From Pseudovibrio sp. Alg231-02 (GTDB lineage: Bacteria > Pseudomonadota > Alphaproteobacteria > Rhizobiales > Stappiaceae), in contig NZ_FREX01000009.1 of assembly GCF_900143565.1 (NCBI RefSeq), positions 124,001-188,000 on the forward strand: 64,000 nt of DNA. Direction: 5' to 3'. Of this stretch, positions 1-64,000 are shown piece after piece (position 1 is the stretch's first letter; the number at the start of each line of letters is the position of its first letter). The notes beneath the pieces are model-generated. The model was not told where the DNA came from and made no database searches. It saw only the letters and a program-made list of their open reading frames with translations. The translations under genes were made by a program, and so were the position numbers.

Positions 1-288
1 GAGGTTGAAGCAGAGCCACCTTATGGTGTGAAGCTTGATGTTCAAGGATATGAGTTGAAAGCGGTCCGTGGAATGACCAAAATAATGCCTAAGATTGATT
101 TCTTGATCTGCGAGACAAACATAAGAAATACGGCAGAAGGGACTTATCAGTTTTCAGAGCTTGTTGCAGAGCTGCTTAAACACGACTTCCTATTTTTTAA
201 TTTCCTCAACAATTTCAAATCAAACGCCCGCTACTATGATGTTGTTTTCCTGCATCGTAGCAACGTGAAATTTAATCGTTTGGATTGA
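1..288 (+). CDS. FkbM-type SAM-dependent methyltransferase, 3' end only
   Basis: The reading frame is open from base 1 and ends with TGA at 286-288, so the 5' part of the gene lies outside the window; 95 residues remain. The peptide KLDVQGYELKAVRG near its beginning is the hallmark post-SAM motif of the FkbM methyltransferase family, which O-methylates sugars and polyketides. The C-terminal half is short and not otherwise diagnostic. The DNA here and downstream to about 590 is AT-rich compared with the rest of the window, which suggests an accessory origin, perhaps a surface polysaccharide locus to the left. Family assignment is good; the substrate cannot be told. Confidence 0.75.
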   Translation, partial: EVEAEPPYGVKLDVQGYELKAVRGMTKIMPKIDFLICETNIRNTAEGTYQFSELVAELLKHDFLFFNFLNNFKSNARYYDVVFLHRSNVKFNRLD

Positions 289-592
289 TAAAACTCGATT
301 TGACTATTGGTCCATGTGTTACTCTTTGCTTGCACTTTTCGAACAGCGCATCGCACATTATTTGCATTCATGCACCGTGGTTTTGGCTAACCAAATATAT
401 AAACAAATGCTTGCTATATGGGGAGACACGCTTACTAATCCTGCCATTTGAAAGAGTTGAATACGACTGCTTCTCATCCCCCGTCTGACAGAGTTGTTAC
501 TCAGGTGTCATGAGCGCTGTGATGAACAGGACACTGGCTCTTTTGACTTAGCGTTAGCCTGATCCCATTACAAAAGAAACCAGCAGAATGGG
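289..592. other. AT-rich intergenic region
   Basis: About 300 bases without a supported gene. A 67-codon frame at 285-488 has no recognisable protein features and is not called. A TTGACT hexamer at 543-548 could be a -35 element for the next gene, but no good -10 follows at the usual distance. No tRNA, hairpin terminator or repeat was seen. Confidence 0.5.
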
Positions 593-1390
593 ATGGACAC
601 TATGACTTCAGTTAGCTTGAGCAATTTTCAGAATATCGCGGTCGATTCAGCGCCTTCTCAAAAGCTGACGGTTGCGGATGGGAATGTGCAAACCCGTCAG
701 GCAAGCACGTCTATACAGGGTCGTTTTGTCTCCTGGCTTGCTCTGCAGGGCAACCTAGATTCTCAAAAAGCAGCAGATCAGGGAGCGTTCCGGACTGCCC
801 TTCAGGACAAGTATGGCGCAACCCTTGGAACACAAGCGTACGATCAGGCCTGCAACGCCTGCGGTTTCTCAGCTGGCCAAAACCACAGCCTGACATCAAG
901 ACAGGTCGTAACCGGTGTTCACTATGCAGACGAAAAGTTGAATAGCGATCCACTCGCCGCGTTAATTTCCGATCACGAAGTAACAGCTGCAAAATATGCA
1001 GCGTCGAGTTCCAACGGCGCTATACAAGATGAGGAAACTGCAGCGTTTATTTCGAAAGTCGAAGCAAAAGCAGCAGAGCCGGAAAACCATGACGTGGCCT
1101 CTGTGCTTCCGGCAAACTTGCTGGAGGGGAACTTCTCCGTCCCTGATAATGAGATCAGGCAGGCAGCCGTGGACACCCTCGATGTGATCACACAGTTTAT
1201 CTCAGAAAAGTACACCCCTGAGATTGCGGAGGTCGTGGAAGGCCGAGTTGTAGAAGCAGGATTGTTTGATGAGCTCCTTGCTGAACAGGTCGATCCAAAC
1301 AACAGCGTTGAACTGCGCGAGACCATCAGTATCTTCATTGATGCGATCTGGGAAGAAGCAAAGAAAGTTCACATCGAGTCTATCCTGTAA
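593..1390 (+). CDS. Hypothetical 265-residue helical protein, possibly a secreted effector
   Basis: Not recognised with certainty. The protein has no Sec signal peptide and no membrane segment. Residues 1-40 are rich in Ser, Gln, Thr and Val and look disordered. Residues about 43-110 form a compact block (GRFVSWLAL, FRTALQDKYG, LTSRQVV) and the C-terminal 100 residues are acidic and helical. A disordered Ser/Gln-rich N-terminus followed by a small helical module is what type III secreted proteins often look like, and a putative type III chaperone/effector pair lies at 20-23 kb; the link is inference only. ATG at 593 is used; an ATG at 602 is also possible. The gene stands alone between an AT-rich gap and the convergent arginine-catabolism operon. 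Confidence 0.6.
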   Translation: MDTMTSVSLSNFQNIAVDSAPSQKLTVADGNVQTRQASTSIQGRFVSWLALQGNLDSQKAADQGAFRTALQDKYGATLGTQAYDQACNACGFSAGQNHSLTSRQVVTGVHYADEKLNSDPLAALISDHEVTAAKYAASSSNGAIQDEETAAFISKVEAKAAEPENHDVASVLPANLLEGNFSVPDNEIRQAAVDTLDVITQFISEKYTPEIAEVVEGRVVEAGLFDELLAEQVDPNNSVELRETISIFIDAIWEEAKKVHIESIL

Positions 1391-1460
1391 ATGATCAGGA
1401 AAAGCGCCGAACCATAGTCGTCGGCCTTTGTTAAACCCGTAAGCGAACCAAGCAAAAAAG

Positions 1461-1487
1461 AAGCGCCTGCTAGGTAGGCAGGCGCTT
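1461..1487 (-). terminator. Rho-independent terminator of the arginase-ocd operon
   Basis: A perfect 10-bp inverted repeat (1461-1470 and 1478-1487) with a 7-nt loop. Read on the minus strand it is followed by CTTTTTTGC, a good U-tract, 43 nt after the ocd stop codon. Confidence 0.85.
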
Positions 1488-1529
1488 ACAAACCCCGGGC
1501 AAGGGATAGTTTAACGATGACCGCTGCTC

Positions 1530-2558
1530 TTACTCGGCAGCTTGTTTAACTTCTAAAAGGCCAAAGAGATTGCGCGGATCAGCCGGTTCAGCAATCATCT
1601 CCAGGTCCTGAGTTGCTTCGTCCTGCTTCACCAGATCATAGATGTAGCGCAGGCCGGAAAAGTCCTCGATGGCAAAGCCAACAGAGTCGAACAAGGTAAT
1701 ATCGCGCTCGGTGGTGCGGCCTTCAGCAGCTCCTGTAATCACTTCCCAAAGTTCAACAACCGGATAGTCATCATCCAGCTGCTGGATCTCACCTTCAATG
1801 CGGGTCTGTTCCGGGTATTCAACGAAGATCTTGGACCGCAGCAAAATGTCTTTGTGCAGCTCGGTCTTGCCAGGGCAGTCGCCACCAATCGCGTTGATAT
1901 GCACACCAGCCCCAACCATGTTGTCTGTCAGGATGGTGGCTTGCTGCTTATCCGCCGTCACCGTGGTGATGATATCCGCACCCGTGATCGCTTCTTCAGA
2001 ACTGCGGCAGATGGTGATGGTAAAGCCTTTGCCATCAAGGTTTGCAGCACACTTCTCAGTCGCTTCCGCATCCGTATCAAACAGACGCAAGTTGGTAATG
2101 CCCATCACCGCCTTAAACGCCAGCGCCTGAAACTCGGACTGAGCCCCATTGCCGATGATTGCCATCGTCTTGGAATCTGCTCGCGCCAGATGCTTTGCCG
2201 CCATAACGGAGGTCGCAGCAGTGCGCAGGGCAGTCAGAACGGTCATCTCGGAGAGGAAGAACGGGTAGCCCGTGTCCACATCAGCAAGCATGCCAAATGC
2301 AGTCACAGTCTGCTTACCTTCCTTGGTGTTCTTCGGATGACCGTTCACATATTTGAAGCTGTACAGCTCCCCGTCGCTGGTCGGCATCAATTCGATAACG
2401 CCAACTTTGGAGTGGCTTGCAACACGAGGTGTTTTATCAAACAGAGACCAGCGGCGGTAATCTTCCTCCACATACTCGGTCATGCCTTTCAAAACAGTCT
2501 CAACACCGTGTTTGTTGACCAAATCCAAAATTTTAGAAACGCTTACGAACTGGACCAT
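1530..2558 (-). CDS. ocd: Ornithine cyclodeaminase
   Basis: Converts L-ornithine to L-proline and ammonia with bound NAD+, in the cytoplasm. The 342-residue length and the family pattern fit Ocd of the mu-crystallin superfamily: a substrate-side block SFKYVNGHPKN (67-77), ALRTAATS (110-117), and the dinucleotide-binding IGNGAQSEFQ (135-144), followed by the GGDCPGKTEL stretch that carries the catalytic Asp. It is the second gene of an operon, 35 nt after arginase, so arginine can be converted to ornithine plus urea and then straight to proline. The divergent Lrp-type gene upstream of arginase is the likely regulator. A strong terminator follows. Alanine dehydrogenase and ketimine reductase belong to the same superfamily, but the context and motifs favour Ocd. 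Confidence 0.93.
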   Translation of the reverse strand: MVQFVSVSKILDLVNKHGVETVLKGMTEYVEEDYRRWSLFDKTPRVASHSKVGVIELMPTSDGELYSFKYVNGHPKNTKEGKQTVTAFGMLADVDTGYPFFLSEMTVLTALRTAATSVMAAKHLARADSKTMAIIGNGAQSEFQALAFKAVMGITNLRLFDTDAEATEKCAANLDGKGFTITICRSSEEAITGADIITTVTADKQQATILTDNMVGAGVHINAIGGDCPGKTELHKDILLRSKIFVEYPEQTRIEGEIQQLDDDYPVVELWEVITGAAEGRTTERDITLFDSVGFAIEDFSGLRYIYDLVKQDEATQDLEMIAEPADPRNLFGLLEVKQAAE

Positions 2559-2593
2559 ATGGGGATACCTATCTTTTATTGTGTTGCTTGCGA

Positions 2594-3520
2594 TCAGGCG
2601 CGGTTTGGATGGTCCAGCACCTGTTTGCCAAACAAGCTGGAAACCAGATCTGCCATCAAAGTCGCCGTCCGGCCACGCACATCCAGGAATGGGTTCAGCT
2701 CAACCAGATCCACAGAAGTGACCAGCTGACTGTCGCAGAGCATTTCCATAATCAGATGCGCCTCACGGAAAGTCGCACCGCCGGGAACAGTTGTGCCCAC
2801 TGCTGGCGCAATGTCCGGGTCCAGAAAGTCCACATCAAAGCTCAGGTGTAGGCGACCATTGGCGGCTTTCACACGCTCCAGAAACTCATTGATCGGCTTG
2901 ACCACACCGTTTTCATCAATCCGGCGCATGTCATAGGTCTCAATGCCGGTTTTCTGCAGGGCAGCCCGCTCCGCATTGTCGACGGACCGCAAGCCCATCA
3001 TGCAGATATTTTCTGGCTTGATCGCTGTGTTCAGCTCCGGATAATACCCCTCAAAACCGGAGAGACCACAAAAGTAAGCCGCGGGCGTGCCGTGCAGGTT
3101 GCCGCTGGTCGTTGTGCTGAGATTATGGAAATCAGGATGTGCATCCAGCCAGAGCACAAACTGCTCTTCACCAGCTTCTGCCGCCGCATGGGCGATACCG
3201 CTGACAGTTCCAGCTGCCATGGAATGATCGCCACCAAGGAAGACCGGGAGATGACCTTCGCGGACTTCCGCCAAAGCCACATCATGTAGCTTCTCGGTCC
3301 AGCTGATTGTCTCACTCAAATGGTGGACAGCGCCGTTGGAATGAACCCGATCCCGACTTGCCTCTGGTAAAATGTTGCCCCGGTCTATAACGGAGTAGCC
3401 CAGTGCTTCCAGGGAGTCTTGCAGTCCGGCAGTTCGCAGAGCATCCGGGCCCATCAAGCAGCCCTGAATGTTGGTTCCTGTCTGTACAGGTGCCCCGACG
3501 AGCACAACGGTATTCTTCAT
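2594..3520 (-). CDS. rocF: Arginase
   Basis: Hydrolyses L-arginine to L-ornithine and urea with a two-manganese centre. All metal-binding motifs of the ureohydrolase family are visible: GGDH (96-99), DAHPDFHN (126-133) and SFDVDFLDPD (227-236). The pattern PVQTGTNIQGCLMGPDALR near the N-terminus is arginase-like rather than agmatinase-like. I chose the ATG at 3520 (MKNTVV) because GGGAAG lies a few bases upstream; a GTG two codons earlier (3526) is also open. The gene leads the arginase-ocd operon and is transcribed away from the Lrp-type regulator, with 120 bases of shared promoter region. Confidence 0.94.
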   Translation of the reverse strand: MKNTVVLVGAPVQTGTNIQGCLMGPDALRTAGLQDSLEALGYSVIDRGNILPEASRDRVHSNGAVHHLSETISWTEKLHDVALAEVREGHLPVFLGGDHSMAAGTVSGIAHAAAEAGEEQFVLWLDAHPDFHNLSTTTSGNLHGTPAAYFCGLSGFEGYYPELNTAIKPENICMMGLRSVDNAERAALQKTGIETYDMRRIDENGVVKPINEFLERVKAANGRLHLSFDVDFLDPDIAPAVGTTVPGGATFREAHLIMEMLCDSQLVTSVDLVELNPFLDVRGRTATLMADLVSSLFGKQVLDHPNRA

Positions 3521-3640
3521 TCCCACTTCCCGATTAAATCCGATATGGGGTATTATCCTTGTGGAAGTGGCGGTAAAAAGCTGGCATTGTGATCAAAATG
3601 GTGGTCGCATTGGCCAGATTGGTAAGTAAGGTTACGCACT

Positions 3641-4093
3641 TTGGATGAGATAGATCAAAAAATCATCGCGATACTACGTAGAAATGCGCGTGCGAGTGTT
3701 TCTGATCTTGCCCTTGAGCTGAAGATTTCTCGCTCGACTGTGCGCTCACGTATGGAGCGTTTGAAGTCCATCGGCGACATTCTCGGCTACACGGTCGTGC
3801 TGCGGGGCGATGTCTTTGAACAACCTGTTCGTGGCATTATGATGATCAAGATCGAGGGCAAAGGCACCCAGCGCATCGTCGATCACCTCAACAAGATGAC
3901 CGAGGTCACTGCCTTGCACACAACAAACGGCAAGTGGGATCTGATCCTAGAACTGGGAACCGACACGCTGGTCCACTTCGATGATGTTCTGCGCCGTATC
4001 CGCCTGATTGACGGCATCTCAGCCAGTGAAACCAACCTGCTCCTCTCCACCAAACGCACCAACGAAGCCCGCCGCAACGTGATGCTGGACTAA
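3641..4093 (+). CDS. Lrp/AsnC-family transcriptional regulator
   Basis: A 150-residue protein beginning DEIDQKIIAILRRNAR, the standard opening of the Lrp/AsnC winged helix-turn-helix, with the recognition region about 20-48 and a C-terminal RAM ligand-binding domain (about 65-145). The start is TTG at 3641 with GTAAGG about 10 bases upstream; no ATG fits. It is divergent from arginase and ocd. In related bacteria this arrangement is typical of an amino-acid-responsive activator of arginine or ornithine catabolism, so arginine or ornithine is the expected effector; that part is inference. Confidence 0.88.
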   Translation: MDEIDQKIIAILRRNARASVSDLALELKISRSTVRSRMERLKSIGDILGYTVVLRGDVFEQPVRGIMMIKIEGKGTQRIVDHLNKMTEVTALHTTNGKWDLILELGTDTLVHFDDVLRRIRLIDGISASETNLLLSTKRTNEARRNVMLD

Positions 4094-4115
4094 GTCGCTC
4101 AACGCTTGAGATGAA

Positions 4116-4146
4116 ACCGCCAGCACAAGAAATCCACACTGGCGGT
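4116..4146. terminator. Hairpin between convergent genes
   Basis: Inverted repeat ACCGCCAG (4116-4123) and CTGGCGGT (4139-4146) lies between the Lrp-type gene and the oxidoreductase. The minus-strand tail begins TTTC. It probably ends transcription from both sides, but the U-tracts are short. Confidence 0.5.
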
Positions 4147-4158
4147 CACTTAAGCTAA

Positions 4159-5151
4159 CTAAGCTTCTGCGTGGAAGCCGTCCATGACAACCTTGCCAAC
4201 CGCAGCGCCGGATTGAAGCCGGTCATGAGCCTTTGCCACATCTGTTATTGAGAACTCAGTCTCGTCCAGCAGAGGCGTGATCTTGCCATCGTCAACCAGC
4301 TTGGCAATCTGCTCCAAAATCTCACCATGCACACGCCGGCTCTTGCCCGTCACCATCGGGATTAACATGAGCACACTATGGAAGCTGAGGCCTTTCAATG
4401 CCACCAGCAAAACATCTGCAATCGGCAGGATCGTAGCAACTGCGCCATTCATGCGAGCAGCTTCAAAGCTCTTCTGAATATGATCCCCGGCAATGGTATC
4501 AAAGACAGCATCAAACCCTTCGCCTCCAGTGTGCTGAGCAACGTACTCGGCAACGGATGTCTCGTCCGCATTCACCACATGGTCTGCACCAAGCTTCTGA
4601 GCTGCTGTGAGTTTCTTGGAACGTGAAGTCGTTGTCACCTCACTCCCCAAAGCCTTGGCAAGCTGCACTGCAATGTGACCAACCCCACCAGTTGCACCAT
4701 GCACCAGCACTTTATCGCCCGCTGAAATCTTCAACTTCTGCACCAATGCTTCCCAAACGGTGATGGAGACCAATGGCAGTGCCGCTGCCTGGCGCATGGT
4801 CAACGAAGTGGGCTTGTGGGCCATCAGGTCCGCATCAACCAGCATGTACTCACTCAGCGCACCATTAATGCCAGCTACACCACCAGCACAGCCATAAACC
4901 CGGTCTCCCACTTTAAACCGTGGAACGTCCGCACCAACCTCTTCTACAATACCTGCAACATCTCCGTGCAGAACCTGAGGCAGGTTTTCAGACCACGGTG
5001 TCTCTGTGGATCGCAACATTGTGTCCAGAGGGTTCACACTGGTCGCGCATACCTTTACGACCAGATGCCCGGCACAGGCTGCTGGTTTTTCAATCTCAGC
5101 CAGCTCAAACACATCGCTCGCGCCCAGCCCGTTCAAAATCATCGCTTTCAT
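4159..5151 (-). CDS. Zinc-independent MDR oxidoreductase (quinone oxidoreductase-like)
   Basis: A 330-residue medium-chain dehydrogenase/reductase. The N-terminal GroES-like part has SVNPLDTMLR and LHGDVAGIVEEVG; the Rossmann part has VHGATGGVGHIAVQLAKALG, the NADPH-binding motif of quinone oxidoreductases. The structural-zinc Cys cluster of alcohol dehydrogenases is absent. Expected role: NADPH-dependent reduction of quinones or enones. The ATG at 5151 is preferred over 5163 because GAGG sits 6 bases before it. It is divergent from a LysR regulator, the usual arrangement for a regulated detoxification enzyme. Confidence 0.85.
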   Translation of the reverse strand: MKAMILNGLGASDVFELAEIEKPAACAGHLVVKVCATSVNPLDTMLRSTETPWSENLPQVLHGDVAGIVEEVGADVPRFKVGDRVYGCAGGVAGINGALSEYMLVDADLMAHKPTSLTMRQAAALPLVSITVWEALVQKLKISAGDKVLVHGATGGVGHIAVQLAKALGSEVTTTSRSKKLTAAQKLGADHVVNADETSVAEYVAQHTGGEGFDAVFDTIAGDHIQKSFEAARMNGAVATILPIADVLLVALKGLSFHSVLMLIPMVTGKSRRVHGEILEQIAKLVDDGKITPLLDETEFSITDVAKAHDRLQSGAAVGKVVMDGFHAEA

Positions 5152-5231
5152 GGGAAGCCTCATTTGTTATTCGTGAGGCAAACTTATTTTTGCAATTAGC
5201 GCAGAACAATACGGCACCAAACAAATCATTT

Positions 5232-5246
5232 TTGCGTATAAAGCAA
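5232..5246. promoter_or_regulatory. Candidate LysR-type operator
   Basis: TTGC-N7-GCAA, an interrupted dyad containing the T-N11-A pattern of LysR-type boxes, lies between the MDR oxidoreductase and the LysR gene, 26 bases before the LysR start. A position this close to the regulator gene fits autoregulation. Motif only, no further support. Confidence 0.35.
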
Positions 5247-5271
5247 TAATGAAATCGAGGAGGACGCTGTC

Positions 5272-6162
5272 ATGATGAAACGGATCGCTTATTTCAACGC
5301 GGTGATGGAAGCGCACAGCATCACAGAAGCCAGCCGCCGTTTTGACCTGCAGCCCTCCTCAATCTCTCGGCAAATTGTGAGCCTTGAGGAAGAGCTTGGC
5401 GTTCGGTTGCTGAACCGGAACACAAGAAAAGTCTCACCAACTGAGGCTGGACTGCGCTTTTACAGCTACTCACGGCAAATCCTCTCGGACCTTGATGAAG
5501 CCAAACGCGCAATCAGTGATCTGCAACAGGAGCCTCAGGGCACCCTCACAATCAGCTCCACCGTTGGCTTTGGCGAAACCGTCATCCTGCCGCTTGTGCC
5601 AGAGTTTCTTGCAAACCATCCCAAACTGAACATCAAGGTGGAGCTCACCGAGCGCGTTGTCGACTTGATTGAGGAAGGAGTCGACGTTGCAATCCGAAGC
5701 GGAAAACTGTCAGATTCCTCACTCATTGCCCGGCATCTGCTGCCCAACAACTTCATCATTTGTGCCAGTCCAACCTATCTTCAACATGCAGGAACACCAG
5801 AAACTGCAGATGATCTTTCACATCACTGCTGCATCAAATACGGCTATGCGGGATGGGCCAACTGGTTTCAAATCTCGGAGAAAATTGAAAGGCTGACATT
5901 GGGCGATGCGCTTGAAACAAACAGCGTCAACGGACAAAAGCAGCTGATCCTCAATCATGGGGGACTGGCACTTATCCCTCACTGGGCCGTGCGCCAGGAG
6001 CTTGATAAAGGCGATCTCGCTCAGGTGCTGCCCGATCTGACCTTCAGTCCCCACGGCCAGCAAACCTCGACCTACGCGATCTACCTGAAACGCGAACTGA
6101 TTTCTCCCAAGATCAAGGTCTTCACGGACTTCATAATCAGGCAAATCAAAGCGTCGGATTAA
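5272..6162 (+). CDS. LysR-family transcriptional regulator
   Basis: A 296-residue protein with an N-terminal winged helix-turn-helix (AVMEAHSITEASRRFDLQPS, then SISRQIVSLEEELGVRLLNR, about residues 10-55) and a C-terminal periplasmic-binding-protein-like effector domain (about 90-290). It resembles the CrgA/aaeR-like group that often controls an adjacent oxidoreductase. A strong GAGGAGG precedes the ATG at 5272. It is divergent from the MDR oxidoreductase, which is its likely target; the inducer is unknown. Confidence 0.9.
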   Translation: MMKRIAYFNAVMEAHSITEASRRFDLQPSSISRQIVSLEEELGVRLLNRNTRKVSPTEAGLRFYSYSRQILSDLDEAKRAISDLQQEPQGTLTISSTVGFGETVILPLVPEFLANHPKLNIKVELTERVVDLIEEGVDVAIRSGKLSDSSLIARHLLPNNFIICASPTYLQHAGTPETADDLSHHCCIKYGYAGWANWFQISEKIERLTLGDALETNSVNGQKQLILNHGGLALIPHWAVRQELDKGDLAQVLPDLTFSPHGQQTSTYAIYLKRELISPKIKVFTDFIIRQIKASD

Positions 6163-6227
6163 TACTGGAATTGACAAGAGAACATCGTTCACTTAATTGG
6201 AGCAACGATAACTCATCGAGGTGCCAA

Positions 6228-6731
6228 ATGGACTTCATTCACTACACCCTGCAATGGTGCAAGGGCGAGATTCTGGAAGCGTCGCTCTTCGGCGTGTTTG
6301 GCCTGACATTATTGCTCTCAGGCATTGCCTTTGGCTGGTTTGGCACCACACCACATGCCAAGGCTATGATGATCCCGCTCATTGTGCTTGGTCTCATCGG
6401 TGTTTCAACAAGTGTCTTTGGTGTCATCAACAACACCCAGCGGATGACCACGTTCGCCGAGAAGTATGAGGCTGATCCTGCTGGCTTCATTGCAGAAGAA
6501 AAACAGCGCGTGGAAGGATTTGAGCAAATCTTCCGTATCACCTATCCGCTTGCAATTGCGTTCGCTCTGGGCGGCCTCGCGCTCTTCTTCCTGTTCAGCA
6601 ACGCGCACCTTCAGGCAATTGGAATAGCGCTCCTGATCCTCTCTATGCAGACCCTCACCATCGACATGTTCGCCGCAGAGCGTGGTGAGATCTACTACAA
6701 GCACATCCTGCAAGCGCAGCAGCCTGGCTGA
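6228..6731 (+). CDS. Hypothetical inner-membrane protein, about four hydrophobic segments
   Basis: A 167-residue protein of unknown function. Hydrophobic stretches are visible near residues 18-37 (ASLFGVFGLTLLLSGIAFGW), 46-66, 100-122 and 125-142, with a polar loop carrying MTTFAEKYEADPAGFIAEEK between the second and third. The frame is open upstream to 6171, but the ATG at 6228 has GAGGTG at the right spacing and removes a polar stretch unlike a real N-terminus. It follows the LysR gene in the same direction and is closed by a strong terminator. I do not recognise a characterised homologue. Confidence 0.75.
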   Translation: MDFIHYTLQWCKGEILEASLFGVFGLTLLLSGIAFGWFGTTPHAKAMMIPLIVLGLIGVSTSVFGVINNTQRMTTFAEKYEADPAGFIAEEKQRVEGFEQIFRITYPLAIAFALGGLALFFLFSNAHLQAIGIALLILSMQTLTIDMFAAERGEIYYKHILQAQQPG

Positions 6732-6758
6732 TAGCGGCAATCGGACGGCAGATAGAAA

Positions 6759-6798
6759 AAGAGCCCTGAGCGCGTCTTGGAGGACGCTCAGGGCTCTT
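6759..6798. terminator. Strong bidirectional terminator
   Basis: Perfect 14-bp stem AAGAGCCCTGAGCG (6759-6772) and its complement (6785-6798). The minus-strand tail is TTTTTC, so it is a good terminator for the small minus-strand membrane gene and probably also serves the plus-strand gene ending at 6731. Confidence 0.85.
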
Positions 6799-6837
6799 AA
6801 GTTTACAATTACCTTGGCTTGATGGGGAGCGAGTGCC

Positions 6838-7080
6838 TTACGCTTCTGCTGGCGTAAGTGCTTGTTGTTGTTGCTTTCTCAGTTTTGCCAAGTGGTAAAT
6901 GTTGATGAACACGCACATGCCGTTGAGCAAAACAACTGGGTAAGCATCAACTGCAACACCATAGATGGTGAACAGGATACAACCGACCATATTGATCACA
7001 CGAAGCCACAGGACGTTGCCCATCAGGAGGGAAGTCATCACAGTAATTGAGGCCAGATAGCCTACAAGTTCCATATTCAT
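6838..7080 (-). CDS. YgjV-like small inner-membrane protein
   Basis: An 80-residue protein with three hydrophobic segments: VGYLASITVMTSLLMG, LWLRVINMVGCILFTIYGVA and YPVVLLNGMCVFINIYHL, ending in a charged Gln-rich tail. The pattern fits the short YgjV/Imp membrane family, which has no established function. The ATG overlaps the stop codon of deoD (TAATG, 7078-7082), so the two genes are probably translationally coupled. A role next to nucleoside metabolism, such as solute movement, is possible but not shown. Confidence 0.75.
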   Translation of the reverse strand: MNMELVGYLASITVMTSLLMGNVLWLRVINMVGCILFTIYGVAVDAYPVVLLNGMCVFINIYHLAKLRKQQQQALTPAEA

Positions 7081-7808
7081 TATGCCGCAGCCATTTCTGG
7101 TGTTGTTGCATATGCAGTTTCCAGAGCCAGTTCCATCATCTGGTTAAAGCTGGTCTGGCGTTCTTCAGAGGAGGTTTCCTCAGCTGTGATCAGGTGATCG
7201 GATACGGTCAGCACGCACAGCGCTTTCACACGGAATTCCGCAGCAATTGCAAACAATGCAGCAGCTTCCATTTCAACTGCCAGAACGCCCATTTTCTGCA
7301 TCGCTGGCAGCAGCGCAGGGTTGGAACCGTAGAACAGATCACCTGAGAGGATGTTACCAAAGCGCGGCGACAGACCCAGCTCGCCAGCTGCATCAGAACA
7401 GGCCTTCAGCAATTCAAAATCAGGTGCAGCAGCATAGTCATAGCCAGCAAAGCGATCACGGATCATTGCGGAGTTGGTGCTGGCACTTGTTGCGACAATC
7501 AGATCGCGCAGTTTCAGCTCTTCATCAACACCGCCACAGCTGCCCACGCGAATGATTTGTTTCACGCCGTAAAAGTTGATCAGTTCATGCGCATAGATAG
7601 AGATGGATGGCATGCCCATACCATGTGCCATAACTGAAATTGGCTTACCCTTGTATTCACCAGTAAAACCAAGCACATTACGCACGTTTGTTACTTCGCG
7701 TACATTTTCCAGATAGGTTTCTGCAATATACTTTGCGCGAAGCGGATCACCCGGCATGAGGACTGTTTCAGCAAAGTCTCCAGTCTGGGCGTTGATATGC
7801 GGTGTCAT
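7080..7808 (-). CDS. deoD: Purine-nucleoside phosphorylase, DeoD type
   Basis: Phosphorolyses purine (deoxy)ribonucleosides to the free base and (deoxy)ribose 1-phosphate. The length (242 residues) and motifs are those of hexameric Deo[21 protein letters not shown] at the N-terminus, the phosphate-binding [10 protein letters not shown], the ribose-site [10 protein letters not shown] and [17 protein letters not shown] near the C-terminus. An AGGAGA precedes the ATG. It is the first gene of a two-gene operon with a YgjV-like protein and is divergent from a Crp-like regulator, with a perfect palindrome between them. Guanine deaminase at 40 kb would provide a further purine-salvage step. Confidence 0.95.
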
Positions 7809-7866
7809 CAGATTCTCCTATGCAGCTTGCAAGGAGAAAGGTAGAAATATCTCCGATTCAAAAACA

Positions 7867-7878
7867 GGACAATTGTCC
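7867..7878. promoter_or_regulatory. 12-bp perfect palindrome, candidate operator
   Basis: GGACAATTGTCC is perfectly self-complementary. It lies in the 96-base region between deoD (minus) and the Crp-like regulator (plus), 26 bases before the regulator's start codon. This fits an operator for the regulator, but could be chance. Confidence 0.4.
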
Positions 7879-7904
7879 GCATCTCTGAACTAAATAATGC
7901 AAAA

Positions 7905-8567
7905 ATGACAATTAAATCGCTCGCAGACATTGGACATAAGGAAGTATTAGAATGGGTCAAAACTGGCCCGTTTCTTCTACGCCATATGGAGCCTGGAGAT
8001 TACCTCCTCCGGCAAGGCCAAAACCTTGAACACCTGTATTGGATCGATGATGGCTTCTGCACGGTCAGCTACACCGCTGCCAATGGGCGACGCTTCAGTC
8101 ACGGCAGATTCAATATCGAAGACCGCCTCTATGGTGAGATCGAATTTCTGACGGGAAAACCAATTCAGTTCGACATCCGCTGCGATGGTCCCGTCAGCGT
8201 GCGCGTCATCCCGATTGCAGAGCTGGAAGCCCTGTTGGTGCAACATCCTCATGTGGGCATCTGGCTCAGCCAATGTCTGGCCGACACCTATCAGGGTGTG
8301 ATGGACCGGGTCACCTCGCACTTCATGTACCCGCTGGCCTACAACATCGCCAAAGACCTGCTGATGCGTGAACGCGGCAACAAACCGCCAATCCAGTTCG
8401 AGCGCGTCTTCCGCGAGGCCGAACGCTTCGGTTGCTCAGAACGCGTCTACCGCCGCGCCGTCAGCCAACTGATTGAACACGGCTTGGTCGAAAAACGCGG
8501 CCGCGAACTCAAAGTCGCCAACCACACCAAACTCGAACGCTACCTCGCCGAAGAGGAAGAGCGGTAA
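7905..8567 (+). CDS. Crp/Fnr-family transcriptional regulator (YeiL-like)
   Basis: A 220-residue regulator with an N-terminal cyclic-nucleotide-binding-like beta-roll (about residues 20-115: LRHMEPGDYLLRQGQ, LYWIDDGFCTVSY) and a C-terminal winged helix (about 150-215: RVFREAERFGCSERVYRRAV and QLIEHGLVEKRGRELKV). Overall organisation resembles YeiL, a Crp-family protein encoded beside nucleoside genes in E. coli. The divergent deoD fits that connection. The regulated promoter and ligand are not known. The C-terminal half is noticeably more GC-rich in third codon positions than its neighbours. Confidence 0.85.
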   Translation: MTIKSLADIGHKEVLEWVKTGPFLLRHMEPGDYLLRQGQNLEHLYWIDDGFCTVSYTAANGRRFSHGRFNIEDRLYGEIEFLTGKPIQFDIRCDGPVSVRVIPIAELEALLVQHPHVGIWLSQCLADTYQGVMDRVTSHFMYPLAYNIAKDLLMRERGNKPPIQFERVFREAERFGCSERVYRRAVSQLIEHGLVEKRGRELKVANHTKLERYLAEEEER

Positions 8568-8793
8568 TCACACGGCCCTCGGTGCCTCTGCAACAAACAT
8601 CAGCACTTCATGGAGGGCGTGATGTCGTGATGCCTTTCGAACCTATCTTTCTCTGAATTTGCCCGAGCACGAGCGGTTAACGCTAACCGCAGCATTTCGG
8701 TTGCTTGAGCCAAACAACGACCTCCCACCATTGCTCAGGAACGGCGTCGTGATAGTATGTGCGCGCTGCATTTCCTGATCGTAGGGAGGCAAC

Positions 8794-9963
8794 ATGTCTG
8801 GCGCATCAAGACGGGACTTTTTCAAAGCTGCTGTGGCAGCAGGTATGGGCGGAGCGGTTGCGACACAAGCCTCTGCAGCTGAATACCCATCAGGGCCATT
8901 TTGGAACAACGTTCCTGAACCGGATTTGGCCAACACAGAACTTCCGAGGTTCAAGTTCGAACTGGAGAAGACCAAAGGGCGCGTTGATGGTGGCAGTTTC
9001 GGCAAAGAGGCGACTGTCGAGCAGTTCCCCATCTCGACAGGAATTGCCGGAGTCTCCATGCGGTTGGAGCCGGGCGTTGCCCGAGAGCTGCACTGGCACG
9101 CGACAGCAGCAGAATGGGCCTTCGTCATGGATGGCCGCTGCCGCACCACGGTTATCAATCCTAATGGCCAGTCTTCGACAGATGACTTTGACCCCGGCGA
9201 TGTCTGGTACTTTCCAAGAGGTCACGGACACTCAATCCAATGCATCGGAGATGAGCCCTGCCACTTCATCCTGATCTTCGACAACGGCTACTTCTCTGAG
9301 TTCGGCACGTTCAGCATCACCGATTGGCTGGGGAACACTCCGAAGAACATACTGGCAAAAAACCTCGACATGCCGGAAAGCGCGTTTGACAACTTCCCCA
9401 AATCAGAAGCCTACTTCGTGCACGGTGTCATCCCGCCAGAACAGCCAACGCTTCCGCATCAGGGCGAGTTCAACCCCACTCCGGAAGCGCACAAATACAG
9501 CCTGATGAAGCAGGAACCTAAGGTCACACGCAAGGGTGGACGGATATGGCGCGTCAGTCAGAATGAATTCCCCATTGCAACCACCATCACCGGCATTGTT
9601 CTGGAACTCGATCCAGGTGCGCTGAGAGAGCTGCATTGGCACCCCAACGCGGATGAATGGCAGTACGTGATGGACGGCAGCATCGACGTGACGATGTTTG
9701 GCGCAAAAGGTCGGTATGCCATCGAAACGCTGAATAAAGGCGATGTTGGCTACATCCCACAAGGCTATGGCCATTCTATTGAAAACACAGGTACGAAAAA
9801 GGCCCGCATCCTGATTGCCTTTAACACGGGGGAGTATCAGGCCATCGACTTGTCAGAATGGCTCGCCAGCAATCCGAATTACCTGCTGACAGCACACTTC
9901 AACCGGCAATCCAAGGCAGTCAGGCAGTTTCCAAAGCGAGATGTTTTCATCGCCACGAAGTAA
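8794..9963 (+). CDS. oxdC: Bicupin oxalate decarboxylase, Tat-exported
   Basis: Expected to convert oxalate to formate and CO2 using manganese. The N-terminus carries a twin-arginine signal (SRRDFFKAA, residues 5-13, followed by an Ala-rich stretch ending ASAAE). Two cupin domains each keep the four metal ligands: His100, His102, Glu107 and His146 in the first; His281, His283, Glu288 and His327 in the second. The lid loop that in Bacillus OxdC reads SENST is SEFGT here (168-172), so the lid glutamate is kept, which favours decarboxylase over oxidase. The length (389) is normal. Export to the periplasm is the unusual point. An AraC-type regulator follows 114 bases downstream. Confidence 0.9.
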   Translation: MSGASRRDFFKAAVAAGMGGAVATQASAAEYPSGPFWNNVPEPDLANTELPRFKFELEKTKGRVDGGSFGKEATVEQFPISTGIAGVSMRLEPGVARELHWHATAAEWAFVMDGRCRTTVINPNGQSSTDDFDPGDVWYFPRGHGHSIQCIGDEPCHFILIFDNGYFSEFGTFSITDWLGNTPKNILAKNLDMPESAFDNFPKSEAYFVHGVIPPEQPTLPHQGEFNPTPEAHKYSLMKQEPKVTRKGGRIWRVSQNEFPIATTITGIVLELDPGALRELHWHPNADEWQYVMDGSIDVTMFGAKGRYAIETLNKGDVGYIPQGYGHSIENTGTKKARILIAFNTGEYQAIDLSEWLASNPNYLLTAHFNRQSKAVRQFPKRDVFIATK

Positions 9964-10077
9964 CGATATGCGTATGATCAAAGAGGTGAGGCATTCGGAG
10001 TGAATCCGTTTGCTCCCTCGTTGATCTGATGGCAAATTGCCTGAAGCGGACCACCAAGCAAACAGGGGAGGGAATGT

Positions 10078-10749
10078 TTGCAGCACAATCACACATGCGC
10101 GTCCCTGCCTGAAACGCTTGCTCAGGTCTGGCATCATTCGGGTGAACTCGGTGTCTCTGGCCCAATCTTGCCGGATGGGTGCAGAGATCTGATCGTCACG
10201 GAAGTAGAAGGCAAACGCCCGTCGTGGCACGTATCAGAGCTGTTCGACGAGCCCCACCAGACAGAACGAATAACTGTTAAGCGCATGATCGGCTTTCGCC
10301 TGAAGCCGGGCACGCAGGTAAACGAACAAGACCTGATCAAAGCGCTGAGCGTGCTGGGCTCCTGGGATGAAGCCACCATCTGCAGATTGCTCGCAGACCA
10401 CACCCGCCTCAACACCAGAGTCTCCGAAGCGCTGGGTTGTATCGCGGAGGAGCAATTGTCCATTGCCGCCTCCGCTGGAGCGTTGGGGGTGACGCTCAAA
10501 ACCTTGCAGCGCACCTTGGCGCGCCACACCAGCCGCTCGCCTGTCTACTGGCGCCAGCTCGCCCGCATCCGCAAAACCGCGCGTGCGATTGAAACCGCAG
10601 AAGGTTGGGCTGATTTTGCCCTCGACAACGGCTTCTCCGACCAGGCGCATATGACCCGCGAATTTCAGCGCTGGTTCGGCACCTCGCCCATGCAATTCGC
10701 CGCAAATTCCGGCTTCAAACGACAGGCTCAGTCCATCGCCTTCGGATAA
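10078..10749 (+). CDS. AraC-type transcriptional regulator with DUF6597-like N-terminus
   Basis: 223 residues. The N-terminal domain contains GPILPDGCRDLIV, a signature of small-molecule-sensing domains of the DUF6597 kind. The C-terminal AraC helix-turn-helix pair is clear: LGVTLKTLQRTLARHTSRSP and LDNGFSDQAHMTREFQRWFG, ending TSPMQFA. The start is TTG at 10078 with GGGAGG six bases upstream; the nearby ATG at 10074 is out of frame. It lies between the oxalate decarboxylase gene and a convergent VOC gene 9 bases away. Regulators of this type are often paired with VOC proteins, but control of oxdC is also possible. Confidence 0.82.
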   Translation: MQHNHTCASLPETLAQVWHHSGELGVSGPILPDGCRDLIVTEVEGKRPSWHVSELFDEPHQTERITVKRMIGFRLKPGTQVNEQDLIKALSVLGSWDEATICRLLADHTRLNTRVSEALGCIAEEQLSIAASAGALGVTLKTLQRTLARHTSRSPVYWRQLARIRKTARAIETAEGWADFALDNGFSDQAHMTREFQRWFGTSPMQFAANSGFKRQAQSIAFG

Positions 10750-10758
10750 GCACCAGCC

Positions 10759-11148
10759 TCAGGCCGGGGCCGTCACTGGCGAGCAAATCTCAATCAGAAA
10801 GCCGTTCATGTCCTTGACGTAGGATGTCGTCTGCCCCCATGGCTCGTCTTTGACCTCCTGCACAAGCTCAGCACCGGCGGCCAATGCTTTTTCAAGGTTG
10901 CCAGCCACATCGTCAGTCTGGAATGCAATCTCAAAGCAGGGATTGCCTGCATCCGCCTGCGATGGGTTTTTGCCAAGGTTCTTCATCAACTCGAAGGAGG
11001 AGAAGGACAGCGTCGTCTCGCCAGTTTTCACCTCGCCATAATCCCCTCCCTCAGTAATCAGACCCGCCTCTACATCAAACGCCTTGCAATAAAAGTCGAT
11101 GGTCTCACGAGGGCTCTCAACGTACAGAATAACGTATTTCAAATGCAT
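10759..11148 (-). CDS. Glyoxalase/bleomycin-resistance (VOC) family protein
   Basis: A 129-residue single-domain VOC protein. The two beta-alpha-beta-beta-beta modules are visible: YVILYVESPRETIDFYCKAF at the start and FEIAFQTDDVAGNLEKALAA from about residue 72, ending YVKDMNGFLIEICSP. Such proteins bind a divalent metal and act as dioxygenases, isomerases or drug-sequestering proteins; the substrate cannot be inferred. A good ribosome site (AGGAGG) precedes the ATG. Its end is 9 bases from the end of the convergent AraC-type gene. Confidence 0.85.
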   Translation of the reverse strand: MHLKYVILYVESPRETIDFYCKAFDVEAGLITEGGDYGEVKTGETTLSFSSFELMKNLGKNPSQADAGNPCFEIAFQTDDVAGNLEKALAAGAELVQEVKDEPWGQTTSYVKDMNGFLIEICSPVTAPA

Positions 11149-11307
11149 GGATTTCCTCCTGTTTTCATGAGGATGACCCTAGTCAGGCACGGTGCCCACG
11201 TATTGAAAAAAAGCGACACTTTCATCGGCAGCACCCTGATCAATCTTGAATGCAAAGCAGAAGGAATCTGCTAGGCTCCCTCAGGTTCCTGCCAACGAGG
11301 CTGTCTT

Positions 11308-11496
11308 ATGCGCAATTTCCGCAAAGTCCTGTACGTGCTCATCACCTGCTTTATCAGCATCTACGGCGCCTACTTCGCCTACACATCGTTTTATGAAGGC
11401 ACGCTGTTCAACGTCATCGCGGGCCTGCTGATTTGCATGGTTGGCATCATAGGCCTCTACGGCACATTTAGCGGTAAAGTGCAGGATTCAGAGTAA
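11308..11496 (+). CDS. Small membrane protein, 62 residues
   Basis: Two hydrophobic segments (VLYVLITCFISIYGAYFA, residues 7-24, and LFNVIAGLLICMVGIIGLYG, about 33-52) with a basic N-terminus (MRNFRK) fit a two-pass inner-membrane protein. A GAGG lies about 9 bases before the ATG. The next gene begins 8 bases after its stop, so the two likely form an operon. No homologue recognised. Confidence 0.6.
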   Translation: MRNFRKVLYVLITCFISIYGAYFAYTSFYEGTLFNVIAGLLICMVGIIGLYGTFSGKVQDSE

Positions 11497-11504
11497 GGGG
11501 AGGG

Positions 11505-11966
11505 ATGATGCACGACTTATCAAAATACAAGGCAAAATCAGGAAGTTTCGAGCCAGTCTGGACAATCGAAATCCAAACGCTGGAGGAGGACACTGACCGC
11601 ATATTAGACGCCGTCATGCAAGTGCACCCGCTCAGCTTTGGGCGCTACCAGCGCAACGCCAGTATTTCGGCGGTTGGCAAGGAAACAGCACAGCCCGAAC
11701 CAAACTCAACCACCACAACCCACATTGAGGGCTTTCAGGCTGGCATGACAGAGACCTACCCCATGGTAGAGCTCAAAATCTCCATCGAACGCGACCCGAA
11801 AGTGCTCGAAAAAGTCATGGACGCCATAATCTACGCTCACCACTACGAAGAACCCGTCATCTTCCTGCGCGAAGACTGGGCCAGCCGCGCCGCCTACAAC
11901 CCCAACAGCACCAACCCAAACCGCTGGTGGAACAACGGCAAAGGCATGCCGGAAAAGGTGGGGTAA
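11505..11966 (+). CDS. Hypothetical protein with NIF3/YqfO-like insert-domain motif
   Basis: 153 residues, cytoplasmic, function unknown. The stretch VMDAIIYAHHYEEPVIFLRE (about residues 106-125) strongly recalls the conserved HPYEEP block of the YqfO/CutA-like alpha-beta domain found in NIF3-type proteins, and the preceding two halves (WTIEIQTLEEDTDRILDAVM, then VELKISIERDPKVLEKVMDA) look like two repeats of a ferredoxin-like fold. A metal- or small-molecule-binding role is therefore plausible. The C-terminus is Asn- and Trp-rich. Start at 11505 with GGGGAGGG upstream; ATG at 11508 equally possible. Probably co-transcribed with the small membrane protein upstream. Confidence 0.65.
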   Translation: MMHDLSKYKAKSGSFEPVWTIEIQTLEEDTDRILDAVMQVHPLSFGRYQRNASISAVGKETAQPEPNSTTTTHIEGFQAGMTETYPMVELKISIERDPKVLEKVMDAIIYAHHYEEPVIFLREDWASRAAYNPNSTNPNRWWNNGKGMPEKVG

Positions 11967-12416
11967 CTGGGGAAGCCTACTTTGGAACGCATCCACCACA
12001 CAGAAGTGATTGTTGGAACGACCTCTGGGTAGCGAGAGAATAAATTGTGCGGGAAATGCAGTTCGGACTTGATGCTAAGAGAGATGAGCCTAAGCTTTTT
12101 TAGTGAGCCTGACGTCTTCCATATATGGCTGCGGTAACTGTGCGGAGGTTAGAGACCATACAGATTGCCTGACATGGGTGTCAGCTCCTGTTCCGACTTC
12201 TTGTCAATGGGTTTGCTCCTTACATTTCAGGGCGGCATAACCCTCATGGGCACCAGAGCCCAGAGAAGCATGAAACAGCCAAATAGCTTAGGAAGGTGCC
12301 CACTTTCACTGTCTCATATAACCTTGATGACAGGTTTGCACTGAGCAGTAGAGCACCCAAGCAAGCACTCAATGTGGTCCTCTGTATGAAACACCAATAA
12401 TTGGAGGTGTTTGAAA
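11967..12416. other. 450-base intergenic region, no gene seen
   Basis: No open frame of plausible coding character, tRNA, repeat or clear promoter was found on either strand. The composition is mixed and it may hold decayed coding sequence. It separates the NIF3-like gene from the flavin-fold gene. Confidence 0.4.
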
Positions 12417-12878
12417 ATGAGTAAGTACGACGATACGATCAAACTTATTGAAACACGTTGCGGAAACAACAAAGAAGTGGTTATTGCCCTCGCGACAATA
12501 TCCTTATCTGAGAAGGAAGCCGGTAAACCCCGCCCTTCAACCCGCATGGTTTGCGCCTATTATGAAAGTGGTACGTTTTATGTGTCCACTGACGCAAGAA
12601 AAAATAAGACCTTACAGATAGAGCAGAACAGCGAAGTTTCTGTTTGCGGTATGGAAGGCTTTTCTTTCCAGGGAACAGCTGAAAATCTCGGCTGGGTGAA
12701 AGCTGAAAAGAACTCAGAAATTAGAGCGAAGTTCAAAGATATCTTCAATTGGTTTGATGAAGAAGGCGATGAGGATAACCCCAACTCAATCGTTCTGCGC
12801 ATTACCCTTTCAGAAGGTACGATCCTTGATGGTCAACAGGCCTATGGCATCGATCTGGTCAATAAGGTCGTCCATTAA
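12417..12878 (+). CDS. Pyridoxamine 5'-phosphate oxidase-fold protein
   Basis: A 153-residue split-barrel flavin-binding-fold protein of the kind related to general stress protein 26 and PNPOx. Features: VVIALATISLSEKEAGKPRP, where many members contact FMN, then STRMVCAYYESGTFYVST, KNKTLQIEQNSEVSVCGMEG and a C-terminal LDGQQAYGIDLVNK. The enzyme activity cannot be inferred; FMN-, F420- or heme-binding members exist. The ATG at 12417 is chosen over a TTG two codons earlier because GGAGG is well placed for it. It stands alone and is followed by a good terminator. Confidence 0.8.
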   Translation: MSKYDDTIKLIETRCGNNKEVVIALATISLSEKEAGKPRPSTRMVCAYYESGTFYVSTDARKNKTLQIEQNSEVSVCGMEGFSFQGTAENLGWVKAEKNSEIRAKFKDIFNWFDEEGDEDNPNSIVLRITLSEGTILDGQQAYGIDLVNKVVH

Positions 12879-12939
12879 AGGCTATCCATTGGGGAGCCCA
12901 GAACAAGCTTTGGCTTTGATTTAACAAGCATAGAGAGCG

Positions 12940-12960
12940 AGCAGAGGTAGTACCTCTGCT
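12940..12960. promoter_or_regulatory. 21-bp near-perfect dyad
   Basis: AGCAGAGGTA (12940-12949), one central base, then TACCTCTGCT. The arms are exactly complementary. The spacing is too tight for a normal RNA hairpin loop, so either a shorter-stem hairpin or a protein-binding site. It lies between the flavin-fold gene and its terminator. Confidence 0.35.
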
Positions 12961-12966
12961 GAACTT

Positions 12967-12998
12967 GCCTGAGAGGCAATGCGCTTCTCAGGCTTTTT
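12967..12998 (+). terminator. Rho-independent terminator
   Basis: Stem GCCTGAGA (12967-12974) and TCTCAGGC (12986-12993) followed directly by TTTTT. It ends the flavin-fold gene. Confidence 0.85.
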
Positions 12999-13002
12999 CA
13001 GT

Positions 13003-13092
13003 GTATCTCCGAAAAGTGGAAACCGGTTTTCGGATAAAGATACGCAAGCACAACAGCTAAAGCAGTTCAGCTTAAATGCGAACTGCTTTAGC
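13003..13092. repeat. Two-hairpin intergenic repeat, copy 1
   Basis: Two dyads in series. The first runs from GTATCT (13003) to AGATAC (13043) with an inner CCGAAAA...TTTTCGG stem. The second is a perfect 12-bp inverted repeat, 13056-13067 with 13081-13092 (GCTAAAGCAGTT and complement). A second copy with the same architecture is at 60807-60906. Similar 'CCGAAAA..CCGGTTTTCGG' mosaic elements are common in rhizobial genomes. It lies 11 bases beyond the stop codon of the first lipoprotein gene. Confidence 0.8.
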
Positions 13093-13102
13093 TAAGGTCT
13101 GC

Positions 13103-13558
13103 TTAAAACTGAACCGGCACAGTCTCGCCGGTAGAAATCTTACACTCGCCAACGCCGCCATCTGAAAAGCCAGAGCTTGGGTTGCTCAGAGTAATCTGGC
13201 ACTGCATGGAGCGAGCAGCGCTGAACAGCACGCCTTTGGCTCTTGAATTGTACGTGGTGGAAGAGCTGGAGGAGAAGAAATCATCGTCGTCATCGTCATA
13301 GAAGAACCCGTCTTCGACGCTCTCGGTCTGCTTTTTCTCAGTCACCAGCTTGCCGGTGAAAAACTCGCCGCTGGAAAGAGTAGCCACAGCGGAGGCCGCG
13401 CCATCATCGAGGAATTCTTCCGTCACCTGAAAAGTCACGCTCTGGGAGTTCTTGCCGTCTTTGCTGACAACACGTCCCTGTCCGGTTGTGGTGGACTGAC
13501 AACCCGCCAGAACTGCAACAGCAGCAACGCACACACCCACCTTGAAAATAGTCTTCAT
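13103..13558 (-). CDS. Small lipoprotein with acidic/serine-rich insert (paralogue A)
   Basis: A 151-residue protein with a clear lipoprotein signal: MKTIFKVGVCVAAVAV then lipobox LAGC, so Cys20 would be lipidated. The mature part has a Gly/Ser-poor start, a TGKLVTEKKQT block, a run of seven aspartates among eight residues (DDDDDDD-like, about 87-95) followed by five serines, and a conserved C-terminus KGVLFSAARSMQCQITLSNP then SSGFSDGGVGECKISTGE. The C-terminal half has two cysteines that could pair. It is a tandem paralogue of the next gene upstream. Likely attached to the outer or inner membrane, periplasmic side; function unknown. Confidence 0.8.
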   Translation of the reverse strand: MKTIFKVGVCVAAVAVLAGCQSTTTGQGRVVSKDGKNSQSVTFQVTEEFLDDGAASAVATLSSGEFFTGKLVTEKKQTESVEDGFFYDDDDDDFFSSSSSTTYNSRAKGVLFSAARSMQCQITLSNPSSGFSDGGVGECKISTGETVPVQF

Positions 13559-13642
13559 TGTAATTCACCAATCCCGAAAAGTTAAATGTCGGTTTTGGCT
13601 GTCTGGAAGTCGTTTCAAATAACGCAGTCACCACAGCCAAAA

Positions 13643-13670
13643 GCCCCTGAACCGGCTGTAGGTCAGGGGC
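13643..13670 (-). terminator. Terminator after lipoprotein paralogue B
   Basis: Stem GCCCCTGA..CC (13643-13653) with GGTCAGGGGC (13661-13670), one bulged base; on the minus strand it is followed by TTTT. It separates the two tandem lipoprotein genes into different transcription units. Confidence 0.75.
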
Positions 13671-13719
13671 AACTTGGTCGGCAATCACAAAAAGCACAGT
13701 GTGAGAAAAATTTCGCTCT

Positions 13720-14196
13720 CTAAAACTCGACTGGGAACGACCCACCAGTAGAGAGCTTACACTGCCCAACACCACCATCAGAGAAACCATCAGCCGGATT
13801 GGAAAGCGTTACAACACAGCGCATGCTCCGCTTTGCGCTGAACAAAACACCGCGGGCATAAGGGCTGTATGTGGTTGAGAAGGTGGAGACAAAGAACGGC
13901 CCGTCGTCAAAGCCGTCAAAATCATCGAAGTCGTCGAAATCATCAAACCCATCATCGAAGTCGCTTTCTCCAATGTTGGTGGTCTGGCTCTTCGCAGTAA
14001 CGAGCTTACCGGTAAACACCTCGCCATCTGGCAATGTGGCCGTTGTCGCTGCTCCGCCACTGCCAAAGAAGTTCTCGGTCACTTCAAAGTTAACCGCTTT
14101 ACCGCCTAGACGACCTTGCCCGGGCGTTGTTGTCTGGCAACCCGCCAAACCAGCAATGGCGACCAGGCACAAACCTGTCGTGAAAAAGCGTCTCAT
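13720..14196 (-). CDS. Small lipoprotein with Asp/Phe repeat (paralogue B)
   Basis: 158 residues from the ATG at 14196; the frame is open further upstream but only this start gives a proper signal peptide, MRRFFTTGLCLVAIAG then LAGC (Cys20). Compared with paralogue A it keeps VNFEVTENFF, GEVFTGKLVTAKSQT and the C-terminal ARGVLFSAKRSMRCVVTLSNP/GFSDGGVGQCKLSTGG. Between them sits a tandem repeat of Asp, Phe and Gly (GFDDFDDFDDFDGFDD, about 84-100) where paralogue A has Asp and Ser runs. The two probably arose by duplication and the acidic linker has since changed freely. Function unknown; the acidic stretch could bind calcium. Confidence 0.8.
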   Translation of the reverse strand: MRRFFTTGLCLVAIAGLAGCQTTTPGQGRLGGKAVNFEVTENFFGSGGAATTATLPDGEVFTGKLVTAKSQTTNIGESDFDDGFDDFDDFDDFDGFDDGPFFVSTFSTTYSPYARGVLFSAKRSMRCVVTLSNPADGFSDGGVGQCKLSTGGSFPVEF

Positions 14197-14323
14197 TCTG
14201 CGTTCCAATCCCGAATTAAAATGCAAACAACTCGGGGCAGAATTACAGAAAAATGTTGCCAAACGTATTCAAACACCGCTTGCAACAAATGTTGAAACGC
14301 CAGCGAAAATGTACACTGGCAGA

Positions 14324-17300
14324 CTACTTTTTCTTGCCGTGGCGCACAGCTCCACGACGCTTGAAAATGGCTTTACGTTTCTTGATTGTCTGCTGCTTCA
14401 GCTTCCGCTCCATATTGGCGATAATGGTGTTAAGGAAGCCAAATTGCACCTCTGCTTCCATAACCCTGCCTTTGCTCAGGAAACTCTCAATCTTGTAAGC
14501 TGCCTCACTGGCTGTTTCGTTGTTGTCTATAAAGAGGGCCAGATCGTCATCATCCTGAATAGCACTGCGTTGGCCGAAAAGTTTGTTGACGGTATCAGTC
14601 AGTTCCTCAACTTTCGCCAGATAACTCTCAATTTTCGCAGCAGTACGTTGCCCACGTTCAAACGCAATTCGCACGCTCTCCATAGCAATCTGGGCATTCT
14701 CAAGAGCATCCCTGGCTTCATCTATCCGAGCGAGATCTTCTGCCTTGCTGAGATAAGCTTCGGCATTCTTGACCATGCTCTCAAATTTAGCGAGCTCCTC
14801 GGAGTTCTTAAAGAGGTCCTTGCTTCTGTCATAGGACTTGAGTTCGCGATAGATTTGCTCAATGCCAATCTTAACATCTTCCTTGGCATCAAGATCCGGT
14901 GTCTGGTCTTTGCTTTCTTCTTCAACAGCTGGCGCAGGAGCCTGCTGCAACATCTCTTGTAAGATCGATGCGCATTCATTGAACTTGTCGAACTGCTTCT
15001 CCGCCTCCTTCCCTTCATCTATTTTTAGATGATCCAGCATGATCTGGATGCAAACCAATGCCCTTGCGTGATGTATCGCAAAGCGCTCAAGAAGAGCCTC
15101 ATTTCCGTCAAAGCGATACTGATCGGCATACAGCTTTGACAATAAGGATTGCCTGTCACCGACTTCTAGGATCATTTCAGAGCGCAGATTATCTCGGTCG
15201 ATGCGTGTTGCTTCATAGGCTTCCTCAAAAGCTCTCCGGTCATCCTCAATCTTGTCCATCATGGTTTTGGCAAAGTCGACGAGTTGATCTTTGATCGCTT
15301 TGCGAAGATTAGTCAGCGTTTCCTGAGAGGTTTTGTAAGAGCTATCAAATGAAGTCAGGTCGATGTTCCAGGCATCAAACTCAGCGCGTTTTTGATGAAT
15401 TCCGGCAATAATGTTCTCATAGTATGCCGCACCTTCAGACAAACCATTCAACAATGAGCTCAGGATTTGTCGGCTGTTGTCCTGTATCTTCTGCAGGATG
15501 ATCAGATCTTTCTTTGCTTCAGAAAGAGATGCACGTGCGCTTTCCAGATCATCTCCGGCAAGTGCCGTACTGCCTTCTTCATGATGTTGCATTGCGTCAG
15601 CATAGGCAGCTTCCAGATCAGTCACATACTCATCAACACAATGCGGTCGTGCTTGACTGAAAATCGTATTGATAGCGGCGCGGGTCTGATCAAATTGCTG
15701 CACCAGCTCAGCCTGCTCCGCACTATGAGGATCAAGAGGTGCCTGTTGCTGCGCTGGGTTCGGTGCGGGTTCAGCTTTTCTTTTCTTTTTCTTCCGCGGT
15801 GCCTGCGTAACGCAGCGTTCCAGATTTGCCAGAGCGACCTTGAGATTGCTCAAAATGGCCCGTGCATCCCTCACTTTACCTTCTGCAATCAGCCCTTCCA
15901 CCTGAAAGGCGAAATCATTGGCAATGCTGTTGTAGCTCAGGAAGTCGTTTTTATGGTCAGGATCTTGTAGAGCGATCCCTTGCTCATACACAGCGTTGAT
16001 CCGGTCTTTCGCAGCTTCGGCATCTGCAAGATAACCCTCAACTTTTGCAGCAGTATTCGCGCCGCGCTCATAGGCAATTTCCATGGAATCGAGCGTAATA
16101 CGAGCATTGTCGAGCGCGTCCTCTGAGGCCTCAAACCTCTTCCGTTCCATAAGGACCGATGCTTGCTCGGCAAAGCCTGCGGCCTTGTCATGCAGGTTGG
16201 TGTAGATCAATCGCTCTTCATTGTCTCTGAAGACACTGCCCATACTGTCATAATCTTCAAGTTCCACATTGATAAGTGCAATTGCCTTTTGCAGCATCTC
16301 CCGGGCTTCAGCTTCAGTCGCAGCAGTGTTGACCTGCGGCATCCACTGCAAGCTACGGGTTTCTTTCTCCAGTTTTTTCAATCCATTGCGTGAGTTTCCA
16401 ATAGCCTGATCAGCTTCCTCAACCCGCTGGCCACCCACGCAGGCCTCTGCGTAATCAATAAGTGCAGTCACTTCACCGCAAAGGGCATCAAAGCGCACCA
16501 ACTGCTTGCCACCAAACTTCTCGTCAGCCTGCGCGTATCTCTCAAAATCTTTGCGCGTGTCTGCCAGTGGTTCGAGTGTTCTGCGAAGATCCTCGATTTG
16601 CTGAGTTTGAATCTGAAGCATTGATTCCGCTTCAGTTATGTAGTCCCGCATGTCAGCCGCACAGTCACGAATGTCCATGATGCTCTCTTGAGCAAGACGG
16701 ACACTCTTGGCCAGGAGATCGGTACGCGCGCTTAGGATCGCCGTACGGGCAGATTGATAAGCTGCCTCGAAAGAGGGGAAGTTGACACCGTGGTTCTTTA
16801 CAATATCCCGTTGACCGTTAAGTCCCTCGACAGTGCTTTCCTGAGCGGTGACTTCACCTGAAAGTCTCTTGAGTTCCTCCTCATCGAAACCTTCCGGTGG
16901 AGTGATCTCGATCTCTGAAGTTCCAACAACTGCCTGCAACAACACCTGCTGCATCTGCGAAATGAGCTTTTCCGTTTCCTCCAGTGCGTTCTCACAGTCT
17001 ATGCCGCGGTTGCTGAGGACAGCATCGTTTGCTTTCTTTGCTGCAGCCGCTGCTTCACCATAGACCTTATCAAAGGTATTTTGCTGCTGCGGGCTATTAT
17101 CCAATGTGACGCGCTGACCAGCCAGATCTCGAATTTCTCGCTGAGCGATCGACACCTTCAGCAAAAGCGCGGTACCAGCAGCATCCGCGTAACGTTTCGC
17201 GCTGTCCATCGCATCTTTCAGAACAGTGTATCTCTCTTTTGCAACTGAAAGAGTCCTGTCGACCTCTGACACCACATAACCGGAGATCGCTCTGTTCATT

Positions 17301-17968
17301 TCCGTGAAGTTGTCTTGCGCAGCGTCATAAGCCTTATCGACTGCAGACAGGTCCACATTCCAGAGCAAGACAGGCTCGCGCTCTTTGTAGACATCCTCAA
17401 CGCGCTTTTGTTGCAATGCTGCAGTTTTCTTAAGCTCAACCAACTCCTCAACCGCATTACCGCGCCCTTTTTGATAGGCGGATTGCATTGTCTTCAGGTA
17501 TTGGTCCGCCTTGTCGGCGTGCGCTTTGATTGAGACAAGATCCGTGAAACCGTTCTCATCCTCTTTGCCAACCAGATCTTTAGCCAGCTCAATCTGTTCT
17601 TCTCCCAGCTGCTTAGCTGCTTCAAAAAGATCCTGACTTTCATCCTCTTCGGTAAACACAGGTTTGCGTTTTCCGGCAACCCTGATGGACTTGGCAGCCT
17701 TTCTGAGACGCTTGAAGAGATTGCCGAGTTCCGCATCGTGCGCTTTTTTGCGGGCAGTCAGCTCATCATCTGGTTCCGCATCGGTTTTTTGAGTGACCTC
17801 TTCATTGCTCTCAGCCGTTGCATCAAGGGAAACATCATCAAGCGGGATGTCTTCAAATTCACCCTCCTCAGTGGGATCTCCCTCCACCAATGGGAACTTC
17901 CATTGCAAACGCCTGTAGACCTTTTGCGCCCAGTGGTGCTGTTCTGAAGTGAGCTTGTTCTCCGGCAT
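14324..17968 (-). CDS. 1214-residue coiled-coil repeat protein
   Basis: Not recognised as a known family. From the ATG at 17968 (MPENKLTSEQHHW, with GGAG upstream; the frame runs on to 18091 without a better start) the protein is almost wholly helical, rich in Glu, Ala, Lys, Gln and Leu, without signal peptide or membrane segment. It carries a clear internal duplication: residues about 568-720 and about 1038-1190 align throughout (ALDNARITLDSMEIAYERG versus ALENAQIAMESVRIAFERG, then NTAAKVEGYLADAEA versus RTAAKIESYLAKVEE). A second repeat type begins WNVDLSAVDKAYD and WNIDLTSFDSSYK. A very basic segment RKKKKRK lies in the middle. A scaffold, cytoskeletal or secreted role is possible. It lies between lipoproteins and phosphatidylserine decarboxylase. 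Confidence 0.8.
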   Translation of the reverse strand: MPENKLTSEQHHWAQKVYRRLQWKFPLVEGDPTEEGEFEDIPLDDVSLDATAESNEEVTQKTDAEPDDELTARKKAHDAELGNLFKRLRKAAKSIRVAGKRKPVFTEEDESQDLFEAAKQLGEEQIELAKDLVGKEDENGFTDLVSIKAHADKADQYLKTMQSAYQKGRGNAVEELVELKKTAALQQKRVEDVYKEREPVLLWNVDLSAVDKAYDAAQDNFTEMNRAISGYVVSEVDRTLSVAKERYTVLKDAMDSAKRYADAAGTALLLKVSIAQREIRDLAGQRVTLDNSPQQQNTFDKVYGEAAAAAKKANDAVLSNRGIDCENALEETEKLISQMQQVLLQAVVGTSEIEITPPEGFDEEELKRLSGEVTAQESTVEGLNGQRDIVKNHGVNFPSFEAAYQSARTAILSARTDLLAKSVRLAQESIMDIRDCAADMRDYITEAESMLQIQTQQIEDLRRTLEPLADTRKDFERYAQADEKFGGKQLVRFDALCGEVTALIDYAEACVGGQRVEEADQAIGNSRNGLKKLEKETRSLQWMPQVNTAATEAEAREMLQKAIALINVELEDYDSMGSVFRDNEERLIYTNLHDKAAGFAEQASVLMERKRFEASEDALDNARITLDSMEIAYERGANTAAKVEGYLADAEAAKDRINAVYEQGIALQDPDHKNDFLSYNSIANDFAFQVEGLIAEGKVRDARAILSNLKVALANLERCVTQAPRKKKKRKAEPAPNPAQQQAPLDPHSAEQAELVQQFDQTRAAINTIFSQARPHCVDEYVTDLEAAYADAMQHHEEGSTALAGDDLESARASLSEAKKDLIILQKIQDNSRQILSSLLNGLSEGAAYYENIIAGIHQKRAEFDAWNIDLTSFDSSYKTSQETLTNLRKAIKDQLVDFAKTMMDKIEDDRRAFEEAYEATRIDRDNLRSEMILEVGDRQSLLSKLYADQYRFDGNEALLERFAIHHARALVCIQIMLDHLKIDEGKEAEKQFDKFNECASILQEMLQQAPAPAVEEESKDQTPDLDAKEDVKIGIEQIYRELKSYDRSKDLFKNSEELAKFESMVKNAEAYLSKAEDLARIDEARDALENAQIAMESVRIAFERGQRTAAKIESYLAKVEELTDTVNKLFGQRSAIQDDDDLALFIDNNETASEAAYKIESFLSKGRVMEAEVQFGFLNTIIANMERKLKQQTIKKRKAIFKRRGAVRHGKKK

Positions 17969-18193
17969 AGGAAACTCCGCAACGAGATGGATTGTTGGTT
18001 GTAACTTAGTCTCTGATGTTCTGGATTTGAGGCATAATCGGGCGTTAGACATGAGAATTGAGCGAACTAGTGAAGATAGAATTGTGACCACTTGCAGATA
18101 TTGAAATAAAACGAATGGTTACTTGCCGCGCGGCTTGCCTTCTCTGAGTATCTCACCTAGTAAAGCCTCGTAATTTGCGAGCAAGGCTGCCAG

Positions 18194-19087
18194 ATGTCTG
18201 AGAAACAACCCATTATCGTTATTGACCGTGAAACCGGCAGAGAGTTTGAAGAAACGGTTCTGGGGGAGAAGTGGATCCGTTGGGCCTATCAGGACGCCAG
18301 CTCAAGCCTGATCGAAAAGCTGTTGTTCCGCTCCGCTGCGCTCAGCAAGGCCATGGGCTGGTATTATGACAGCCCGCTTTCCAAAGGCAAAATCCAGAGC
18401 GCGATTGATGAGCTGAACATCGACACAGCAGAGTTTGCAGACCCTCAGGAGAGCTTCGCGTCTTTCAACGAGTTCTTCATCCGCCACCTGAAAGAAGGCA
18501 CTCGTCCGTTCGATACTGGCGCAAACACCATCGTCAGCCCAGCGGACGGTCGTGTATTAGTCTTCCCTAAGTTGGATGAAGACACCTTCACCCCAGTGAA
18601 AGGCCATCCATTCTCCATCCGCAAAATGCTGCCAGATATCGCAGATCGCTTTATCGGTGGTTCACTGGCAATCGTGCGCCTGTGCCCGGCAGATTATCAC
18701 CGCTATCACTTCCCTTGTGCGGGCGAAATTGTTAACGCAAGAGACTTTCAGGGAGCCTACCACTCTGTAAACCCGATTGCTCTGGGCGCTGGTCCAGATG
18801 TGTTCGGCGAAAACAAACGCAGCTACACACTGCTCAAGACCGAAAATGCGGGCACCATGTGCTACGTGGAAGTTGGCGCGTTTGGTGTCGGTAGCATTGT
18901 AAATACAAAGACTTCTGGCCACGTCGCTAAGATGGATGAAAAAGGCTTCTTTAAGTTTGGTGGCTCAACAGTTGTTGTCGTGTTTGAGCCGGGTGCGGTA
19001 AACTTCAGCGAAGATCTTGTCGCCAACAGTGCTGCAGGTAAAGAAACTCTGGTTAAAGTCGGTCAGCCCTTCGCAACGGTTGCCTGA
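18194..19087 (+). CDS. psd: Phosphatidylserine decarboxylase proenzyme
   Basis: Makes phosphatidylethanolamine from phosphatidylserine at the inner membrane. The 297-residue form has the Psd pattern SFNEFFIRHLKEGTRPFD, then IVSPADGRVLVF, CPADYHRYHFPCAGEI and GAFGVGSIVNT. Near the C-terminus is FGGSTVVVVFEPG, where GGST takes the place of the LGST self-cleavage motif; cleavage before the serine creates the pyruvoyl group. The length and lack of N-terminal membrane segments match the group that includes Clostridium-type enzymes rather than E. coli. AAGG precedes the ATG. It is separated from the coiled-coil gene by 225 bases of divergent promoter region. Confidence 0.92.
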   Translation: MSEKQPIIVIDRETGREFEETVLGEKWIRWAYQDASSSLIEKLLFRSAALSKAMGWYYDSPLSKGKIQSAIDELNIDTAEFADPQESFASFNEFFIRHLKEGTRPFDTGANTIVSPADGRVLVFPKLDEDTFTPVKGHPFSIRKMLPDIADRFIGGSLAIVRLCPADYHRYHFPCAGEIVNARDFQGAYHSVNPIALGAGPDVFGENKRSYTLLKTENAGTMCYVEVGAFGVGSIVNTKTSGHVAKMDEKGFFKFGGSTVVVVFEPGAVNFSEDLVANSAAGKETLVKVGQPFATVA

Positions 19088-19138
19088 GAAAATCTCCAGA
19101 TCGCTTAGCATAAGTTGTATTTATCCAGCGTGACTCTT

Positions 19139-19173
19139 CGTCCAGACTGTCGGCTTCGCTAACAGACTGGACG
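19139..19173 (+). promoter_or_regulatory. Hairpin over the ribosome-binding site of the PhyH gene
   Basis: CGTCCAGACTGT (19139-19150) can pair with ACAGACTGGACG (19162-19173) with one mismatch, around an 11-nt loop. The right arm reaches to 5 bases before the ATG at 19179 and covers part of the GGACGGGA ribosome site. It may be a psd terminator without a U-tract or a translational control hairpin. Confidence 0.4.
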
Positions 19174-19178
19174 GGACT

Positions 19179-19976
19179 ATGCCATCTTCACTTATCACTC
19201 AGGACCACATCGATACCTATCAGCGCGAAGGTGTCGTACTGATCAAGGGCCTCTTTAAGAATCATGTAGATCTGATCAGGGCTGGTATTGAGCGGAACAT
19301 GGCAGAGCCGGGAGAATATGCAGCAGAAAACCTGAAGGAAGGCGAGGGCGGCCGCTTCTTTGATGACTACTGCAACTGGCAGCGTATTCCTGAGTTTGTC
19401 GAGGTGGTGAACAACTCACCAGCGGCAGAAGCAGCAGCAGACCTGATGCAATCCCAAACCGTTCAGATGTTCCACGACCACGTACTCGTCAAAGAACCTG
19501 GAACCTCCAAAGCAACGCCATGGCATCAGGATGGACCCTACTACTTTGTTGAGGGACAGCAGACCGTCAGCTTCTGGTCGCCAATGGACGCGGTAACAGG
19601 CGCCACCTTGCGCTGCGTCGCTGGTTCTCATCTTTGGGAAAAGCCCGTGCTGCCAATTCGTTGGCTGTCCGAGCAGAATTTTTATGGCGACAGCGACGAG
19701 TACATGCCAATCCCGGACCCTGATGCAGAAGGCATGCCGATCCGCGAATGGGAGATGGAACCGGGTGATGCAGTCGCGTTCAACTATTACACCCTGCACG
19801 GCGCACGCGGTAATACCACAGAACAGCGCCGCCGCGCATTCTCACTGCGTCTGCTGGGCGATGATGCCCGCTATATCGAACGTCCGGGCCGCACATCTCC
19901 GCCATTCCCGGGTCATGATATGAAGCCAGGGCAAATCTTGCGAGAAGACTGGTTCCCAATCATCTACAAGCGCTGA
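19179..19976 (+). CDS. Phytanoyl-CoA dioxygenase (PhyH) family protein
   Basis: A 265-residue Fe(II)/2-oxoglutarate dioxygenase. The iron triad is visible as the HxD in PWHQDGPYYF (about residues 112-121) and a distal His in YYTLHGARGN (about 205-214); the 2-oxoglutarate Arg is in RRRAFSLRLLGDD. The N-terminus (ITQDHIDTYQREGVVLIKGL) is typical of PhyH proteins. Family members hydroxylate phytanoyl-CoA, ectoine or natural-product intermediates, so the substrate cannot be given. It follows psd by 91 bases. Confidence 0.85.
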   Translation: MPSSLITQDHIDTYQREGVVLIKGLFKNHVDLIRAGIERNMAEPGEYAAENLKEGEGGRFFDDYCNWQRIPEFVEVVNNSPAAEAAADLMQSQTVQMFHDHVLVKEPGTSKATPWHQDGPYYFVEGQQTVSFWSPMDAVTGATLRCVAGSHLWEKPVLPIRWLSEQNFYGDSDEYMPIPDPDAEGMPIREWEMEPGDAVAFNYYTLHGARGNTTEQRRRAFSLRLLGDDARYIERPGRTSPPFPGHDMKPGQILREDWFPIIYKR

Positions 19977-19989
19977 CGATTAAAGATCA

Positions 19990-20015
19990 GGAGTGCAGTC
20001 AGTTGACCGCACTCC
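19990..20015. terminator. Hairpin between convergent genes
   Basis: GGAGTGCAGTCA and TGACCGCACTCC form a nearly complete 12-bp stem between the PhyH gene and the end of the effector-like gene. U-tracts are weak on both strands, so termination strength is uncertain. Confidence 0.5.
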
Positions 20016-20022
20016 CCAAGCT

Positions 20023-22671
20023 TTAGCTCCTACCAGCATTCAGAGCTTCAGGCTTGAACTCCAGCACCCAACACGTTTTCAGATGTCCTTTCCTGAAGAC
20101 GTTTCTGGTTTCACTGTGATACTGAACTTCCCGTAGTTCCAGAAAATCTGGCAGGGACTCTTGAGCCTGAGCGTCCTTGGCAAGCAGCTCACCCCATTCC
20201 CGTGCCAACTTACTTGGCTTTTCAACAACCTCCGCACCCAAGCTGGCTTCACCGGTTGGTTTCAGGATGAGTTGAGTTCGAATTTTGGGCTCTAACAACG
20301 CCCGCAAGGTGCCTGTCACTCCCGGAAATTCATCATGTGCCTGAGGAGCTGTTGCCCCAGCTTCCTGCGTTTCCGGGTCTTCAACCGTAACGGTTGTGTG
20401 AGCTGGTTCAGGAGCAGTCTTCTGCTTCACAGAAATCAGATACTCGCTCTTCTTGCCTCCCTCAGGACGTGTGACAGAAACATCAAACAATGCGACCCAT
20501 GGCTGCTCAGAGATCCATTTCTGGATCCTCTTCAGGCTTCCGCCAGATTTTTCAATCCGGGCGTGCACGTCATCGCGCACATGCTCCATCAGCTTATCCA
20601 GCGCAAAGTGTGCCTTTCCAAAGCTCATCAGCAGGCCATTGCCCTTGGTACTCAAGAAATTATCCAAACGCTCTCTCATGGAAGAAAGCTCGTCAAATTG
20701 TTTGGTTTGACTGTCTTTCAACTCATTCAGGTTGACAGTCAGAGCAGCCAGATTCTTAGCAGCAGCTTGCGGCAACGCTCTCATTTTGCCGATCTCTGAC
20801 ATCGTATGAGAGGTCGGCTTGTACTCAACCACCCAGGCTGGTTCCAGCATGTCATTCTCGATCAGGAAGCCTTCTATCTTGTGATAGCGCACCTGCTTCA
20901 GGATGAAGTAGTCGGGTAACATCTTTGAAATGTTATCGCCCCGTTGCTTAGCCTCCACGAGTGTACTTCCCCACGCCATGGCCAGATCACTTGGCTTTTC
21001 AACGATGGGCAAATCATCTACGCCGTCTTCGCCAGTAGGCACCAACTTCAGTGCTTCCATCATCTCCTTGGAGCGCAGACCATTCAGAACCAGCTGGGGC
21101 TTGTCGCGCAACTCGCTCTTCGTCAGTCCCAATTGCGGGACCACATCGGTATTGTCAAAGAACGTGCTGTTGCCAACTTTTCTTGGAGCAGGATCGTGAC
21201 GCAGTTCCGTGTTGATGTTGTAGTATCCGCCATCTTTTTGAATGGAAACAGAAACCAGCGCCGCCCATGGCTGCTTAGCGATCCATGTCTCAGTCTTCTT
21301 GGTACTGTGATGATCCGCCAGGTGCTGCTCAGTCAATTGCGAGGCCACCTCACGCAGGCTGGCCAGCGCGTATTGCGCCCGACCATTCTCGTGCGAGAGG
21401 CTTTCTGTGCTGGAATGGATCGCATCACCAAAGCTCATGGCTGCCAGTAAATCATTGCTGGCATTCAGCGCTTCTCCCAGTTGCTTGGAAGTCGCCATTC
21501 GATAGGTGACAATGTCTTTCTCGACCTCATCCAGATAACGCACATCCTGCTCGGTCACAGCATTTTCTCTGGCGGTGTCGACTGCTTCACTCACGCCTTT
21601 ACTAAACGCATTCTGGCGCATGAGCGCGTTGACGTCGCCAACAACTTCTTTATTCAGCGCCTTCAGGTTCTGGCTCAGGAATACCAGCAGCTCTTTGTGA
21701 TTACTGGACAAATCCTCTGGTGCAGCCAGTGCCGCGACCTTCAGGAAGGCAAGGAAGCGAGGATCATGAGCGGCATCTTCAAAGATTTGCTTGGCCAACG
21801 TACGTGCATCATTGTCCAGCCCGGTTCTAAACTGCATACGCAGATATGTGTCAGCCTTGTCTTGAGCCATACCCAACAGACCTGTGATCAGCCGTTGCTT
21901 TTTTGCTGCTTCCGGTCCTTCATGTGCAGTGCCTGTCGGGTCATTGATAAAGGCCGTTTTCTTTTCTTGATACGCTTGGAATTGCTGCTCAAGCTCCGGG
22001 CTTACCGTCAAATCCAACTCATGCATAGCCAGCATTGCCGGATGTGGTTTCAACTCCAACAGTTCGCTGCGTGGTTGAGGTGCGGTTGGCTGCTCAGCGG
22101 CTTCCAATTTTGACTGCTCAACAGCTTGTGACGCACCATTTGCGGCAGACGTCTTACTTCCCTCAGGCTTGGGAGTGTCAACAATAACGTAGTCGCTTAA
22201 ATCAGGATCTGAGCCCATATGATCAAGTGTGTTCGCATGCGCAGCGAGCGGAGGCTCTGCTTTAGTCGAAACAGTCTTTGCACTTTGCTGTGAGGATGTC
22301 GCGGTATTGCTCGCGCCATGCCCCATCAACTTTTCTGAAGGCAAACGGTAGCCCTCATAGCGAAGCTTTTTCGCAGCGCGTGACATGCCATCAGTTGGGT
22401 TAGAAGGTTCGCCCTCCGGTTTATGATGCTTGTGATAAGCGAGTGGGCGCAGTTGGGGGTCCTTCGCCCCGGCTTTTGCTGGGCGGCTGTGCTGTGTAGA
22501 CTTTCCGTTCAGCTCATCCAGCTGGTCCAGCAAGCGATGCACATTCTTTGGCTCGGTATGGCCCAGCTTATGCCCTTTATGAGAACTGGTTGTTTTCTTA
22601 GGCGTAGCCCCTTGTTGATCTGGATTGACCTGAGGCTGCGAAATTTTTGAATGAATTGGAGAACGACCCAT
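20023..22671 (-). CDS. Putative type III secreted effector with duplicated novel domain
   Basis: 882 residues from the ATG at 22671 (MGRSPIHSKISQPQVNPDQQ), which has GAGG at good spacing. The first 240 residues are disordered: rich in Ser, Gln, Pro, Lys and Thr. A helical middle follows. The C-terminal half holds a tandem duplication of about 215 residues (roughly 400-620 and 665-878). Shared landmarks are MSFGDA/MSFGKA, WIAKQPWAALVSVSI/WISEQPWVALFDVSV, LVPTGE/LKPTGE, VEKPSDLAMAWG/VEKPSKLAREWG, LPDYFILKQVRYH/LPDFLELREVQYH and WVVEYKPT/WVLEFKPE. I do not recognise the domain. The gene directly follows a CesT-like chaperone gene, the usual arrangement for a type III effector. No secretion apparatus gene lies in the window. 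Confidence 0.7.
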   Translation of the reverse strand: MGRSPIHSKISQPQVNPDQQGATPKKTTSSHKGHKLGHTEPKNVHRLLDQLDELNGKSTQHSRPAKAGAKDPQLRPLAYHKHHKPEGEPSNPTDGMSRAAKKLRYEGYRLPSEKLMGHGASNTATSSQQSAKTVSTKAEPPLAAHANTLDHMGSDPDLSDYVIVDTPKPEGSKTSAANGASQAVEQSKLEAAEQPTAPQPRSELLELKPHPAMLAMHELDLTVSPELEQQFQAYQEKKTAFINDPTGTAHEGPEAAKKQRLITGLLGMAQDKADTYLRMQFRTGLDNDARTLAKQIFEDAAHDPRFLAFLKVAALAAPEDLSSNHKELLVFLSQNLKALNKEVVGDVNALMRQNAFSKGVSEAVDTARENAVTEQDVRYLDEVEKDIVTYRMATSKQLGEALNASNDLLAAMSFGDAIHSSTESLSHENGRAQYALASLREVASQLTEQHLADHHSTKKTETWIAKQPWAALVSVSIQKDGGYYNINTELRHDPAPRKVGNSTFFDNTDVVPQLGLTKSELRDKPQLVLNGLRSKEMMEALKLVPTGEDGVDDLPIVEKPSDLAMAWGSTLVEAKQRGDNISKMLPDYFILKQVRYHKIEGFLIENDMLEPAWVVEYKPTSHTMSEIGKMRALPQAAAKNLAALTVNLNELKDSQTKQFDELSSMRERLDNFLSTKGNGLLMSFGKAHFALDKLMEHVRDDVHARIEKSGGSLKRIQKWISEQPWVALFDVSVTRPEGGKKSEYLISVKQKTAPEPAHTTVTVEDPETQEAGATAPQAHDEFPGVTGTLRALLEPKIRTQLILKPTGEASLGAEVVEKPSKLAREWGELLAKDAQAQESLPDFLELREVQYHSETRNVFRKGHLKTCWVLEFKPEALNAGRS

Positions 22672-22767
22672 CGGACACCTCATAAATTCCCGGTGTTGGC
22701 CTCCATTCTTCAGGAGCGCCGGAACACCAACGTGAAAACAGTAAATTCCATTGATTTGTCAGAGCGA

Positions 22768-23229
22768 TCAGGAGCCAATGATCACCATGTCTGAGCCGTA
22801 CTTGGGCAAAGGCACATGGATTTCATCGAGGGCCCCCTCTTCAGCAGAAGGCTGTGCACGCTCCAGTCGTCCGTTTGCATCAAGGAGCAAATCAAACGCT
22901 TCGCGCATAAGCTCAGCACCACCGCCCGTAGAAACCTCGGTCCAGTGAGATACGCGCTGCCCGGTGATCGACGCGATGATATGTGGTTGAGTGAATGCGT
23001 TGCCGTTGCTTTTTAAAAGCATGAGGGCTTGATCAGCAGAAAGGTCAACTTTACGCAGCCCACTCGTCAGTGCCATCATGATAAAATCCTCATGATGCTG
23101 ACACAAAATCAAATGACTGCGCTCATCAACGCAGAAAAAGTAGGCACCATTACACGGTTCCGGCAGGTCCAGATCAAAACTGGACGAAAACGCCCGAACC
23201 AACTCATCAAATGCAGTTGTCTCAGCCAT
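22768..23229 (-). CDS. CesT-like (class I) type III secretion chaperone
   Basis: 153 residues, acidic, with the class I chaperone layout: helix 1 (FDELVRAFSSSFDLDLP), a beta hairpin with Cys-containing strands (GAYFFCVDERSHLILCQHHE, then DFIMMALTSGLRKV), a dimer helix (ADQALMLLKSNG), further strands (PHIIASITGQRVSHWTEV) and a C-terminal helix (AELMREAFDLLLDANGRLER). Such proteins dimerise and bind the N-terminal region of one effector to keep it ready for export. The effector-like gene begins 96 bases downstream on the same strand. A GGAG precedes the ATG. Assignment is by fold pattern and context; sequence identity in this family is always low. Confidence 0.7.
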   Translation of the reverse strand: MAETTAFDELVRAFSSSFDLDLPEPCNGAYFFCVDERSHLILCQHHEDFIMMALTSGLRKVDLSADQALMLLKSNGNAFTQPHIIASITGQRVSHWTEVSTGGGAELMREAFDLLLDANGRLERAQPSAEEGALDEIHVPLPKYGSDMVIIGS

Positions 23230-23480
23230 GGCATACTCCTCACCATGAGTGGAAGAGATCTTGGAATGAAGATCTCGATGCAGTTGAGATTGGCACTTCT
23301 ACAAAGGAGCTACTGTGCTGATCGAAACAGTTACTTTCAGAAAATGAAGAAAAGACAGATCAGCTAGAAGCATAAGATAAAATATAGGTTGAATTACTTA
23401 TTTTCACCTATCGCTCTCATTGGAACAGTGTATGCTGGCTATGTTAAGTTCCTACCTCTTCTCCGGCAATCCATACTTCG

Positions 23481-24815
23481 ATGATTTCGTTTAAGCATAT
23501 GTATTTGCGGGCGTTACCGCTCTTCCTCACCGGCAGCGCTGCTTTGTTCACCAACTGGACAGATACTTACGTCTCCAGTTATTTCGGTGCACCCGCTGTC
23601 GCTGCGGTCGGAATCTGCGGCATGATGTTTTTCGTCTTGTTTTCATTTTCCAACGGCTTTTCCATCGCAATCCAATCTTTCACTGCTGGGTTTCTGACCA
23701 GTCGAGAAAACAACGAAGTGCTGGACGCGTTTGTGGTCTGTCTGATCCTGGGCGTAAGCTTTGGGCTCTTGCTAACTATAGCTTCAATCTATTTTCTCGA
23801 AGACATACTTGTTTTCATGAATCCGGACGCTGAAGTCAGGGAAGCTTCAAGACGATATCTGGAGTTTCTCCTTTATGCGACACCGTTTTACTACATGTGC
23901 GGCGCCTCCCGCGGTCTCCTTATTGCTGTCGGCAAAGCGTGGACCGTCTCTTACATCGGCATTGGAACGCAGATAGTGAATGCCATTGCAACTGTAGCGC
24001 TGGCATTCGGCTGGGCTGGCGCTCCTAAACTGGGAATTTCAGGAATTGGCTTCGGCACGTTCATCGCATTTGCGCTTGCAGCGGTCTTCTATGTGTCAGC
24101 AGCACTACAAGCGATCTCGCAGCAAAAGCTGAGGCTTGGAGTCTTGTCTGTACCTTTGATCATCGAGATTTTGAGGAAGGCAATCCTGTCAGCCTCTCAA
24201 AGCACAATCTACGCTCTTGGGATCTTTTCAAGCTATTGGATTGTCGGGCATCTCAGTGTTTTAGCTTTGGCCGTCTATCAGGTCATCACTCAGGCAACAC
24301 TCATCCCGATTTATGTGGCAAATGCTTTGGGAAGCGTCGCGATCAGTCAGGTAGGTCAGGCAGTTGGGGCTAAAGACCTGTCGGGAGCCCAACAGGTTGG
24401 TCTGAAGATGATCTCAGGTGCTGCATATCCCATTGTGATCTACGCACTGCTCGTCATGGTGCTCTCTGAGGATGTCCTGACCCTTTTGCTGGGAGAAGCA
24501 TTGGATGAACCGCAACTCATTATGGTGTTCACTCTCTCCTGCTTAATCTTGCCAATCAACATTGCGGGAGCAGTGATGAACTATGTTCTGCAAGGTGCTC
24601 AACTGTTTGGGCGAGCGTGGACAGTCTCAGCAATCACGCAATGGCTCATTTTCTTACCGCTGGCCTATGTATTCGGTGTTTCAATGAGTTACGGTTTGGC
24701 TGGTGTTATCTTCGCGGACTTCATTTATCGCGTTGGCTTGTTCCTGACGCAATACAGTTTCTGGAGAGGCTATTCCGAACCTGCATTGGCAAGAGCTTCA
24801 GTAAAAATGGGATAA
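23481..24815 (+). CDS. MATE-family efflux transporter
   Basis: 444 residues with about twelve hydrophobic segments in two halves. The N-terminal part (RALPLFLTGSAALFTNWTDT, then SSYFGAPAVAAVGICGMMFF) and the second-half opening ILRKAILSASQSTIYALGIF show the paired MatE repeats. Such proteins export cationic compounds or metabolites in exchange for Na+ or H+. The gene is divergent from the chaperone/effector operon with about 250 bases between them. The substrate is unknown. Confidence 0.9.
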   Translation: MISFKHMYLRALPLFLTGSAALFTNWTDTYVSSYFGAPAVAAVGICGMMFFVLFSFSNGFSIAIQSFTAGFLTSRENNEVLDAFVVCLILGVSFGLLLTIASIYFLEDILVFMNPDAEVREASRRYLEFLLYATPFYYMCGASRGLLIAVGKAWTVSYIGIGTQIVNAIATVALAFGWAGAPKLGISGIGFGTFIAFALAAVFYVSAALQAISQQKLRLGVLSVPLIIEILRKAILSASQSTIYALGIFSSYWIVGHLSVLALAVYQVITQATLIPIYVANALGSVAISQVGQAVGAKDLSGAQQVGLKMISGAAYPIVIYALLVMVLSEDVLTLLLGEALDEPQLIMVFTLSCLILPINIAGAVMNYVLQGAQLFGRAWTVSAITQWLIFLPLAYVFGVSMSYGLAGVIFADFIYRVGLFLTQYSFWRGYSEPALARASVKMG

Positions 24816-24848
24816 ACCGCAGGCCTCTTTCCGACACCTACGGTTTAT
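24812..24848 (+). terminator. Hairpin at the end of the MATE gene
   Basis: ATAAACCGCAGG (24812-24823) pairs with CCTACGGTTTAT (24837-24848) with one mismatch. The MATE stop codon lies inside the left arm. The U-tract is poor. Confidence 0.45.
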
Positions 24849-24877
24849 TGGTTGTGCAGGCGGTGAGGGGCTTTGCC

Positions 24878-25246
24878 TCAAGCTGCTGCCATTTCGGTCT
24901 CTGGTTTGTGCAGGCTCACCACAATCGCAACCGCCAAGCCGTTAGCAAAGTAATAGGCTGCGTCCAGTCCAGTGAAGCCGAAGAGGAAAGGTGCGAGCAA
25001 GAAGAGCGCACCAACCGCTCCATCAACGGCCAGATGGAGGCTGTAAGGCAGCACACGGAGTACACCAAACTGGTGATCCGTCAGAAGCGTCAAAATTAAC
25101 GCTGCTGTGCCAGTGCCAACAGATAGCCAGAGCGCCAATGGATTGGATGCTCCAAGACCAAGAATAAAGGGCAAACCGATCAAGGCAAAGGCAACGGGAT
25201 AATCCAGATAAGCATGGATACTTTTTGTAACGAAACGGAGGGACAT
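24878..25246 (-). CDS. Small membrane protein, SPW-repeat-like
   Basis: 122 residues with four hydrophobic segments and a short-loop layout (YPVAFALIGLPFILGLGA, LALWLSVGTGTAALILTLLT, LHLAVDGAVGALFLLAPFLF, AAYYFANGLAVAIVVSL). The repeated 'DYPVAF..PFILGL' and 'DGAVGALFLLAPFLFGF' pattern recalls the SPW membrane repeat family, which has no assigned function. AGGAA precedes the ATG. It lies downstream of an AraC regulator gene on the same strand, which may control it. Confidence 0.75.
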   Translation of the reverse strand: MSLRFVTKSIHAYLDYPVAFALIGLPFILGLGASNPLALWLSVGTGTAALILTLLTDHQFGVLRVLPYSLHLAVDGAVGALFLLAPFLFGFTGLDAAYYFANGLAVAIVVSLHKPETEMAAA

Positions 25247-25396
25247 GACAGGGTTCCTTTTTGACTGTGTCGGTCTTTCGTTTTGGGCACAGTCAGATTA
25301 GGAGAAGCTCCCGTTTAGCTCAATTTCAGGACGTTCAAAGGAATATGCAGATCGTTCAGGATGGATCTAAAAGTAGAACAGTTGAGCTAATTTTAT

Positions 25397-26332
25397 TTAA
25401 TGGGATGTGCGATACGCCGCTGGTGTTAAACCCACTTCTTTCTTGAAAACCCGCGTAAATGCAGATTCAGAAGCATATCCAGCAAGCGCTGCCACTTCAG
25501 ATACACTCATCTGGTCGTCAACCAAACCCTGCTGCGCAATCTGGATGCGCCAACTGGTCAGGTATTGCATGGGTGTAAGGCCCATCTTGCTGGAAAACTG
25601 CGTCGCAAATCCAGTCCGCGAAAGACCTGCCTCCCGCGCCAAGCCTTCTACGCTCCACTCGCGTGCTGGAGCCTTATGAAAGGCGGCCAGCGCTCTGCTC
25701 AACTGCGGATCAGCGAACCCGGCAAGCCCGAGGTGCTTTTCACCTTCCTGCTCAATGAAACTGCGCAGCGCCTGAGCAAACAAAACCTCGGTCATTTTAA
25801 GCGCGATCAGGTCACCGCCAAGGCGTGTGCCATGTGTTTCATCTCCTATCAGACGCAGGGTGGCCTCCATCCAACGCCCTGCGGCTTCTCCATAGTTCGA
25901 TATATGGATGTAATCAGGCAGCTGATCAAAGATGAGATGACGGGCATTGCGAGCCAATGAGATGTGACCGCAAATCAGCTGTGTCTCACGTTCATCCTCC
26001 TCTCCGCCATAAACCAGCACACCTTCACCGTTGTACCCGGAAAGCTCCAGAACACGATCCAGCGGCAGGATGACTTCCTCCTCAGAGCGCCCGCAATAGA
26101 TATCATGTGCGGCGCCATGAGGAACGATCAGCAAATCACCTTGAGCAAGCAATACCTTCTTGCCCGTCTCTTTCACCCGCACCATACAATCCCCACGATG
26201 GGCAAAATGAAAACGTGCCACATTCTCAAAGGACGGCACGGCAACACCCCATGGCACCGTAAAGGAGGTGCGGAAGTAAAGCGTGCCTTTAACAGAAAGG
26301 CGGGTGAGGATGTCACTGAGCGTATCAAGCAT
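25397..26332 (-). CDS. AraC-family transcriptional regulator with cupin sensor domain
   Basis: 311 residues. The N-terminal cupin_6-type domain shows FRTSFTVPWGVAVPSFENVA, then FHFAHRGDCMVRV and GDLLIVPHGAAHDIY. The C-terminal AraC pair of helix-turn-helix motifs is SVEGLAREAGLSRTGFATQF and SEVAALAGYASESAFTRVFK, ending GLTPAAYR. This architecture is common among regulators of oxidoreductases and small membrane or carrier proteins. No target is evident other than the SPW-like gene 150 bases downstream. Confidence 0.9.
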   Translation of the reverse strand: MLDTLSDILTRLSVKGTLYFRTSFTVPWGVAVPSFENVARFHFAHRGDCMVRVKETGKKVLLAQGDLLIVPHGAAHDIYCGRSEEEVILPLDRVLELSGYNGEGVLVYGGEEDERETQLICGHISLARNARHLIFDQLPDYIHISNYGEAAGRWMEATLRLIGDETHGTRLGGDLIALKMTEVLFAQALRSFIEQEGEKHLGLAGFADPQLSRALAAFHKAPAREWSVEGLAREAGLSRTGFATQFSSKMGLTPMQYLTSWRIQIAQQGLVDDQMSVSEVAALAGYASESAFTRVFKKEVGLTPAAYRTSH

Positions 26333-26407
26333 CCACTCACTATGAGCCTAAGCAACTTACTCGTCCAGAAGCCTGAACGATCTGAGAGATAAAATGAACG
26401 CTATGGC

Positions 26408-27676
26408 CTAAACGGCATCAATAAAGATCGCACGAAAGTCGTTCACGTTCGTCAGTGTCGGGCCGGTGATAACATTGTCGCCAATCGCCTCAAAAAACCC
26501 ATGCCCATCGTTGTCAGCAAGGGATCGCCGCGGATTGATCTCTTTGCCCCAGGCTCTTTGTAGGGTGGAAGGATCACAGTAAGCCCCTGCAATCTCCTCA
26601 ATCCCGTCAACGCCGTCTGTATCTCCAGCAAGGGCGTAGACACCTTGCTGGCCGTCTAAAGCAACTGCCAGTGAGAGCAGAAACTCCACATTTCGCCCTC
26701 CACGACCATTGCCCTTGATCGTGACTGTCGTCTCACCACCAGAAAGCAACACACAAGGGGCTTTGAACGGCTGTCCATGCGAGGCAACTTGCTTGGCAAT
26801 CCCGGCCATCACAACGCCTACATCCGTTGCTTCGCCCTCGATGCTGTCACCCAGTATGTAAGCTGGAACACCTTGTTTCTCGGCAACAGATGCTGCGGCT
26901 TCCAGCGCCAACTGCGGCGTCGCGATCATATGCGTCTCAACAGATCCGAGGCTCAGGTCACTTTCATCCGGCGTTTCACCAACGCCACTTTCAAGAACCT
27001 CCAATGCTCTTGCAGGGAGCTCAATCTTATACCGCTCCACAATCGCCAGAGCTTCGGCACAGGTGGTCGGGTCAGCAACCGTTGGACCAGATGCAATGTT
27101 GATCGGATCATCACCGGGAACGTCGGAGATCAGCAGGTTGATCACTTTGGCAGGATGACACGCTGCAGCCAAACGCCCGCCTTTGATCTGCGAGAGATGC
27201 CGCCGCACACAGTTCATTTCGCTGATCGTAGCGCCACACCGCAACAGCTCCTTGTTGATGCACTGCTTGTCTTCCAGCGAAAGCCCCTCAAACGGCAAGG
27301 GTAGGAGCGAAGAACCGCCACCGGAAATGAGGCAGAGAACTGTGTCATCAGCAGAAAGATCAGAAACAAGCTCCAACATGCGCCTAGCTCCAGCCAATCC
27401 TGCTTCATCAGGCACTGGATGCGCCGCTTCAATAATCTCGATGGATTTGCAAGGAACGTTGTAGCCGTAACGTGTGATTACCAGACCACTGAGATGGCCT
27501 TGCCAGTTATCTTCCACGGCCCGTGCCATGGCTGCGGAGGCTTTCCCTGCACCAATAACGATGAGCCGCCCTTTGGGCGCGTCAGGCAAAAACTTCGGGA
27601 TGCACTTTTCCGGTTGAGCGGACTCAATGGCCGCATGAAACAGGTCTCTCAGAAAACGCTTAGGATCAACTGCCAT
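26408..27676 (-). CDS. gckA: Glycerate 2-kinase (MOFRL family; formerly hydroxypyruvate reductase)
   Basis: 422 residues of the glycerate kinase type-2 family, which phosphorylates D-glycerate to 2-phosphoglycerate. Motifs: VIGAGKASAAMARAVE (about 37-52), ISGGGSSLLPLPFEG, NCVRRHLSQIKGGRLA, LISDVPGDDPINIASGPT and the C-terminal MOFRL block LLSGGETTVTIKGNGRGGRN, ending ALAGDTDGVDG. GGGGGTGA precedes the ATG. Older annotation names this family TtuD (hydroxypyruvate reductase). It has its own promoter region: a terminator ends the upstream hydroxyproline gene. It would feed glyoxylate- or serine-derived glycerate into glycolysis. Confidence 0.9.
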   Translation of the reverse strand: MAVDPKRFLRDLFHAAIESAQPEKCIPKFLPDAPKGRLIVIGAGKASAAMARAVEDNWQGHLSGLVITRYGYNVPCKSIEIIEAAHPVPDEAGLAGARRMLELVSDLSADDTVLCLISGGGSSLLPLPFEGLSLEDKQCINKELLRCGATISEMNCVRRHLSQIKGGRLAAACHPAKVINLLISDVPGDDPINIASGPTVADPTTCAEALAIVERYKIELPARALEVLESGVGETPDESDLSLGSVETHMIATPQLALEAAASVAEKQGVPAYILGDSIEGEATDVGVVMAGIAKQVASHGQPFKAPCVLLSGGETTVTIKGNGRGGRNVEFLLSLAVALDGQQGVYALAGDTDGVDGIEEIAGAYCDPSTLQRAWGKEINPRRSLADNDGHGFFEAIGDNVITGPTLTNVNDFRAIFIDAV

Positions 27677-27697
27677 TGCTGATCACCCCCGATTACT

Positions 27698-27713
27698 ACC
27701 GAAAAGTTTCGGT
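27698..27713. promoter_or_regulatory. 16-bp dyad upstream of glycerate kinase
   Basis: ACCGAAA-AG-TTTCGGT lies 21 bases before the glycerate kinase start codon. It fits an operator in the promoter region; no regulator can be assigned. Confidence 0.35.
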
Positions 27714-27777
27714 TATCTTTTTGAATTTCTTCGTATTTTCTAGCTTTAACCCGCAACTATTTCCAGCAAAAACCTAT

Positions 27778-27809
27778 AGGCTCCGCTCTCTGACGAGAAA
27801 GCGGAGCCT
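27778..27809 (-). terminator. Terminator of the hydroxyproline dehydratase gene
   Basis: Perfect 10-bp stem AGGCTCCGCT (27778-27787) and AGCGGAGCCT (27800-27809), with TTTTT six bases beyond it on the minus strand. Confidence 0.75.
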
Positions 27810-27853
27810 GCCACTTTTCGAAACTTGATCGAAACCTGAAAAACTACAGAGAG

Positions 27854-28864
27854 TTATCTCAGTAGGAAGCCGTTACCAACAGGATCATCGTTTTCCCGCC
27901 AGAAGGTTGCTTCTCCGCTGTAATGTGCTTTGCCTGCTACCTGCGCGATGATCGCATCATGTGGCCCGCATTTGGCATCCGCGAAATAAGTGCCTTCAAA
28001 GCTTGTTGCAATCAGGCTCTCAAATCGCCGCGTCTGCCCTTTGCTAATCAGACCCTTCGCGGCTTGTGCAGCCAATCGTGCGGTTACACCGGACCCGGTT
28101 GGGCTGCGGTCTACCTGGCTGTCAGCAAACACGCAGATGTTCGCAGTTGGGTCAGCGCTGTAAGCGTCATTTCCATCTGTCAGGATAGTTCCATACAGGA
28201 ATGCAAGATCAGCATCATCCGGATGCTGAAGCGTCACTGCTGCACGAATAGCATCGCTTACAGCGTTTGCAGCATCAACCAGATCACGTGTTCGGGATTT
28301 CTGTACATCCAAGCCAAACGCAGAAGCAGGCGCTAGACCATAAAATGCGCCTCCATAGGAGACATCGACGGTCAGTTCACCCAGGCCTTTCACATCAACC
28401 GTCACGTCGCGAGAATGAAGGAATGCTGGCACGGAATCGAAGGAGACTGCACCAGGAACACCGTTATCGACCTCGACGGAAGCAACAACCAACCCACAAG
28501 GACATTCGATGCGCACTTCAGTGATGGGTGACTTGGCCTCAACCAACCCGTGATCAATTGCGTATCGTCCCAGAGCTATCACTGCATGACCACACATGGT
28601 GCTGTAACCTTCATTGTGAATGAAGAGCACACCAAAATGAGCATCCGGGTGAGACGGTTCAACGAGGATCGCGCCGTACATATCGAAATGACCACGAGGC
28701 TCAAACATCAAAAAATGCCGGAGGTGGTCAAGGTTATCTCGTGCATAGCGACGCTTTGCCAAAATGATGTCGCCAGGGATCTCCGGATAGCCGTCGGTTA
28801 CAATACGAAGCGGCTCGCCGCCTGTATGCATGTCGACAACACTTATTTTCTGTTGTTTATCCAT
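27854..28864 (-). CDS. trans-3-hydroxy-L-proline dehydratase (proline racemase family)
   Basis: 336 residues of the proline racemase fold, opening with VVDMHTGGEPLRIVTDGYP. The family uses two active-site residues, one in each half. The first is Cys91 in STMCGHAVIALG. The second position, Cys in proline racemase and 4-hydroxyproline epimerase, is Thr256 here (DRSPTGSG). A Cys/Thr pair is the known signature of trans-3-hydroxy-L-proline dehydratase, which yields delta-1-pyrroline-2-carboxylate. The product would be reduced to proline by a reductase not seen in this window, although some Ocd-superfamily enzymes do this. A single-gene unit with its own terminator. Confidence 0.88.
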   Translation of the reverse strand: MDKQQKISVVDMHTGGEPLRIVTDGYPEIPGDIILAKRRYARDNLDHLRHFLMFEPRGHFDMYGAILVEPSHPDAHFGVLFIHNEGYSTMCGHAVIALGRYAIDHGLVEAKSPITEVRIECPCGLVVASVEVDNGVPGAVSFDSVPAFLHSRDVTVDVKGLGELTVDVSYGGAFYGLAPASAFGLDVQKSRTRDLVDAANAVSDAIRAAVTLQHPDDADLAFLYGTILTDGNDAYSADPTANICVFADSQVDRSPTGSGVTARLAAQAAKGLISKGQTRRFESLIATSFEGTYFADAKCGPHDAIIAQVAGKAHYSGEATFWRENDDPVGNGFLLR

Positions 28865-29068
28865 GTTCTCCCCCAGAACTAGTCGGAATGCCTTATTTCC
28901 GAACTGTTTGTCTTAGCATAGAGCTCCTTCAGCGCTTTCCATTTAATTAGTTGCAATTGATCGGAAAAATGCGCTCAAGCAAAACGAGCCCCTTCATAGC
29001 GTGCACAGGAGGATGGCTCAATATGCTGTGAAATATTACTACTCAAGTGATTTGGAGTTTTTCTTAAG

Positions 29069-29512
29069 ATGCTCGTGGCTCTTGGTGTTTATGGTGGCTT
29101 GTTTGCGTTTTCATTTCTAGCTGCCACGCTAGCTCCGGGCTCATCAGAGGCAGTCCTCAGCGGCTTGTTACTAGCGGGAGGTTGGGATCCGGTGATCTTG
29201 ATTGCATCAGCTTCGCTGGGCAATGTGGCCGGCTCAGTGTTCAACTGGTATTGCGGACGTTTTCTGTCTCACTATAAAGACCGGTCGTGGTTCCCGGTAA
29301 AAGAGCATCAATTCAAGCAAGCTGTGCGCTGGTTTAAGCGTTACGGACAAGCCTCAATGTTGCTCGCATGGGTGCCAATCATTGGCGACCCACTCACACT
29401 CATTGCCGGCACTTTGCGCATGAAATTCATGAACTTTCTGGTGCTGGTCGCAATCGGCAAAGTGGCCCGATATCTGTTTGTGTATTACGCAGTCACGGTT
29501 TGGCAGGGATAA
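29069..29512 (+). CDS. YqaA/DedA-like (VTT domain) membrane protein
   Basis: 147 residues with four or five hydrophobic segments and the VTT-domain features of the YqaA branch of the DedA family: a re-entrant-like SFLAATLAPGSSEAVLSG near the N-terminus, ASLGNVAGSVFNWYCGRF, and the arginine-containing RYGQASMLLAWVPIIGDPLT. DedA-type proteins are lipid scramblases or flippases and matter for membrane homeostasis. The gene stands between the hydroxyproline dehydratase and a GntR regulator. Confidence 0.82.
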   Translation: MLVALGVYGGLFAFSFLAATLAPGSSEAVLSGLLLAGGWDPVILIASASLGNVAGSVFNWYCGRFLSHYKDRSWFPVKEHQFKQAVRWFKRYGQASMLLAWVPIIGDPLTLIAGTLRMKFMNFLVLVAIGKVARYLFVYYAVTVWQG

Positions 29513-29699
29513 CCCACGGATTAAGCATGGTTATAAATAATCAATTCTGATTAGAGTAAATGGCCGAACCCTATGGGTTCTATAGATAAAATTAATTTTA
29601 TATGTGCAATGCAATTTATCATGACTTAGCGGAAATATCGACAATGTAGAAGGGGGGTGATAGAGAAAAACGATCTTTACTCGAACTCACCTTTTGGAA

Positions 29700-30374
29700 A
29701 TGCCTTCGTCCACGTCTAACGTCTCCATCGCTTATCGCAAACTGAAGCAAGCAATCCTCGAAAACCGGCTCGGTCCGGGTACGCAGGTGCTTGAGCAGGA
29801 AGCGGCTACCCAGCTGGAAATGAGCCGTACGCCAGTGCGTGAGGCCATGCTAATGCTGCAGAAGGACGGGCTCGTGGAAATGCGCCCGCGTCAGGGTATG
29901 CGCGTTCTTCCAATCACTGTCGGCGATATCTCGGAGATCTACGAGATCCTTGAAGTTGTTGAAGGGCTTGCTATTCGCAAACTTGCTGAAAAGCCAATTA
30001 GCGAAAAGCAAGCACGTGCACTGGAAGACTCTGTTACCCTGATGGATCTTTCACTTGAACGTGGAGACCTCAGCGTTTGGACATCTGCTGACAAGAAGTT
30101 TCACGAGGATGTCGTCAAGTTCAGCGGCAACGTGCATCTGGAAACTGTCTTCCTACAGCTCTGGGACAGATCGCAACGCGCGCGTAACATGTTGCTGAAA
30201 GCGCATGGTGCCCCTGTCAACTCCGCTCAGGAGCATTGGGAGCTGTTGAAGTTCATCAAAGAAGGCAAAGCGGCGGAAGCTGTCGAGTTTCAGAAAAGCC
30301 TGCGTGCTGAGGCCGCAGAGCAAATCTGTAAAATGATCTTTGACGTGATGAGCGGAATGGTCCCGTCAAACTAA
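29700..30374 (+). CDS. GntR-family transcriptional regulator, FCD type
   Basis: 224 residues from the ATG at 29700; a TTG two codons earlier is also open and neither has a strong ribosome site. The N-terminal winged helix is clear (AYRKLKQAILENRLGPGTQV, EQEAATQLEMSRTPVREAML, VEMRPRQGMRVLPI) and the C-terminal FCD effector domain is all-helical with DKKFHEDVVKFSGN, the Asp/His metal site of that domain. FadR-subfamily regulators often respond to sugar acids or amino-acid-derived acids, so regulation of the hydroxyproline or glycerate genes is conceivable. 180 AT-rich bases lie upstream. Confidence 0.88.
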   Translation: MPSSTSNVSIAYRKLKQAILENRLGPGTQVLEQEAATQLEMSRTPVREAMLMLQKDGLVEMRPRQGMRVLPITVGDISEIYEILEVVEGLAIRKLAEKPISEKQARALEDSVTLMDLSLERGDLSVWTSADKKFHEDVVKFSGNVHLETVFLQLWDRSQRARNMLLKAHGAPVNSAQEHWELLKFIKEGKAAEAVEFQKSLRAEAAEQICKMIFDVMSGMVPSN

Positions 30375-30376
30375 AA

Positions 30377-30394
30377 GCGGGACCGAAGCCCCGC
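30377..30394. terminator. Hairpin between convergent genes
   Basis: GCGGG (30377-30381) and CCCGC (30390-30394), flanked by AAA and CTTT. A short bidirectional terminator between the GntR gene and ubiV. Confidence 0.5.
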
Positions 30395-30407
30395 CTTTCC
30401 TGAAATC

Positions 30408-31304
30408 TTAGTCTGCTTCCCAAAGGTGCCCGGGTTTTCCGGTCACATATCCGTTTGCCAGCGCGCCAGGCAGCTGTTGTGTTTGCAGACGTGCTACGGC
30501 CTCGGCACTTTCAATCTTTCCGTCAACGAGATCACGATAGATCTCGGCAATCGCAATCATATCAATATCATGCGGTGAAAGACGCAAGCGGCCAACGCCT
30601 TTTGTCAAAAGCTCGTCGCGGCCAAGCGTGATGGCTTGAACACTGTGAGACAGTGTTTGAATACCATTCGCTGCAAGGAATTTTTGGTCATCCAGTGTCG
30701 TTACGTCCATGCCATCAAGATCACGGTCACAGATGAACTGGCAGTTATCTTTATGCAGCTTGTGAGCGCGTGCATGGTAGCAGCGACCAGAGACGGCCAG
30801 TGGCAGACGACCAAATGCAAACAGCTCGATGGTCAGGTCTGGCAGAGCCTGCGCAATCGCTTCAACAGACTTGATCGGCAGTTCAACAGGCGGGCAGAAC
30901 GTTTCCATACCCAGGTTTATGAGAACCTTCGCTGTCTGCTCATTGTAGATATTGAGGAACGGCCCACCAACGAAAGGCTCGCCCGAGCGTTTGTGAACAC
31001 TCGCAATATCGTTAGCTTCGACCAGCTCGCAATCTGCTGAAAGGGCATTGATGGACTTACGATCACGCATGGTGACGGGCAGCGCAATTGTTGAGAAGAC
31101 AACCGTTTTACCTGCATTGGTGAGGCGCTCATAAATCTCAGGCCACACCTTGTCGTTGAACGGCATGCGTTTGCCACAAATAACTTCGCCAATGTAAACG
31201 CGCTCAACAGGAGCTTCATCTGCTACACGCGCATAAAAGTCGACGAGTTTTTCGTTGGACCAGTTGAAGAAGTTAGGACCAATGGAAAGTTCGATCTTGC
31301 TCAT
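30408..31304 (-). CDS. ubiV: UbiV, oxygen-independent ubiquinone hydroxylation protein
   Basis: 298 residues, U32-peptidase-like. With UbiU it forms a 4Fe-4S complex that hydroxylates the ubiquinone ring without oxygen, using prephenate as oxygen donor. The cysteines are spaced as in E. coli UbiV: one in EVICGKR (about 43) and a later C-x12-C-x3-C set in RCYHARAHKLHKDNCQFIC. The opening IELSIGPNFFNWSNEKLVDF fits the family. Last gene of ubiT-ubiU-ubiV; it begins 9 bases after ubiU stops. Confidence 0.93.
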   Translation of the reverse strand: MSKIELSIGPNFFNWSNEKLVDFYARVADEAPVERVYIGEVICGKRMPFNDKVWPEIYERLTNAGKTVVFSTIALPVTMRDRKSINALSADCELVEANDIASVHKRSGEPFVGGPFLNIYNEQTAKVLINLGMETFCPPVELPIKSVEAIAQALPDLTIELFAFGRLPLAVSGRCYHARAHKLHKDNCQFICDRDLDGMDVTTLDDQKFLAANGIQTLSHSVQAITLGRDELLTKGVGRLRLSPHDIDMIAIAEIYRDLVDGKIESAEAVARLQTQQLPGALANGYVTGKPGHLWEAD

Positions 31305-31313
31305 GATTGGTCC

Positions 31314-32333
31314 TTATCTCCAGATCTTTTTGTAGGCGCCGGTGGTTTCGCGTCCACCTTCTGTCATTGCGCTCAACATGGCTGAAACTTCTTCTTCTGC
31401 ATTGCCGCCTGCATCCATGGCATCAACAGCTGCACGAAAGGCTTTCACCACCTGTGAAATGTAGGCTTTACCGCGCTGGCGACCTTCAATCTTAACTGCG
31501 GTCACACCTGCTTTTTGAAGGCGCGGTAACAAGCTTGCAGCATTTAGGCTAACTGGGTCTTCAAACAGGTAGGAGGTTTCTCCCTCTGCTTTAAAGCGTC
31601 CCTTACAGAGCGTTGGGTATCCAGCAGTTTCGCCTTCACCAAAACCATCAATGGTAAAGCCGCCCAGACGGGCATAAAGATTGCTGCCATCTTCGTCGTA
31701 AGAAACATCGCCTGGAGGGGAGCAAACGCCAGTCAGGTTTGGAGACTTGCCTGTAGCGTATGAAGACAAAGCGCAGCGCCCTTCCGTCATCACGCATAGG
31801 CCGCCAAACACAAAGACTTCAGTCTCGACCGTGACCTCTTTATTGAGCTTGACGATTTCTTCAACGGACATGACACGTGGAAGAACCACACGCTGCACGC
31901 CAAAGGTATCCTGATAAAAACTGATTGACTCCGGTGTTGCCGCAGCAGCTTGTACGGAAAGGTGCAGACGCAGGTTCGGATGCTTCTCTTGTGCGTAGTC
32001 AAGCACTGCAATATCGGCAGCAATGATCGCATCAGCACCAGATGCAGAAACAGCATCAACCGCGCGCTTCCAGATGTGTGTGTCACCCGCCCGGGCAAAC
32101 GTGTTCACAGCAACAAGAACGTGCGAACCGTGCTTGTGAGCGAGGCGAACCCCGGCATTCAGCTCCTTTTCAGAGAAATTCAGACCGGGGAAGTTTCGAG
32201 CGTTGGTTTCGTTGCGCAAACCGCAGTAAATGCTGTGTGCGCCCGCTTCTGCGGCGGCTTTAAGAGCAGCTGGTGTACCGGCTGGGCAAACAAGCTCCAG
32301 TGACGGATTATTATCGTTGCGCTGTCCAAGCAT
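31314..32333 (-). CDS. ubiU: UbiU, oxygen-independent ubiquinone hydroxylation protein
   Basis: 339 residues, U32-peptidase family. Opening LELVCPAGTPAALKAAAEAG and SIYCGLRNETNARNFPGLNF are typical. Four cysteines for the 4Fe-4S cluster are in GGLCVMTEGRCALSS, LTGVCSPPG and YPTLCKGRF. It partners UbiV. It is translated after ubiT with 71 bases between them, which contain a GCAGGG/CCCTGC hairpin (32377-32396) without a U-tract, possibly an mRNA-stability element. In E. coli this gene set is needed for ubiquinone made without oxygen, e.g. during denitrification. Confidence 0.94.
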   Translation of the reverse strand: MLGQRNDNNPSLELVCPAGTPAALKAAAEAGAHSIYCGLRNETNARNFPGLNFSEKELNAGVRLAHKHGSHVLVAVNTFARAGDTHIWKRAVDAVSASGADAIIAADIAVLDYAQEKHPNLRLHLSVQAAAATPESISFYQDTFGVQRVVLPRVMSVEEIVKLNKEVTVETEVFVFGGLCVMTEGRCALSSYATGKSPNLTGVCSPPGDVSYDEDGSNLYARLGGFTIDGFGEGETAGYPTLCKGRFKAEGETSYLFEDPVSLNAASLLPRLQKAGVTAVKIEGRQRGKAYISQVVKAFRAAVDAMDAGGNAEEEVSAMLSAMTEGGRETTGAYKKIWR

Positions 32334-32404
32334 AAAACACCTTCTAGAAAATAACAGAGTTAACCACTTGGTTCGCGCAGGGCGCCTTCACCCTGCAGCG
32401 GCAA

Positions 32405-32941
32405 TCAGGAAGTGGCAGTTGGTGCGTCGAGTAGTCGGCGCAGATGATCTAATGTCTTGTTGGTCGCTCCATCCACGACCTCACGTGGGCGACCATTGAA
32501 ACCAAGGAACTCAGCAGGAGAGAGGTCGGCTTCTTCCATGGTGTTGCGAAGCGCAAGCACAGCGTCCGTGTCACCTTCGATCACCAGATCGCGGGTAAAG
32601 AAAACGGCATCACCATCGTAGGTGCCATCAACCAATCCCAGCAGGACGATGAGTGGTCCAGAAATACGCGCCGCACCTTCAGGCGCATCTTTGCGCTTGA
32701 ACATCTCAACCGTCGCATGTTCACCATTTGGGATCATGCGGAAGACATGCGGGATATCAATCGGGTCGATTATGAAATGAGTGCGTTTGTATGTGTCCAA
32801 ACGCTCGAAGAGGTCTGGGCGATTACGGGCAAGCCGACGCACAGCTCGGGTCAGAGCAAAGCCAAGCGGAGGAACCGGCAATATGCCGAGAGCTTTTTGC
32901 AGGGCAGGAGGAAACAGGCCTCGGTCCGGTTTAAAGAACAT
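32405..32941 (-). CDS. ubiT: UbiT, SCP2-domain ubiquinone biosynthesis accessory factor
   Basis: 178 residues with an SCP2-like lipid-binding domain. UbiT is thought to hold the hydrophobic ubiquinone intermediates for the anaerobic pathway, as UbiJ does aerobically. Visible features are the N-terminal segment LGILPVPPLGFALTRAVRRL and the SCP2 core GAARISGPLIVLLGLVDGTY with DAVFFTRDLVIEGDTDAVLA. First gene of the ubiTUV operon; GGAG precedes its ATG. An Fnr-like site is centred 62 bases upstream of the start codon. Confidence 0.92.
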   Translation of the reverse strand: MFFKPDRGLFPPALQKALGILPVPPLGFALTRAVRRLARNRPDLFERLDTYKRTHFIIDPIDIPHVFRMIPNGEHATVEMFKRKDAPEGAARISGPLIVLLGLVDGTYDGDAVFFTRDLVIEGDTDAVLALRNTMEEADLSPAEFLGFNGRPREVVDGATNKTLDHLRRLLDAPTATS

Positions 32942-32996
32942 ACTTTAATCTCCACTGATCAGTATCCTCTCCTATTAATCCTAGCGGAACTCATCA

Positions 32997-33010
32997 TTGA
33001 TGGAGGTCAA
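32997..33010. promoter_or_regulatory. Fnr/FixK-like site in the ubiT-ubiD divergent promoter
   Basis: TTGATggagGTCAA differs from the Fnr consensus TTGAT-N4-ATCAA at one base and lies between ubiT and ubiD. If it is centred at -41.5 of the ubiT promoter, transcription would start near 32962, and a TTAATA-like -10 element is present at 32973-32978 on the minus strand. This would give low-oxygen activation. It is motif-level evidence. Confidence 0.55.
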
Positions 33011-33090
33011 GGACCAGAGCGACAACACCCTTCAAATGTGTGTTAACCCAGCGAACAGATCCCGAGTTTGCCTAGTAATCTGGAATTGGC

Positions 33091-34659
33091 ATGTATTGGC
33101 GTACCGAAAAGAAGTTCGAGACACTCTCCAGCTTTCTCAATGTACTGGAAGCGAAGCAGGAGCTTGTGAGAGTAAAGGCGCCGGTCTCAGCTCAGTTTGA
33201 AGCGACAGAAATCCATCGTCAGGTGATTGAGCAAGGTGGTCCCGTACTTCAGTTTGATAATACGATCACATGTTCGGGAACGCACAGCAATATGCCGCTC
33301 CTGACCAATATGTTCGGCACGCGAGAGCGCGTCGCTCTAGGGCTCGGCTGTGCACCAGATGAGCTTCCGGCCTTAGGTGAACTTCTGGCCTATCTTCGCT
33401 CGCCGCAACCGCCGAAGGGCCTAAAGGGCTTCATAGATGCGCTGCCTGTTGCCAAAGCAGCCTGGGCGGCTCATCCAAAACGCTTGCGGTCATCTCCACT
33501 GATAGACATGCCGGTTGATCTGGAACAGTTCCCCGTGCAGATGTGTTGGCCAAACGATGCTGGCCCGCTGATCACATGGGGCATCGTTATCACCCGCCCT
33601 CCGGGAAAAGATGATCCCTCTCAGTACAATCTGGGTATCTATCGTGCGCAGGTCATCGGCAAAGACAAAGCAATCCTGCGCTGGCTCGCCATGCGCGGTG
33701 GAGCTGCCCACCATCGCCTCTGGCAAGCGCGTGGTGAGCGTATGCCGGTTGCCGTTGTCATTGGTGCTGATCCTGCAACAATCTTGTCAGCTGTCATACC
33801 AACACCCTCCGATGTAAGCGAACTGATGATTTCCGGTGTCTTGTCCGGCGGACGACCAGAGCTGATCCCATGTAAGCACGTTGACCTGCATGTGCCAGCA
33901 TCCTCCGAGATCGTTCTGGAAGGCTTTGCGGAGCCATTAGAAACAGCTGAGGAAGGTCCATTTGGGGACCATACCGGCTATTACAACGACCCTGATCAGT
34001 TCCCAGTTTTCAAAGTATCGGGTATTCGTGCCCGCAAGGATCCAGTCTACATGAGCACCTTCACCGGCAGAGCGCCAGACGAACCTGCAGTCCTGTCCGA
34101 AACTATGAACGATGTATTCTTGCCATTGCTGAAACAGCAAATTCCGGAGGTCGTCGATCTATGGCTGCCACCTGAGGCGTGTTCCTATCGAATTGCAGTT
34201 CTCAAGATCAAAAAAAGCTATCCCGGTCAGGCACGTCGCGTGATGATGGGCATGTGGTCGCTGCTACCTCAATTCACCATGACCAAGCTGATCATCACCG
34301 TTGATGAAGACATAGACTGCAGAAGCTGGAGCGATGTGATGTGGGCCGTTGCCACCCGCATGGACCCATCTCGTGATCTCGTTGTTCTGGATCGCACACC
34401 TGTCGACACGTTGGATTTTGCATCTGGTATGGAAGGTCTGGGCGGCAAGCTCGGTATTGATGCAACAACCAAAATCGGATCAGAAACGCGTACTGACTGG
34501 CCGGAAGTGATGCGTATGCCGGAAGAGCTGACCAAGAAGGTTGAAGATCGCTGGGATGAACTGTTCCCCAGTGGCTTGCCTAAAAAACAAAACCAGGATC
34601 AACCAAAGGATGCTATCACCCCTTCAGAGATCAAGAATTCTCCTGAAGGAAGTGAGTAG
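33091..34659 (+). CDS. ubiD: UbiD-family decarboxylase
   Basis: 522 residues of the prenylated-FMN-dependent UbiD family: ITRPPGKDDPSQYNLGIYR and GGAAHHRLWQARGERMPVAV around the cofactor and metal site, GAPDELP-like region (LGLGCAPDELPALGELL), EGPFGDHTGYYND with the conserved acidic residues, and the C-terminal quaternary-contact tail. It is expected to decarboxylate 3-polyprenyl-4-hydroxybenzoate in ubiquinone synthesis. UbiD relatives with other aromatic substrates exist, but the neighbouring ubiX and the divergent ubiTUV favour the quinone role. The C-terminus has a polar extension (KNQDQPKDAITPSEIKNSP). Confidence 0.9.
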   Translation: MYWRTEKKFETLSSFLNVLEAKQELVRVKAPVSAQFEATEIHRQVIEQGGPVLQFDNTITCSGTHSNMPLLTNMFGTRERVALGLGCAPDELPALGELLAYLRSPQPPKGLKGFIDALPVAKAAWAAHPKRLRSSPLIDMPVDLEQFPVQMCWPNDAGPLITWGIVITRPPGKDDPSQYNLGIYRAQVIGKDKAILRWLAMRGGAAHHRLWQARGERMPVAVVIGADPATILSAVIPTPSDVSELMISGVLSGGRPELIPCKHVDLHVPASSEIVLEGFAEPLETAEEGPFGDHTGYYNDPDQFPVFKVSGIRARKDPVYMSTFTGRAPDEPAVLSETMNDVFLPLLKQQIPEVVDLWLPPEACSYRIAVLKIKKSYPGQARRVMMGMWSLLPQFTMTKLIITVDEDIDCRSWSDVMWAVATRMDPSRDLVVLDRTPVDTLDFASGMEGLGGKLGIDATTKIGSETRTDWPEVMRMPEELTKKVEDRWDELFPSGLPKKQNQDQPKDAITPSEIKNSPEGSE

Positions 34660-34664
34660 GCTGC

Positions 34665-35228
34665 ATGACGAAGCGTATCATTGTCGGAGTATCGGGCGCA
34701 TCCGGAGCTCAACTTGCTCTGAAAACGCTGGAAATCCTGAAAGCGCTGAGTGTCGAAACGCATCTGGTACATTCAAAAGGAGCCGTCGCTTCTGTTCAAC
34801 ATGAGCTTGGCAAGGATGGTGTTGAGCAGCTCAAAGCGCTTGCATCCATCACCTACGCACCTGATGAAATGACAGCCGCTATTGCAAGCGGCTCGTTCCA
34901 CACTGACGGTATGATCATCACGCCATGCTCCATGCGTACACTATCAGGTGTGGCCTATTCTTTCTCAGACAACCTGCTCACGCGTGCTGCTGATGTTGTG
35001 CTCAAAGAGCGCCGCAAGTTGGTTCTCGTCCCGCGTGAGACACCTTTGCATGAGGGACATTTGGAGGCGATGCTCAAGGTGACTCGGATAGGTGGAATTA
35101 TCGCACCGCCGGTGCCTCCATTTTATGCAGATATGCAAAACAAAGCGGATATGCTCAAAGAAATTGCTGCTCGCGGCATTAATACACTAGGAATTGACCC
35201 GGGCGTGAACATGACTAAGTGGCAATAG
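34665..35228 (+). CDS. ubiX: UbiX flavin prenyltransferase
   Basis: 187 residues. Prenylates FMN with dimethylallyl phosphate to make the cofactor of UbiD. Motifs: IIVGVSGASGAQLALKTLEI at the N-terminus, ITPCSMRTLSGVAYSFSDNL, RAADVVLKERRKLVLVPRET and the late-strand GGIIAPPVPPFY. It begins 5 bases after the ubiD stop codon, with its ribosome site (GGAAGTGAG) inside the end of ubiD, so the two are co-expressed. Confidence 0.95.
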   Translation: MTKRIIVGVSGASGAQLALKTLEILKALSVETHLVHSKGAVASVQHELGKDGVEQLKALASITYAPDEMTAAIASGSFHTDGMIITPCSMRTLSGVAYSFSDNLLTRAADVVLKERRKLVLVPRETPLHEGHLEAMLKVTRIGGIIAPPVPPFYADMQNKADMLKEIAARGINTLGIDPGVNMTKWQ

Positions 35229-35320
35229 AATTATCCTAGGTTACTTTACTGTAATCTTATGAAAATTCATCGTCCACTTTGCGGCTTAAGTTTACCGGCG
35301 ATAGCTACCTTTACCTCGGA

Positions 35321-35345
35321 ATTGAATAGGTAATTTCTATTCAAT
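35321..35345. promoter_or_regulatory. AT-rich perfect inverted repeat
   Basis: ATTGAATAG (35321-35329) and CTATTCAAT (35337-35345) around a 7-base loop, followed by TTTTAA. It lies 93 bases after ubiX and 30 bases before the small exported-protein gene. It may be a weak ubiX terminator or an operator. Confidence 0.35.
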
Positions 35346-35375
35346 TTTAATAGAAAAATACTAAAGGTGAAGATA

Positions 35376-35714
35376 ATGTCCCTGTGTTTTAAGCGCCCCC
35401 TCTGGTTTGGCCTCTTCGTATTTTCGGCTCTTTTCCTAGTGTTAGCGCTAGGTCAGAAAGCGAATGCGACATCTATCACTCTGGATACCACTGATACCGA
35501 ACTCTGCGAAGTTCAGGTCACAATTGGACCGGAGGCTCCCAACGGACCCATTCATAGATTTACTGATATCGATGCGGATGATCGCTACACCTTCCAGACG
35601 AATAAGCTCTGCAATCGCCGCTCTGTAGGTGGTGAGGCATGCCTGGAAGATTACACCGAATGGTCATGTTGTGAAGCGAAAGACGGCGAGGACATCACCT
35701 GCAGAGTGCCTTAA
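35376..35714 (+). CDS. Small exported cysteine-rich protein
   Basis: 112 residues from the ATG at 35376 (AAAGGTGA upstream; a GTG at 35367 is also open). The N-terminus MSLCFKRPLWFGLFVFSALF is a Sec signal peptide, probably cleaved after AnAnA-type residues near QKANA. The mature protein, about 80 residues, is acidic and holds six cysteines (LCEVQ, LCNRR, EACLE, SCCEA, TCRVP), an even number consistent with three disulfides in the periplasm or outside the cell. I recognise no homologue. Local DNA is AT-rich. Confidence 0.65.
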   Translation: MSLCFKRPLWFGLFVFSALFLVLALGQKANATSITLDTTDTELCEVQVTIGPEAPNGPIHRFTDIDADDRYTFQTNKLCNRRSVGGEACLEDYTEWSCCEAKDGEDITCRVP

Positions 35715-35814
35715 ATTAGGTCTCCCAGCTCAATTGCACAAAAAACGACCTTCTCTAAGTCGGCGCAATTTGCCAACATAGTTCCTACGACGAGTATTGT
35801 ATGTCGAGGAATGT

Positions 35815-36534
35815 ATGAAAACGATTGGCTTATTAGGAGGAATGAGCTGGGAGAGCACTGCTACTTATTACAGACTGATTAATCAGCAAACACGTTTACG
35901 GCTTGGCGGACTCCATTCTGCTGAGTTGGTTTTATGGTCTTTTGATTTTTCTCAGATCGAGTTGCTTCTTGCTCACGGAGAGTGGGAAGAAGCGGGTAAC
36001 CTGCTAAAACAGGCGGCGCTGAAATTAGAAGGTGCCGGTGCTGATTGCATTGTGATCTGTGCGAACACAATGCACAAAGTCGCCTCCTACATCCAGGATG
36101 GTTTGACGATCCCATTCATTCATATTGCTGAAACAACTGCGAATGCCATCCAAAAGGTAAAACGCAGGAAACCACTTTTGCTTGCAACGCGTTACATTAT
36201 GGAACAGGATTTTTACATCAGAAGATTGCAGGATACCTACGGATTATCGGTAGTGATCCCTGACAATGGAGGGCAAGCCGTCGTCCATGACATCGCCTAT
36301 AATGAGTTGTGTCGGGGTCAGATTAATGAGGATTCTCGCCGCACACTCTTGCAGATTGTCAGAAAAGCACAGGACCAGGGTGCAGATAGTGTCATTCTGG
36401 GGTGCACAGAGCTTGGACTGTTGGTGGGGCAGGAGGATATTTCAGCTCCGGTCATTGATAGCACCACGGAACATGTGCGTGGAATTTTGGATTTTGCATT
36501 GAAGAATGAAAGTGAATTTGAAGAGCTAGTCTAA
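35815..36534 (+). CDS. Aspartate/glutamate racemase family protein
   Basis: 239 residues from the ATG at 35815 (MKTIGLLGGMSWESTATYYR; GAGGAA upstream, favoured over an ATG six codons earlier). The two catalytic cysteines are in CANTMHK and GCTELG. The family interconverts L- and D-aspartate or glutamate without cofactor; some members act on other amino acids. The pattern GGMSWEST is typical of RacD/YgeA-type enzymes. A gamma-glutamyltransferase gene follows 35 bases later, so a joint role in glutamate-containing peptides is possible. Confidence 0.9.
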   Translation: MKTIGLLGGMSWESTATYYRLINQQTRLRLGGLHSAELVLWSFDFSQIELLLAHGEWEEAGNLLKQAALKLEGAGADCIVICANTMHKVASYIQDGLTIPFIHIAETTANAIQKVKRRKPLLLATRYIMEQDFYIRRLQDTYGLSVVIPDNGGQAVVHDIAYNELCRGQINEDSRRTLLQIVRKAQDQGADSVILGCTELGLLVGQEDISAPVIDSTTEHVRGILDFALKNESEFEELV

Positions 36535-36569
36535 TCAGCGGGAATTTGCCCGCTTCAGGAGGGAAAATA

Positions 36570-38318
36570 ATGAAGAAACTATGGGTCTCTGCCGTACTGG
36601 CAGCAGGGCTTGCTTTACCTGCGCAAGCGCAGGAGGTGGCGGACAGTATTGCGCCGGAAATGGCAAGCGGAATCTCCGACAAGCAAATGGTAACCGCGCA
36701 GAAGTTTATGGTGGTTGCTGCAAACCCTCATGCATCAAAAGCGGGTTTTGATGTTTTGAAAGCTGGCGGAAACGCCATTGATGCAATGGTTGCTGTGCAG
36801 CTCATGTTGGGGTTGGTTGAACCACAATCCTCCGGGATCGGCGGTGGTGCCTTCCTCGTTTATTACGGCGCAGAAGCGGGCGAGCTGACCACATATGACG
36901 GTCGTGAAACAGCGCCTGTATCCGCAACACCGGAATTGTTTCAAAACGAAAACGGCGAACCGCTCAAATTCTATGATGCAGTTGTTGGCGGCCTATCTGT
37001 AGGAACGCCAGGCACAGTAAAGCTGCTGTATGATACTCATGCGAAATTGGGCTCTCTGCCATGGGCAGATCTGGTTGCACCTGCCATCAAACTCGCAACA
37101 GACGGCTTTGAAGTTTCGCCACGCCTGAACGCTTTGATCACCAATGATCAAGAGCGCCTCTCTCGTTTCGAAACAACGAAAAACTACTTCCTGCCGGGTG
37201 GCACTCCTTTGCCAGTTGGGCACCTGCTCAAAAACCCAGAGTATGCAGCGACACTGACTGCAATTTCTCAAAATGGAGCGGACGGTTTCTATTCCGGAGA
37301 TATTGCAAAGTCCATCGTTGAGACTGTTCAGTCTGCTAAGGGCAATCCGGGTAAACTGGCTCTTGAGGATCTGGCAAACTACCAAATCAAAGAGCGTGCC
37401 GCTGTTTGTGCAGAGTACCGCGCCTTTGAAGTTTGTGGCATGGGCCCACCATCCTCTGGCGCTCTGACTGTTGGTCAAATCCTCGGTCAGCTCAACAGCT
37501 ATGACCTGCCTTCCATGAACTCAGGCGATCCAAATGCATGGCGCTTGATTGGTGATGCATCCCGTCTCGCCTTCTCTGATCGCGGTCGCTACATGGCGGA
37601 CAGTGATTATGTGCCAATGCCAACCAAAGGCCTCGTTGCGCCTGCTTACCTCAAAGAGCGCGCAGAGTTGCTGAGTGGTGACAAAGCATTGTCAAAAGAG
37701 CAGGTGGTACCGGGGAACCCAACATGGGATCACGCCATGTTGCTGGCTGACGATGAGAGCATTGAACTGCCATCAACCAGTCATTTCTCTATCGTAGATG
37801 CAAACGGCAATGCTGTTTCCATGACGACCACAATTGAGAACGGCTTTGGTTCACGCCTGATGACCAATGGTTTCCTGCTCAACAACGAGTTGACGGACTT
37901 CTCGTTCCGTACGCATCGTGACGGTGTGCCGATTGCTAACCGCGTTGAGCCGGGCAAACGTCCACGTTCTTCCATGTCTCCGACAATCGTGATGAAGGAC
38001 GACAAACCATTCGTTGTTGTTGGGTCTCCGGGCGGCAGTCGCATCATTGGCTATGTTGCAACAACACTGGTTGCGAACCTGGATTGGGGCATGAATATTC
38101 AGGAGGCGATCTCTATGCCGCATCTGGTCAATCGCTTTGGTACCTATGACCTTGAGAAGGGCACCGCCGCTGAAAAGCTGCAGCCAGCACTGGATGCTAT
38201 GGGTTACAAAACCAATATTCGCGACCTCAATTCCGGTCTTCATGGAATTGTGATCACGGCAGATGGCCTGCAAGGTGGCGTAGATCCACGCCGCGAAGGT
38301 CTTGCTCTGGGTGAATAA
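36570..38318 (+). CDS. ggt: Gamma-glutamyltransferase, periplasmic
   Basis: 582 residues from the ATG at 36570 (GGAGG upstream), with a Sec signal peptide KKLWVSAVLAAGLALPAQAQ. The enzyme hydrolyses or transfers the gamma-glutamyl group of glutathione in the periplasm. The proenzyme is cut before the catalytic threonine, Thr403 in STSHFSIVDANGN; the preceding large subunit has GGNAIDAMVAVQLMLGLVEP and SSGIGGGAFLVYY, and the small subunit has PRSSMSPTIV and VVGSPGGSRIIG. It appears co-transcribed with the racemase-family gene. Confidence 0.94.
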   Translation: MKKLWVSAVLAAGLALPAQAQEVADSIAPEMASGISDKQMVTAQKFMVVAANPHASKAGFDVLKAGGNAIDAMVAVQLMLGLVEPQSSGIGGGAFLVYYGAEAGELTTYDGRETAPVSATPELFQNENGEPLKFYDAVVGGLSVGTPGTVKLLYDTHAKLGSLPWADLVAPAIKLATDGFEVSPRLNALITNDQERLSRFETTKNYFLPGGTPLPVGHLLKNPEYAATLTAISQNGADGFYSGDIAKSIVETVQSAKGNPGKLALEDLANYQIKERAAVCAEYRAFEVCGMGPPSSGALTVGQILGQLNSYDLPSMNSGDPNAWRLIGDASRLAFSDRGRYMADSDYVPMPTKGLVAPAYLKERAELLSGDKALSKEQVVPGNPTWDHAMLLADDESIELPSTSHFSIVDANGNAVSMTTTIENGFGSRLMTNGFLLNNELTDFSFRTHRDGVPIANRVEPGKRPRSSMSPTIVMKDDKPFVVVGSPGGSRIIGYVATTLVANLDWGMNIQEAISMPHLVNRFGTYDLEKGTAAEKLQPALDAMGYKTNIRDLNSGLHGIVITADGLQGGVDPRREGLALGE

Positions 38319-38338
38319 AAACCAGAATTAACGAAGCT

Positions 38339-38376
38339 GAGACTCGAGAGATCGGCATAATTGTCTCTTGAGTCTT
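38339..38376 (+). terminator. Hairpin downstream of ggt
   Basis: GAGACTCGAGAGAT (38339-38352) pairs with GTCTCTTGAGTCTT (38363-38376) with two mismatched or wobble pairs. There is no U-tract, so it may be a weak terminator only. Confidence 0.4.
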
Positions 38377-38495
38377 AGCACCCTGCTAAGCGTGTACCAA
38401 AGTACGCTCTTAGGTGTCTTCCTTCCTCTGTGATAGCTAGAAACTCTTGAAATTGGCTGTGCCTGTCGGCTCTGGCCTGTGAGGTGCTAGTGCCA

Positions 38496-39920
38496 ATGAC
38501 GGAGCTACTCCAACATCCGCCCAAAGATACTTGCATGCCATCGGTTGTGCATCGGTGGGTGCTGCTGGCTGCAATGAGTTTCATCCTTGGGCTCGCTTTG
38601 TTGGATGAAACAGTCGTCAGTCTGGCTCTGCCAACCATCTCAGAAGAGTTTGGTATGACACTCACTCAAGCCCATTGGGTGGTGAATTCCTATCTGCTGA
38701 TGTTCGCAGCTTTGGTGGCTCTGGGTGGCAAACTCGCTGATCTGGTGAACATCAATTACCTCATCCTCTCTGGCATGATCATCTTCGGTCTAGCGTCGCT
38801 GGCCTGTGGTCTTGCTCCAAACGGAGGCTTCCTCGTAGGCGCGCGTGTGGTACAGGGGATTGGCGCTGCAATCATGTTCCCTCTGCCCATTGTTGCTATT
38901 TCACGCATATTCCCACCTGAAGGCAGAGGCTTTGCATTGGGCGTGTTCGGCTCAATCGCCACTATCTTTCTGTCTTCAGGGCCACTCGTGAGCGGCTACT
39001 TCACGAGCTATTTCTCTTGGCGATGGATTTTCTGGATCAACCCACCCTTTGTTCTGATCGTCTGCTTGGTTATCGCATTTGCTCCGTTGAAAGGGCGCAT
39101 TGCACACGGACAGGATAAAAGCCTTTCGGATTACTCATTTGACTGGCTCGGCATCATCACATTGCTTGTGGGGCTTTTCTTCTTCGTGCTGGCCATCATG
39201 CAAGCGCCGGAATGGGGCTGGACATCAAGAGATATCGTCTTGTCATTTGCTGTTGGGGTGTCCGCGCTAGCCATCTTCCTCTGGAATGAACTGCATATAA
39301 AAGCGCCGCTCATTCAAGTGCGTTTCTTCAAGAAGCCTTCCTTCGCAGTTGCGGCATTTGTGGTCTTTCAGGCGCAATATTCCAAGATTGCAATGTTCAT
39401 TTTTGGAGCTTTGTACTTTCAGGATAAACTCGGCTTTGCTCCGTTCTTCGCAGGTTTAGCATTGATGTCGGCAGTCGTGATGAATGCAGCAACAGCTGGG
39501 TTGAGTGGTGTCTGTGTTGACAAGTTTGGTGTTCGTAAGCCGGCCATGTGGGGCCTATTGGTGCTGTCCAGTTCAACGCTCTGGCTAACTGCCTTCATTG
39601 CCGAAGATAACTATTGGTTGCTGCTCCCCGCACTTCTTGCATGGGGAGCAGCAATGCCATTGTTGTTTCTGCCATCAATGAAGTCATCAGTGGACTCAGT
39701 TGAGCTAACGAAGAAGGGGCAGGCGAGTGGTGTGATGATCACATCTCAAATGCTGGGTGGCACAATAGGAATGTCCATCTCCAGCTCGATCTTCCTTTTC
39801 ACGGAAAGCTATGAGTACGTATTCGGCACCGCAGCAGCTGTCACTCTGCTCTGCTACCTGCTGTCTTTTATGTACTTCGGAAAAGATGCAGGTGCTCTCG
39901 ACAGTGAAAAACAGAGCTGA
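38496..39920 (+). CDS. MFS transporter, DHA2 (14-TM) drug-exporter family
   Basis: 474 residues from the ATG at 38496 with GAGGTG upstream; a GTG four codons earlier is also open. Motif C-like and family signatures: LALLDETVVSLALPTISEEF in the first segment, HWVVNSYLLMFAALVALGGK, RVVQGIGAAIMFPLPIVAIS and LVSGYFTSYFSWRWIFWINP. About fourteen hydrophobic segments. This group (EmrB, QacA-like) exports hydrophobic or cationic drugs with proton antiport. No TetR- or MarR-type gene is adjacent. Confidence 0.9.
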   Translation: MTELLQHPPKDTCMPSVVHRWVLLAAMSFILGLALLDETVVSLALPTISEEFGMTLTQAHWVVNSYLLMFAALVALGGKLADLVNINYLILSGMIIFGLASLACGLAPNGGFLVGARVVQGIGAAIMFPLPIVAISRIFPPEGRGFALGVFGSIATIFLSSGPLVSGYFTSYFSWRWIFWINPPFVLIVCLVIAFAPLKGRIAHGQDKSLSDYSFDWLGIITLLVGLFFFVLAIMQAPEWGWTSRDIVLSFAVGVSALAIFLWNELHIKAPLIQVRFFKKPSFAVAAFVVFQAQYSKIAMFIFGALYFQDKLGFAPFFAGLALMSAVVMNAATAGLSGVCVDKFGVRKPAMWGLLVLSSSTLWLTAFIAEDNYWLLLPALLAWGAAMPLLFLPSMKSSVDSVELTKKGQASGVMITSQMLGGTIGMSISSSIFLFTESYEYVFGTAAAVTLLCYLLSFMYFGKDAGALDSEKQS

Positions 39921-39937
39921 TGCAATCACCAGCTCTG
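39912..39937 (-). terminator. Terminator of guanine deaminase gene
   Basis: CAGAGCTGATG (39912-39922) and CACCAGCTCTG (39927-39937) with one wobble; on the minus strand it is followed by TTTTT. It overlaps the stop codon of the convergent MFS gene and may serve both. Confidence 0.75.
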
Positions 39938-39946
39938 ACCGTAGCG

Positions 39947-41272
39947 TTATCCTGCTTGAGAATAGACCCGCTTACCATCCACATAAGTCGCTGCAATCGC
40001 GCGATCATCGCCAAGGATCATCTGAATAAACAGCTGCTCAATCACGTTATTGGCGTAAGCCATGCGGTGGCGGATCAGTGGTGTTGAGAGTGGGTCAATA
40101 ATAGCGAAATCCGCTTCCATACCCACTTTGATGTTACCGATCCGGTTTTCCTGATAGAGCGCTTTGGCTGAACCAACCGTCGCCAGATAATAGGCCTGTA
40201 CCGGGTGCAATGAGTAGCCTTGTAACTGGGCAACCTCATAGGCCGTCCGCATTGTGGTCAGCATGGAGAAACTGGAGCCACCACCCACATCTGTTGCCAG
40301 CCCTACAGTGATCGGATCGTGTGTAAAATGCGAACCGCGTACATCAAACAATCCAGAGCCAATAAAGGTGTTCGAGGTTGGACAATGCGCAATCGATGTC
40401 CCGGTTTCATGAATAAGCGCTTTTTCACGATCATTCAGATAAATCCCATGCCCAAGCACACAGCCCTTTCCCAGCAAGCCAAAGTGTTCGTAAACGCCAA
40501 CGTAATCAGGATGCTCAGGATATAGCTCTCCGACCCATTCCAGTTCCTGGCGGTTCTCAGAAGTATGGGTCTGTAGCAAAGCTTCAGGATGCTCTTTCCA
40601 GAGCGCTCCGGTCGCTTCCATCTGCTCAGGAGTAGAAGTTGGTGCAAAGCGGGGAGTTATGGAATAGAGCGCACGACCCTGTCCATGCCATTTCTCCAAC
40701 AACGCTTTGGATTGATCATAACCTGTCTGCGCAGTATCACGCAGGTTTTCTGGCGCGTTGCGGTCCATCATGACTTTACCGGCAGCGATGCGCATGTTGT
40801 ATCGCGCAGCCTGCTCAAACAGCGCATCCACGGACTCAGGATGAATGGTGCAGTAAACGGAAGCACTGGTGATGCCGTTTGAAAAGCTTTGCTGCAAATA
40901 AACGTCGGCAGCACGGCGCGCGTAGTCAATGTCGCCAAATTTGGCTTCAGCAGGGAAGGTATAGGTGTTTAACCACTCGATCAGCTGAGCGCCGTAGGAA
41001 GCAATAACCTCTGTCTGCGGATAATGGACATGGCAATCCACAAAGCCCGGCAGAATGAATTTGCCGCTGTGATCATGAACCACAGCATCACTTGGCAGCG
41101 CCTTAATAAGCTCTGCCGCGTCGCCAACTGCGGTAATCCTACCGTTTTCGGTAACAACCAGCCCATCAGACCAGTCTGTCAGTGCCTCTGCCGGATTATC
41201 GCAGAACGGATCGCCGCTAAATTGGAATACATGGCCGCGAAGCGCTGTAATCGTCCGAACAGTGTCTTGCAT
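39947..41272 (-). CDS. guaD: Guanine deaminase
   Basis: 441 residues of the amidohydrolase superfamily. Zinc ligands lie in the HxH of PGFVDCHVHYPQT (about 75-87), the His of TSENRQELEW/QTHTSEN, LGHGIYLND and TDVGGGSSFS. The block LPGFVDCHVHYPQTEVIASY is the GuaD-specific form. It converts guanine to xanthine and ammonia. Together with deoD at 7 kb it belongs to purine salvage or purine-nitrogen catabolism. A good terminator follows. No regulatory gene is adjacent. Confidence 0.93.
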   Translation of the reverse strand: MQDTVRTITALRGHVFQFSGDPFCDNPAEALTDWSDGLVVTENGRITAVGDAAELIKALPSDAVVHDHSGKFILPGFVDCHVHYPQTEVIASYGAQLIEWLNTYTFPAEAKFGDIDYARRAADVYLQQSFSNGITSASVYCTIHPESVDALFEQAARYNMRIAAGKVMMDRNAPENLRDTAQTGYDQSKALLEKWHGQGRALYSITPRFAPTSTPEQMEATGALWKEHPEALLQTHTSENRQELEWVGELYPEHPDYVGVYEHFGLLGKGCVLGHGIYLNDREKALIHETGTSIAHCPTSNTFIGSGLFDVRGSHFTHDPITVGLATDVGGGSSFSMLTTMRTAYEVAQLQGYSLHPVQAYYLATVGSAKALYQENRIGNIKVGMEADFAIIDPLSTPLIRHRMAYANNVIEQLFIQMILGDDRAIAATYVDGKRVYSQAG

Positions 41273-41391
41273 CAGATCTTCCCCGGGAATTGAACCAAAC
41301 AGCCATATCTAGCGTAAATCCCGGTAGGGATCGAGGGTAAATACGTAATTACCCGGGAGAGATCTGAGAACAACGTGATGCGTGTAAGAGA

Positions 41392-41925
41392 TCAGTCCTC
41401 TTCTACTGCTGCTTCATTGAGTTCAACGTCAATCATCAGATCAGCCGCAATACCTTCCAATGCTTCAGAGACTTCTGCCGGCGACAGATGTGGCGGAATA
41501 ATAATGCGAGCATTTGCGCGGAACATAAGATCACCACTCATGGAACCCGGTTCAACCAGTGACTCCAGAGTCTCAATGCTCACATGAAGATCTGCCAGCA
41601 CGCTGGAGACACGGCTGATCATGCCGGGTTGATCTTGTCCCAGAATATGAAGAAGCGCATGAGCACCTGCTGGCGCATCACCCGTGTTGTGAACGTGAAT
41701 GCCAATGGTAAGCCCCACAGACTCAAGCTTGGTCAGAGCGGCTGAAAGATCTGCTGCCTGTGCCTTTTCAACATGTACACGAACAATCCCCGCAAACTGG
41801 CCTCCCAGACGCGAGAGGGAACTGTCGATCCAGTTCGCTTTGTGATCAGCAACCACCTTGGAGATTTCACCAACCAGACCTGGGCGGTCATCAGCAACGA
41901 CGGTGAGGACAAGCTCTTTTTTCAT
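41392..41925 (-). CDS. GcvR-like protein with two ACT domains
   Basis: 177 residues made of two ACT-type modules: ELVLTVVADDRPGLVGEISK and ALLHILGQDQPGMISRVSSV, each opening with the D-R/Q-PG glycine loop that binds amino acids. The layout is that of GcvR, the glycine-responsive negative regulator of glycine cleavage in E. coli, but free-standing ACT-ACT proteins in alphaproteobacteria are not known to act in that way. No gcvA or gcv gene is near. Confidence 0.82.
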   Translation of the reverse strand: MKKELVLTVVADDRPGLVGEISKVVADHKANWIDSSLSRLGGQFAGIVRVHVEKAQAADLSAALTKLESVGLTIGIHVHNTGDAPAGAHALLHILGQDQPGMISRVSSVLADLHVSIETLESLVEPGSMSGDLMFRANARIIIPPHLSPAEVSEALEGIAADLMIDVELNEAAVEED

Positions 41926-42361
41926 AACGCATTCTCCACAAAAGCGACCCCTGTGATAGGCTAGGGCCTTGCCTATAATAGCAATGCCAGATGCAGGTGT
42001 AAGTCAAACACTTCGATCAAGTTACCCGTATTTTTGCACCTAAGAAAACCTCTGGTATCGACCAATTGCGCAAATTATCATCTTGCTATCTCCAGGGTCG
42101 CCAACTAGCTTGCTCCTCGTAAAACTATGGACGGCGTCCCGTGACGGACTGAAATGGATTTCGGGGGCGGTCGACCCACATCGGGGGCCAGAATCGAAGC
42201 TGTCTGACGAAATAATGTGTGAAGCTGCGGACTTATAGTGCGCGGTCGATGTTCTATTTCGTTGGTCCATCTATTGTCTTTGCGACGTCTCCTTAAATGA
42301 CAGCGATAAACCCCTGTTGCCAGTGGCAATGGAAGGCACCGCTGCATGTTGGAGATAGAAC
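41926..42361. other. 436-base leader region of the corrin operon
   Basis: No supported gene. A direct octamer repeat TCGGGGGC occurs at 42161-42168 and 42181-42188, exactly 20 bp apart, around the palindrome GGTCGACC (42169-42176). I looked for the conserved blocks of a B12 riboswitch (B12 box, GCCACTG) in the coding direction and found none, so control here is probably not by the standard cobalamin riboswitch. A TTGCCAGTGGCAA dyad lies near 42318. Confidence 0.45.
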
Positions 42362-42625
42362 ATGTCTTATTTTTTGAAGCCCGCGCTCCTCGCAGGAGTG
42401 ATGGGGCTTTCCTCGTCTGCTGCCTTTGCACATGCGGGACATTTGGGTGAGCTTGCTGGCCACAGCCATTGGATTGGCGTAGCCGCAGTCACCGGCGCTG
42501 CAATCATCGCTGGTCTGGCTGCCAAAGCAAAAAAACGATCCTCTTCCTCTGAGGAGAACTCGCCGGAAAATGCTGAGAGCGATGGTGCTCTCTCCCCAGA
42601 TGGTACAGAAGCAGAGCCAGCATAA
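42362..42625 (+). CDS. Small His-containing membrane-anchored protein of the corrin operon
   Basis: 87 residues. The N-terminal SYFLKPALLAGVMGLSSSAAF then AHAGH is a cleavable signal peptide, and the new N-terminus HAGHLGELAGHSHWIG has four histidines. A transmembrane helix (VAAVTGAAIIAGLAA) and a charged tail rich in Ser and Glu follow. It overlaps the CbiX start codon by one base (TAATG), so it is the first gene of the corrin operon. A short periplasmic His-rich peptide beside a cobaltochelatase gene suggests cobalt binding or delivery; this is inference. Similar small proteins (DUF6732-like) sit in this place in related genomes. Confidence 0.75.
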   Translation: MSYFLKPALLAGVMGLSSSAAFAHAGHLGELAGHSHWIGVAAVTGAAIIAGLAAKAKKRSSSSEENSPENAESDGALSPDGTEAEPA

Positions 42626-43728
42626 TGACAATAAAAACAGAAGAAAAACTCGGCGTCATGATCTGCGGACATGGCAGTCGAAACAAAGGTGCAGTTGCCG
42701 AATTTGCTCGCCTTGCAAAAGGTATGCGTGAAAGATTTCCGGATCTTCCAGTGGACTATGGATACCTCGAGTTCGCAAATCCAGTGATCCATTCAGGTCT
42801 GGACAATCTGCGCGAGCAGGGGTGTACGCGCATTCTTGCAGTTCCAGGCATGCTGTTTGCAGCTGGTCACGCAAAAAATGATATTCCGTCTGTGCTCAAC
42901 ACCTATCAGGCCAAACATCCTGAAGTGTCCATCGAATATGGCCGCGAACTGGCCGTCGATACACGCATGGTACAGGCTGCAGGCGCACGCATTCAGGAAG
43001 CCATCGATGCAGCTGGTCCTGAGGTGAAGCCGGAAGAAACCCTGCTTATGGTGGTTGGCCGTGGTGCTTCAGATCCGGATGCAAACTCCAACGTTGCCAA
43101 AATCACCCGCATGTTGTGGGAAGGTTTCGGCTTTGGTTGGGCAGAAACCTGTTATTCTGGCGTAACCTTCCCGCTCGTTGAGCCGGGGTTGGAGCACGCT
43201 GTTAAGCTTGGTTACAAGCGTATCGTTGTGTTCCCATATTTCCTGTTCACTGGCGTTCTTGTACAGCGTATTTACAACTTCACCGATGAAGTTGCCGCAC
43301 GCCACCCGGATGTTGAGTTTATCAAAGCTGGCTATCTGAACGATCACCCGAAGGTCATCGACACGATGCAAGAGCGTGTGACGGAGATTGTTCAGGGTTC
43401 AAACAACATGAACTGCCAGCTTTGTAAGTACAGAGAACAGGTTCTTGGGTTTGAGGCTGAGATCGGTTTGCCACAGGAGAGCCACCACCATCACGTGGAA
43501 GGCTTGGGTGATGAAGCTGAATGCAAGCTGTGTGATGTGACGTGTACTGGAGAGTGTGACAGCAAGGGCGCGGATGCTCACGATCATGCGCATAGTCACT
43601 CCCATGACCACAGCCACGGACACCACCATCATCACGGTGATGACCACGGACATGATCACCATCATCATCCGTATCCTCATGCAGATCACCCGCTTGGGCC
43701 AAAATCCATGTTGAAGGATGATGCCTGA
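42625..43728 (+). CDS. cbiX: Sirohydrochlorin cobaltochelatase CbiX with Fe-S motif and His-rich tail
   Basis: 367 residues. Two tandem CbiX domains (about 1-255) begin with MICGHGSRNKGAVAEFARLA, the chelatase metal site, and contain FAAGHAKNDIP. The C-terminal extension has MNCQLC (262-267), exactly the MxCxxC motif that binds a 4Fe-4S cluster in Bacillus megaterium CbiX, a further CKLCDVTCTGEC (300-311), and a tail with more than 20 histidines (about 319-345) resembling metal-storage tails. It inserts cobalt into sirohydrochlorin (precorrin-2 stage), which marks the early-cobalt route. Overlaps the preceding gene. Confidence 0.92.
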   Translation: MTIKTEEKLGVMICGHGSRNKGAVAEFARLAKGMRERFPDLPVDYGYLEFANPVIHSGLDNLREQGCTRILAVPGMLFAAGHAKNDIPSVLNTYQAKHPEVSIEYGRELAVDTRMVQAAGARIQEAIDAAGPEVKPEETLLMVVGRGASDPDANSNVAKITRMLWEGFGFGWAETCYSGVTFPLVEPGLEHAVKLGYKRIVVFPYFLFTGVLVQRIYNFTDEVAARHPDVEFIKAGYLNDHPKVIDTMQERVTEIVQGSNNMNCQLCKYREQVLGFEAEIGLPQESHHHHVEGLGDEAECKLCDVTCTGECDSKGADAHDHAHSHSHDHSHGHHHHHGDDHGHDHHHHPYPHADHPLGPKSMLKDDA

Positions 43729-43730
43729 GA

Positions 43731-44417
43731 ATGGGCCAGAACGTGAATCCAGAAGTTCTGGCACCCTACGATTACATTAAGGATCCTGCCGAAATCTATC
43801 GGCAGTCCTTTTCAATCGTACGGACAGAGGCTGACTTAAAGTGCCTGCCAGATAACTTGAGGCCTGTTGCAGTCCGCCTGATCCATTCCTGTGGGATGAC
43901 TGACATTCCGCAGGATTTGTCATATTCTGAGGATGTAGTTGCCAAAGCAAATGAGGCTCTGCGAAACGGCGCCCCGGTACTGACCGATGTCGAGATGGTT
44001 GCACATGGTATTATCCGCAAATACCTGCCAGCAGACAATCAAGTCATCTGCACTTTGAACCAGCCAGACGTGCCCGAGCTTGCAAAACAGCTCGGCACAA
44101 CAAGGTCGGCTGCGGCTGTTGAGCATTGGAGACCGCATCTGGAAGGTGCTGTTATCGCCATTGGCAATGCACCAACGGCGCTGTTTCATCTTCTTGAGAT
44201 AGTGGCAAATGGTGCACCAAAGCCAGCAGCTATTCTCGGCTTTCCCGTTGGGTTCGTGGGAGCCGCAGAATCCAAGCAAGCACTGGCGACAAGTTCACTC
44301 GGCATGCCGTTTCTAACACTTCAGAGGCGCAGAGGTGGCTCTGCAATTGCAGCTGCAGCAGTCAATGCAATGGCAGCAGGCTTGCCTGAAGAAAAGGTGC
44401 AGGAGACATCAAAATGA
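43731..44417 (+). CDS. cobH: Precorrin-8X methylmutase
   Basis: 228 residues. Moves the C11 methyl to C12, giving (cobalt-)hydrogenobyrinate. Features: RLIHSCGMTDIPQDLSYS with the catalytic His, NGAPVLTDVEMVAHGI, TRSAAAVEHWRPHLEGAVIA and FPVGFVGAAESKQAL. The start is 3 bases after the cbiX stop and the end overlaps cobL by 4 bases (ATGA). In the early-cobalt pathway the same protein is called CbiC. Confidence 0.95.
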   Translation: MGQNVNPEVLAPYDYIKDPAEIYRQSFSIVRTEADLKCLPDNLRPVAVRLIHSCGMTDIPQDLSYSEDVVAKANEALRNGAPVLTDVEMVAHGIIRKYLPADNQVICTLNQPDVPELAKQLGTTRSAAAVEHWRPHLEGAVIAIGNAPTALFHLLEIVANGAPKPAAILGFPVGFVGAAESKQALATSSLGMPFLTLQRRRGGSAIAAAAVNAMAAGLPEEKVQETSK

Positions 44418-45640
44418 GCAGTCAAACAGCACCTTGGCTCACAATCATCGGCATTGGTGAGGATGGCTTTAACGGCCTGTCTGAAACAGCCAAATCAGCG
44501 CTGAAAGCTGCCTCTCTCATCTATGGTGGAGCACGGCATCTGGAATTTTTGCAAGATGGTGCAAGCAACATCAGTTGTGAGATGAAAGCATGGCCGTCTC
44601 CACTTTCAAAAGGCATTGAAGAACTTGCGGTAAACCGTGGTCAAAACACAGTGGTGTTGGCGACGGGGGATCCGCAATGGTTTGGTGTCGGAGCAACACT
44701 TCATCGTCAGTTCTGTGCTGAAGAGATCGAGGTCATCCCGCATCTCTCAGCATTCGCTTTGGCTACAAGCCGCTTAGGCTGGCCTCTGCAAAATGTCGAA
44801 ACCCTCAGCTTGCATGGCCGCCCTCTGGATACCCTGCGCGGTTTCCTCTATCCCGGCGCCCGCATCATCGCACTCACGTCTAATGGTGCAGCCCCAGGTG
44901 AGATTGCAGATCTACTCGCTGATGAAGGGTATGGCGCGAGTACCCTGACGATACTTGAGCATCTCGGTGGCCCGCAGGAAAAAGTAATAAGCCGCGAGGC
45001 TGAAGAGTATTCTGATCAAGCTGCCGAGCTGAACACGATTGCGATTGAAGCCAAACCAATCCCAAACACGCCTGTCTTGTCACGCACGCCCGGTCTGCCG
45101 GATTCTGCGTTCCGTCATGATGGAAAAATGACCAAACAGGAAGTACGGGCTGTAACGCTTGCCAAACTTGCACCTATTCCGGGACAGCTCCTGTGGGACA
45201 TTGGCGCTGGCAGTGGATCCATCGGTATCGAATGGCTGCGGGCTGCAAAGGATACCAAGGCTCTTGCCATTGAGCCGTTGGAAAAACGGCATGTGTTCAT
45301 TCGTGGAAATGCAGCAGCCCTAGGGACACCTATGCTTCAGCTGATTGAAGGCAAAGCCCCCGAGGCACTTGATAATTTGCCGCAGCCAAATGCGATTTTT
45401 GTCGGAGGTGGCCTCACATCAGCGGGTATACTCAAAACATGCTTTGAAGCGCTGCCATCAGGAGGTCGCTTGGTAGCCAATGCTGTTACTCTGGAAGGAG
45501 AGCAAGTGCTGGCAGAGGGCTGGAAGAAGTACGGTGGAGATCTAAGCCGTATAGCAATCTCAAGAGCCGATCCCATTGGCGGTCTCACGGGTTGGCGTCC
45601 ATTGATGCCGGTAACACAATGGAGCTTGGTAAAGTCATGA
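44414..45640 (+). CDS. cobL: Precorrin-6Y C5,15-methyltransferase (decarboxylating)
   Basis: 408 residues, a fusion of CbiE-like (about 1-205, TIIGIGEDGFNGLSETAKSA) and CbiT-like (about 240-400) methyltransferases, the latter with LLWDIGAGSGSIGIEWLRAA as SAM-binding motif. It methylates C5 and C15 and decarboxylates the acetate side chain at C12. The start codon overlaps the cobH stop; the end overlaps cobI by 4 bases. Confidence 0.94.
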   Translation: MSSQTAPWLTIIGIGEDGFNGLSETAKSALKAASLIYGGARHLEFLQDGASNISCEMKAWPSPLSKGIEELAVNRGQNTVVLATGDPQWFGVGATLHRQFCAEEIEVIPHLSAFALATSRLGWPLQNVETLSLHGRPLDTLRGFLYPGARIIALTSNGAAPGEIADLLADEGYGASTLTILEHLGGPQEKVISREAEEYSDQAAELNTIAIEAKPIPNTPVLSRTPGLPDSAFRHDGKMTKQEVRAVTLAKLAPIPGQLLWDIGAGSGSIGIEWLRAAKDTKALAIEPLEKRHVFIRGNAAALGTPMLQLIEGKAPEALDNLPQPNAIFVGGGLTSAGILKTCFEALPSGGRLVANAVTLEGEQVLAEGWKKYGGDLSRIAISRADPIGGLTGWRPLMPVTQWSLVKS

Positions 45641-46359
45641 CTGGTACGCTCTATGGCGTTGGTCTTGGACCAGGAGATCCTGAGCTTTTGACGCTAAAAG
45701 CTCACCGGCTCATTTGTTCTGCAAAAACAATCGCATACCCAGCGGCAGTTGGAGTGTCCAGTTTCGCTCGGCAAATTGCAGCACCGTATATTCAAGAGGG
45801 AACAACAGAAGTCCCGATTGAAATGCCGATGAAGGTCGAACGTTTTCCCGCAAAGGAAATCTACGATCAGGCGGCAGAGACGATCTCGGAGAAATTGAAA
45901 GCGGGAGAAGATGTTGTCGTTCTGTGTGAGGGCGATCCATTTCTCTATGGCTCGTTCATGTACCTCTACGAACGTCTGCGCGGTAACTTTGCCTGCGAAA
46001 TCGTGCCGGGCGTATCATCAGTCAATGCCTGCGCTGCTGCGCTCGGCAGGCCCCTCGCTGCGCGTAATGAAGTGCTGACAATCATTCCCGGTCCACTGGA
46101 AGATGAGCAACTTCAACACAGCATTGGGCAGTCCGACGCTTTCGTCATCTTGAAGGTCGGGCGCCATCTACCGCGCGTCAAGGCTCTGCTTGAAAAACTG
46201 GGATTACTTGGTGCAGCAGGATACGTCGAACGGGCGACCCTGCCGGAAATGGTGGTGGCCCGTCTGGTTGACTATCCAAATGAAACTGCACCGTATTTTT
46301 CAATGATAATTGTATATAAGGGAGAAGAGGCATGGACGTTGCACCCGCAATCGTTGTGA
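45637..46359 (+). CDS. cobI: Precorrin-2 C20-methyltransferase
   Basis: 240 residues of the cobalamin methyltransferase family (LYGVGLGPGDPELLTLKAHR at the N-terminus, CEGDPFLYGSFMYLYERL, EIVPGVSSVNACAAALGRPL). Methylates C20 of (cobalt-)precorrin-2. The ATG at 45637 overlaps the cobL stop (ATGA) and is preferred to earlier codons because the family N-terminus starts there. It overlaps the next gene by 28 bases. Confidence 0.93.
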   Translation: MTGTLYGVGLGPGDPELLTLKAHRLICSAKTIAYPAAVGVSSFARQIAAPYIQEGTTEVPIEMPMKVERFPAKEIYDQAAETISEKLKAGEDVVVLCEGDPFLYGSFMYLYERLRGNFACEIVPGVSSVNACAAALGRPLAARNEVLTIIPGPLEDEQLQHSIGQSDAFVILKVGRHLPRVKALLEKLGLLGAAGYVERATLPEMVVARLVDYPNETAPYFSMIIVYKGEEAWTLHPQSL

Positions 46360-48185
46360 TCAGCCCGGTCGCTCTGAAAACCGCTCAGAAGCTCTCCACT
46401 GTACTGGATGAAAGCCTCATTCACGGCTTTGCAAGAAACGGTTCAAAGCCGAATGTAGATTATCATCTCTCCTTCTCTGAACCGATGGATCATCTGCGGT
46501 CCTTGTTTCAGTCAGGTACACCAATCATCGGTATTTGTGCTGCAGGAATTCTCATCCGCGCGCTCGCACCTGTCTTGGCAGAAAAGCGAAACGAACCACC
46601 TGTCATTGCAGTGTCAGAAGATGGTTCAAGCGTTGTTCCGCTGCTTGGCGGCCATCGCGGTGCCAATGCCTTAGCCCATGAAATTGCAGAGGTCCTGCAC
46701 GGTCATGCCGCGATCACGACCGCAGGCGACACTGTCTTTGGTGTTGCGCTTGATGATCCACCAGAAGGCTGGACGCTCGCCAATCCATCAGACGCCAAGT
46801 CTGTTATGGCGCATATGCTGGCAGGCGATGCTGTAAAACTCTCCGGTCAGGCAGATTGGTTGGAGGCGGCGACTCTTCCTGTTGCGGATGATGCTGAACT
46901 GGAAATTGTTGCAACCGAGCAACCCCATGATGGACACAACGGAAAGCTCGTGTTCCACCCTCAAACTCACGTGGTTGGTCTTGGCTGTTCCCGAGGGTGT
47001 TCTCTTGAGGAGCTGGATGAGCTCCTTCAAAAAGGCTTGAAACAGGCAAACATCTCAATGGGAGCCGTAGCAGCTTTCGCGAGTATCGACCTGAAGGCCG
47101 ATGAAGTGGCAATGAACAAGCTCGCTGCCCGCTACAACAAGCCTTTCCGCCTGTTCACGGCTAGTGAGCTCAACGAACACAAAGATCGTCTGCAAAATCC
47201 GTCTGATGTCGTCTTTGCTGAGGTTGGATGCCATGGCGTGAGTGAAGGCTCTGCCTTGGCAGGCGTCGGCACATCCGGTGAACTGGTGCTGGAAAAGCAG
47301 AAAACTGCAAACGCCACAGTTGCTATTGCCAGAGCGTTGGTCCCTGTGAAACACGAGAAACTTGGTAGAGCAAGAGGCCGCCTTCACGTCATCGGCATTG
47401 GGCCGGGGCAAGAAGCATGGCGTACGCCAGAAGCCTCCAGCTGGTTGGCAGAGGCAGATGAAGTCGTCGGCTACGGCCTCTATCTCGACCTCGTCTCATC
47501 CCTGATCAGAGGCAAGCAACGCCATGCGTTCCCACTGGGAGCAGAAGAAGAGCGCGTCCGCTTCGCACTCGAAAGAGCTGGGCAGGGCCACAACGTTGCG
47601 CTGGTCTGTTCAGGAGACTCTGGCGTGTATGCCATGGGAGCCCTGGTCTTCGAACTACTAGACCGCGCACAGGATAACGGCGGCGTTAGCGATGCCGCTC
47701 GCCGCGTTGAAGTTGCATCTGCACCGGGCATCTCCGCAATGATCGCTCTCAGCAACCGCATCGGAGCGCCGCTGGGACATGACTTCTGCGCCATTTCTCT
47801 GTCAGACCTTCTCACCCCATGGGAAACAATTCAGCAGCGCCTGGAAGGTGCAGCAATCGGTGACTTCGTGATTGGGTTCTATAATCCAGTCTCCAAGCGT
47901 CGCCGCACGCAATTGGCTTGGGCACGGGAGAAGTTGCTGCAACATCGTCCTGAAAATACGCCAGTTATTCTCGGTGCGAACATCGGACGAGAGAATGAGG
48001 TCATCACCACAACAACGCTGAAGGATCTACAAGTCGATGATGTCGACATGCTGACTACGGTTATTGTGGGATGTAGTCAAACCCGCTTGGGAGGCAACGG
48101 CCAATCCCTGCATTTTGTCTACACGCCACGGGGTTATGCCAAAAAGATCGATGCACCAGAGAAAGAAACGGAGACAGCAGTGTGA
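46332..48185 (+). CDS. cobJ: CbiG-CobJ fusion: cobalt-precorrin-5A hydrolase / precorrin-3B C17-methyltransferase
   Basis: 617 residues. Residues about 1-130 match CbiG N-terminal (IIGICAAGILIRALAPVLAE, then PLLGGHRGANALAHEIAEVL), about 210-335 match CbiG C-terminal/CobE (HVVGLGCSRGCSLEELDELL), and 349-617 match CobJ/CbiH (RLHVIGIGPGQ, GYGLYLDLVSSLI, VCSGDSGVYAMGALVFELLD, FYNPVSKRRRTQLAWAREKL). CbiG opens the ring-contraction lactone in the early-cobalt pathway; CobJ/CbiH methylates C17 and contracts the ring. GGGAGAAGAGG precedes the ATG. Fusions of this type occur in alphaproteobacteria. Confidence 0.93.
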   Translation: MDVAPAIVVISPVALKTAQKLSTVLDESLIHGFARNGSKPNVDYHLSFSEPMDHLRSLFQSGTPIIGICAAGILIRALAPVLAEKRNEPPVIAVSEDGSSVVPLLGGHRGANALAHEIAEVLHGHAAITTAGDTVFGVALDDPPEGWTLANPSDAKSVMAHMLAGDAVKLSGQADWLEAATLPVADDAELEIVATEQPHDGHNGKLVFHPQTHVVGLGCSRGCSLEELDELLQKGLKQANISMGAVAAFASIDLKADEVAMNKLAARYNKPFRLFTASELNEHKDRLQNPSDVVFAEVGCHGVSEGSALAGVGTSGELVLEKQKTANATVAIARALVPVKHEKLGRARGRLHVIGIGPGQEAWRTPEASSWLAEADEVVGYGLYLDLVSSLIRGKQRHAFPLGAEEERVRFALERAGQGHNVALVCSGDSGVYAMGALVFELLDRAQDNGGVSDAARRVEVASAPGISAMIALSNRIGAPLGHDFCAISLSDLLTPWETIQQRLEGAAIGDFVIGFYNPVSKRRRTQLAWAREKLLQHRPENTPVILGANIGRENEVITTTTLKDLQVDDVDMLTTVIVGCSQTRLGGNGQSLHFVYTPRGYAKKIDAPEKETETAV

Positions 48186-48961
48186 CGGTTCATTTCATTG
48201 GAGCAGGGCCGGGTGATCCCGAACTGATTACGGTACGTGGGCTAAAGCTCATCGAAAAATGCAAAGTCTGTCTCTACGCAGGCTCATTGGTACCGCCTGC
48301 TATTGTCGAGGCCGCACCAGAAGATGCATTGGTCATGGATACAGCTTCCATGACCCTTGATGAAATCATCGACGAAATTGCAAAGGCTCACGAAAAAGAT
48401 CTGGATGTGGCACGGGTCCACTCCGGCGATCCATCCATTTATGGTGCCACTGCGGAACAGATGCGCAGATTGGATGATCTGGGCATTGAGTACGATGTAA
48501 CTCCGGGTGTACCCGCATTCGCCGCGGCGGCTGCAGCCTTGAAAACCGAGTTGACGATCCCTGAAATCGCACAAAGCATCATCGTCACCAGAACCTCGAT
48601 GAAGTCCTCAGGCATGCCTGAAGGTGAGGATCTGCAAACGCTTGGCCGCTCTGGTGCTACATTGGCAATCCATCTCAGTGTCAGAAATCTTGGAGAGATC
48701 TACCGGAAACTGGCTCCGCTCTATGGTGAAGACTGTCCGGTGATCATCGCCTACCGCGTTGGCTGGCCGGATGAAGCATTCATTCATGGCACATTGGCGG
48801 ACATTCGTGAAAAAGCAAAAGCTTCGAAGATCACAAGAACGGCTCTCATCTTCGTTGGGCCAGCCTTGAAGGCAGGGAAAGAGTTTCGAGACAGTGCGCT
48901 CTATGATGCCAACCACGTTCACGTTCTTCGTCCAAAGAAGAAGACAAAGGTGACTGCGTAA
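48182..48961 (+). CDS. cobM: Precorrin-4 C11-methyltransferase
   Basis: 259 residues: VHFIGAGPGDPELITVRGLK at the N-terminus, VARVHSGDPSIYGATAEQMR and DVTPGVPAFAAAAAALKTEL, ending in a basic tail (PKKKTKVTA). Methylates C11 of precorrin-4 (CbiF in the other nomenclature). The GTG start overlaps the stop of the fusion gene (GTGA). It ends the operon; cobB, on the other strand, ends only 9 bases away and no terminator is visible. Confidence 0.94.
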   Translation: MTVHFIGAGPGDPELITVRGLKLIEKCKVCLYAGSLVPPAIVEAAPEDALVMDTASMTLDEIIDEIAKAHEKDLDVARVHSGDPSIYGATAEQMRRLDDLGIEYDVTPGVPAFAAAAAALKTELTIPEIAQSIIVTRTSMKSSGMPEGEDLQTLGRSGATLAIHLSVRNLGEIYRKLAPLYGEDCPVIIAYRVGWPDEAFIHGTLADIREKAKASKITRTALIFVGPALKAGKEFRDSALYDANHVHVLRPKKKTKVTA

Positions 48962-48970
48962 CTGCTGGAA

Positions 48971-50329
48971 TTAGGAAGAAGCGGACCACCATTCTTCGCT
49001 TCTTCCTGCCACCACATGCGCGAAAGACCCCATGACACGCCCATTGATGTGGCCCAGAGGGTCCAGATCGTGATGCTCCGCATCCTGAGCATCAAAAAGC
49101 GGCGGTGCTTCTGATTTGATCGTCAGCGTTGAATAGTGGAACTCATGCGCACCCAACGGGTTCATCCAAGGAAAGCCAGCAGACCTTGCGGCCTCTGTCG
49201 CCTTCAGCTTCCGATAGCCTAAATGCAGCTTTCTCTTCGCAAAGCTGGTTTCAATCGGCAGCAGACCAAGCATCTCGTGGGACTGCCCACTTTTATCTGT
49301 CAGCGCTTCACCAAGTACCATGTAGCCGCCACACTCACCATAAATGAGCTTGTCTGCAGCTGCAGCAGATTTTATTCCGCGCTTAAAGATGTCTGCTTGA
49401 GATAACTGTTCTGCATGAAGTTCCGGATATCCGCCACTCAGGAAGATTGCGTCAGCATTTTCTGATGGGCCTTCGTTTGCCAACGGAGAGAAGAAGGAAA
49501 GTGTAACGCCTTGCCTCTGCCAATCACTGAGCAGATGCTCGTAACTGAAAGCAAAGGCAATATCCTTAGCAATCGCGATATATTGCCCAAGCGGAGGTAA
49601 ATGAGAAATGCCTGTCAGCTCTTTGTTTTCCCGGGCAGGAATAGCAAGCACTTTCGCAAGGCGCATCAAGGCTGGCACATCCACACTTTCAGCAGCCACC
49701 TCACCAGCTGCATTTAGGAACTCTTCCAAATCCTCACGCTCACTGGCTTGCACAAGCCCTAAATGGCGCTCAGGCAACTCCAATCTCTTTGAGCGATAAA
49801 ACGCGCCTAAGACAATGACATCCAAAGGCTCTAGCGCACGCCGCAAAATGCGCTCATGACGCGGAGACCCGACCCGGTTGAGAATGACGCCATTGATGTG
49901 GCAATGAGGATGGTATGTGAGAAACCCATGGACAAGGGCAGCAACCGATTGCGCCTGAGACTTGCAATCCACCACCAGAATAACCGGCAGACCCAGATGA
50001 ACCGCTAATTCTGCAACAGAGCCAGAGCCATCAGCTGCACCGTCAAAGAGACCCATAGCTCCTTCAACAACCACAACGTCAGTGTGTTTTTCCTGCTCCG
50101 TGGCGTTGAGTGAAAGTTGCGCCAATGACATCGCCCAGGCGTCATAGTTCAGGCATGGCCGCCCGGAAGCCGCACTATGAAAAGCAGGGTCGATATAATC
50201 TGGTCCCGATTTGCCCGAGGCAATACGAAGCCCGGTATCACGAAGAGCACGCAGCAGCGCCAATGTAATCGTTGTTTTGCCAGACCCGGAAGACGGCGCT
50301 GCAATAACGAAACCCTTCGCAATGGTCAT
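48971..50329 (-). CDS. cobB: Cobyrinate / hydrogenobyrinate a,c-diamide synthase
   Basis: 452 residues. Amidates side chains a and c using glutamine and ATP. N-terminal DRTGG-like ATPase domain with the P-loop APSSGSGKTTITLALLRA (10-27) and VVVEGAMGLFDG; C-terminal type-1-like glutamine amidotransferase domain with YGECGGYMVLGEAL (catalytic Cys) and a late GRVMGSFAHVV. Starts inside the cobA stop (ATGA overlap), so cobA and cobB form one minus-strand unit. CbiA in the early-cobalt naming. Confidence 0.94.
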   Translation of the reverse strand: MTIAKGFVIAAPSSGSGKTTITLALLRALRDTGLRIASGKSGPDYIDPAFHSAASGRPCLNYDAWAMSLAQLSLNATEQEKHTDVVVVEGAMGLFDGAADGSGSVAELAVHLGLPVILVVDCKSQAQSVAALVHGFLTYHPHCHINGVILNRVGSPRHERILRRALEPLDVIVLGAFYRSKRLELPERHLGLVQASEREDLEEFLNAAGEVAAESVDVPALMRLAKVLAIPARENKELTGISHLPPLGQYIAIAKDIAFAFSYEHLLSDWQRQGVTLSFFSPLANEGPSENADAIFLSGGYPELHAEQLSQADIFKRGIKSAAAADKLIYGECGGYMVLGEALTDKSGQSHEMLGLLPIETSFAKRKLHLGYRKLKATEAARSAGFPWMNPLGAHEFHYSTLTIKSEAPPLFDAQDAEHHDLDPLGHINGRVMGSFAHVVAGRSEEWWSASS

Positions 50330-51165
50330 AGGGCAGGCTCTTCTTTCAATTGAGAGGTTTGCGAGGTACGCGCAAGAGCTGGCTCAATCCAGTTCAGTTG
50401 CTCACGCAAATTCACCACATCACCAACGACAACAATCGCAGGTGGCTTAAGGCCACTACTTTCAATATCCTCAGCGCAAGAAGCAAGCGTTGTTTCCAGC
50501 ACTTGTTGGTTCTGCTGTGTGGCATTGCAGATGACAGCAACAGGTTCAGCTGCACGTCGGCCACCACTCATAAGCTTCTGGGTAATGAGTGAAATATGCT
50601 TCATTGCCATATACATCACGATCACGGGTGATCCTTTGGCAAGAGCATCCCAGTCAAGCTCATCAGGCGCAACCCCATTCTGGTCATGACCTGTGAGGAA
50701 CGTAACTGCTTGATTAATCCCTCGGTGAGTAGATGGAATTCCAGCATATGCCAGCCCGCCAACGCCAGCTGTGATACCTGGAATGATACGGAAGGGAACG
50801 CCAGCATCCACCAGTGCAAGAGCTTCCTCCCCACCGCGGCCAAATACAAACGGATCTCCACCTTTGAGGCGCATGACACGCTTGCCGGATTTTGCAAGCT
50901 CCACCAGCTTGATCGAAATACTGGACTGCTTGGGGGAAGGTTTGCCACCGCGCTTGCCAGCATAAATGATTTCAGCACCTTCAGCCGCAAATTGAAGAAT
51001 GCGTTCATCCACCAATGCGTCATAGACAATGAGATCTGCTTGCCGCAAGCCATTCAAGGCATGCAGGCTCAGCAGACCGGGGTCTCCGGGGCCGGCACCA
51101 GCAAGCCAAACCCATCCAGCTTCAAGCACCGGAAATTCAAAGTGGGGGAGGGAGATATCAAACAA
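50326..51165 (-). CDS. cobA: Uroporphyrinogen-III C-methyltransferase (SUMT)
   Basis: 279 residues. Methylates uroporphyrinogen III at C2 and C7 to precorrin-2, the branch point to siroheme and corrins. Core motifs: WVWLAGAGPGDPGLLSLHAL, VMRLKGGDPFVFGRGGEEAL, IPGITAGVGGLAYAGIPSTH and GVNQAVTF-like (RGINQAVTFLTGHD). The start is TTG at 51165; the N-terminus it gives matches the usual length of alphaproteobacterial CobA. The 107-base gap to cbiD, transcribed the other way, contains an AATTGG-AAA-CCAATT dyad. Confidence 0.93.
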   Translation of the reverse strand: MFDISLPHFEFPVLEAGWVWLAGAGPGDPGLLSLHALNGLRQADLIVYDALVDERILQFAAEGAEIIYAGKRGGKPSPKQSSISIKLVELAKSGKRVMRLKGGDPFVFGRGGEEALALVDAGVPFRIIPGITAGVGGLAYAGIPSTHRGINQAVTFLTGHDQNGVAPDELDWDALAKGSPVIVMYMAMKHISLITQKLMSGGRRAAEPVAVICNATQQNQQVLETTLASCAEDIESSGLKPPAIVVVGDVVNLREQLNWIEPALARTSQTSQLKEEPAL

Positions 51166-51203
51166 GTGGTTCTCATGATTTATGTGGTTTTGCGTAGCAA
51201 TTT

Positions 51204-51220
51204 AATTGGAAACCAATTGG
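51204..51220. promoter_or_regulatory. Inverted repeat in the cobA-cbiD divergent promoter
   Basis: AATTGG (51204-51209), AAA, CCAATT (51213-51218), continuing as a second, overlapping palindrome CCAATTGG (51213-51220). Its central position between the two genes fits an operator that controls both. No regulator is assigned. Confidence 0.4.
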
Positions 51221-51272
51221 AAGTCCAAAGCCTTCTGCTTGGTATATCCCGCTAAATCTGTATAGTCGCCGG

Positions 51273-52391
51273 ATGGCTGAAACTGGGCAAAAAAAACTGA
51301 GAACAGGCTGGACAACAGGCGCCTGTGCAACCGCTGCGGCAAAGGCAGCGTATACAGCTTTGTTGTCTGGAGATTTTCGGGATCCGATCAGCATCACCTT
51401 GCCTCGTGGTGATACGCCATCCTTCTCACTCGCCTTCGAAAAGCTGACTGAAAATTCTGCATCAGCTGCCATCATCAAGGATGCTGGTGATGACCCTGAT
51501 GTAACCCACGGAGCGCTCATTCAGGCCAGAGTGACCTTCAACACAAAGGTTACCGGAATTCGCTTTCTCGCTGGTCCTGGCGTTGGAACGGTCACAAAAC
51601 CCGGGCTGCCGATCCCAGTTGGTGAGCCTGCCATTAATCCTGTGCCTCGCCAAATGATGACCCGTGAGTTGCAACAAGTGGCAGATGAGTACGGCGTAAC
51701 TCTTGCTGTAGATGTTGAGATATCCATCCAAAACGGCGAAGAGCTGGCTCAAAAGACCATGAACTCGCGGCTTGGTATTATCGGCGGCCTCTCTGTACTC
51801 GGCACAACGGGTATTGTCCGGCCATTTTCGTGTGCTGCCTGGATAGCATCCATTCATCGTGGTGTAGACGTTGCGCGTGCCACTGGCTTGGCCCACGTTG
51901 CAGCTGCAACAGGAGCAACCTCAGAAGATGTGTTGCGTGCCCACTATCCTGATTTATCCGAACAGGCTTATCTTGATATGGGAGACTTTGCGGGTGGCCT
52001 GCTCAAGTATCTGCGTGCGCATCCTGTTCGGAAACTAACCATCTCCGGCGGAGTTGCCAAACTGACGAAGCTTGCACAAGGGGCTATGGACCTGCATTCG
52101 GCTCGCTCAGCAGTCGATTTTGATGCACTGGCAGATGTGCTGCGTCATGCCGGAGCTTCGAAAGAGCTCCTCGCGGAAACAAGAGAGGCAAATCTAGTCT
52201 CTTATGTTGCTCAAAGAGCTGCTGCCGAAAATATTCATATGGGAGAGGTCGTTGCGCAGGGAGCACAACGTGCGGCCTTAAGCATTCTTCGTGGAGCTGC
52301 TGTAAGCGTTGAGATTATCGTGGTGGATCGGCGAGGTCAGGTATTGGGTCATGTCCCGGCTGAAGAGTCTGCAAAACTGGAGCAGTTTTGA
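51273..52391 (+). CDS. cbiD: Cobalt-precorrin-5B C1-methyltransferase
   Basis: 372 residues beginning LRTGWTTGACATAAAKAAYT, the hallmark of CbiD, with DAGDDPDVTHGALIQARV, GVGTVTKPGLPIPVGEPAIN and GTTGIVRPFSCAAWIASIHR. CbiD methylates C1 in the early-cobalt pathway; the oxygen-dependent pathway uses CobF instead. Its presence therefore supports the oxygen-independent route. The stop overlaps the start of cobK (TGATG). Confidence 0.94.
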   Translation: MAETGQKKLRTGWTTGACATAAAKAAYTALLSGDFRDPISITLPRGDTPSFSLAFEKLTENSASAAIIKDAGDDPDVTHGALIQARVTFNTKVTGIRFLAGPGVGTVTKPGLPIPVGEPAINPVPRQMMTRELQQVADEYGVTLAVDVEISIQNGEELAQKTMNSRLGIIGGLSVLGTTGIVRPFSCAAWIASIHRGVDVARATGLAHVAAATGATSEDVLRAHYPDLSEQAYLDMGDFAGGLLKYLRAHPVRKLTISGGVAKLTKLAQGAMDLHSARSAVDFDALADVLRHAGASKELLAETREANLVSYVAQRAAAENIHMGEVVAQGAQRAALSILRGAAVSVEIIVVDRRGQVLGHVPAEESAKLEQF

Positions 52392-53167
52392 TGCCAGAGA
52401 AGCCCAAAATCCTTGTGCTCGCAGGTACACGAGAAGCTAGAAAGCTGATTGCTGCACTGGCTGTGAATGGCGAGCAAAATGTCATTGCTTCACTCGCTGG
52501 AGTTACCAAAAACTCAATAGACCTTGCGGTGACAACACGTATCGGAGGCTTTGGTGGTGTCGATGGCCTCTCGAACTATCTGCAAACTCAGGATATTGCT
52601 GCCGTTATCGACGCAACCCACCCGTATGCTGCTCAAATATCCTGCAATGCGGCCAAAGCAACAAGGCACCTCGCGATTCCGTTGCTCCGGTTTGAACGAG
52701 CTGCTTGGGAGCAAGCCAATGATGATATTTGGTATTCTGCAGATAACGTAGAAGCGGCACTAAAGCTGATTCCACCCAGCGCAAAGGTCTTTTTTGCTGC
52801 CAGTGCCAAGATTGCTGCACCGCTGAAACAACGCCCGGATCTTACATTTGTAATCCGTACCTTAAATCGCCCGAGTGGGAGTGAAGTGCTTCAAAACGCG
52901 GAGTACATTGAAGGATTGCCAAATGAGAGCTGGTCCGAAGAATCCGAGCTTTTCAAGGTGCTGCAAGTAGACTGGCTCATCAGCAAAAACAGTGGCGGAT
53001 CAGCATCCTACGGCAAAATCAGAGCTGCTCGTGAGCTACAGATGCCTGTTGCGATGCTTAAGCGCCCAAAGCCATCCGGCGGCATTTTATGCGCGTCGAT
53101 TGATGAGGTCTTGAAGACCTTAAAGGCTTGCGTGAAAAATACGCAACACTGCCAAACTAATCTTTAG
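52391..53167 (+). CDS. cobK: Precorrin-6A reductase
   Basis: 258 residues: ILVLAGTREARKLIAALAV at the N-terminus, VIDATHPYAAQISCNAAKAT and WLISKNSGGSASYGKIRAAR near the C-terminus. Reduces the C18-C19 double bond with NADPH (CbiJ in the early-cobalt naming). The ATG at 52391 overlaps the cbiD stop. The 3' end overlaps the cytochrome b561 gene by 11 bases on the opposite strand. Confidence 0.93.
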   Translation: MPEKPKILVLAGTREARKLIAALAVNGEQNVIASLAGVTKNSIDLAVTTRIGGFGGVDGLSNYLQTQDIAAVIDATHPYAAQISCNAAKATRHLAIPLLRFERAAWEQANDDIWYSADNVEAALKLIPPSAKVFFAASAKIAAPLKQRPDLTFVIRTLNRPSGSEVLQNAEYIEGLPNESWSEESELFKVLQVDWLISKNSGGSASYGKIRAARELQMPVAMLKRPKPSGGILCASIDEVLKTLKACVKNTQHCQTNL

Positions 53168-53714
53168 GTTTCTGATAGGGCGCCGTTGTCATCCGCTCGA
53201 TAATCCCATCTTTAGCGATGAGCCAGTGATAGAGCGCGCCTAAAATGTGCAGCGTGATCAGCCATGCAAACACAACACCAACAGTTGCATGGAAATCCAG
53301 AATGCTTTCTGAAACTGGACGATTTTGCGAAACGATACTCGGCAGATCAAACAAGCCAAAAAATGGCATTGGTGCTCCATAAAGAGAGAGCCCAACCCAG
53401 CCTAATATCGGATTTACGATCAGCACGAGATAGAGCAACCCATGTACTGAACGTGAGACGATCCGCAGAGCTGGTGAAAGAGAGGCTGGCGGCGGTGGAG
53501 CAGGCGTAATCCAATGCTGAAGAAGGCGCAAAACCACGAGCAGGAAGAGCAGGATACCGATGCTCTTGTGATAGAAGTAGAGCGTATTCTGAAGGGCTCC
53601 AGGCCCCAGATCTGTCATCACCAGTCCCATCGGAACCATGATTAAGACCAGAATGGCGACGATCCAGTGATACGTCTTCGCCATGGCTGAATATCCGGCA
53701 ACTTGATAGGCCAT
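53157..53714 (-). CDS. Cytochrome b561
   Basis: 185 residues with four transmembrane helices. Four histidines suited to bind two hemes are in AKTYHWIVAI, LYFYHKSIGI, LDFHATVGVV and LITLHILGAL. The family transfers electrons between quinol and periplasmic acceptors, e.g. superoxide (CybB). The N-terminal half has a polyproline loop (APPPPASL). It is convergent with cobK; no functional link to corrin synthesis is apparent. Confidence 0.9.
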   Translation of the reverse strand: MAYQVAGYSAMAKTYHWIVAILVLIMVPMGLVMTDLGPGALQNTLYFYHKSIGILLFLLVVLRLLQHWITPAPPPPASLSPALRIVSRSVHGLLYLVLIVNPILGWVGLSLYGAPMPFFGLFDLPSIVSQNRPVSESILDFHATVGVVFAWLITLHILGALYHWLIAKDGIIERMTTAPYQKPKD

Positions 53715-53824
53715 GCTCTATTCTCCTGATAACCCCAGAGGTTCCTGAAGAGCCCCTGCAATCTCCTGATCGACAGATTAATCAAGGTTCGTTACCACTA
53801 GGCTAACCTTAGGTGAGGTGAGCT

Positions 53825-54679
53825 GTGAACTCGGTAAAACAAGGGGGCTTGATGGACAGGGGCCACACAACACCAATACATCAACAAGATCATCCGAATA
53901 ATTCTCAGTTGACCTGCGAAAAGCCGCTAGAACAATCTTCAGGGTTTTTGTCTCCTGATGAATGGCAGGAGGTCTTAGCAGCATCAGTGGAGAGGCGTGC
54001 GCCAAACCTGCAAGGTTATGGCAGTGTGTTTGCACCTCTTTGCATGGCGCAAAAGCAGTTTGTTATTGGTCAGCTTGGACAGTCAGTTGATGGCCGCATT
54101 GCAACGGTCACCGGAGACTCCAATTATGTGAGTTGTTCTGAAGCATTGATCCATCTTCACCGGCTCCGGGCACTTTGTGATGCTGTCGTGGTGGGAGTGG
54201 GAACAGCGGTTGCGGACAACCCTCAACTCACTGTCAGGCATGTCAGCGGACGGCACCCCGCACGTATTGTCATTGACCCTTATGGCCGTATGCCGCGCGA
54301 CAGTACACTCCTGCAGGATACAAATGCCCGCCGCATTGTGATTACGCGAACAGATGCCCATGCGCGTTATCCTGATGGAGTGGAATGCTTTCAGCTACAG
54401 CCAAATGCAAAAGGCCGTCTGTCCTGTGCTGAAATCCGGCATGTACTGCGAGAGTTTCGATGCATCCTCGTTGAAGGTGGTGCTTGGACATTGTCTCGCT
54501 TTATCGAGCTAAAAATGATCGATCGTCTTCACCTGATGATCGCCCCGCTCATCATCGGATCAGGACCAAGAGGTCTTCAGTTGCCTGCAATTGATTATCT
54601 CGCACAGGCTATCCGCCCCGATGTCACTTGGCATCCTTTGGGTGTTGATATGCTGGCAGATCTGAGCCTGAACAATTAA
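53825..54679 (+). CDS. RibD C-terminal-domain (reductase-like) protein
   Basis: 284 residues. The first 78 residues are polar and not conserved-looking; from about residue 79 the RibD reductase/dihydrofolate-reductase-like domain runs QLGQSVDGRIATVTGDSNYV, HRLRALCDAVVVGVGTAVAD, NPQLTVRHVSGRHPARIVID and ILVEGGAWTLSRFIE, and ends MIAPLIIGSGPRGL. The deaminase half of riboflavin-specific RibD is absent, so this is not the housekeeping enzyme. It should reduce a ribosyl- or pyrimidine/pterin-type substrate with NADPH. The start is GTG with GGTGAGGTGAG upstream. Downstream genes (NUDIX, and on the other strand a PTPS-like operon) point to a dedicated small-molecule pathway. Confidence 0.85.
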   Translation: MNSVKQGGLMDRGHTTPIHQQDHPNNSQLTCEKPLEQSSGFLSPDEWQEVLAASVERRAPNLQGYGSVFAPLCMAQKQFVIGQLGQSVDGRIATVTGDSNYVSCSEALIHLHRLRALCDAVVVGVGTAVADNPQLTVRHVSGRHPARIVIDPYGRMPRDSTLLQDTNARRIVITRTDAHARYPDGVECFQLQPNAKGRLSCAEIRHVLREFRCILVEGGAWTLSRFIELKMIDRLHLMIAPLIIGSGPRGLQLPAIDYLAQAIRPDVTWHPLGVDMLADLSLNN

Positions 54680-54763
54680 CTTTTCCAAAGGGTTGAAAAG
54701 CATTTCCTTTCGCCGGCAAGTGCCCGTATAAATTTGCGTGAATTCCCGAATAAGGACACACGC

Positions 54764-55333
54764 ATGCCAGAGCTCATAAGACGCACGACCCTTTGGGAAG
54801 CTAAAGGGCGGATTGAGGAAGTTGAAGTGCGTGTTGTTCACGAAGATGGACGCGAGCACATTACGACAGATCCGGTATGGGTCTACGGCGATTCAATTGC
54901 TGTGCTGGCTTATGACCCTCAAGCGAAAACAGTCCTGATCGTTAAGCAACTCCGAGTCGCGCCCTACATTATGGAGGAAGAGATTATCCTAGAGGCATGC
55001 GCTGGCGGAATCGAGATCAGCGATCTGTCCATAGAAGAAGCATGTGTACGCGAAGCTCAGGAAGAGCTTGGGTGCCTGCTCACCAATCTCACTAAGGTCG
55101 CGAATGTCTTCATCAACCCCGCACGTCTTGCTGAGCGGGCGCATTTTTTCCTCGCCGAGTACACATCTGGCGACCTGAATATTGAAGGGCGCGATCTGGA
55201 CGAAGACGAAGATATTGAAGTTGTCGAGCTATCATTCCATGAACTGCGAAGCCTTTACGAGAAACAGGAAATCCGCTGCCCACGCCTTTTCATGCTCACA
55301 CAGGCGTTGATCTTAAAGAACATAGGCCTCTAA
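54764..55333 (+). CDS. NUDIX hydrolase, NudK-like
   Basis: 189 residues from the ATG at 54764 (AAGGA upstream). The N-terminal antiparallel module (WEAKGRIEEVEVRVVHEDGR, VLIVKQLRVAPYI) and the NUDIX helix CVREAQEELGCLL are clear; the E upstream of the REAQEELG core, usually at fixed spacing, is replaced (GGIEISDLSIEEA), as is common in the GDP-mannose pyrophosphatase (NudK) branch. Acts on a nucleoside diphosphate linked to another group. It may hydrolyse a nucleotide sugar or pterin triphosphate for the surrounding gene set. It lies 84 bases after the RibD-like gene. Confidence 0.85.
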   Translation: MPELIRRTTLWEAKGRIEEVEVRVVHEDGREHITTDPVWVYGDSIAVLAYDPQAKTVLIVKQLRVAPYIMEEEIILEACAGGIEISDLSIEEACVREAQEELGCLLTNLTKVANVFINPARLAERAHFFLAEYTSGDLNIEGRDLDEDEDIEVVELSFHELRSLYEKQEIRCPRLFMLTQALILKNIGL

Positions 55334-55366
55334 TTTTGAGCGCTGGAAGCAAAGGTCTTCATAGCT

Positions 55367-56188
55367 TCATTGAGGCGGAAGGCCAACAATATCAACATGC
55401 CCGACCTGCAGTTGTGATTTGCCTTTGCCAAGTGCCGCTAAACGAAATTCCAGCCAATCATCCACGATTGTATCTGATACCCCAACTTCGCGTGCCGCTT
55501 GGGCCCACCCCTTAATCAGCTCCAGCTGCAAAGCATCGTCTTCAGGTGCACATACCCAGTCAGAGCGTCCGGTAAAGCAGGTATACCCCGCCTTAAGTAA
55601 TCGCTCACGAGCATGAAACCCACCAAGCGGCCCTAACGCAGACCCAAATCCTTTATCTGTGGCTTGGTGCTGATTGAATGCGCGCTGAATAAGCCGGTCT
55701 GTTGGGTGGTGTGGTTTGCTCAGTAGGATACCGTTGTACGAAAGCCCTGCAAGAAACGGGAGTTTCAGCTGACGCATACGGGCAACAAAGCTATCCAGCC
55801 AATTTGCACTTACAAGATCCAGAAAGGCCGAGGTAACAACCCCATGATGCCCTTCCAGAATATCCAGTGACCCGGCATCAGTCAGTTCGCAAACATCTGT
55901 TTTCGTTCTCGTATGAGGCAAGGGAGGAGAGATGCGTTTTGCAACTTTGAGAAGTTCAGGGTCGTTGTCGATCAGCAACCACACCTGCTCCCTGTTTGAC
56001 TCAATGTGTTCTGCCAGATCCTGCAGAAAGGAACCGGTTCCAGCGCCCACATCTATGAGCCGGAGTGGGCCACCCTTGGGGGCATGCTCGACCAACCAGC
56101 TACAAAATTTTTTCATGACGTCTTTGTTGCGCGCTCGCCGGTCTGCTTTACGACGTAATGAGAGCCATTCAGAGGAAAATCCACTCAC
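55367..56188 (-). CDS. Class I SAM-dependent methyltransferase
   Basis: 273 residues. The SAM-binding glycine motif is RLIDVGAGTGSFLQDLAEHI (about residues 41-60), followed by WLLIDNDPELLKVAKRI. The rest, including HQATDKGFGSALGP and CFTGRSDWVCAPEDDALQLE, does not point to a known substrate. The GTG at 56188 overlaps the glycosyltransferase stop (GTGA); a TTG seven codons earlier is possible. It is the last of four coupled minus-strand genes. Methylation of a glycosylated pterin-like product is a reasonable guess, not more. Confidence 0.85.
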   Translation of the reverse strand: MSGFSSEWLSLRRKADRRARNKDVMKKFCSWLVEHAPKGGPLRLIDVGAGTGSFLQDLAEHIESNREQVWLLIDNDPELLKVAKRISPPLPHTRTKTDVCELTDAGSLDILEGHHGVVTSAFLDLVSANWLDSFVARMRQLKLPFLAGLSYNGILLSKPHHPTDRLIQRAFNQHQATDKGFGSALGPLGGFHARERLLKAGYTCFTGRSDWVCAPEDDALQLELIKGWAQAAREVGVSDTIVDDWLEFRLAALGKGKSQLQVGHVDIVGLPPQ

Positions 56189-57294
56189 CTGTGAGCCTCC
56201 AGTGTGCAAGCAAAGGCCTTTGCGCTGTCATTCCAATCTGGCAATGCACGAGCAGCAGCAAGGGCCCCAGTTGAAAGTTGAGAGCGTAACTCTTTGTTTT
56301 GAAGAAGTGTTTCGATGGCCTTGCCCAAAGCTAGAGGATCGCCCGCACCAACATGAAAGCCAGCTGTAGGCGGAACCGTCGATGCGACAGCGCCTTCGCC
56401 ACTTGCAATAATCGGGAGCCCAAAACTCATAGCCTCCGCAAAAACCATCCCGTATCCCTCATAGTATGTTGGGAGCACAAAGAGGTCGGCTGATTGATAG
56501 AAACCCGTTAGTTCAGCTTTGGGAATACCTCCATGAACGCGAATACGCTCAGTGAGGTCATGCTTTTTGATCTGAGATCGCACTTGGCTCGCATATTCTG
56601 GATCAAACCGCGTTTCTCCAATGAGATCCAGATGCCAGTCCATATGCTTCAGTTGCCCCAGCGCTTCAACTAAATGCAATTGTCCTTTTCGCGGTACCAA
56701 CGACCCAACACAAAGCAACTTTGGGGTTGCCAGAGCTTCGTTCGAGGTTGCAACGCTCTCCGAGACAGTCGGCCGATCAATACCGGGCAGAACAATACTG
56801 ATCTTTTCCGCTGGAACGCCCATTTGAGAGACAAGCGTCTTCTGTGTCGAAGGACTGGTCACAATCACATGCTTTGCAAACGTGAGAGCTTTCGTCTCAG
56901 CCGCGCGGAGCACCTTTGCCAGCTTAGGGTCAATCCCACTTTCCAGAAACAGTGGGTGATGAACCAGCGCAATGAGATTGGAACGCTCAGCGATACTCTG
57001 CGCCAAATCAGATGAAGCCCCAAGCACCAAACCATCCACGATGATCAAAGCTGAGGGCTCTATCTCTTCAATGACTTCAAACGCCAACTTTTTGTCGGCA
57101 TCAGATGGGACCGGGTAGGTGCCTTCAAGGCTAATGAGTGAGACATTCCAGCCGTGTTTCTGCAGCCCCCGAATGATCTCACGATCATATCGATAACCAC
57201 CTGTAGGCGTGTTCAGATCACCCGGAAAGACAAAATAGCAAGATCTGGCAGGTGCTTCTGCTGTCTGGCCTAAAGAAGGATGTAAGTTACTCAT
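56185..57294 (-). CDS. GT4-family glycosyltransferase
   Basis: 369 residues. N-terminal FPGDLNTPTGGYRYDREIIR and C-terminal GTB features: ISIVLPGIDRP, LLCVGSLVPRKGQLHLVEAL, RVHGGIPKAELTGFYQSADL and the donor-site EGYGMVFAEAMSFGLPIIAS (the EX7E motif). It should transfer a sugar from a nucleotide donor with retention. The operon around it (pterin-synthase-like, dehydrogenase, methyltransferase) suggests a small-molecule acceptor rather than polysaccharide. The ATG overlaps the PTPS-like stop by 8 bases. Confidence 0.9.
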   Translation of the reverse strand: MSNLHPSLGQTAEAPARSCYFVFPGDLNTPTGGYRYDREIIRGLQKHGWNVSLISLEGTYPVPSDADKKLAFEVIEEIEPSALIIVDGLVLGASSDLAQSIAERSNLIALVHHPLFLESGIDPKLAKVLRAAETKALTFAKHVIVTSPSTQKTLVSQMGVPAEKISIVLPGIDRPTVSESVATSNEALATPKLLCVGSLVPRKGQLHLVEALGQLKHMDWHLDLIGETRFDPEYASQVRSQIKKHDLTERIRVHGGIPKAELTGFYQSADLFVLPTYYEGYGMVFAEAMSFGLPIIASGEGAVASTVPPTAGFHVGAGDPLALGKAIETLLQNKELRSQLSTGALAAARALPDWNDSAKAFACTLEAHR

Positions 57295-57706
57295 GAGCCT
57301 CGGATGCAGTCAACGGCGCCTCATAAGACGCACGCGCATTAGGGTTCTCGGAAATTGAAACGCGCACCTTGCTAAGTTCGCTCGGTTCGCGGCCCAGTTT
57401 ATGTAGATAAGCAGCATCGCACACGCGCTGGTAAATGTAGCTACAGAGAAAATCGACCGTGGTGTTCCGCCCCTTGAACTGAGGAAGGTCATCAAGATTC
57501 TTGTAGTTGAACGGATGCAGAATTTCTGCCAGCACATCAAGTGCATTGCCAATGTCTATGACAATCCCGTTCTCATCCAGTTCCTCTGCAAATATAGCGA
57601 CGTGGACGTGTGCAGTAAGGCCATGAAGCTGAGAGGCAGGACCAAACACCTCTCCTTTCAGGCTGTGCGCGATCATAATGTGATTGCTGATTTCGACTGA
57701 ATACAT
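57287..57706 (-). CDS. Divergent 6-pyruvoyltetrahydropterin synthase/QueD-like protein
   Basis: 139 residues with the T-fold of the PTPS/QueD family. Aligned by eye to E. coli QueD: the zinc His of FEAAH is kept (MIAHSL), but the HGH zinc pair is altered (LHGLTAHVHV), the catalytic Cys upstream of it is Ala/Ser (GPASQLHG), and the Asp-His pair is Phe-Asn (LHPFNYKNL). The C-terminal Glu that binds the pterin is kept (SENPNARASYE). The usual lyase/synthase reaction is therefore doubtful; a different pterin-related reaction or binding role is likely. It lies 18 bases after the dehydrogenase gene and overlaps the glycosyltransferase gene. Confidence 0.8.
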   Translation of the reverse strand: MYSVEISNHIMIAHSLKGEVFGPASQLHGLTAHVHVAIFAEELDENGIVIDIGNALDVLAEILHPFNYKNLDDLPQFKGRNTTVDFLCSYIYQRVCDAAYLHKLGREPSELSKVRVSISENPNARASYEAPLTASEAHE

Positions 57707-57724
57707 CTCAAAATCCTCATAAAA

Positions 57725-58702
57725 TTAAGTGTAAACAATGGGTTGACATAAAGTATCTTTCTTGCCTGAAAGAACGTCTTTCAAATCCTTCGGCGCTTTT
57801 TCAAATTCGATGGGAGGCGCGAGCAAAGTATCGAGTACGTCATCTTTCAGAAGAGAGATTGCCGCCTCCATTCGCCTGCGGTGCGTCCAGCGTGGCCTCA
57901 TGATGGGAGCAACCTGACCGACTTGAGACGAGATAAGACTAAGGCGCTGACTGTGAAAACTCCCGCCAAGAACAAGGCCGGAAGGGCGCGAGCCATACCA
58001 GGACGCCTCCACAATTCTGGCTTCTCTCCCTGCAATTCGGATCGCAGTGTTCAAGCCAGCTTCAGAGGCGCTGCAATGCACGACAACATCTTGATTTTCG
58101 GGAGCAACTTCCGGCAAGGAAAATGCGCAGGAAAACTCGTCTGCAATGTCCTGCCGCTTCGGGTTGACGTCAATCATAGTCACGTGCGCACCTGCGATGC
58201 GAGCGCAAAGATAGCCAACCAGCGAGCCAACAGTGCCAGCACCAACCACGGCAACGTTGGAGCATGGCAGAATAGCTGCATCCCACATGATGTTCAGCGC
58301 TGTTTCCATGTTTGCTGCCAAAGTGGCTCGGGTGCTCGGTAAATCACAAGGAATAAGATAGAGCGCATCTGCGGAGAGCAGAAAGTTGTTCTGGTGCGGA
58401 AAAAGAGAAAAAACGCGTTGGCCCGCTTTTAAATTATCTTTTGTTTCAATCACTTCAGAAACGTTTGCGTAGCCGTATTTAACAGGAAAGGGAAAGGTCC
58501 CTTCCTGAAACGGAGCTATCATTCGTTCCCGCTCGCTCACTGGCACATCGCCACGATAGACAATGGCCTCCGTACCTCGGCTGATCGCGGAAGCATGAGT
58601 TTTTAAGTAAACACGGTTACCAGATGATTTAGAGAGTTTTTCCTCTCTTATTTCAATGGTTTGAGGCGCAGTGTACCAAAGCGCTCTGGCTAACTCAGAC
58701 AA
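57725..58702 (-). CDS. MDR-family dehydrogenase of the pterin-like cluster
   Basis: 325 residues. The frame is open to 58828 but would then overlap the divergent opgH start; the TTG at 58702 with GGGGAG upstream gives a normal N-terminus (SELARALWYTAPQTIEIREE). Features are HASAISRGTEAIVYRGDVP, FPFPVKYGYANVSEVI, and the Rossmann VAVVGAGTVGSLVGYLCARI. The structural zinc cysteines are missing, so it is a catalytic-zinc or zinc-free MDR reductase. First gene of the four-gene operon. Its substrate may be a side-chain carbonyl of a pterin-like compound. Confidence 0.83.
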   Translation of the reverse strand: MSELARALWYTAPQTIEIREEKLSKSSGNRVYLKTHASAISRGTEAIVYRGDVPVSERERMIAPFQEGTFPFPVKYGYANVSEVIETKDNLKAGQRVFSLFPHQNNFLLSADALYLIPCDLPSTRATLAANMETALNIMWDAAILPCSNVAVVGAGTVGSLVGYLCARIAGAHVTMIDVNPKRQDIADEFSCAFSLPEVAPENQDVVVHCSASEAGLNTAIRIAGREARIVEASWYGSRPSGLVLGGSFHSQRLSLISSQVGQVAPIMRPRWTHRRRMEAAISLLKDDVLDTLLAPPIEFEKAPKDLKDVLSGKKDTLCQPIVYT

Positions 58703-58816
58703 GAAACGCGCTCCCCGGATCGCTAAGTTTTCACAAATATACTCTAGGGAAACGTGAACAAAGGAAACTAGCAGAAATGTAGGTGCCTCTAAAAACAATA
58801 ATAATTTGGGTAGGAC

Positions 58817-60691
58817 ATGACAAAACAATCACGGGTTCCTGAAGAGAACGCCCGCACTAGTCTTGTTGACCAGCTGCTCTCCACCAACATCATCGACAAG
58901 CATCAGGAAAATAAGCGCTTATTCAGGCGCAGACTGATCTTTGGAGGGCTCGTTCTAACCTCTTTAGCAGTGTTGACCACCATCATGTCACTCACACTGT
59001 TCCTCAACGGTTTTGCCCTTTCAAAAGTCGTGATGCTTCTCGCATTTCTGGTAACCTTACCATGGCTCGTCATCGGTTTCTGGCATGCTGTCATTGGCTT
59101 GATGCTCATGAGATTTTCTTCAAATTCCACCGCTCAGGTATACGCTGGCACGCCGCTGGGTACACTTGACCTAAAAAAGCCTTTGCAGAATAAGCAAACC
59201 GCCTTGCTTTCCTGCGTGCGAAACGAAGATTCACCTGAAGTGGCTGCGAAGCTGGAAGCGATGCTTCAAGATCTGGATCGTCTGGAAAAACTCAACGGCT
59301 TCTCTCTCTATATCCTGAGTGACAGCAATGATCCTGAGCATATCCGGCAAGAAATGCGGGAGTTCTCCCTACTGCGGGCACGATGGCAAAATCGGATTGA
59401 AGTGCTTTATCGTAGACGTGAAAAGAATACCGGCTTCAAAGCAGGAAATGTCGAAGATTTCTGCCGCAACTGGGGGACACGGCATGAATATGCGATCACG
59501 CTGGATGCTGATAGCTTCCTCTCAGCAGAATCCCTATGCCACCTTGTAAGCAAAATGAATGCAAATCCGCGTCTGGGTATTTTGCAAACACTTGTTCTGG
59601 GACTTTCAACCAACTCGTTCTTCACCCGTGTTTTCCAATGGGGTATGCGTTTGGGAATGCGCTCCTACACGCTTGGCGCAGCGTGGTGGCAAGGCTCGTC
59701 AGGTCCGTATTGGGGACACAATGCGATTTTTCGCATAAAGCCCTTCACGCAGTTCTGCATGCTGGAGCCTCTGCCAGGAAATGACGCATTGAGCGGCCCG
59801 ATCCTCAGTCATGATCAGGTTGAAGCTGCGATGATGGCAGACGCGGGCTATGAGGTGCGCGTATGGCCGGTAGAAGGTGGCAGCTATGAAGAAAACCCAC
59901 CTCATTTGATCGAGTTTATCCGCAGAGATCTGCGCTGGTGTCACGGAAACCTTCAGTACTTTAAGTTGCTCAGAGAGCCCGGGTTTAAGCTTTTGGGACG
60001 AATCCAACTTGGCCTTGCAATCCTCATGTTTGCTGGCTCTCCGGCATGGCTCGTTTTTATCGCAATGGCGATTTTAACCGCATCTGTTTCCGCGCCCGAG
60101 ACGATAACATTCGATCCGTTTTACGGCACGATCCTGATTGTGGCCATCATGAGCATGGTCTTTGCACCCAAACTTGCGACGCTTGCCCATGTCCTGACAG
60201 TTCGGAACGAACGCCGGGATTATGGCGGCTCTTTCTCGGTGTTTGTCAGTGCATTCTTCGAGCTGGTCTATTCCATGTTGCTAGCACCAGTCATGGCAAT
60301 TGCGCACAGCATCTTTATTGCACAACTGTTCGCAGGACGAAAAACGCAATGGGGAGGGCAGGAAAGACAACCCCATGGTATTCCGTTCCTTTTGGCAGTG
60401 AAGAAGTTCTGGCCCCAAACTCTTTTCGGCCTTTGCGGTGTGATTTGGATGATGGATTATACCTTTGCAGATACGTGGCTTCTGCTTCCGGTAATCCTTG
60501 GACCATTGCTAACAATACCGTTTGCAATGATCACCTCAAAACCAGCGCTCGGTATGTACTTTAAACACTCCGGACTTTGGCTGTTGCCTGAAGAAAAGAA
60601 AACACCGCTTGAACTGCAAGGCCTCAATAAAGAGCAGCGCCGTGTAGAGTTGGAACTTGCCAAGGCAAACCGAGCTGCGGTCACGCGATAA
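58817..60691 (+). CDS. opgH: Glucans biosynthesis glucosyltransferase H (OpgH/MdoH)
   Basis: 624 residues with two N-terminal and about four to six C-terminal membrane helices around a cytoplasmic GT2 domain. GT2 landmarks: LSCVRNEDSPEVAAKLEAML, KNTGFKAGNVEDFCRNWG, the DxD in AITLDADSFLS and the RRDLRWCHGNLQ motif that replaces QxxRW in OpgH. It makes the beta-1,2-linked backbone of osmoregulated periplasmic glucans from UDP-glucose at the inner membrane. OpgG and OpgD are not in this window. Divergent from the pterin-like operon; followed by a terminator. Confidence 0.93.
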   Translation: MTKQSRVPEENARTSLVDQLLSTNIIDKHQENKRLFRRRLIFGGLVLTSLAVLTTIMSLTLFLNGFALSKVVMLLAFLVTLPWLVIGFWHAVIGLMLMRFSSNSTAQVYAGTPLGTLDLKKPLQNKQTALLSCVRNEDSPEVAAKLEAMLQDLDRLEKLNGFSLYILSDSNDPEHIRQEMREFSLLRARWQNRIEVLYRRREKNTGFKAGNVEDFCRNWGTRHEYAITLDADSFLSAESLCHLVSKMNANPRLGILQTLVLGLSTNSFFTRVFQWGMRLGMRSYTLGAAWWQGSSGPYWGHNAIFRIKPFTQFCMLEPLPGNDALSGPILSHDQVEAAMMADAGYEVRVWPVEGGSYEENPPHLIEFIRRDLRWCHGNLQYFKLLREPGFKLLGRIQLGLAILMFAGSPAWLVFIAMAILTASVSAPETITFDPFYGTILIVAIMSMVFAPKLATLAHVLTVRNERRDYGGSFSVFVSAFFELVYSMLLAPVMAIAHSIFIAQLFAGRKTQWGGQERQPHGIPFLLAVKKFWPQTLFGLCGVIWMMDYTFADTWLLLPVILGPLLTIPFAMITSKPALGMYFKHSGLWLLPEEKKTPLELQGLNKEQRRVELELAKANRAAVTR

Positions 60692-60739
60692 AAGAATAAG
60701 CTGAAGGTGGTGAGAGCCGTCAGGTTTCCAGGAAAAAGC

Positions 60740-60770
60740 CGGTTGCGTAAATAGCACGCAACCGATTTTC
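60740..60770 (+). terminator. Terminator of opgH
   Basis: Perfect 9-bp stem CGGTTGCGT (60740-60748) and ACGCAACCG (60756-60764), then ATTTTC. Confidence 0.8.
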
Positions 60771-60806
60771 TGATTTCTAGGTTTCTATTGAACTGGCAAA
60801 GCTACA

Positions 60807-60906
60807 GCGTATCTCCGAAAAGTGGAAGCCGGTTTTCAGATAAAGATACACAAAAACAAAGACTAAAGCAGTTCAGGTGTTCCAACTTAAATGCGAACTG
60901 CTTTAG
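60807..60906. repeat. Two-hairpin intergenic repeat, copy 2
   Basis: Same structure as the copy at 13003-13092: GTATCTCCGAAAAGTGGAAG, then GGTTTTCAGATAAAGATAC, then an inverted repeat CTAAAGCAGTTC (60863-60874) with GAACTGCTTTAG (60895-60906). It lies between the convergent opgH and opgC-like genes. Its right end reaches over the last bases of the opgC-like gene and includes its stop codon (60903-60905). Confidence 0.8.
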
Positions 60907-62054
60907 GAAGCTGGTTTTTCCTTTGGCTTTCTCCATGGCTCACCCTTAAACCATGCCACGGTATAGGCGACGGCAATTAAGCCTGCAAAACCAAGCAAGT
61001 TTGCCATGATTCCACCTGTGACCGTGCCTTTCAAACCGAGCTCATCCCGGAAGATTGCAATGCCCTGCGCAAGAATGAGGCTTGCAAGGAAAACAGCGAG
61101 AGACTGTTGGCCTACCTTCTTGATGACCCGGACAACTTTGCCACCAAAACCGCCCATGAGCAGCCGTTGCCCGCCTTCTCCAACAGCTACCCACGCCACA
61201 TAAGCAAGGGCTAGGAAGTGGATGTAGCGCAGGAGGCCCATCTCGGATTTTACGGTGAGGTCGCTGATATCATTTGCAATTCTGCGGAGCTCAGGCACCT
61301 CATTGAGAATGCGGAAGTAAGCAAACGGAATCGTAAGAATAATAATCGAGGCGCTCAGGAACAAGAGACGTTTCTTGACTGGAGGAGCCGGAATCCAGCC
61401 CTTGATGAAGGCAAATCCAGTAAAGAACAGCAACTGCCATGCAAATGGATTGAAGAACCAACGGCGATCGGACCATGGCTCAGCAGGGAAATCCACCAGT
61501 CGGAAGGTTGCGATCAGCCAAAATGCAATGATGATTGCTGCAACCGCACCTCGTCCGGCCTTGTAATAGGCAATCATGATCACCGGCAACATCGCAAGGA
61601 TCACCAGATACATTGGCAGAATATCGAAGTAGTTCGGCACATAGGTAAGGGTCAGCAAACCTGGCAGCTGGAAGATCGGATCTTCGAAGAAGTGCCAAAG
61701 GTTCAGCTTCCCGACATAGTCGTCGCTGGTCCAGCCGTTGATTTGCAGGAAGGCAAGCATGCCCGCAACGGCGAGGAACAGGCAGATATGGGCCCAATAA
61801 ACTTGCCAGACGCGATAAAGAACACGCGCGCTGCCCATGACCAGGCCATGCAGTTCAAAGACGCGCCCGAAGGCAATTGCGGAGGCCATGCCAGAGCAAA
61901 ACACAAATATCTCGGTTGCATCGGAGAACCCGAAACGCGCCGGAATCCAAAGAGCCCACCCGTTTGCAGGAAGGTGGGCTATGAAGATGATGAACATTGC
62001 GATCCCTCGAAAAAAATCGAGGCGTGGATCTCTTGGTCGGCTGGCCGTTTTCAT
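60903..62054 (-). CDS. opgC: OpgC-like membrane acyltransferase
   Basis: 383 residues from the ATG at 62054 (MKTASRPRDPRLDFFRGIAM); the frame is open further upstream to 62183 but that part overlaps the preceding gene and lacks family features. About ten membrane helices. The RLDFFRGIAMFIIFIAHLPA opening with DFFRG and the nearby His fits the OpgC_C family; the fungal-like acyltransferase 3 pattern continues with FGFSDATEIFVFCSGMASAI. OpgC proteins add succinyl groups to periplasmic glucans in Rhodobacter. The adjacent opgH supports that role. The stop codon lies in the intergenic repeat. Confidence 0.85.
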   Translation of the reverse strand: MKTASRPRDPRLDFFRGIAMFIIFIAHLPANGWALWIPARFGFSDATEIFVFCSGMASAIAFGRVFELHGLVMGSARVLYRVWQVYWAHICLFLAVAGMLAFLQINGWTSDDYVGKLNLWHFFEDPIFQLPGLLTLTYVPNYFDILPMYLVILAMLPVIMIAYYKAGRGAVAAIIIAFWLIATFRLVDFPAEPWSDRRWFFNPFAWQLLFFTGFAFIKGWIPAPPVKKRLLFLSASIIILTIPFAYFRILNEVPELRRIANDISDLTVKSEMGLLRYIHFLALAYVAWVAVGEGGQRLLMGGFGGKVVRVIKKVGQQSLAVFLASLILAQGIAIFRDELGLKGTVTGGIMANLLGFAGLIAVAYTVAWFKGEPWRKPKEKPAS

Positions 62055-62154
62055 AGGGGTCGGCGGTATACTGTGCTGGTTCACGATGTCTCTGAAACTA
62101 AAAACTATAGATGATGAAATGCAGCTCCGAAATCCCCCGAAGCTGCACCTCCAT

Positions 62155-63540
62155 TTATCCCATACGGAATCGTAGGTGTTCACTTTGCATGAGGTCGGTG
62201 GCTTCCGTCATGCGAGTTGCTTGAGCCATGCGGGTTTCACCATAGGTGTCTGATCCGCCTCTCAAGCGTGTGCGCTCATCAATCATCCGTTTTGCTTCCT
62301 GGCAAAGGCCAGCGCGCAAAGCGGCTTCAATGGTGAGGCGTTCAAATACATCACGCTGAGCATGACTGCCACCAACGGTACGCAGCAGCGGGCGTGCTTC
62401 TGCGAGGTGGTGGTAAGCGCTGAAGTAATTGCCGTTCTTGAACTGCATCAATCCAGATGCTGTTGGAGAACCGGCTGTTTTGGTCACGAGACCCATCTCG
62501 TTGGTGTCTTGTTCGCCAAATGTGCGCATTCGAGTCAACAGGCGGTCAGAGGACTGACGACGGTTGTCTCCCAGCAGAGCAAGCATGTAGTGCAAGTCTG
62601 CGAAAACATTACAGGAATCGTCGACACGCTTTTCGCTGATGCTCGCCAGCTCTTCCCAGCGGTTACCTACCTTGATGCCCTCAAGCTCAAGGCGAACCAG
62701 CATGGAAGCTGCGTTGGAGATATCGCGATAATCGTCTGTGTGATCTTTACGGAACTTTTGGTCATAGAGCTCGAAAACACGCTCAACATTGCCACGATCA
62801 AGGTGCAGCAGCGCAAGGTGCCACCAAACGTGATAACCAAAGTTGTTGCAGTGTTCCCAAGCCTTTGGCTGGTCATCAAGCCATTTGATGCCTTCTTCGG
62901 TCTGGCCGGTCATGTCCAGCACGTGGGCAACTGCATGCAGGCCCCAGGCATCATCATGTTGAAAAGCAACGGCTTCTTTGCCGATCCGTTCAGCCCGGTC
63001 AAAATCACCAGTCTCTTCCAGCGCAAAGGAGTAACAACCGTGTACATAGCCTTTTGCGATATGGTCGTCTTCATAAGACGAGATCACACCTTCAATCGAG
63101 GAGCGCATGCGGGATGGCTGGCCAAGAACGAAGCGAATAGCGTGGACGAGCTTCAGAAGGAATGCATCGCGTGGGTATTTAAGAAGCAGTTCGTCAAGGC
63201 GATCAGCAGACTTGGTCGGCGTACCCTGAAGCCAGTCATTCAAAGCTTCAACAACAGCTTCTTCACGGTCCGTAATCTGTGTATCTCTGCGGCATTTATC
63301 AGCAATTGCATAAGCTTCAAAAGCAGTTGCTGTCATTTCGCGTCTGCCAAGCAGTAGGCAGAACAGGCCACGCGCGGCTTGAGCCAGAGCGAAGTCTGGA
63401 TCGGCCTCCAGTGTTTTCGCAAGATGCTCCGGCGTTGCAGCACTATGTGCCAAAAACGCAAGAATAGTGTTGTTCCAGTGTGTTAATGCACTCTTATCGG
63501 AGAGTGTTACCGTGTATTCGAACTGGTCATCAATGCGCAT
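62155..63540 (-). CDS. Tetratricopeptide-like (TTC38 family) protein
   Basis: 461 residues, soluble, mostly helical. It contains repeated TPR-like pairs (ALAQAARGLFCLLLGRREMT, DDAWGLHAVAHVLDMTGQTE, NGNYFSAYHHLAEARPLL) and the pattern HNFGYHVWWHLALLHLDRG (here NNFGYHVWWHLALLHLDRG) that is typical of TTC38 proteins, conserved from bacteria to mammals with no fixed function. 100 bases separate it from the downstream opgC-like gene on the same strand. No signal peptide. Confidence 0.85.
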   Translation of the reverse strand: MRIDDQFEYTVTLSDKSALTHWNNTILAFLAHSAATPEHLAKTLEADPDFALAQAARGLFCLLLGRREMTATAFEAYAIADKCRRDTQITDREEAVVEALNDWLQGTPTKSADRLDELLLKYPRDAFLLKLVHAIRFVLGQPSRMRSSIEGVISSYEDDHIAKGYVHGCYSFALEETGDFDRAERIGKEAVAFQHDDAWGLHAVAHVLDMTGQTEEGIKWLDDQPKAWEHCNNFGYHVWWHLALLHLDRGNVERVFELYDQKFRKDHTDDYRDISNAASMLVRLELEGIKVGNRWEELASISEKRVDDSCNVFADLHYMLALLGDNRRQSSDRLLTRMRTFGEQDTNEMGLVTKTAGSPTASGLMQFKNGNYFSAYHHLAEARPLLRTVGGSHAQRDVFERLTIEAALRAGLCQEAKRMIDERTRLRGGSDTYGETRMAQATRMTEATDLMQSEHLRFRMG

Positions 63541-64000
63541 GGATGCGACCCGTGGTTGAGGCGACCAGTATTTCGTGCAATGTGCAATCGCTTATGAGAT
63601 AAGCCATTGGGTTTACATTACTAACGACACAGGTCTGCCAGGAAATCTGTTGATCAGAACCCTTTCAAAACTGGCGATGACGTTCAACACACAAAATGGT
63701 GTTTAATATCAGCAAGCTTTGTTTATGTAGAAAATATAGTTCAACCTCATGAAGAAATAGAAAACACTATTCTATTCACTAAGAAAAAATATGCGTCAAA
63801 TAGAAGCTTACCTGTAAAAATCTACTATTATTAATAGTGATAATAAGTAAGATTTTAGATATTAAGTTCTATTATACCAGTATTTATTACCTTGTGATAA
63901 TCTTCTGTTTGTCGGATGAAATAGTGTTCACTGCTTCTTGATTTTCTAGTTAGTCCCCACTGTGTAATGTCCTTACTCCAATTGAGACTAAGTACGTGGC
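63541..64000. other. AT-rich intergenic region at the right edge
   Basis: 460 bases without a supported gene. A nested dyad is present: AAAATCT (63817-63823) with AGATTTT (63850-63856), enclosing ACTATT-ATT-AATAGT (63824-63838). The A+T content is visibly higher than in the adjacent coding DNA. It may be the promoter region of a gene beyond the window or the edge of acquired DNA. Confidence 0.45.

What the first reader, a model, noticed from the sequence alone, without database searches (positions are those of the whole stretch)
53825..58702. Possible biosynthetic locus for a glycosylated, methylated pterin or pyrimidine
A four-gene operon with overlapping or near-touching ends (MDR dehydrogenase, PTPS/QueD-like, GT4 glycosyltransferase, SAM methyltransferase) lies beside a RibD-reductase-only protein and a NUDIX hydrolase. 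RibD and PTPS folds act on GTP-derived pyrimidines and pterins; adding a glycosyltransferase and methyltransferase implies a modified, exported or stored product rather than folate, queuosine or riboflavin.
Basis: partly seen in the sequence, partly recalled or inferred. Interest (0 to 1): 0.72.

Follow-up and report, generated by a model that had tools for sequence, protein, structure and literature searches.

The report
Widespread orphan pterin-like glycoside biosynthesis locus
A block of genes that seems to turn a vitamin-B2-type or pterin-type building block into a sugar-bearing, methylated molecule delivered to or beyond the cell membrane recurs in several bacterial phyla, and neither its product nor its purpose appears to be known.

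Summary
The window (a Pseudovibrio relative) carries MDR dehydrogenase–PTPS-like–GT4–methyltransferase in one tight operon, with a reductase-only RibD protein beside it. The locus is conserved far beyond close relatives. In an even draw of 398 Pseudomonadota genomes, 27 have this PTPS subtype; near it MDR is found in 27 of 27, GT4 in 26, methyltransferase in 25, RibD-reductase in 23. Records of Actinomycetota, Acidobacteriota and Gemmatimonadota also have it. The PTPS-like protein is not QueD: 131 of 131 homologues lost the catalytic Cys and one zinc His but keep the pterin-anchoring Glu, and a second, QueD-like protein sits in its own operon in the same genome. Its only PDB match is SCO6650 of Streptomyces, deposited as uncharacterised. 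NUDIX is not part of it (1 of 131 regions). Best reading: a GTP-derived ribityl-pyrimidine or pterin is methylated, glycosylated and placed on or beyond the inner membrane. The locus is well supported; the product is inferred. Ten paper searches found no description of it.

The parts
57725..58702 (-). MDR dehydrogenase, first gene of the operon (BchC is its best NCBIfam match, far below cut-off; usual zinc ligands absent by my reading)
   Evidence: cluster type at 415 bits or more in exactly the 40 of 61 genomes that have the PTPS-like gene
57287..57706 (-). PTPS/QueD-fold protein of the SCO6650 type, catalytic Cys to Ala, one Zn His lost, pterin-binding Glu kept
56185..57294 (-). GT4 glycosyltransferase
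   Evidence: 124 of 131 regions
55367..56209 (-). class I SAM methyltransferase (by comparison with its relatives the start may be about 24 nt further in)
   Evidence: Pfam matches are below the curated cut-off (24.4 and 22.7 against 27 bits); 117 of 131 regions
53825..54679 (+). RibD_C reductase without deaminase, best PDB match 2azn
   Evidence: 87 of 131 regions
58817..60691 (+). MdoH-type membrane glycosyltransferase, divergent from the operon
   Evidence: 90 of 131 regions
53157..53714 (-). cytochrome b561, likely accessory partner
   Evidence: 48 of 131 regions
60903..62183 (-). OpgC-type glucan acyltransferase, possible accessory
   Evidence: 12 of 131 regions

Best explanation
The locus is a dedicated biosynthetic unit that branches off the first steps of riboflavin/pterin metabolism. 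Inferred order: (1) GTP is opened by a GCH II (encoded in the cluster in many relatives, not found intact in this genome) to a 6-ribosylamino-pyrimidinone phosphate; (2) the RibD_C protein reduces the ribosyl to a ribityl chain without removing the 2-amino group, as archaeal and fungal reductases do; (3) the PTPS-fold protein, which keeps the ring-anchoring Glu but lost the QueD/PTPS machinery, does a new step on the pyrimidine or pterin ring; (4) the MDR enzyme oxidises or reduces a hydroxyl/keto group of the side chain; (5) the methyltransferase and GT4 add a methyl group and a sugar; (6) the product is extended and carried across the inner membrane by the MdoH-type glycosyltransferase (here), or attached to a phospholipid by a CDP-alcohol phosphatidyltransferase and flipped (in other lineages), where cytochrome b561 may exchange electrons with it. 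Shown: the genes, their conservation, co-occurrence, and the loss of QueD residues. Inferred: every reaction and the product.
For: Conservation: 27 of 398 evenly drawn Pseudomonadota genomes have this PTPS subtype at 183 bits or more, the next score being 63.5. Near it in those 27: MDR 27, GT4 26, MT 25, RibD_C 23, MdoH or CDP-alcohol PT 21 (13 and 12, both 4), RibA 11. Gene-content linkage: cluster-type MDR in 40 of 40 PTPS+ and 0 of 21 PTPS- genomes (one PTPS- genome at 177 bits); cluster RibD_C in 27 of 40 and 0 of 21. Phyla: Actinomycetota, one Gemmatimonadota and one Acidobacteriota metagenome bin. Pyrimidine/pterin link: all three Zn Cys in 37 of 37 readable RibA copies, 38 of the 49 found having been looked at; RibD_C closest to 2azn; pterin Glu in 131 of 131. 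Membrane link: Neorhizobium has mdoH-MDR-PTPS-GT4-MT on one strand; 38 sampled cluster MdoH separate from 9 opgG-linked OpgH with SH-aLRT 100; an ABC exporter family beside mdoH in beta loci, whose one tested member passes the NdvA glucan-exporter model; flippase-like protein in 16 regions, all 16 with CDP-alcohol PT; six switches between MdoH-only and CDP-alcohol-PT-only loci on the MDR tree.
Against: No product, mutant or enzyme assay is known to me. RibA is in only 49 of 131 regions and RibD_C in 87, so the substrate is not fixed by the core; 13 of 40 PTPS+ relatives lack the cluster-type RibD_C. This genome's only PF00925 match is a RibB fusion whose GCH II part lacks the Zn Cys motif. GT4 and MT sequences do not tell the acceptor. 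Cytochrome b561 is in 48 of 131 only. The two membrane modules are not strictly exclusive: 4 regions have both, although none did in the first 106, and 23 of 131 have neither. Two of three Streptomyces plasmid regions viewed hold the PTPS-like gene without partners.
Confidence: 0.48

Rival explanations
1. A modified periplasmic glucan or glycolipid pathway in which the PTPS-fold and RibD_C proteins were recruited for chemistry unrelated to pterins; the main product is a carbohydrate/lipid and no pteridine is made.
For: MdoH, OpgC, CDP-alcohol PT and flippase-like protein in the neighbourhoods and an NdvA-type exporter in beta loci; RibA not found in 82 of 131 regions.
Against: Pterin-anchoring Glu kept in 131 of 131; RibD_C keeps the RibD/RIB7-type motif residues in 17 of 17 aligned; RibA, where looked at, is intact by Zn ligands; canonical opgG-opgH lies elsewhere in this genome.
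Confidence: 0.2
2. A soluble, secreted natural product or pigment of the azapteridine/lumazine kind, with the membrane genes acting only as exporters.
For: Same entry enzymes (GCH II, RibD-like) as recalled for toxoflavin; 23 plasmid records hold a relative.
Against: Found in Polynucleobacter and Methylopumilus records (recalled as small-genome freshwater bacteria) and in 35 of 37 same-family genomes, more like a standing trait of the lineage; CDP-alcohol PT is not an exporter.
Confidence: 0.2
3. A queuosine, folate or biopterin branch (QueD, PTPS-III or PTPS-II paralogue).
For: PTPS fold; most annotated relatives viewed are called 6-carboxytetrahydropterin synthase.
Against: Catalytic Cys to Ala in 131 of 131 and the HGH motif broken in 131 of 131; NCBIfam QueD score 39.4 against a cut-off of 89.25; a second, QueD-like protein in a queC-queD-queE-like operon in this genome.
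Confidence: 0.02

Closest known systems
SCO6650 of Streptomyces coelicolor (PDB 3d7j)
   Same: Same PTPS subfamily, E 6e-28 over residues 1-131; a Streptomyces plasmid relative has CDP-alcohol PT, MDR, PTPS, GT4, MT, creatininase and RibA together, no RibD_C found there
   Different: Deposited as uncharacterised; recalled from memory: its paper reports no zinc, no catalytic triad and no PTPS activity. A look-up of that paper by a recalled identifier found nothing held
QueD / PTPS-I (queuosine)
   Same: PTPS fold, first Zn His (130 of 131), HG motif and pterin Glu
   Different: Catalytic Cys and third Zn His missing in 131 of 131
Archaeal/fungal early riboflavin route (ArfB/ArfC, RIB7)
   Same: RibD_C reductase without deaminase, best PDB match 2azn (its identity as the archaeal reductase is recalled); 13 of 131 regions have a creatininase-family hydrolase
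   Different: The one creatininase tested scores 22.5 bits against the ArfB model, cut-off 180; later steps are different genes
OpgH/MdoH periplasmic glucan synthase
   Same: MdoH family; RxxRW motif in 38 of 38 and DAD motif in 37 of 38 sampled
   Different: Separate side of the tree from opgG-linked OpgH, not beside opgG in this genome, tied to the PTPS operon
Glycosylated pterins of cyanobacteria and Chlorobi (cyanopterin, limipterin; recalled)
   Same: Idea of a glycosylated pterin
   Different: Those are recalled to use the PTPS-II biopterin route; here the PTPS active-site Cys is gone

Membership tests
QueD (6-carboxytetrahydropterin synthase) | catalytic Cys four residues before the HGH motif | tested here: not met
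   Ala in 131 of 131 homologues; own-genome QueD-like protein has Cys
QueD (6-carboxytetrahydropterin synthase) | three His zinc site | tested here: not met
   third His is Ala/Leu/Ser in 131 of 131
QueD (6-carboxytetrahydropterin synthase) | NCBIfam TIGR03367 cut-off | tested here: not met
   39.4 against 89.25 bits
SCO6650-type PTPS subfamily | sequence relation to 3d7j with Cys to Ala | tested here: met
RIB7/ArfC-type reductase | RibD_C domain without deaminase, closest to archaeal reductase | tested here: met
RIB7/ArfC-type reductase | NCBIfam TIGR01508 cut-off | tested here: not met
   96.6 against 186.45 bits; ribD_Cterm TIGR00227 also below its cut-off, 120.7 against 150.15. So it is likened to, not filed under, this family
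RIB7/ArfC-type reductase | reduces the ribosylamino-pyrimidinone phosphate | not testable with these tools
   needs an assay
OpgH periplasmic glucan synthase | MdoH equivalog score | tested here: inconclusive
   passes NF003958 (541.6 against 419) and NF003962 (457.8 against 328), below the cut-off of the seven other MdoH models listed
OpgH periplasmic glucan synthase | partner opgG next to it | tested here: not met
   the genome's one MdoG match lies on contig C14 beside another MdoH copy
BchC dehydrogenase | NCBIfam TIGR01202 cut-off | tested here: not met
   44.9 against 291.25
FAPy-releasing GCH II (SCO6655 type, recalled) | Tyr105 (E. coli) replaced | tested here: inconclusive
   Tyr kept in only 2 of 37 readable cluster RibA, but the RibBA of 4i14 also lacks it

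The most novel reading that the evidence does not exclude
The cluster makes a membrane- or periplasm-tethered pteridine (a ribityl-pterin carrying sugar and methyl groups, joined to a phospholipid or a glucan depending on lineage) that acts with cytochrome b561 as an extracytoplasmic redox cofactor. No tethered pterin cofactor is known to me in bacteria; one phrase search of the paper library found none.
Probability: 0.15. Interest if true: 0.88.

Novelty: new variant of a known kind. Interest (0 to 1): 0.62.

Why it matters
About 7% of an even sample of Pseudomonadota genomes (27 of 398), plus records from three other phyla, carry a coherent gene set with no product known to me, and the one solved protein matched is listed as uncharacterised. 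The gene set gives concrete predictions (GTP origin, C2-amino kept, glycoside, membrane or periplasmic destination) that one mutant and a metabolite comparison can test. It would also give a meaning to a PTPS subfamily that public records viewed here mostly label as 6-carboxytetrahydropterin synthase.

Tried and rejected
NUDIX as a pathway member: rejected, 1 of 131 regions. QueD/folate role: rejected. Strict exclusion of MdoH and CDP-alcohol PT: first seen as 0 of 106, then corrected by the even sample, 4 regions have both. Tyr105 replacement as proof of a FAPy-making GCH II: downgraded, because the RibBA of 4i14 has Ala there. Creatininase as ArfB: not supported by score. Mirror-tree correlations (0.48-0.95) agree with co-inheritance but are not corrected for species phylogeny, so they are not used as evidence. 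The first MdoH tree held one wrong reading frame (L177) and was repeated. So no fold result is used and no fold search was run. Paper searches: ten (open-licence PMC only); five returned no paper, the other five returned listings in which I saw no title or abstract start about the cluster. Of PMC5041015, PMC3509567 and PMC2853524 I saw passages only; no paper was read whole.
Full report
What is there. The operon MDR-PTPS-GT4-MT runs on the minus strand with listed overlaps of 25 and 8 bp and one 18-bp gap; RibD_C lies downstream facing it, and an mdoH-like gene starts on the other strand 114 bp from the TTG taken as the MDR start. The genome belongs to the genus of Pseudovibrio flavus: a same-genus genome (G012) shares its 309,188-bp contig length with P. 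flavus RKSG542.

The PTPS-like protein. Pfam PTPS scores 78 bits, but NCBIfam QueD only 39.4 against a cut-off of 89.25. The only PDB match at E 0.001 is 3d7j, 'Uncharacterized protein SCO6650', E 6e-28. In 131 homologues the catalytic Cys is Ala in 131, the second His of HGH is Ala/Leu/Ser in 131, the catalytic His is Tyr in 119, and the pterin-anchoring Glu is kept in 131; the residue roles are recalled, the comparison is with the QueD-like protein of this genome. That second PTPS protein scores 113.7 bits and lies in a queC-queD-queE-queF-like operon (the queC, queE and queF names are my reading of the sequences). So the window protein is not the queuosine enzyme.

Conservation. Among 61 genomes (own and 60 relatives) 40 have the PTPS-like gene. 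The cluster-type MDR (415 bits or more) is in exactly those 40 and in none of the other 21, one of which has a 177-bit match. The cluster-type RibD_C (283 bits or more) is in 27 of the 40 and 0 of the 21. In 398 Pseudomonadota genomes drawn evenly, 27 score 183 bits or more with alignment A1, and the next match is 63.5. For those 27 (25 freshly fetched, two of these stretches being shorter than 18 kb; plus L091 and the window) the neighbourhood holds MDR in 27, GT4 in 26, MT in 25, RibD_C in 23, MdoH in 13, CDP-alcohol PT in 12, RibA in 11, flippase-like LPG_synthase_TM in 11, cytochrome b561 in 8, creatininase in 6. Five control stretches gave no operon gene. In all 131 regions (116 after merging PTPS copies 90% or more identical): MDR 124, GT4 124, MT 117, MdoH 90, RibD_C 87, RibA 49, b561 48, CDP-alcohol PT 22, flippase-like 16, creatininase 13, OpgC 12, NUDIX 1; 23 have neither MdoH nor CDP-alcohol PT. 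Some regions are cut by contig ends, so these are lower bounds. Against the reading: of three Streptomyces plasmid regions viewed, two (L036, L173) hold the PTPS-like gene without the partners, and two Rhodobacterales regions (L133, L175) lack GT4.

Chemistry. The RibD_C protein matches 2azn (E 3.8e-23; recalled as the archaeal reductase of M. jannaschii) better than any PDB chain named RibD (best 8.3e-19). In 17 of 17 aligned relatives it keeps DG, an Arg-Ala pair, D-x-P and EGG, but it reaches no NCBIfam cut-off. A bifunctional-size RibD (392-aa frame) exists elsewhere in the genome. This suggests reduction to a ribityl chain without deamination, leaving a 2-amino (pterin-like) ring. Of the 49 cluster RibA copies 38 were looked at: one was cut off, the other 37 keep all three zinc Cys, and 2 of 37 keep Tyr105. 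That recalls the formyl-retaining SCO6655 enzyme (from memory; the paper is not held), but it is not diagnostic because the RibBA of 4i14 also lacks Tyr. A table in PMC2853524 lists SCO6655, and another GCH II, SCO2687, among genes whose expression is anticorrelated with predicted flux (passage seen); since both are listed, this is weak. The MDR lacks the usual zinc ligands (my reading of the sequence) and its best family match is BchC, far below cut-off.

Membrane modules. In the first 106 regions MdoH is upstream of and opposite to PTPS in 75 of 79, and in Neorhizobium it is the first gene on the same strand as the operon. This genome's opgG sits beside another MdoH copy on contig C14, and 38 sampled cluster MdoH proteins separate from 9 opgG-linked ones with SH-aLRT 100. 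Beta loci add an ABC exporter beside mdoH; the one member tested passes the NdvA glucan-exporter model (813.9 against 733). Elsewhere a CDP-alcohol phosphatidyltransferase is found, in 12 of 12 cases of the even sample divergent from and next to MDR among the genes profiled. The flippase-like protein was found in 16 regions, all with that gene. MdoH and CDP-alcohol PT occur together in 4 of 131 regions (Fisher p 1e-7, not corrected for relatedness), and the MDR tree needs six switches between loci with only one or the other. I take them as alternative ways to bring or fix the product at or beyond the membrane.

Conclusion. That this is a real, widespread biosynthetic locus of unknown product is strongly supported. 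That it makes a GTP-derived, methylated, glycosylated ribityl-pyrimidine or pterin directed to the membrane or periplasm is the best-supported inference, with confidence about one half. No enzyme step has been shown. No paper describing the cluster was found in the searches, which cover open-licence PMC only.

Noticed in passing
own genome C8:971078-971536 (L043:5055-6398): The only GTP cyclohydrolase II match in this genome is a RibB fusion whose GCH II part lacks the zinc Cys motif. Of 13 genomes of the genus searched with a cluster RibA, only two (G003, G010) show a strong match (E below 1e-40), so the entry enzyme of riboflavin synthesis is unclear there.
   Followed up: partly
window 48971-53167: Cobalamin biosynthesis genes (CobB-, CobA-, CbiD- and CobK-like by reading the sequences) lie next to the locus.
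   Followed up: no
L036:9001-9426 and L173:9001-9399: Two Streptomyces plasmids carry lone copies of the PTPS-like gene without the partners, near MBL-fold, cupin and BTAD-regulator genes.
   Followed up: no
L128:5285-6388: A protein family with a signal-like start and no Pfam or NCBIfam match (one member tested) sits near mdoH in 20 of 102 regions.
   Followed up: partly
L074: A metagenome record titled Bordetella parapertussis carries the cluster in an order shared with Alcaligenaceae and Polynucleobacter records; the label may be wrong.
   Followed up: no
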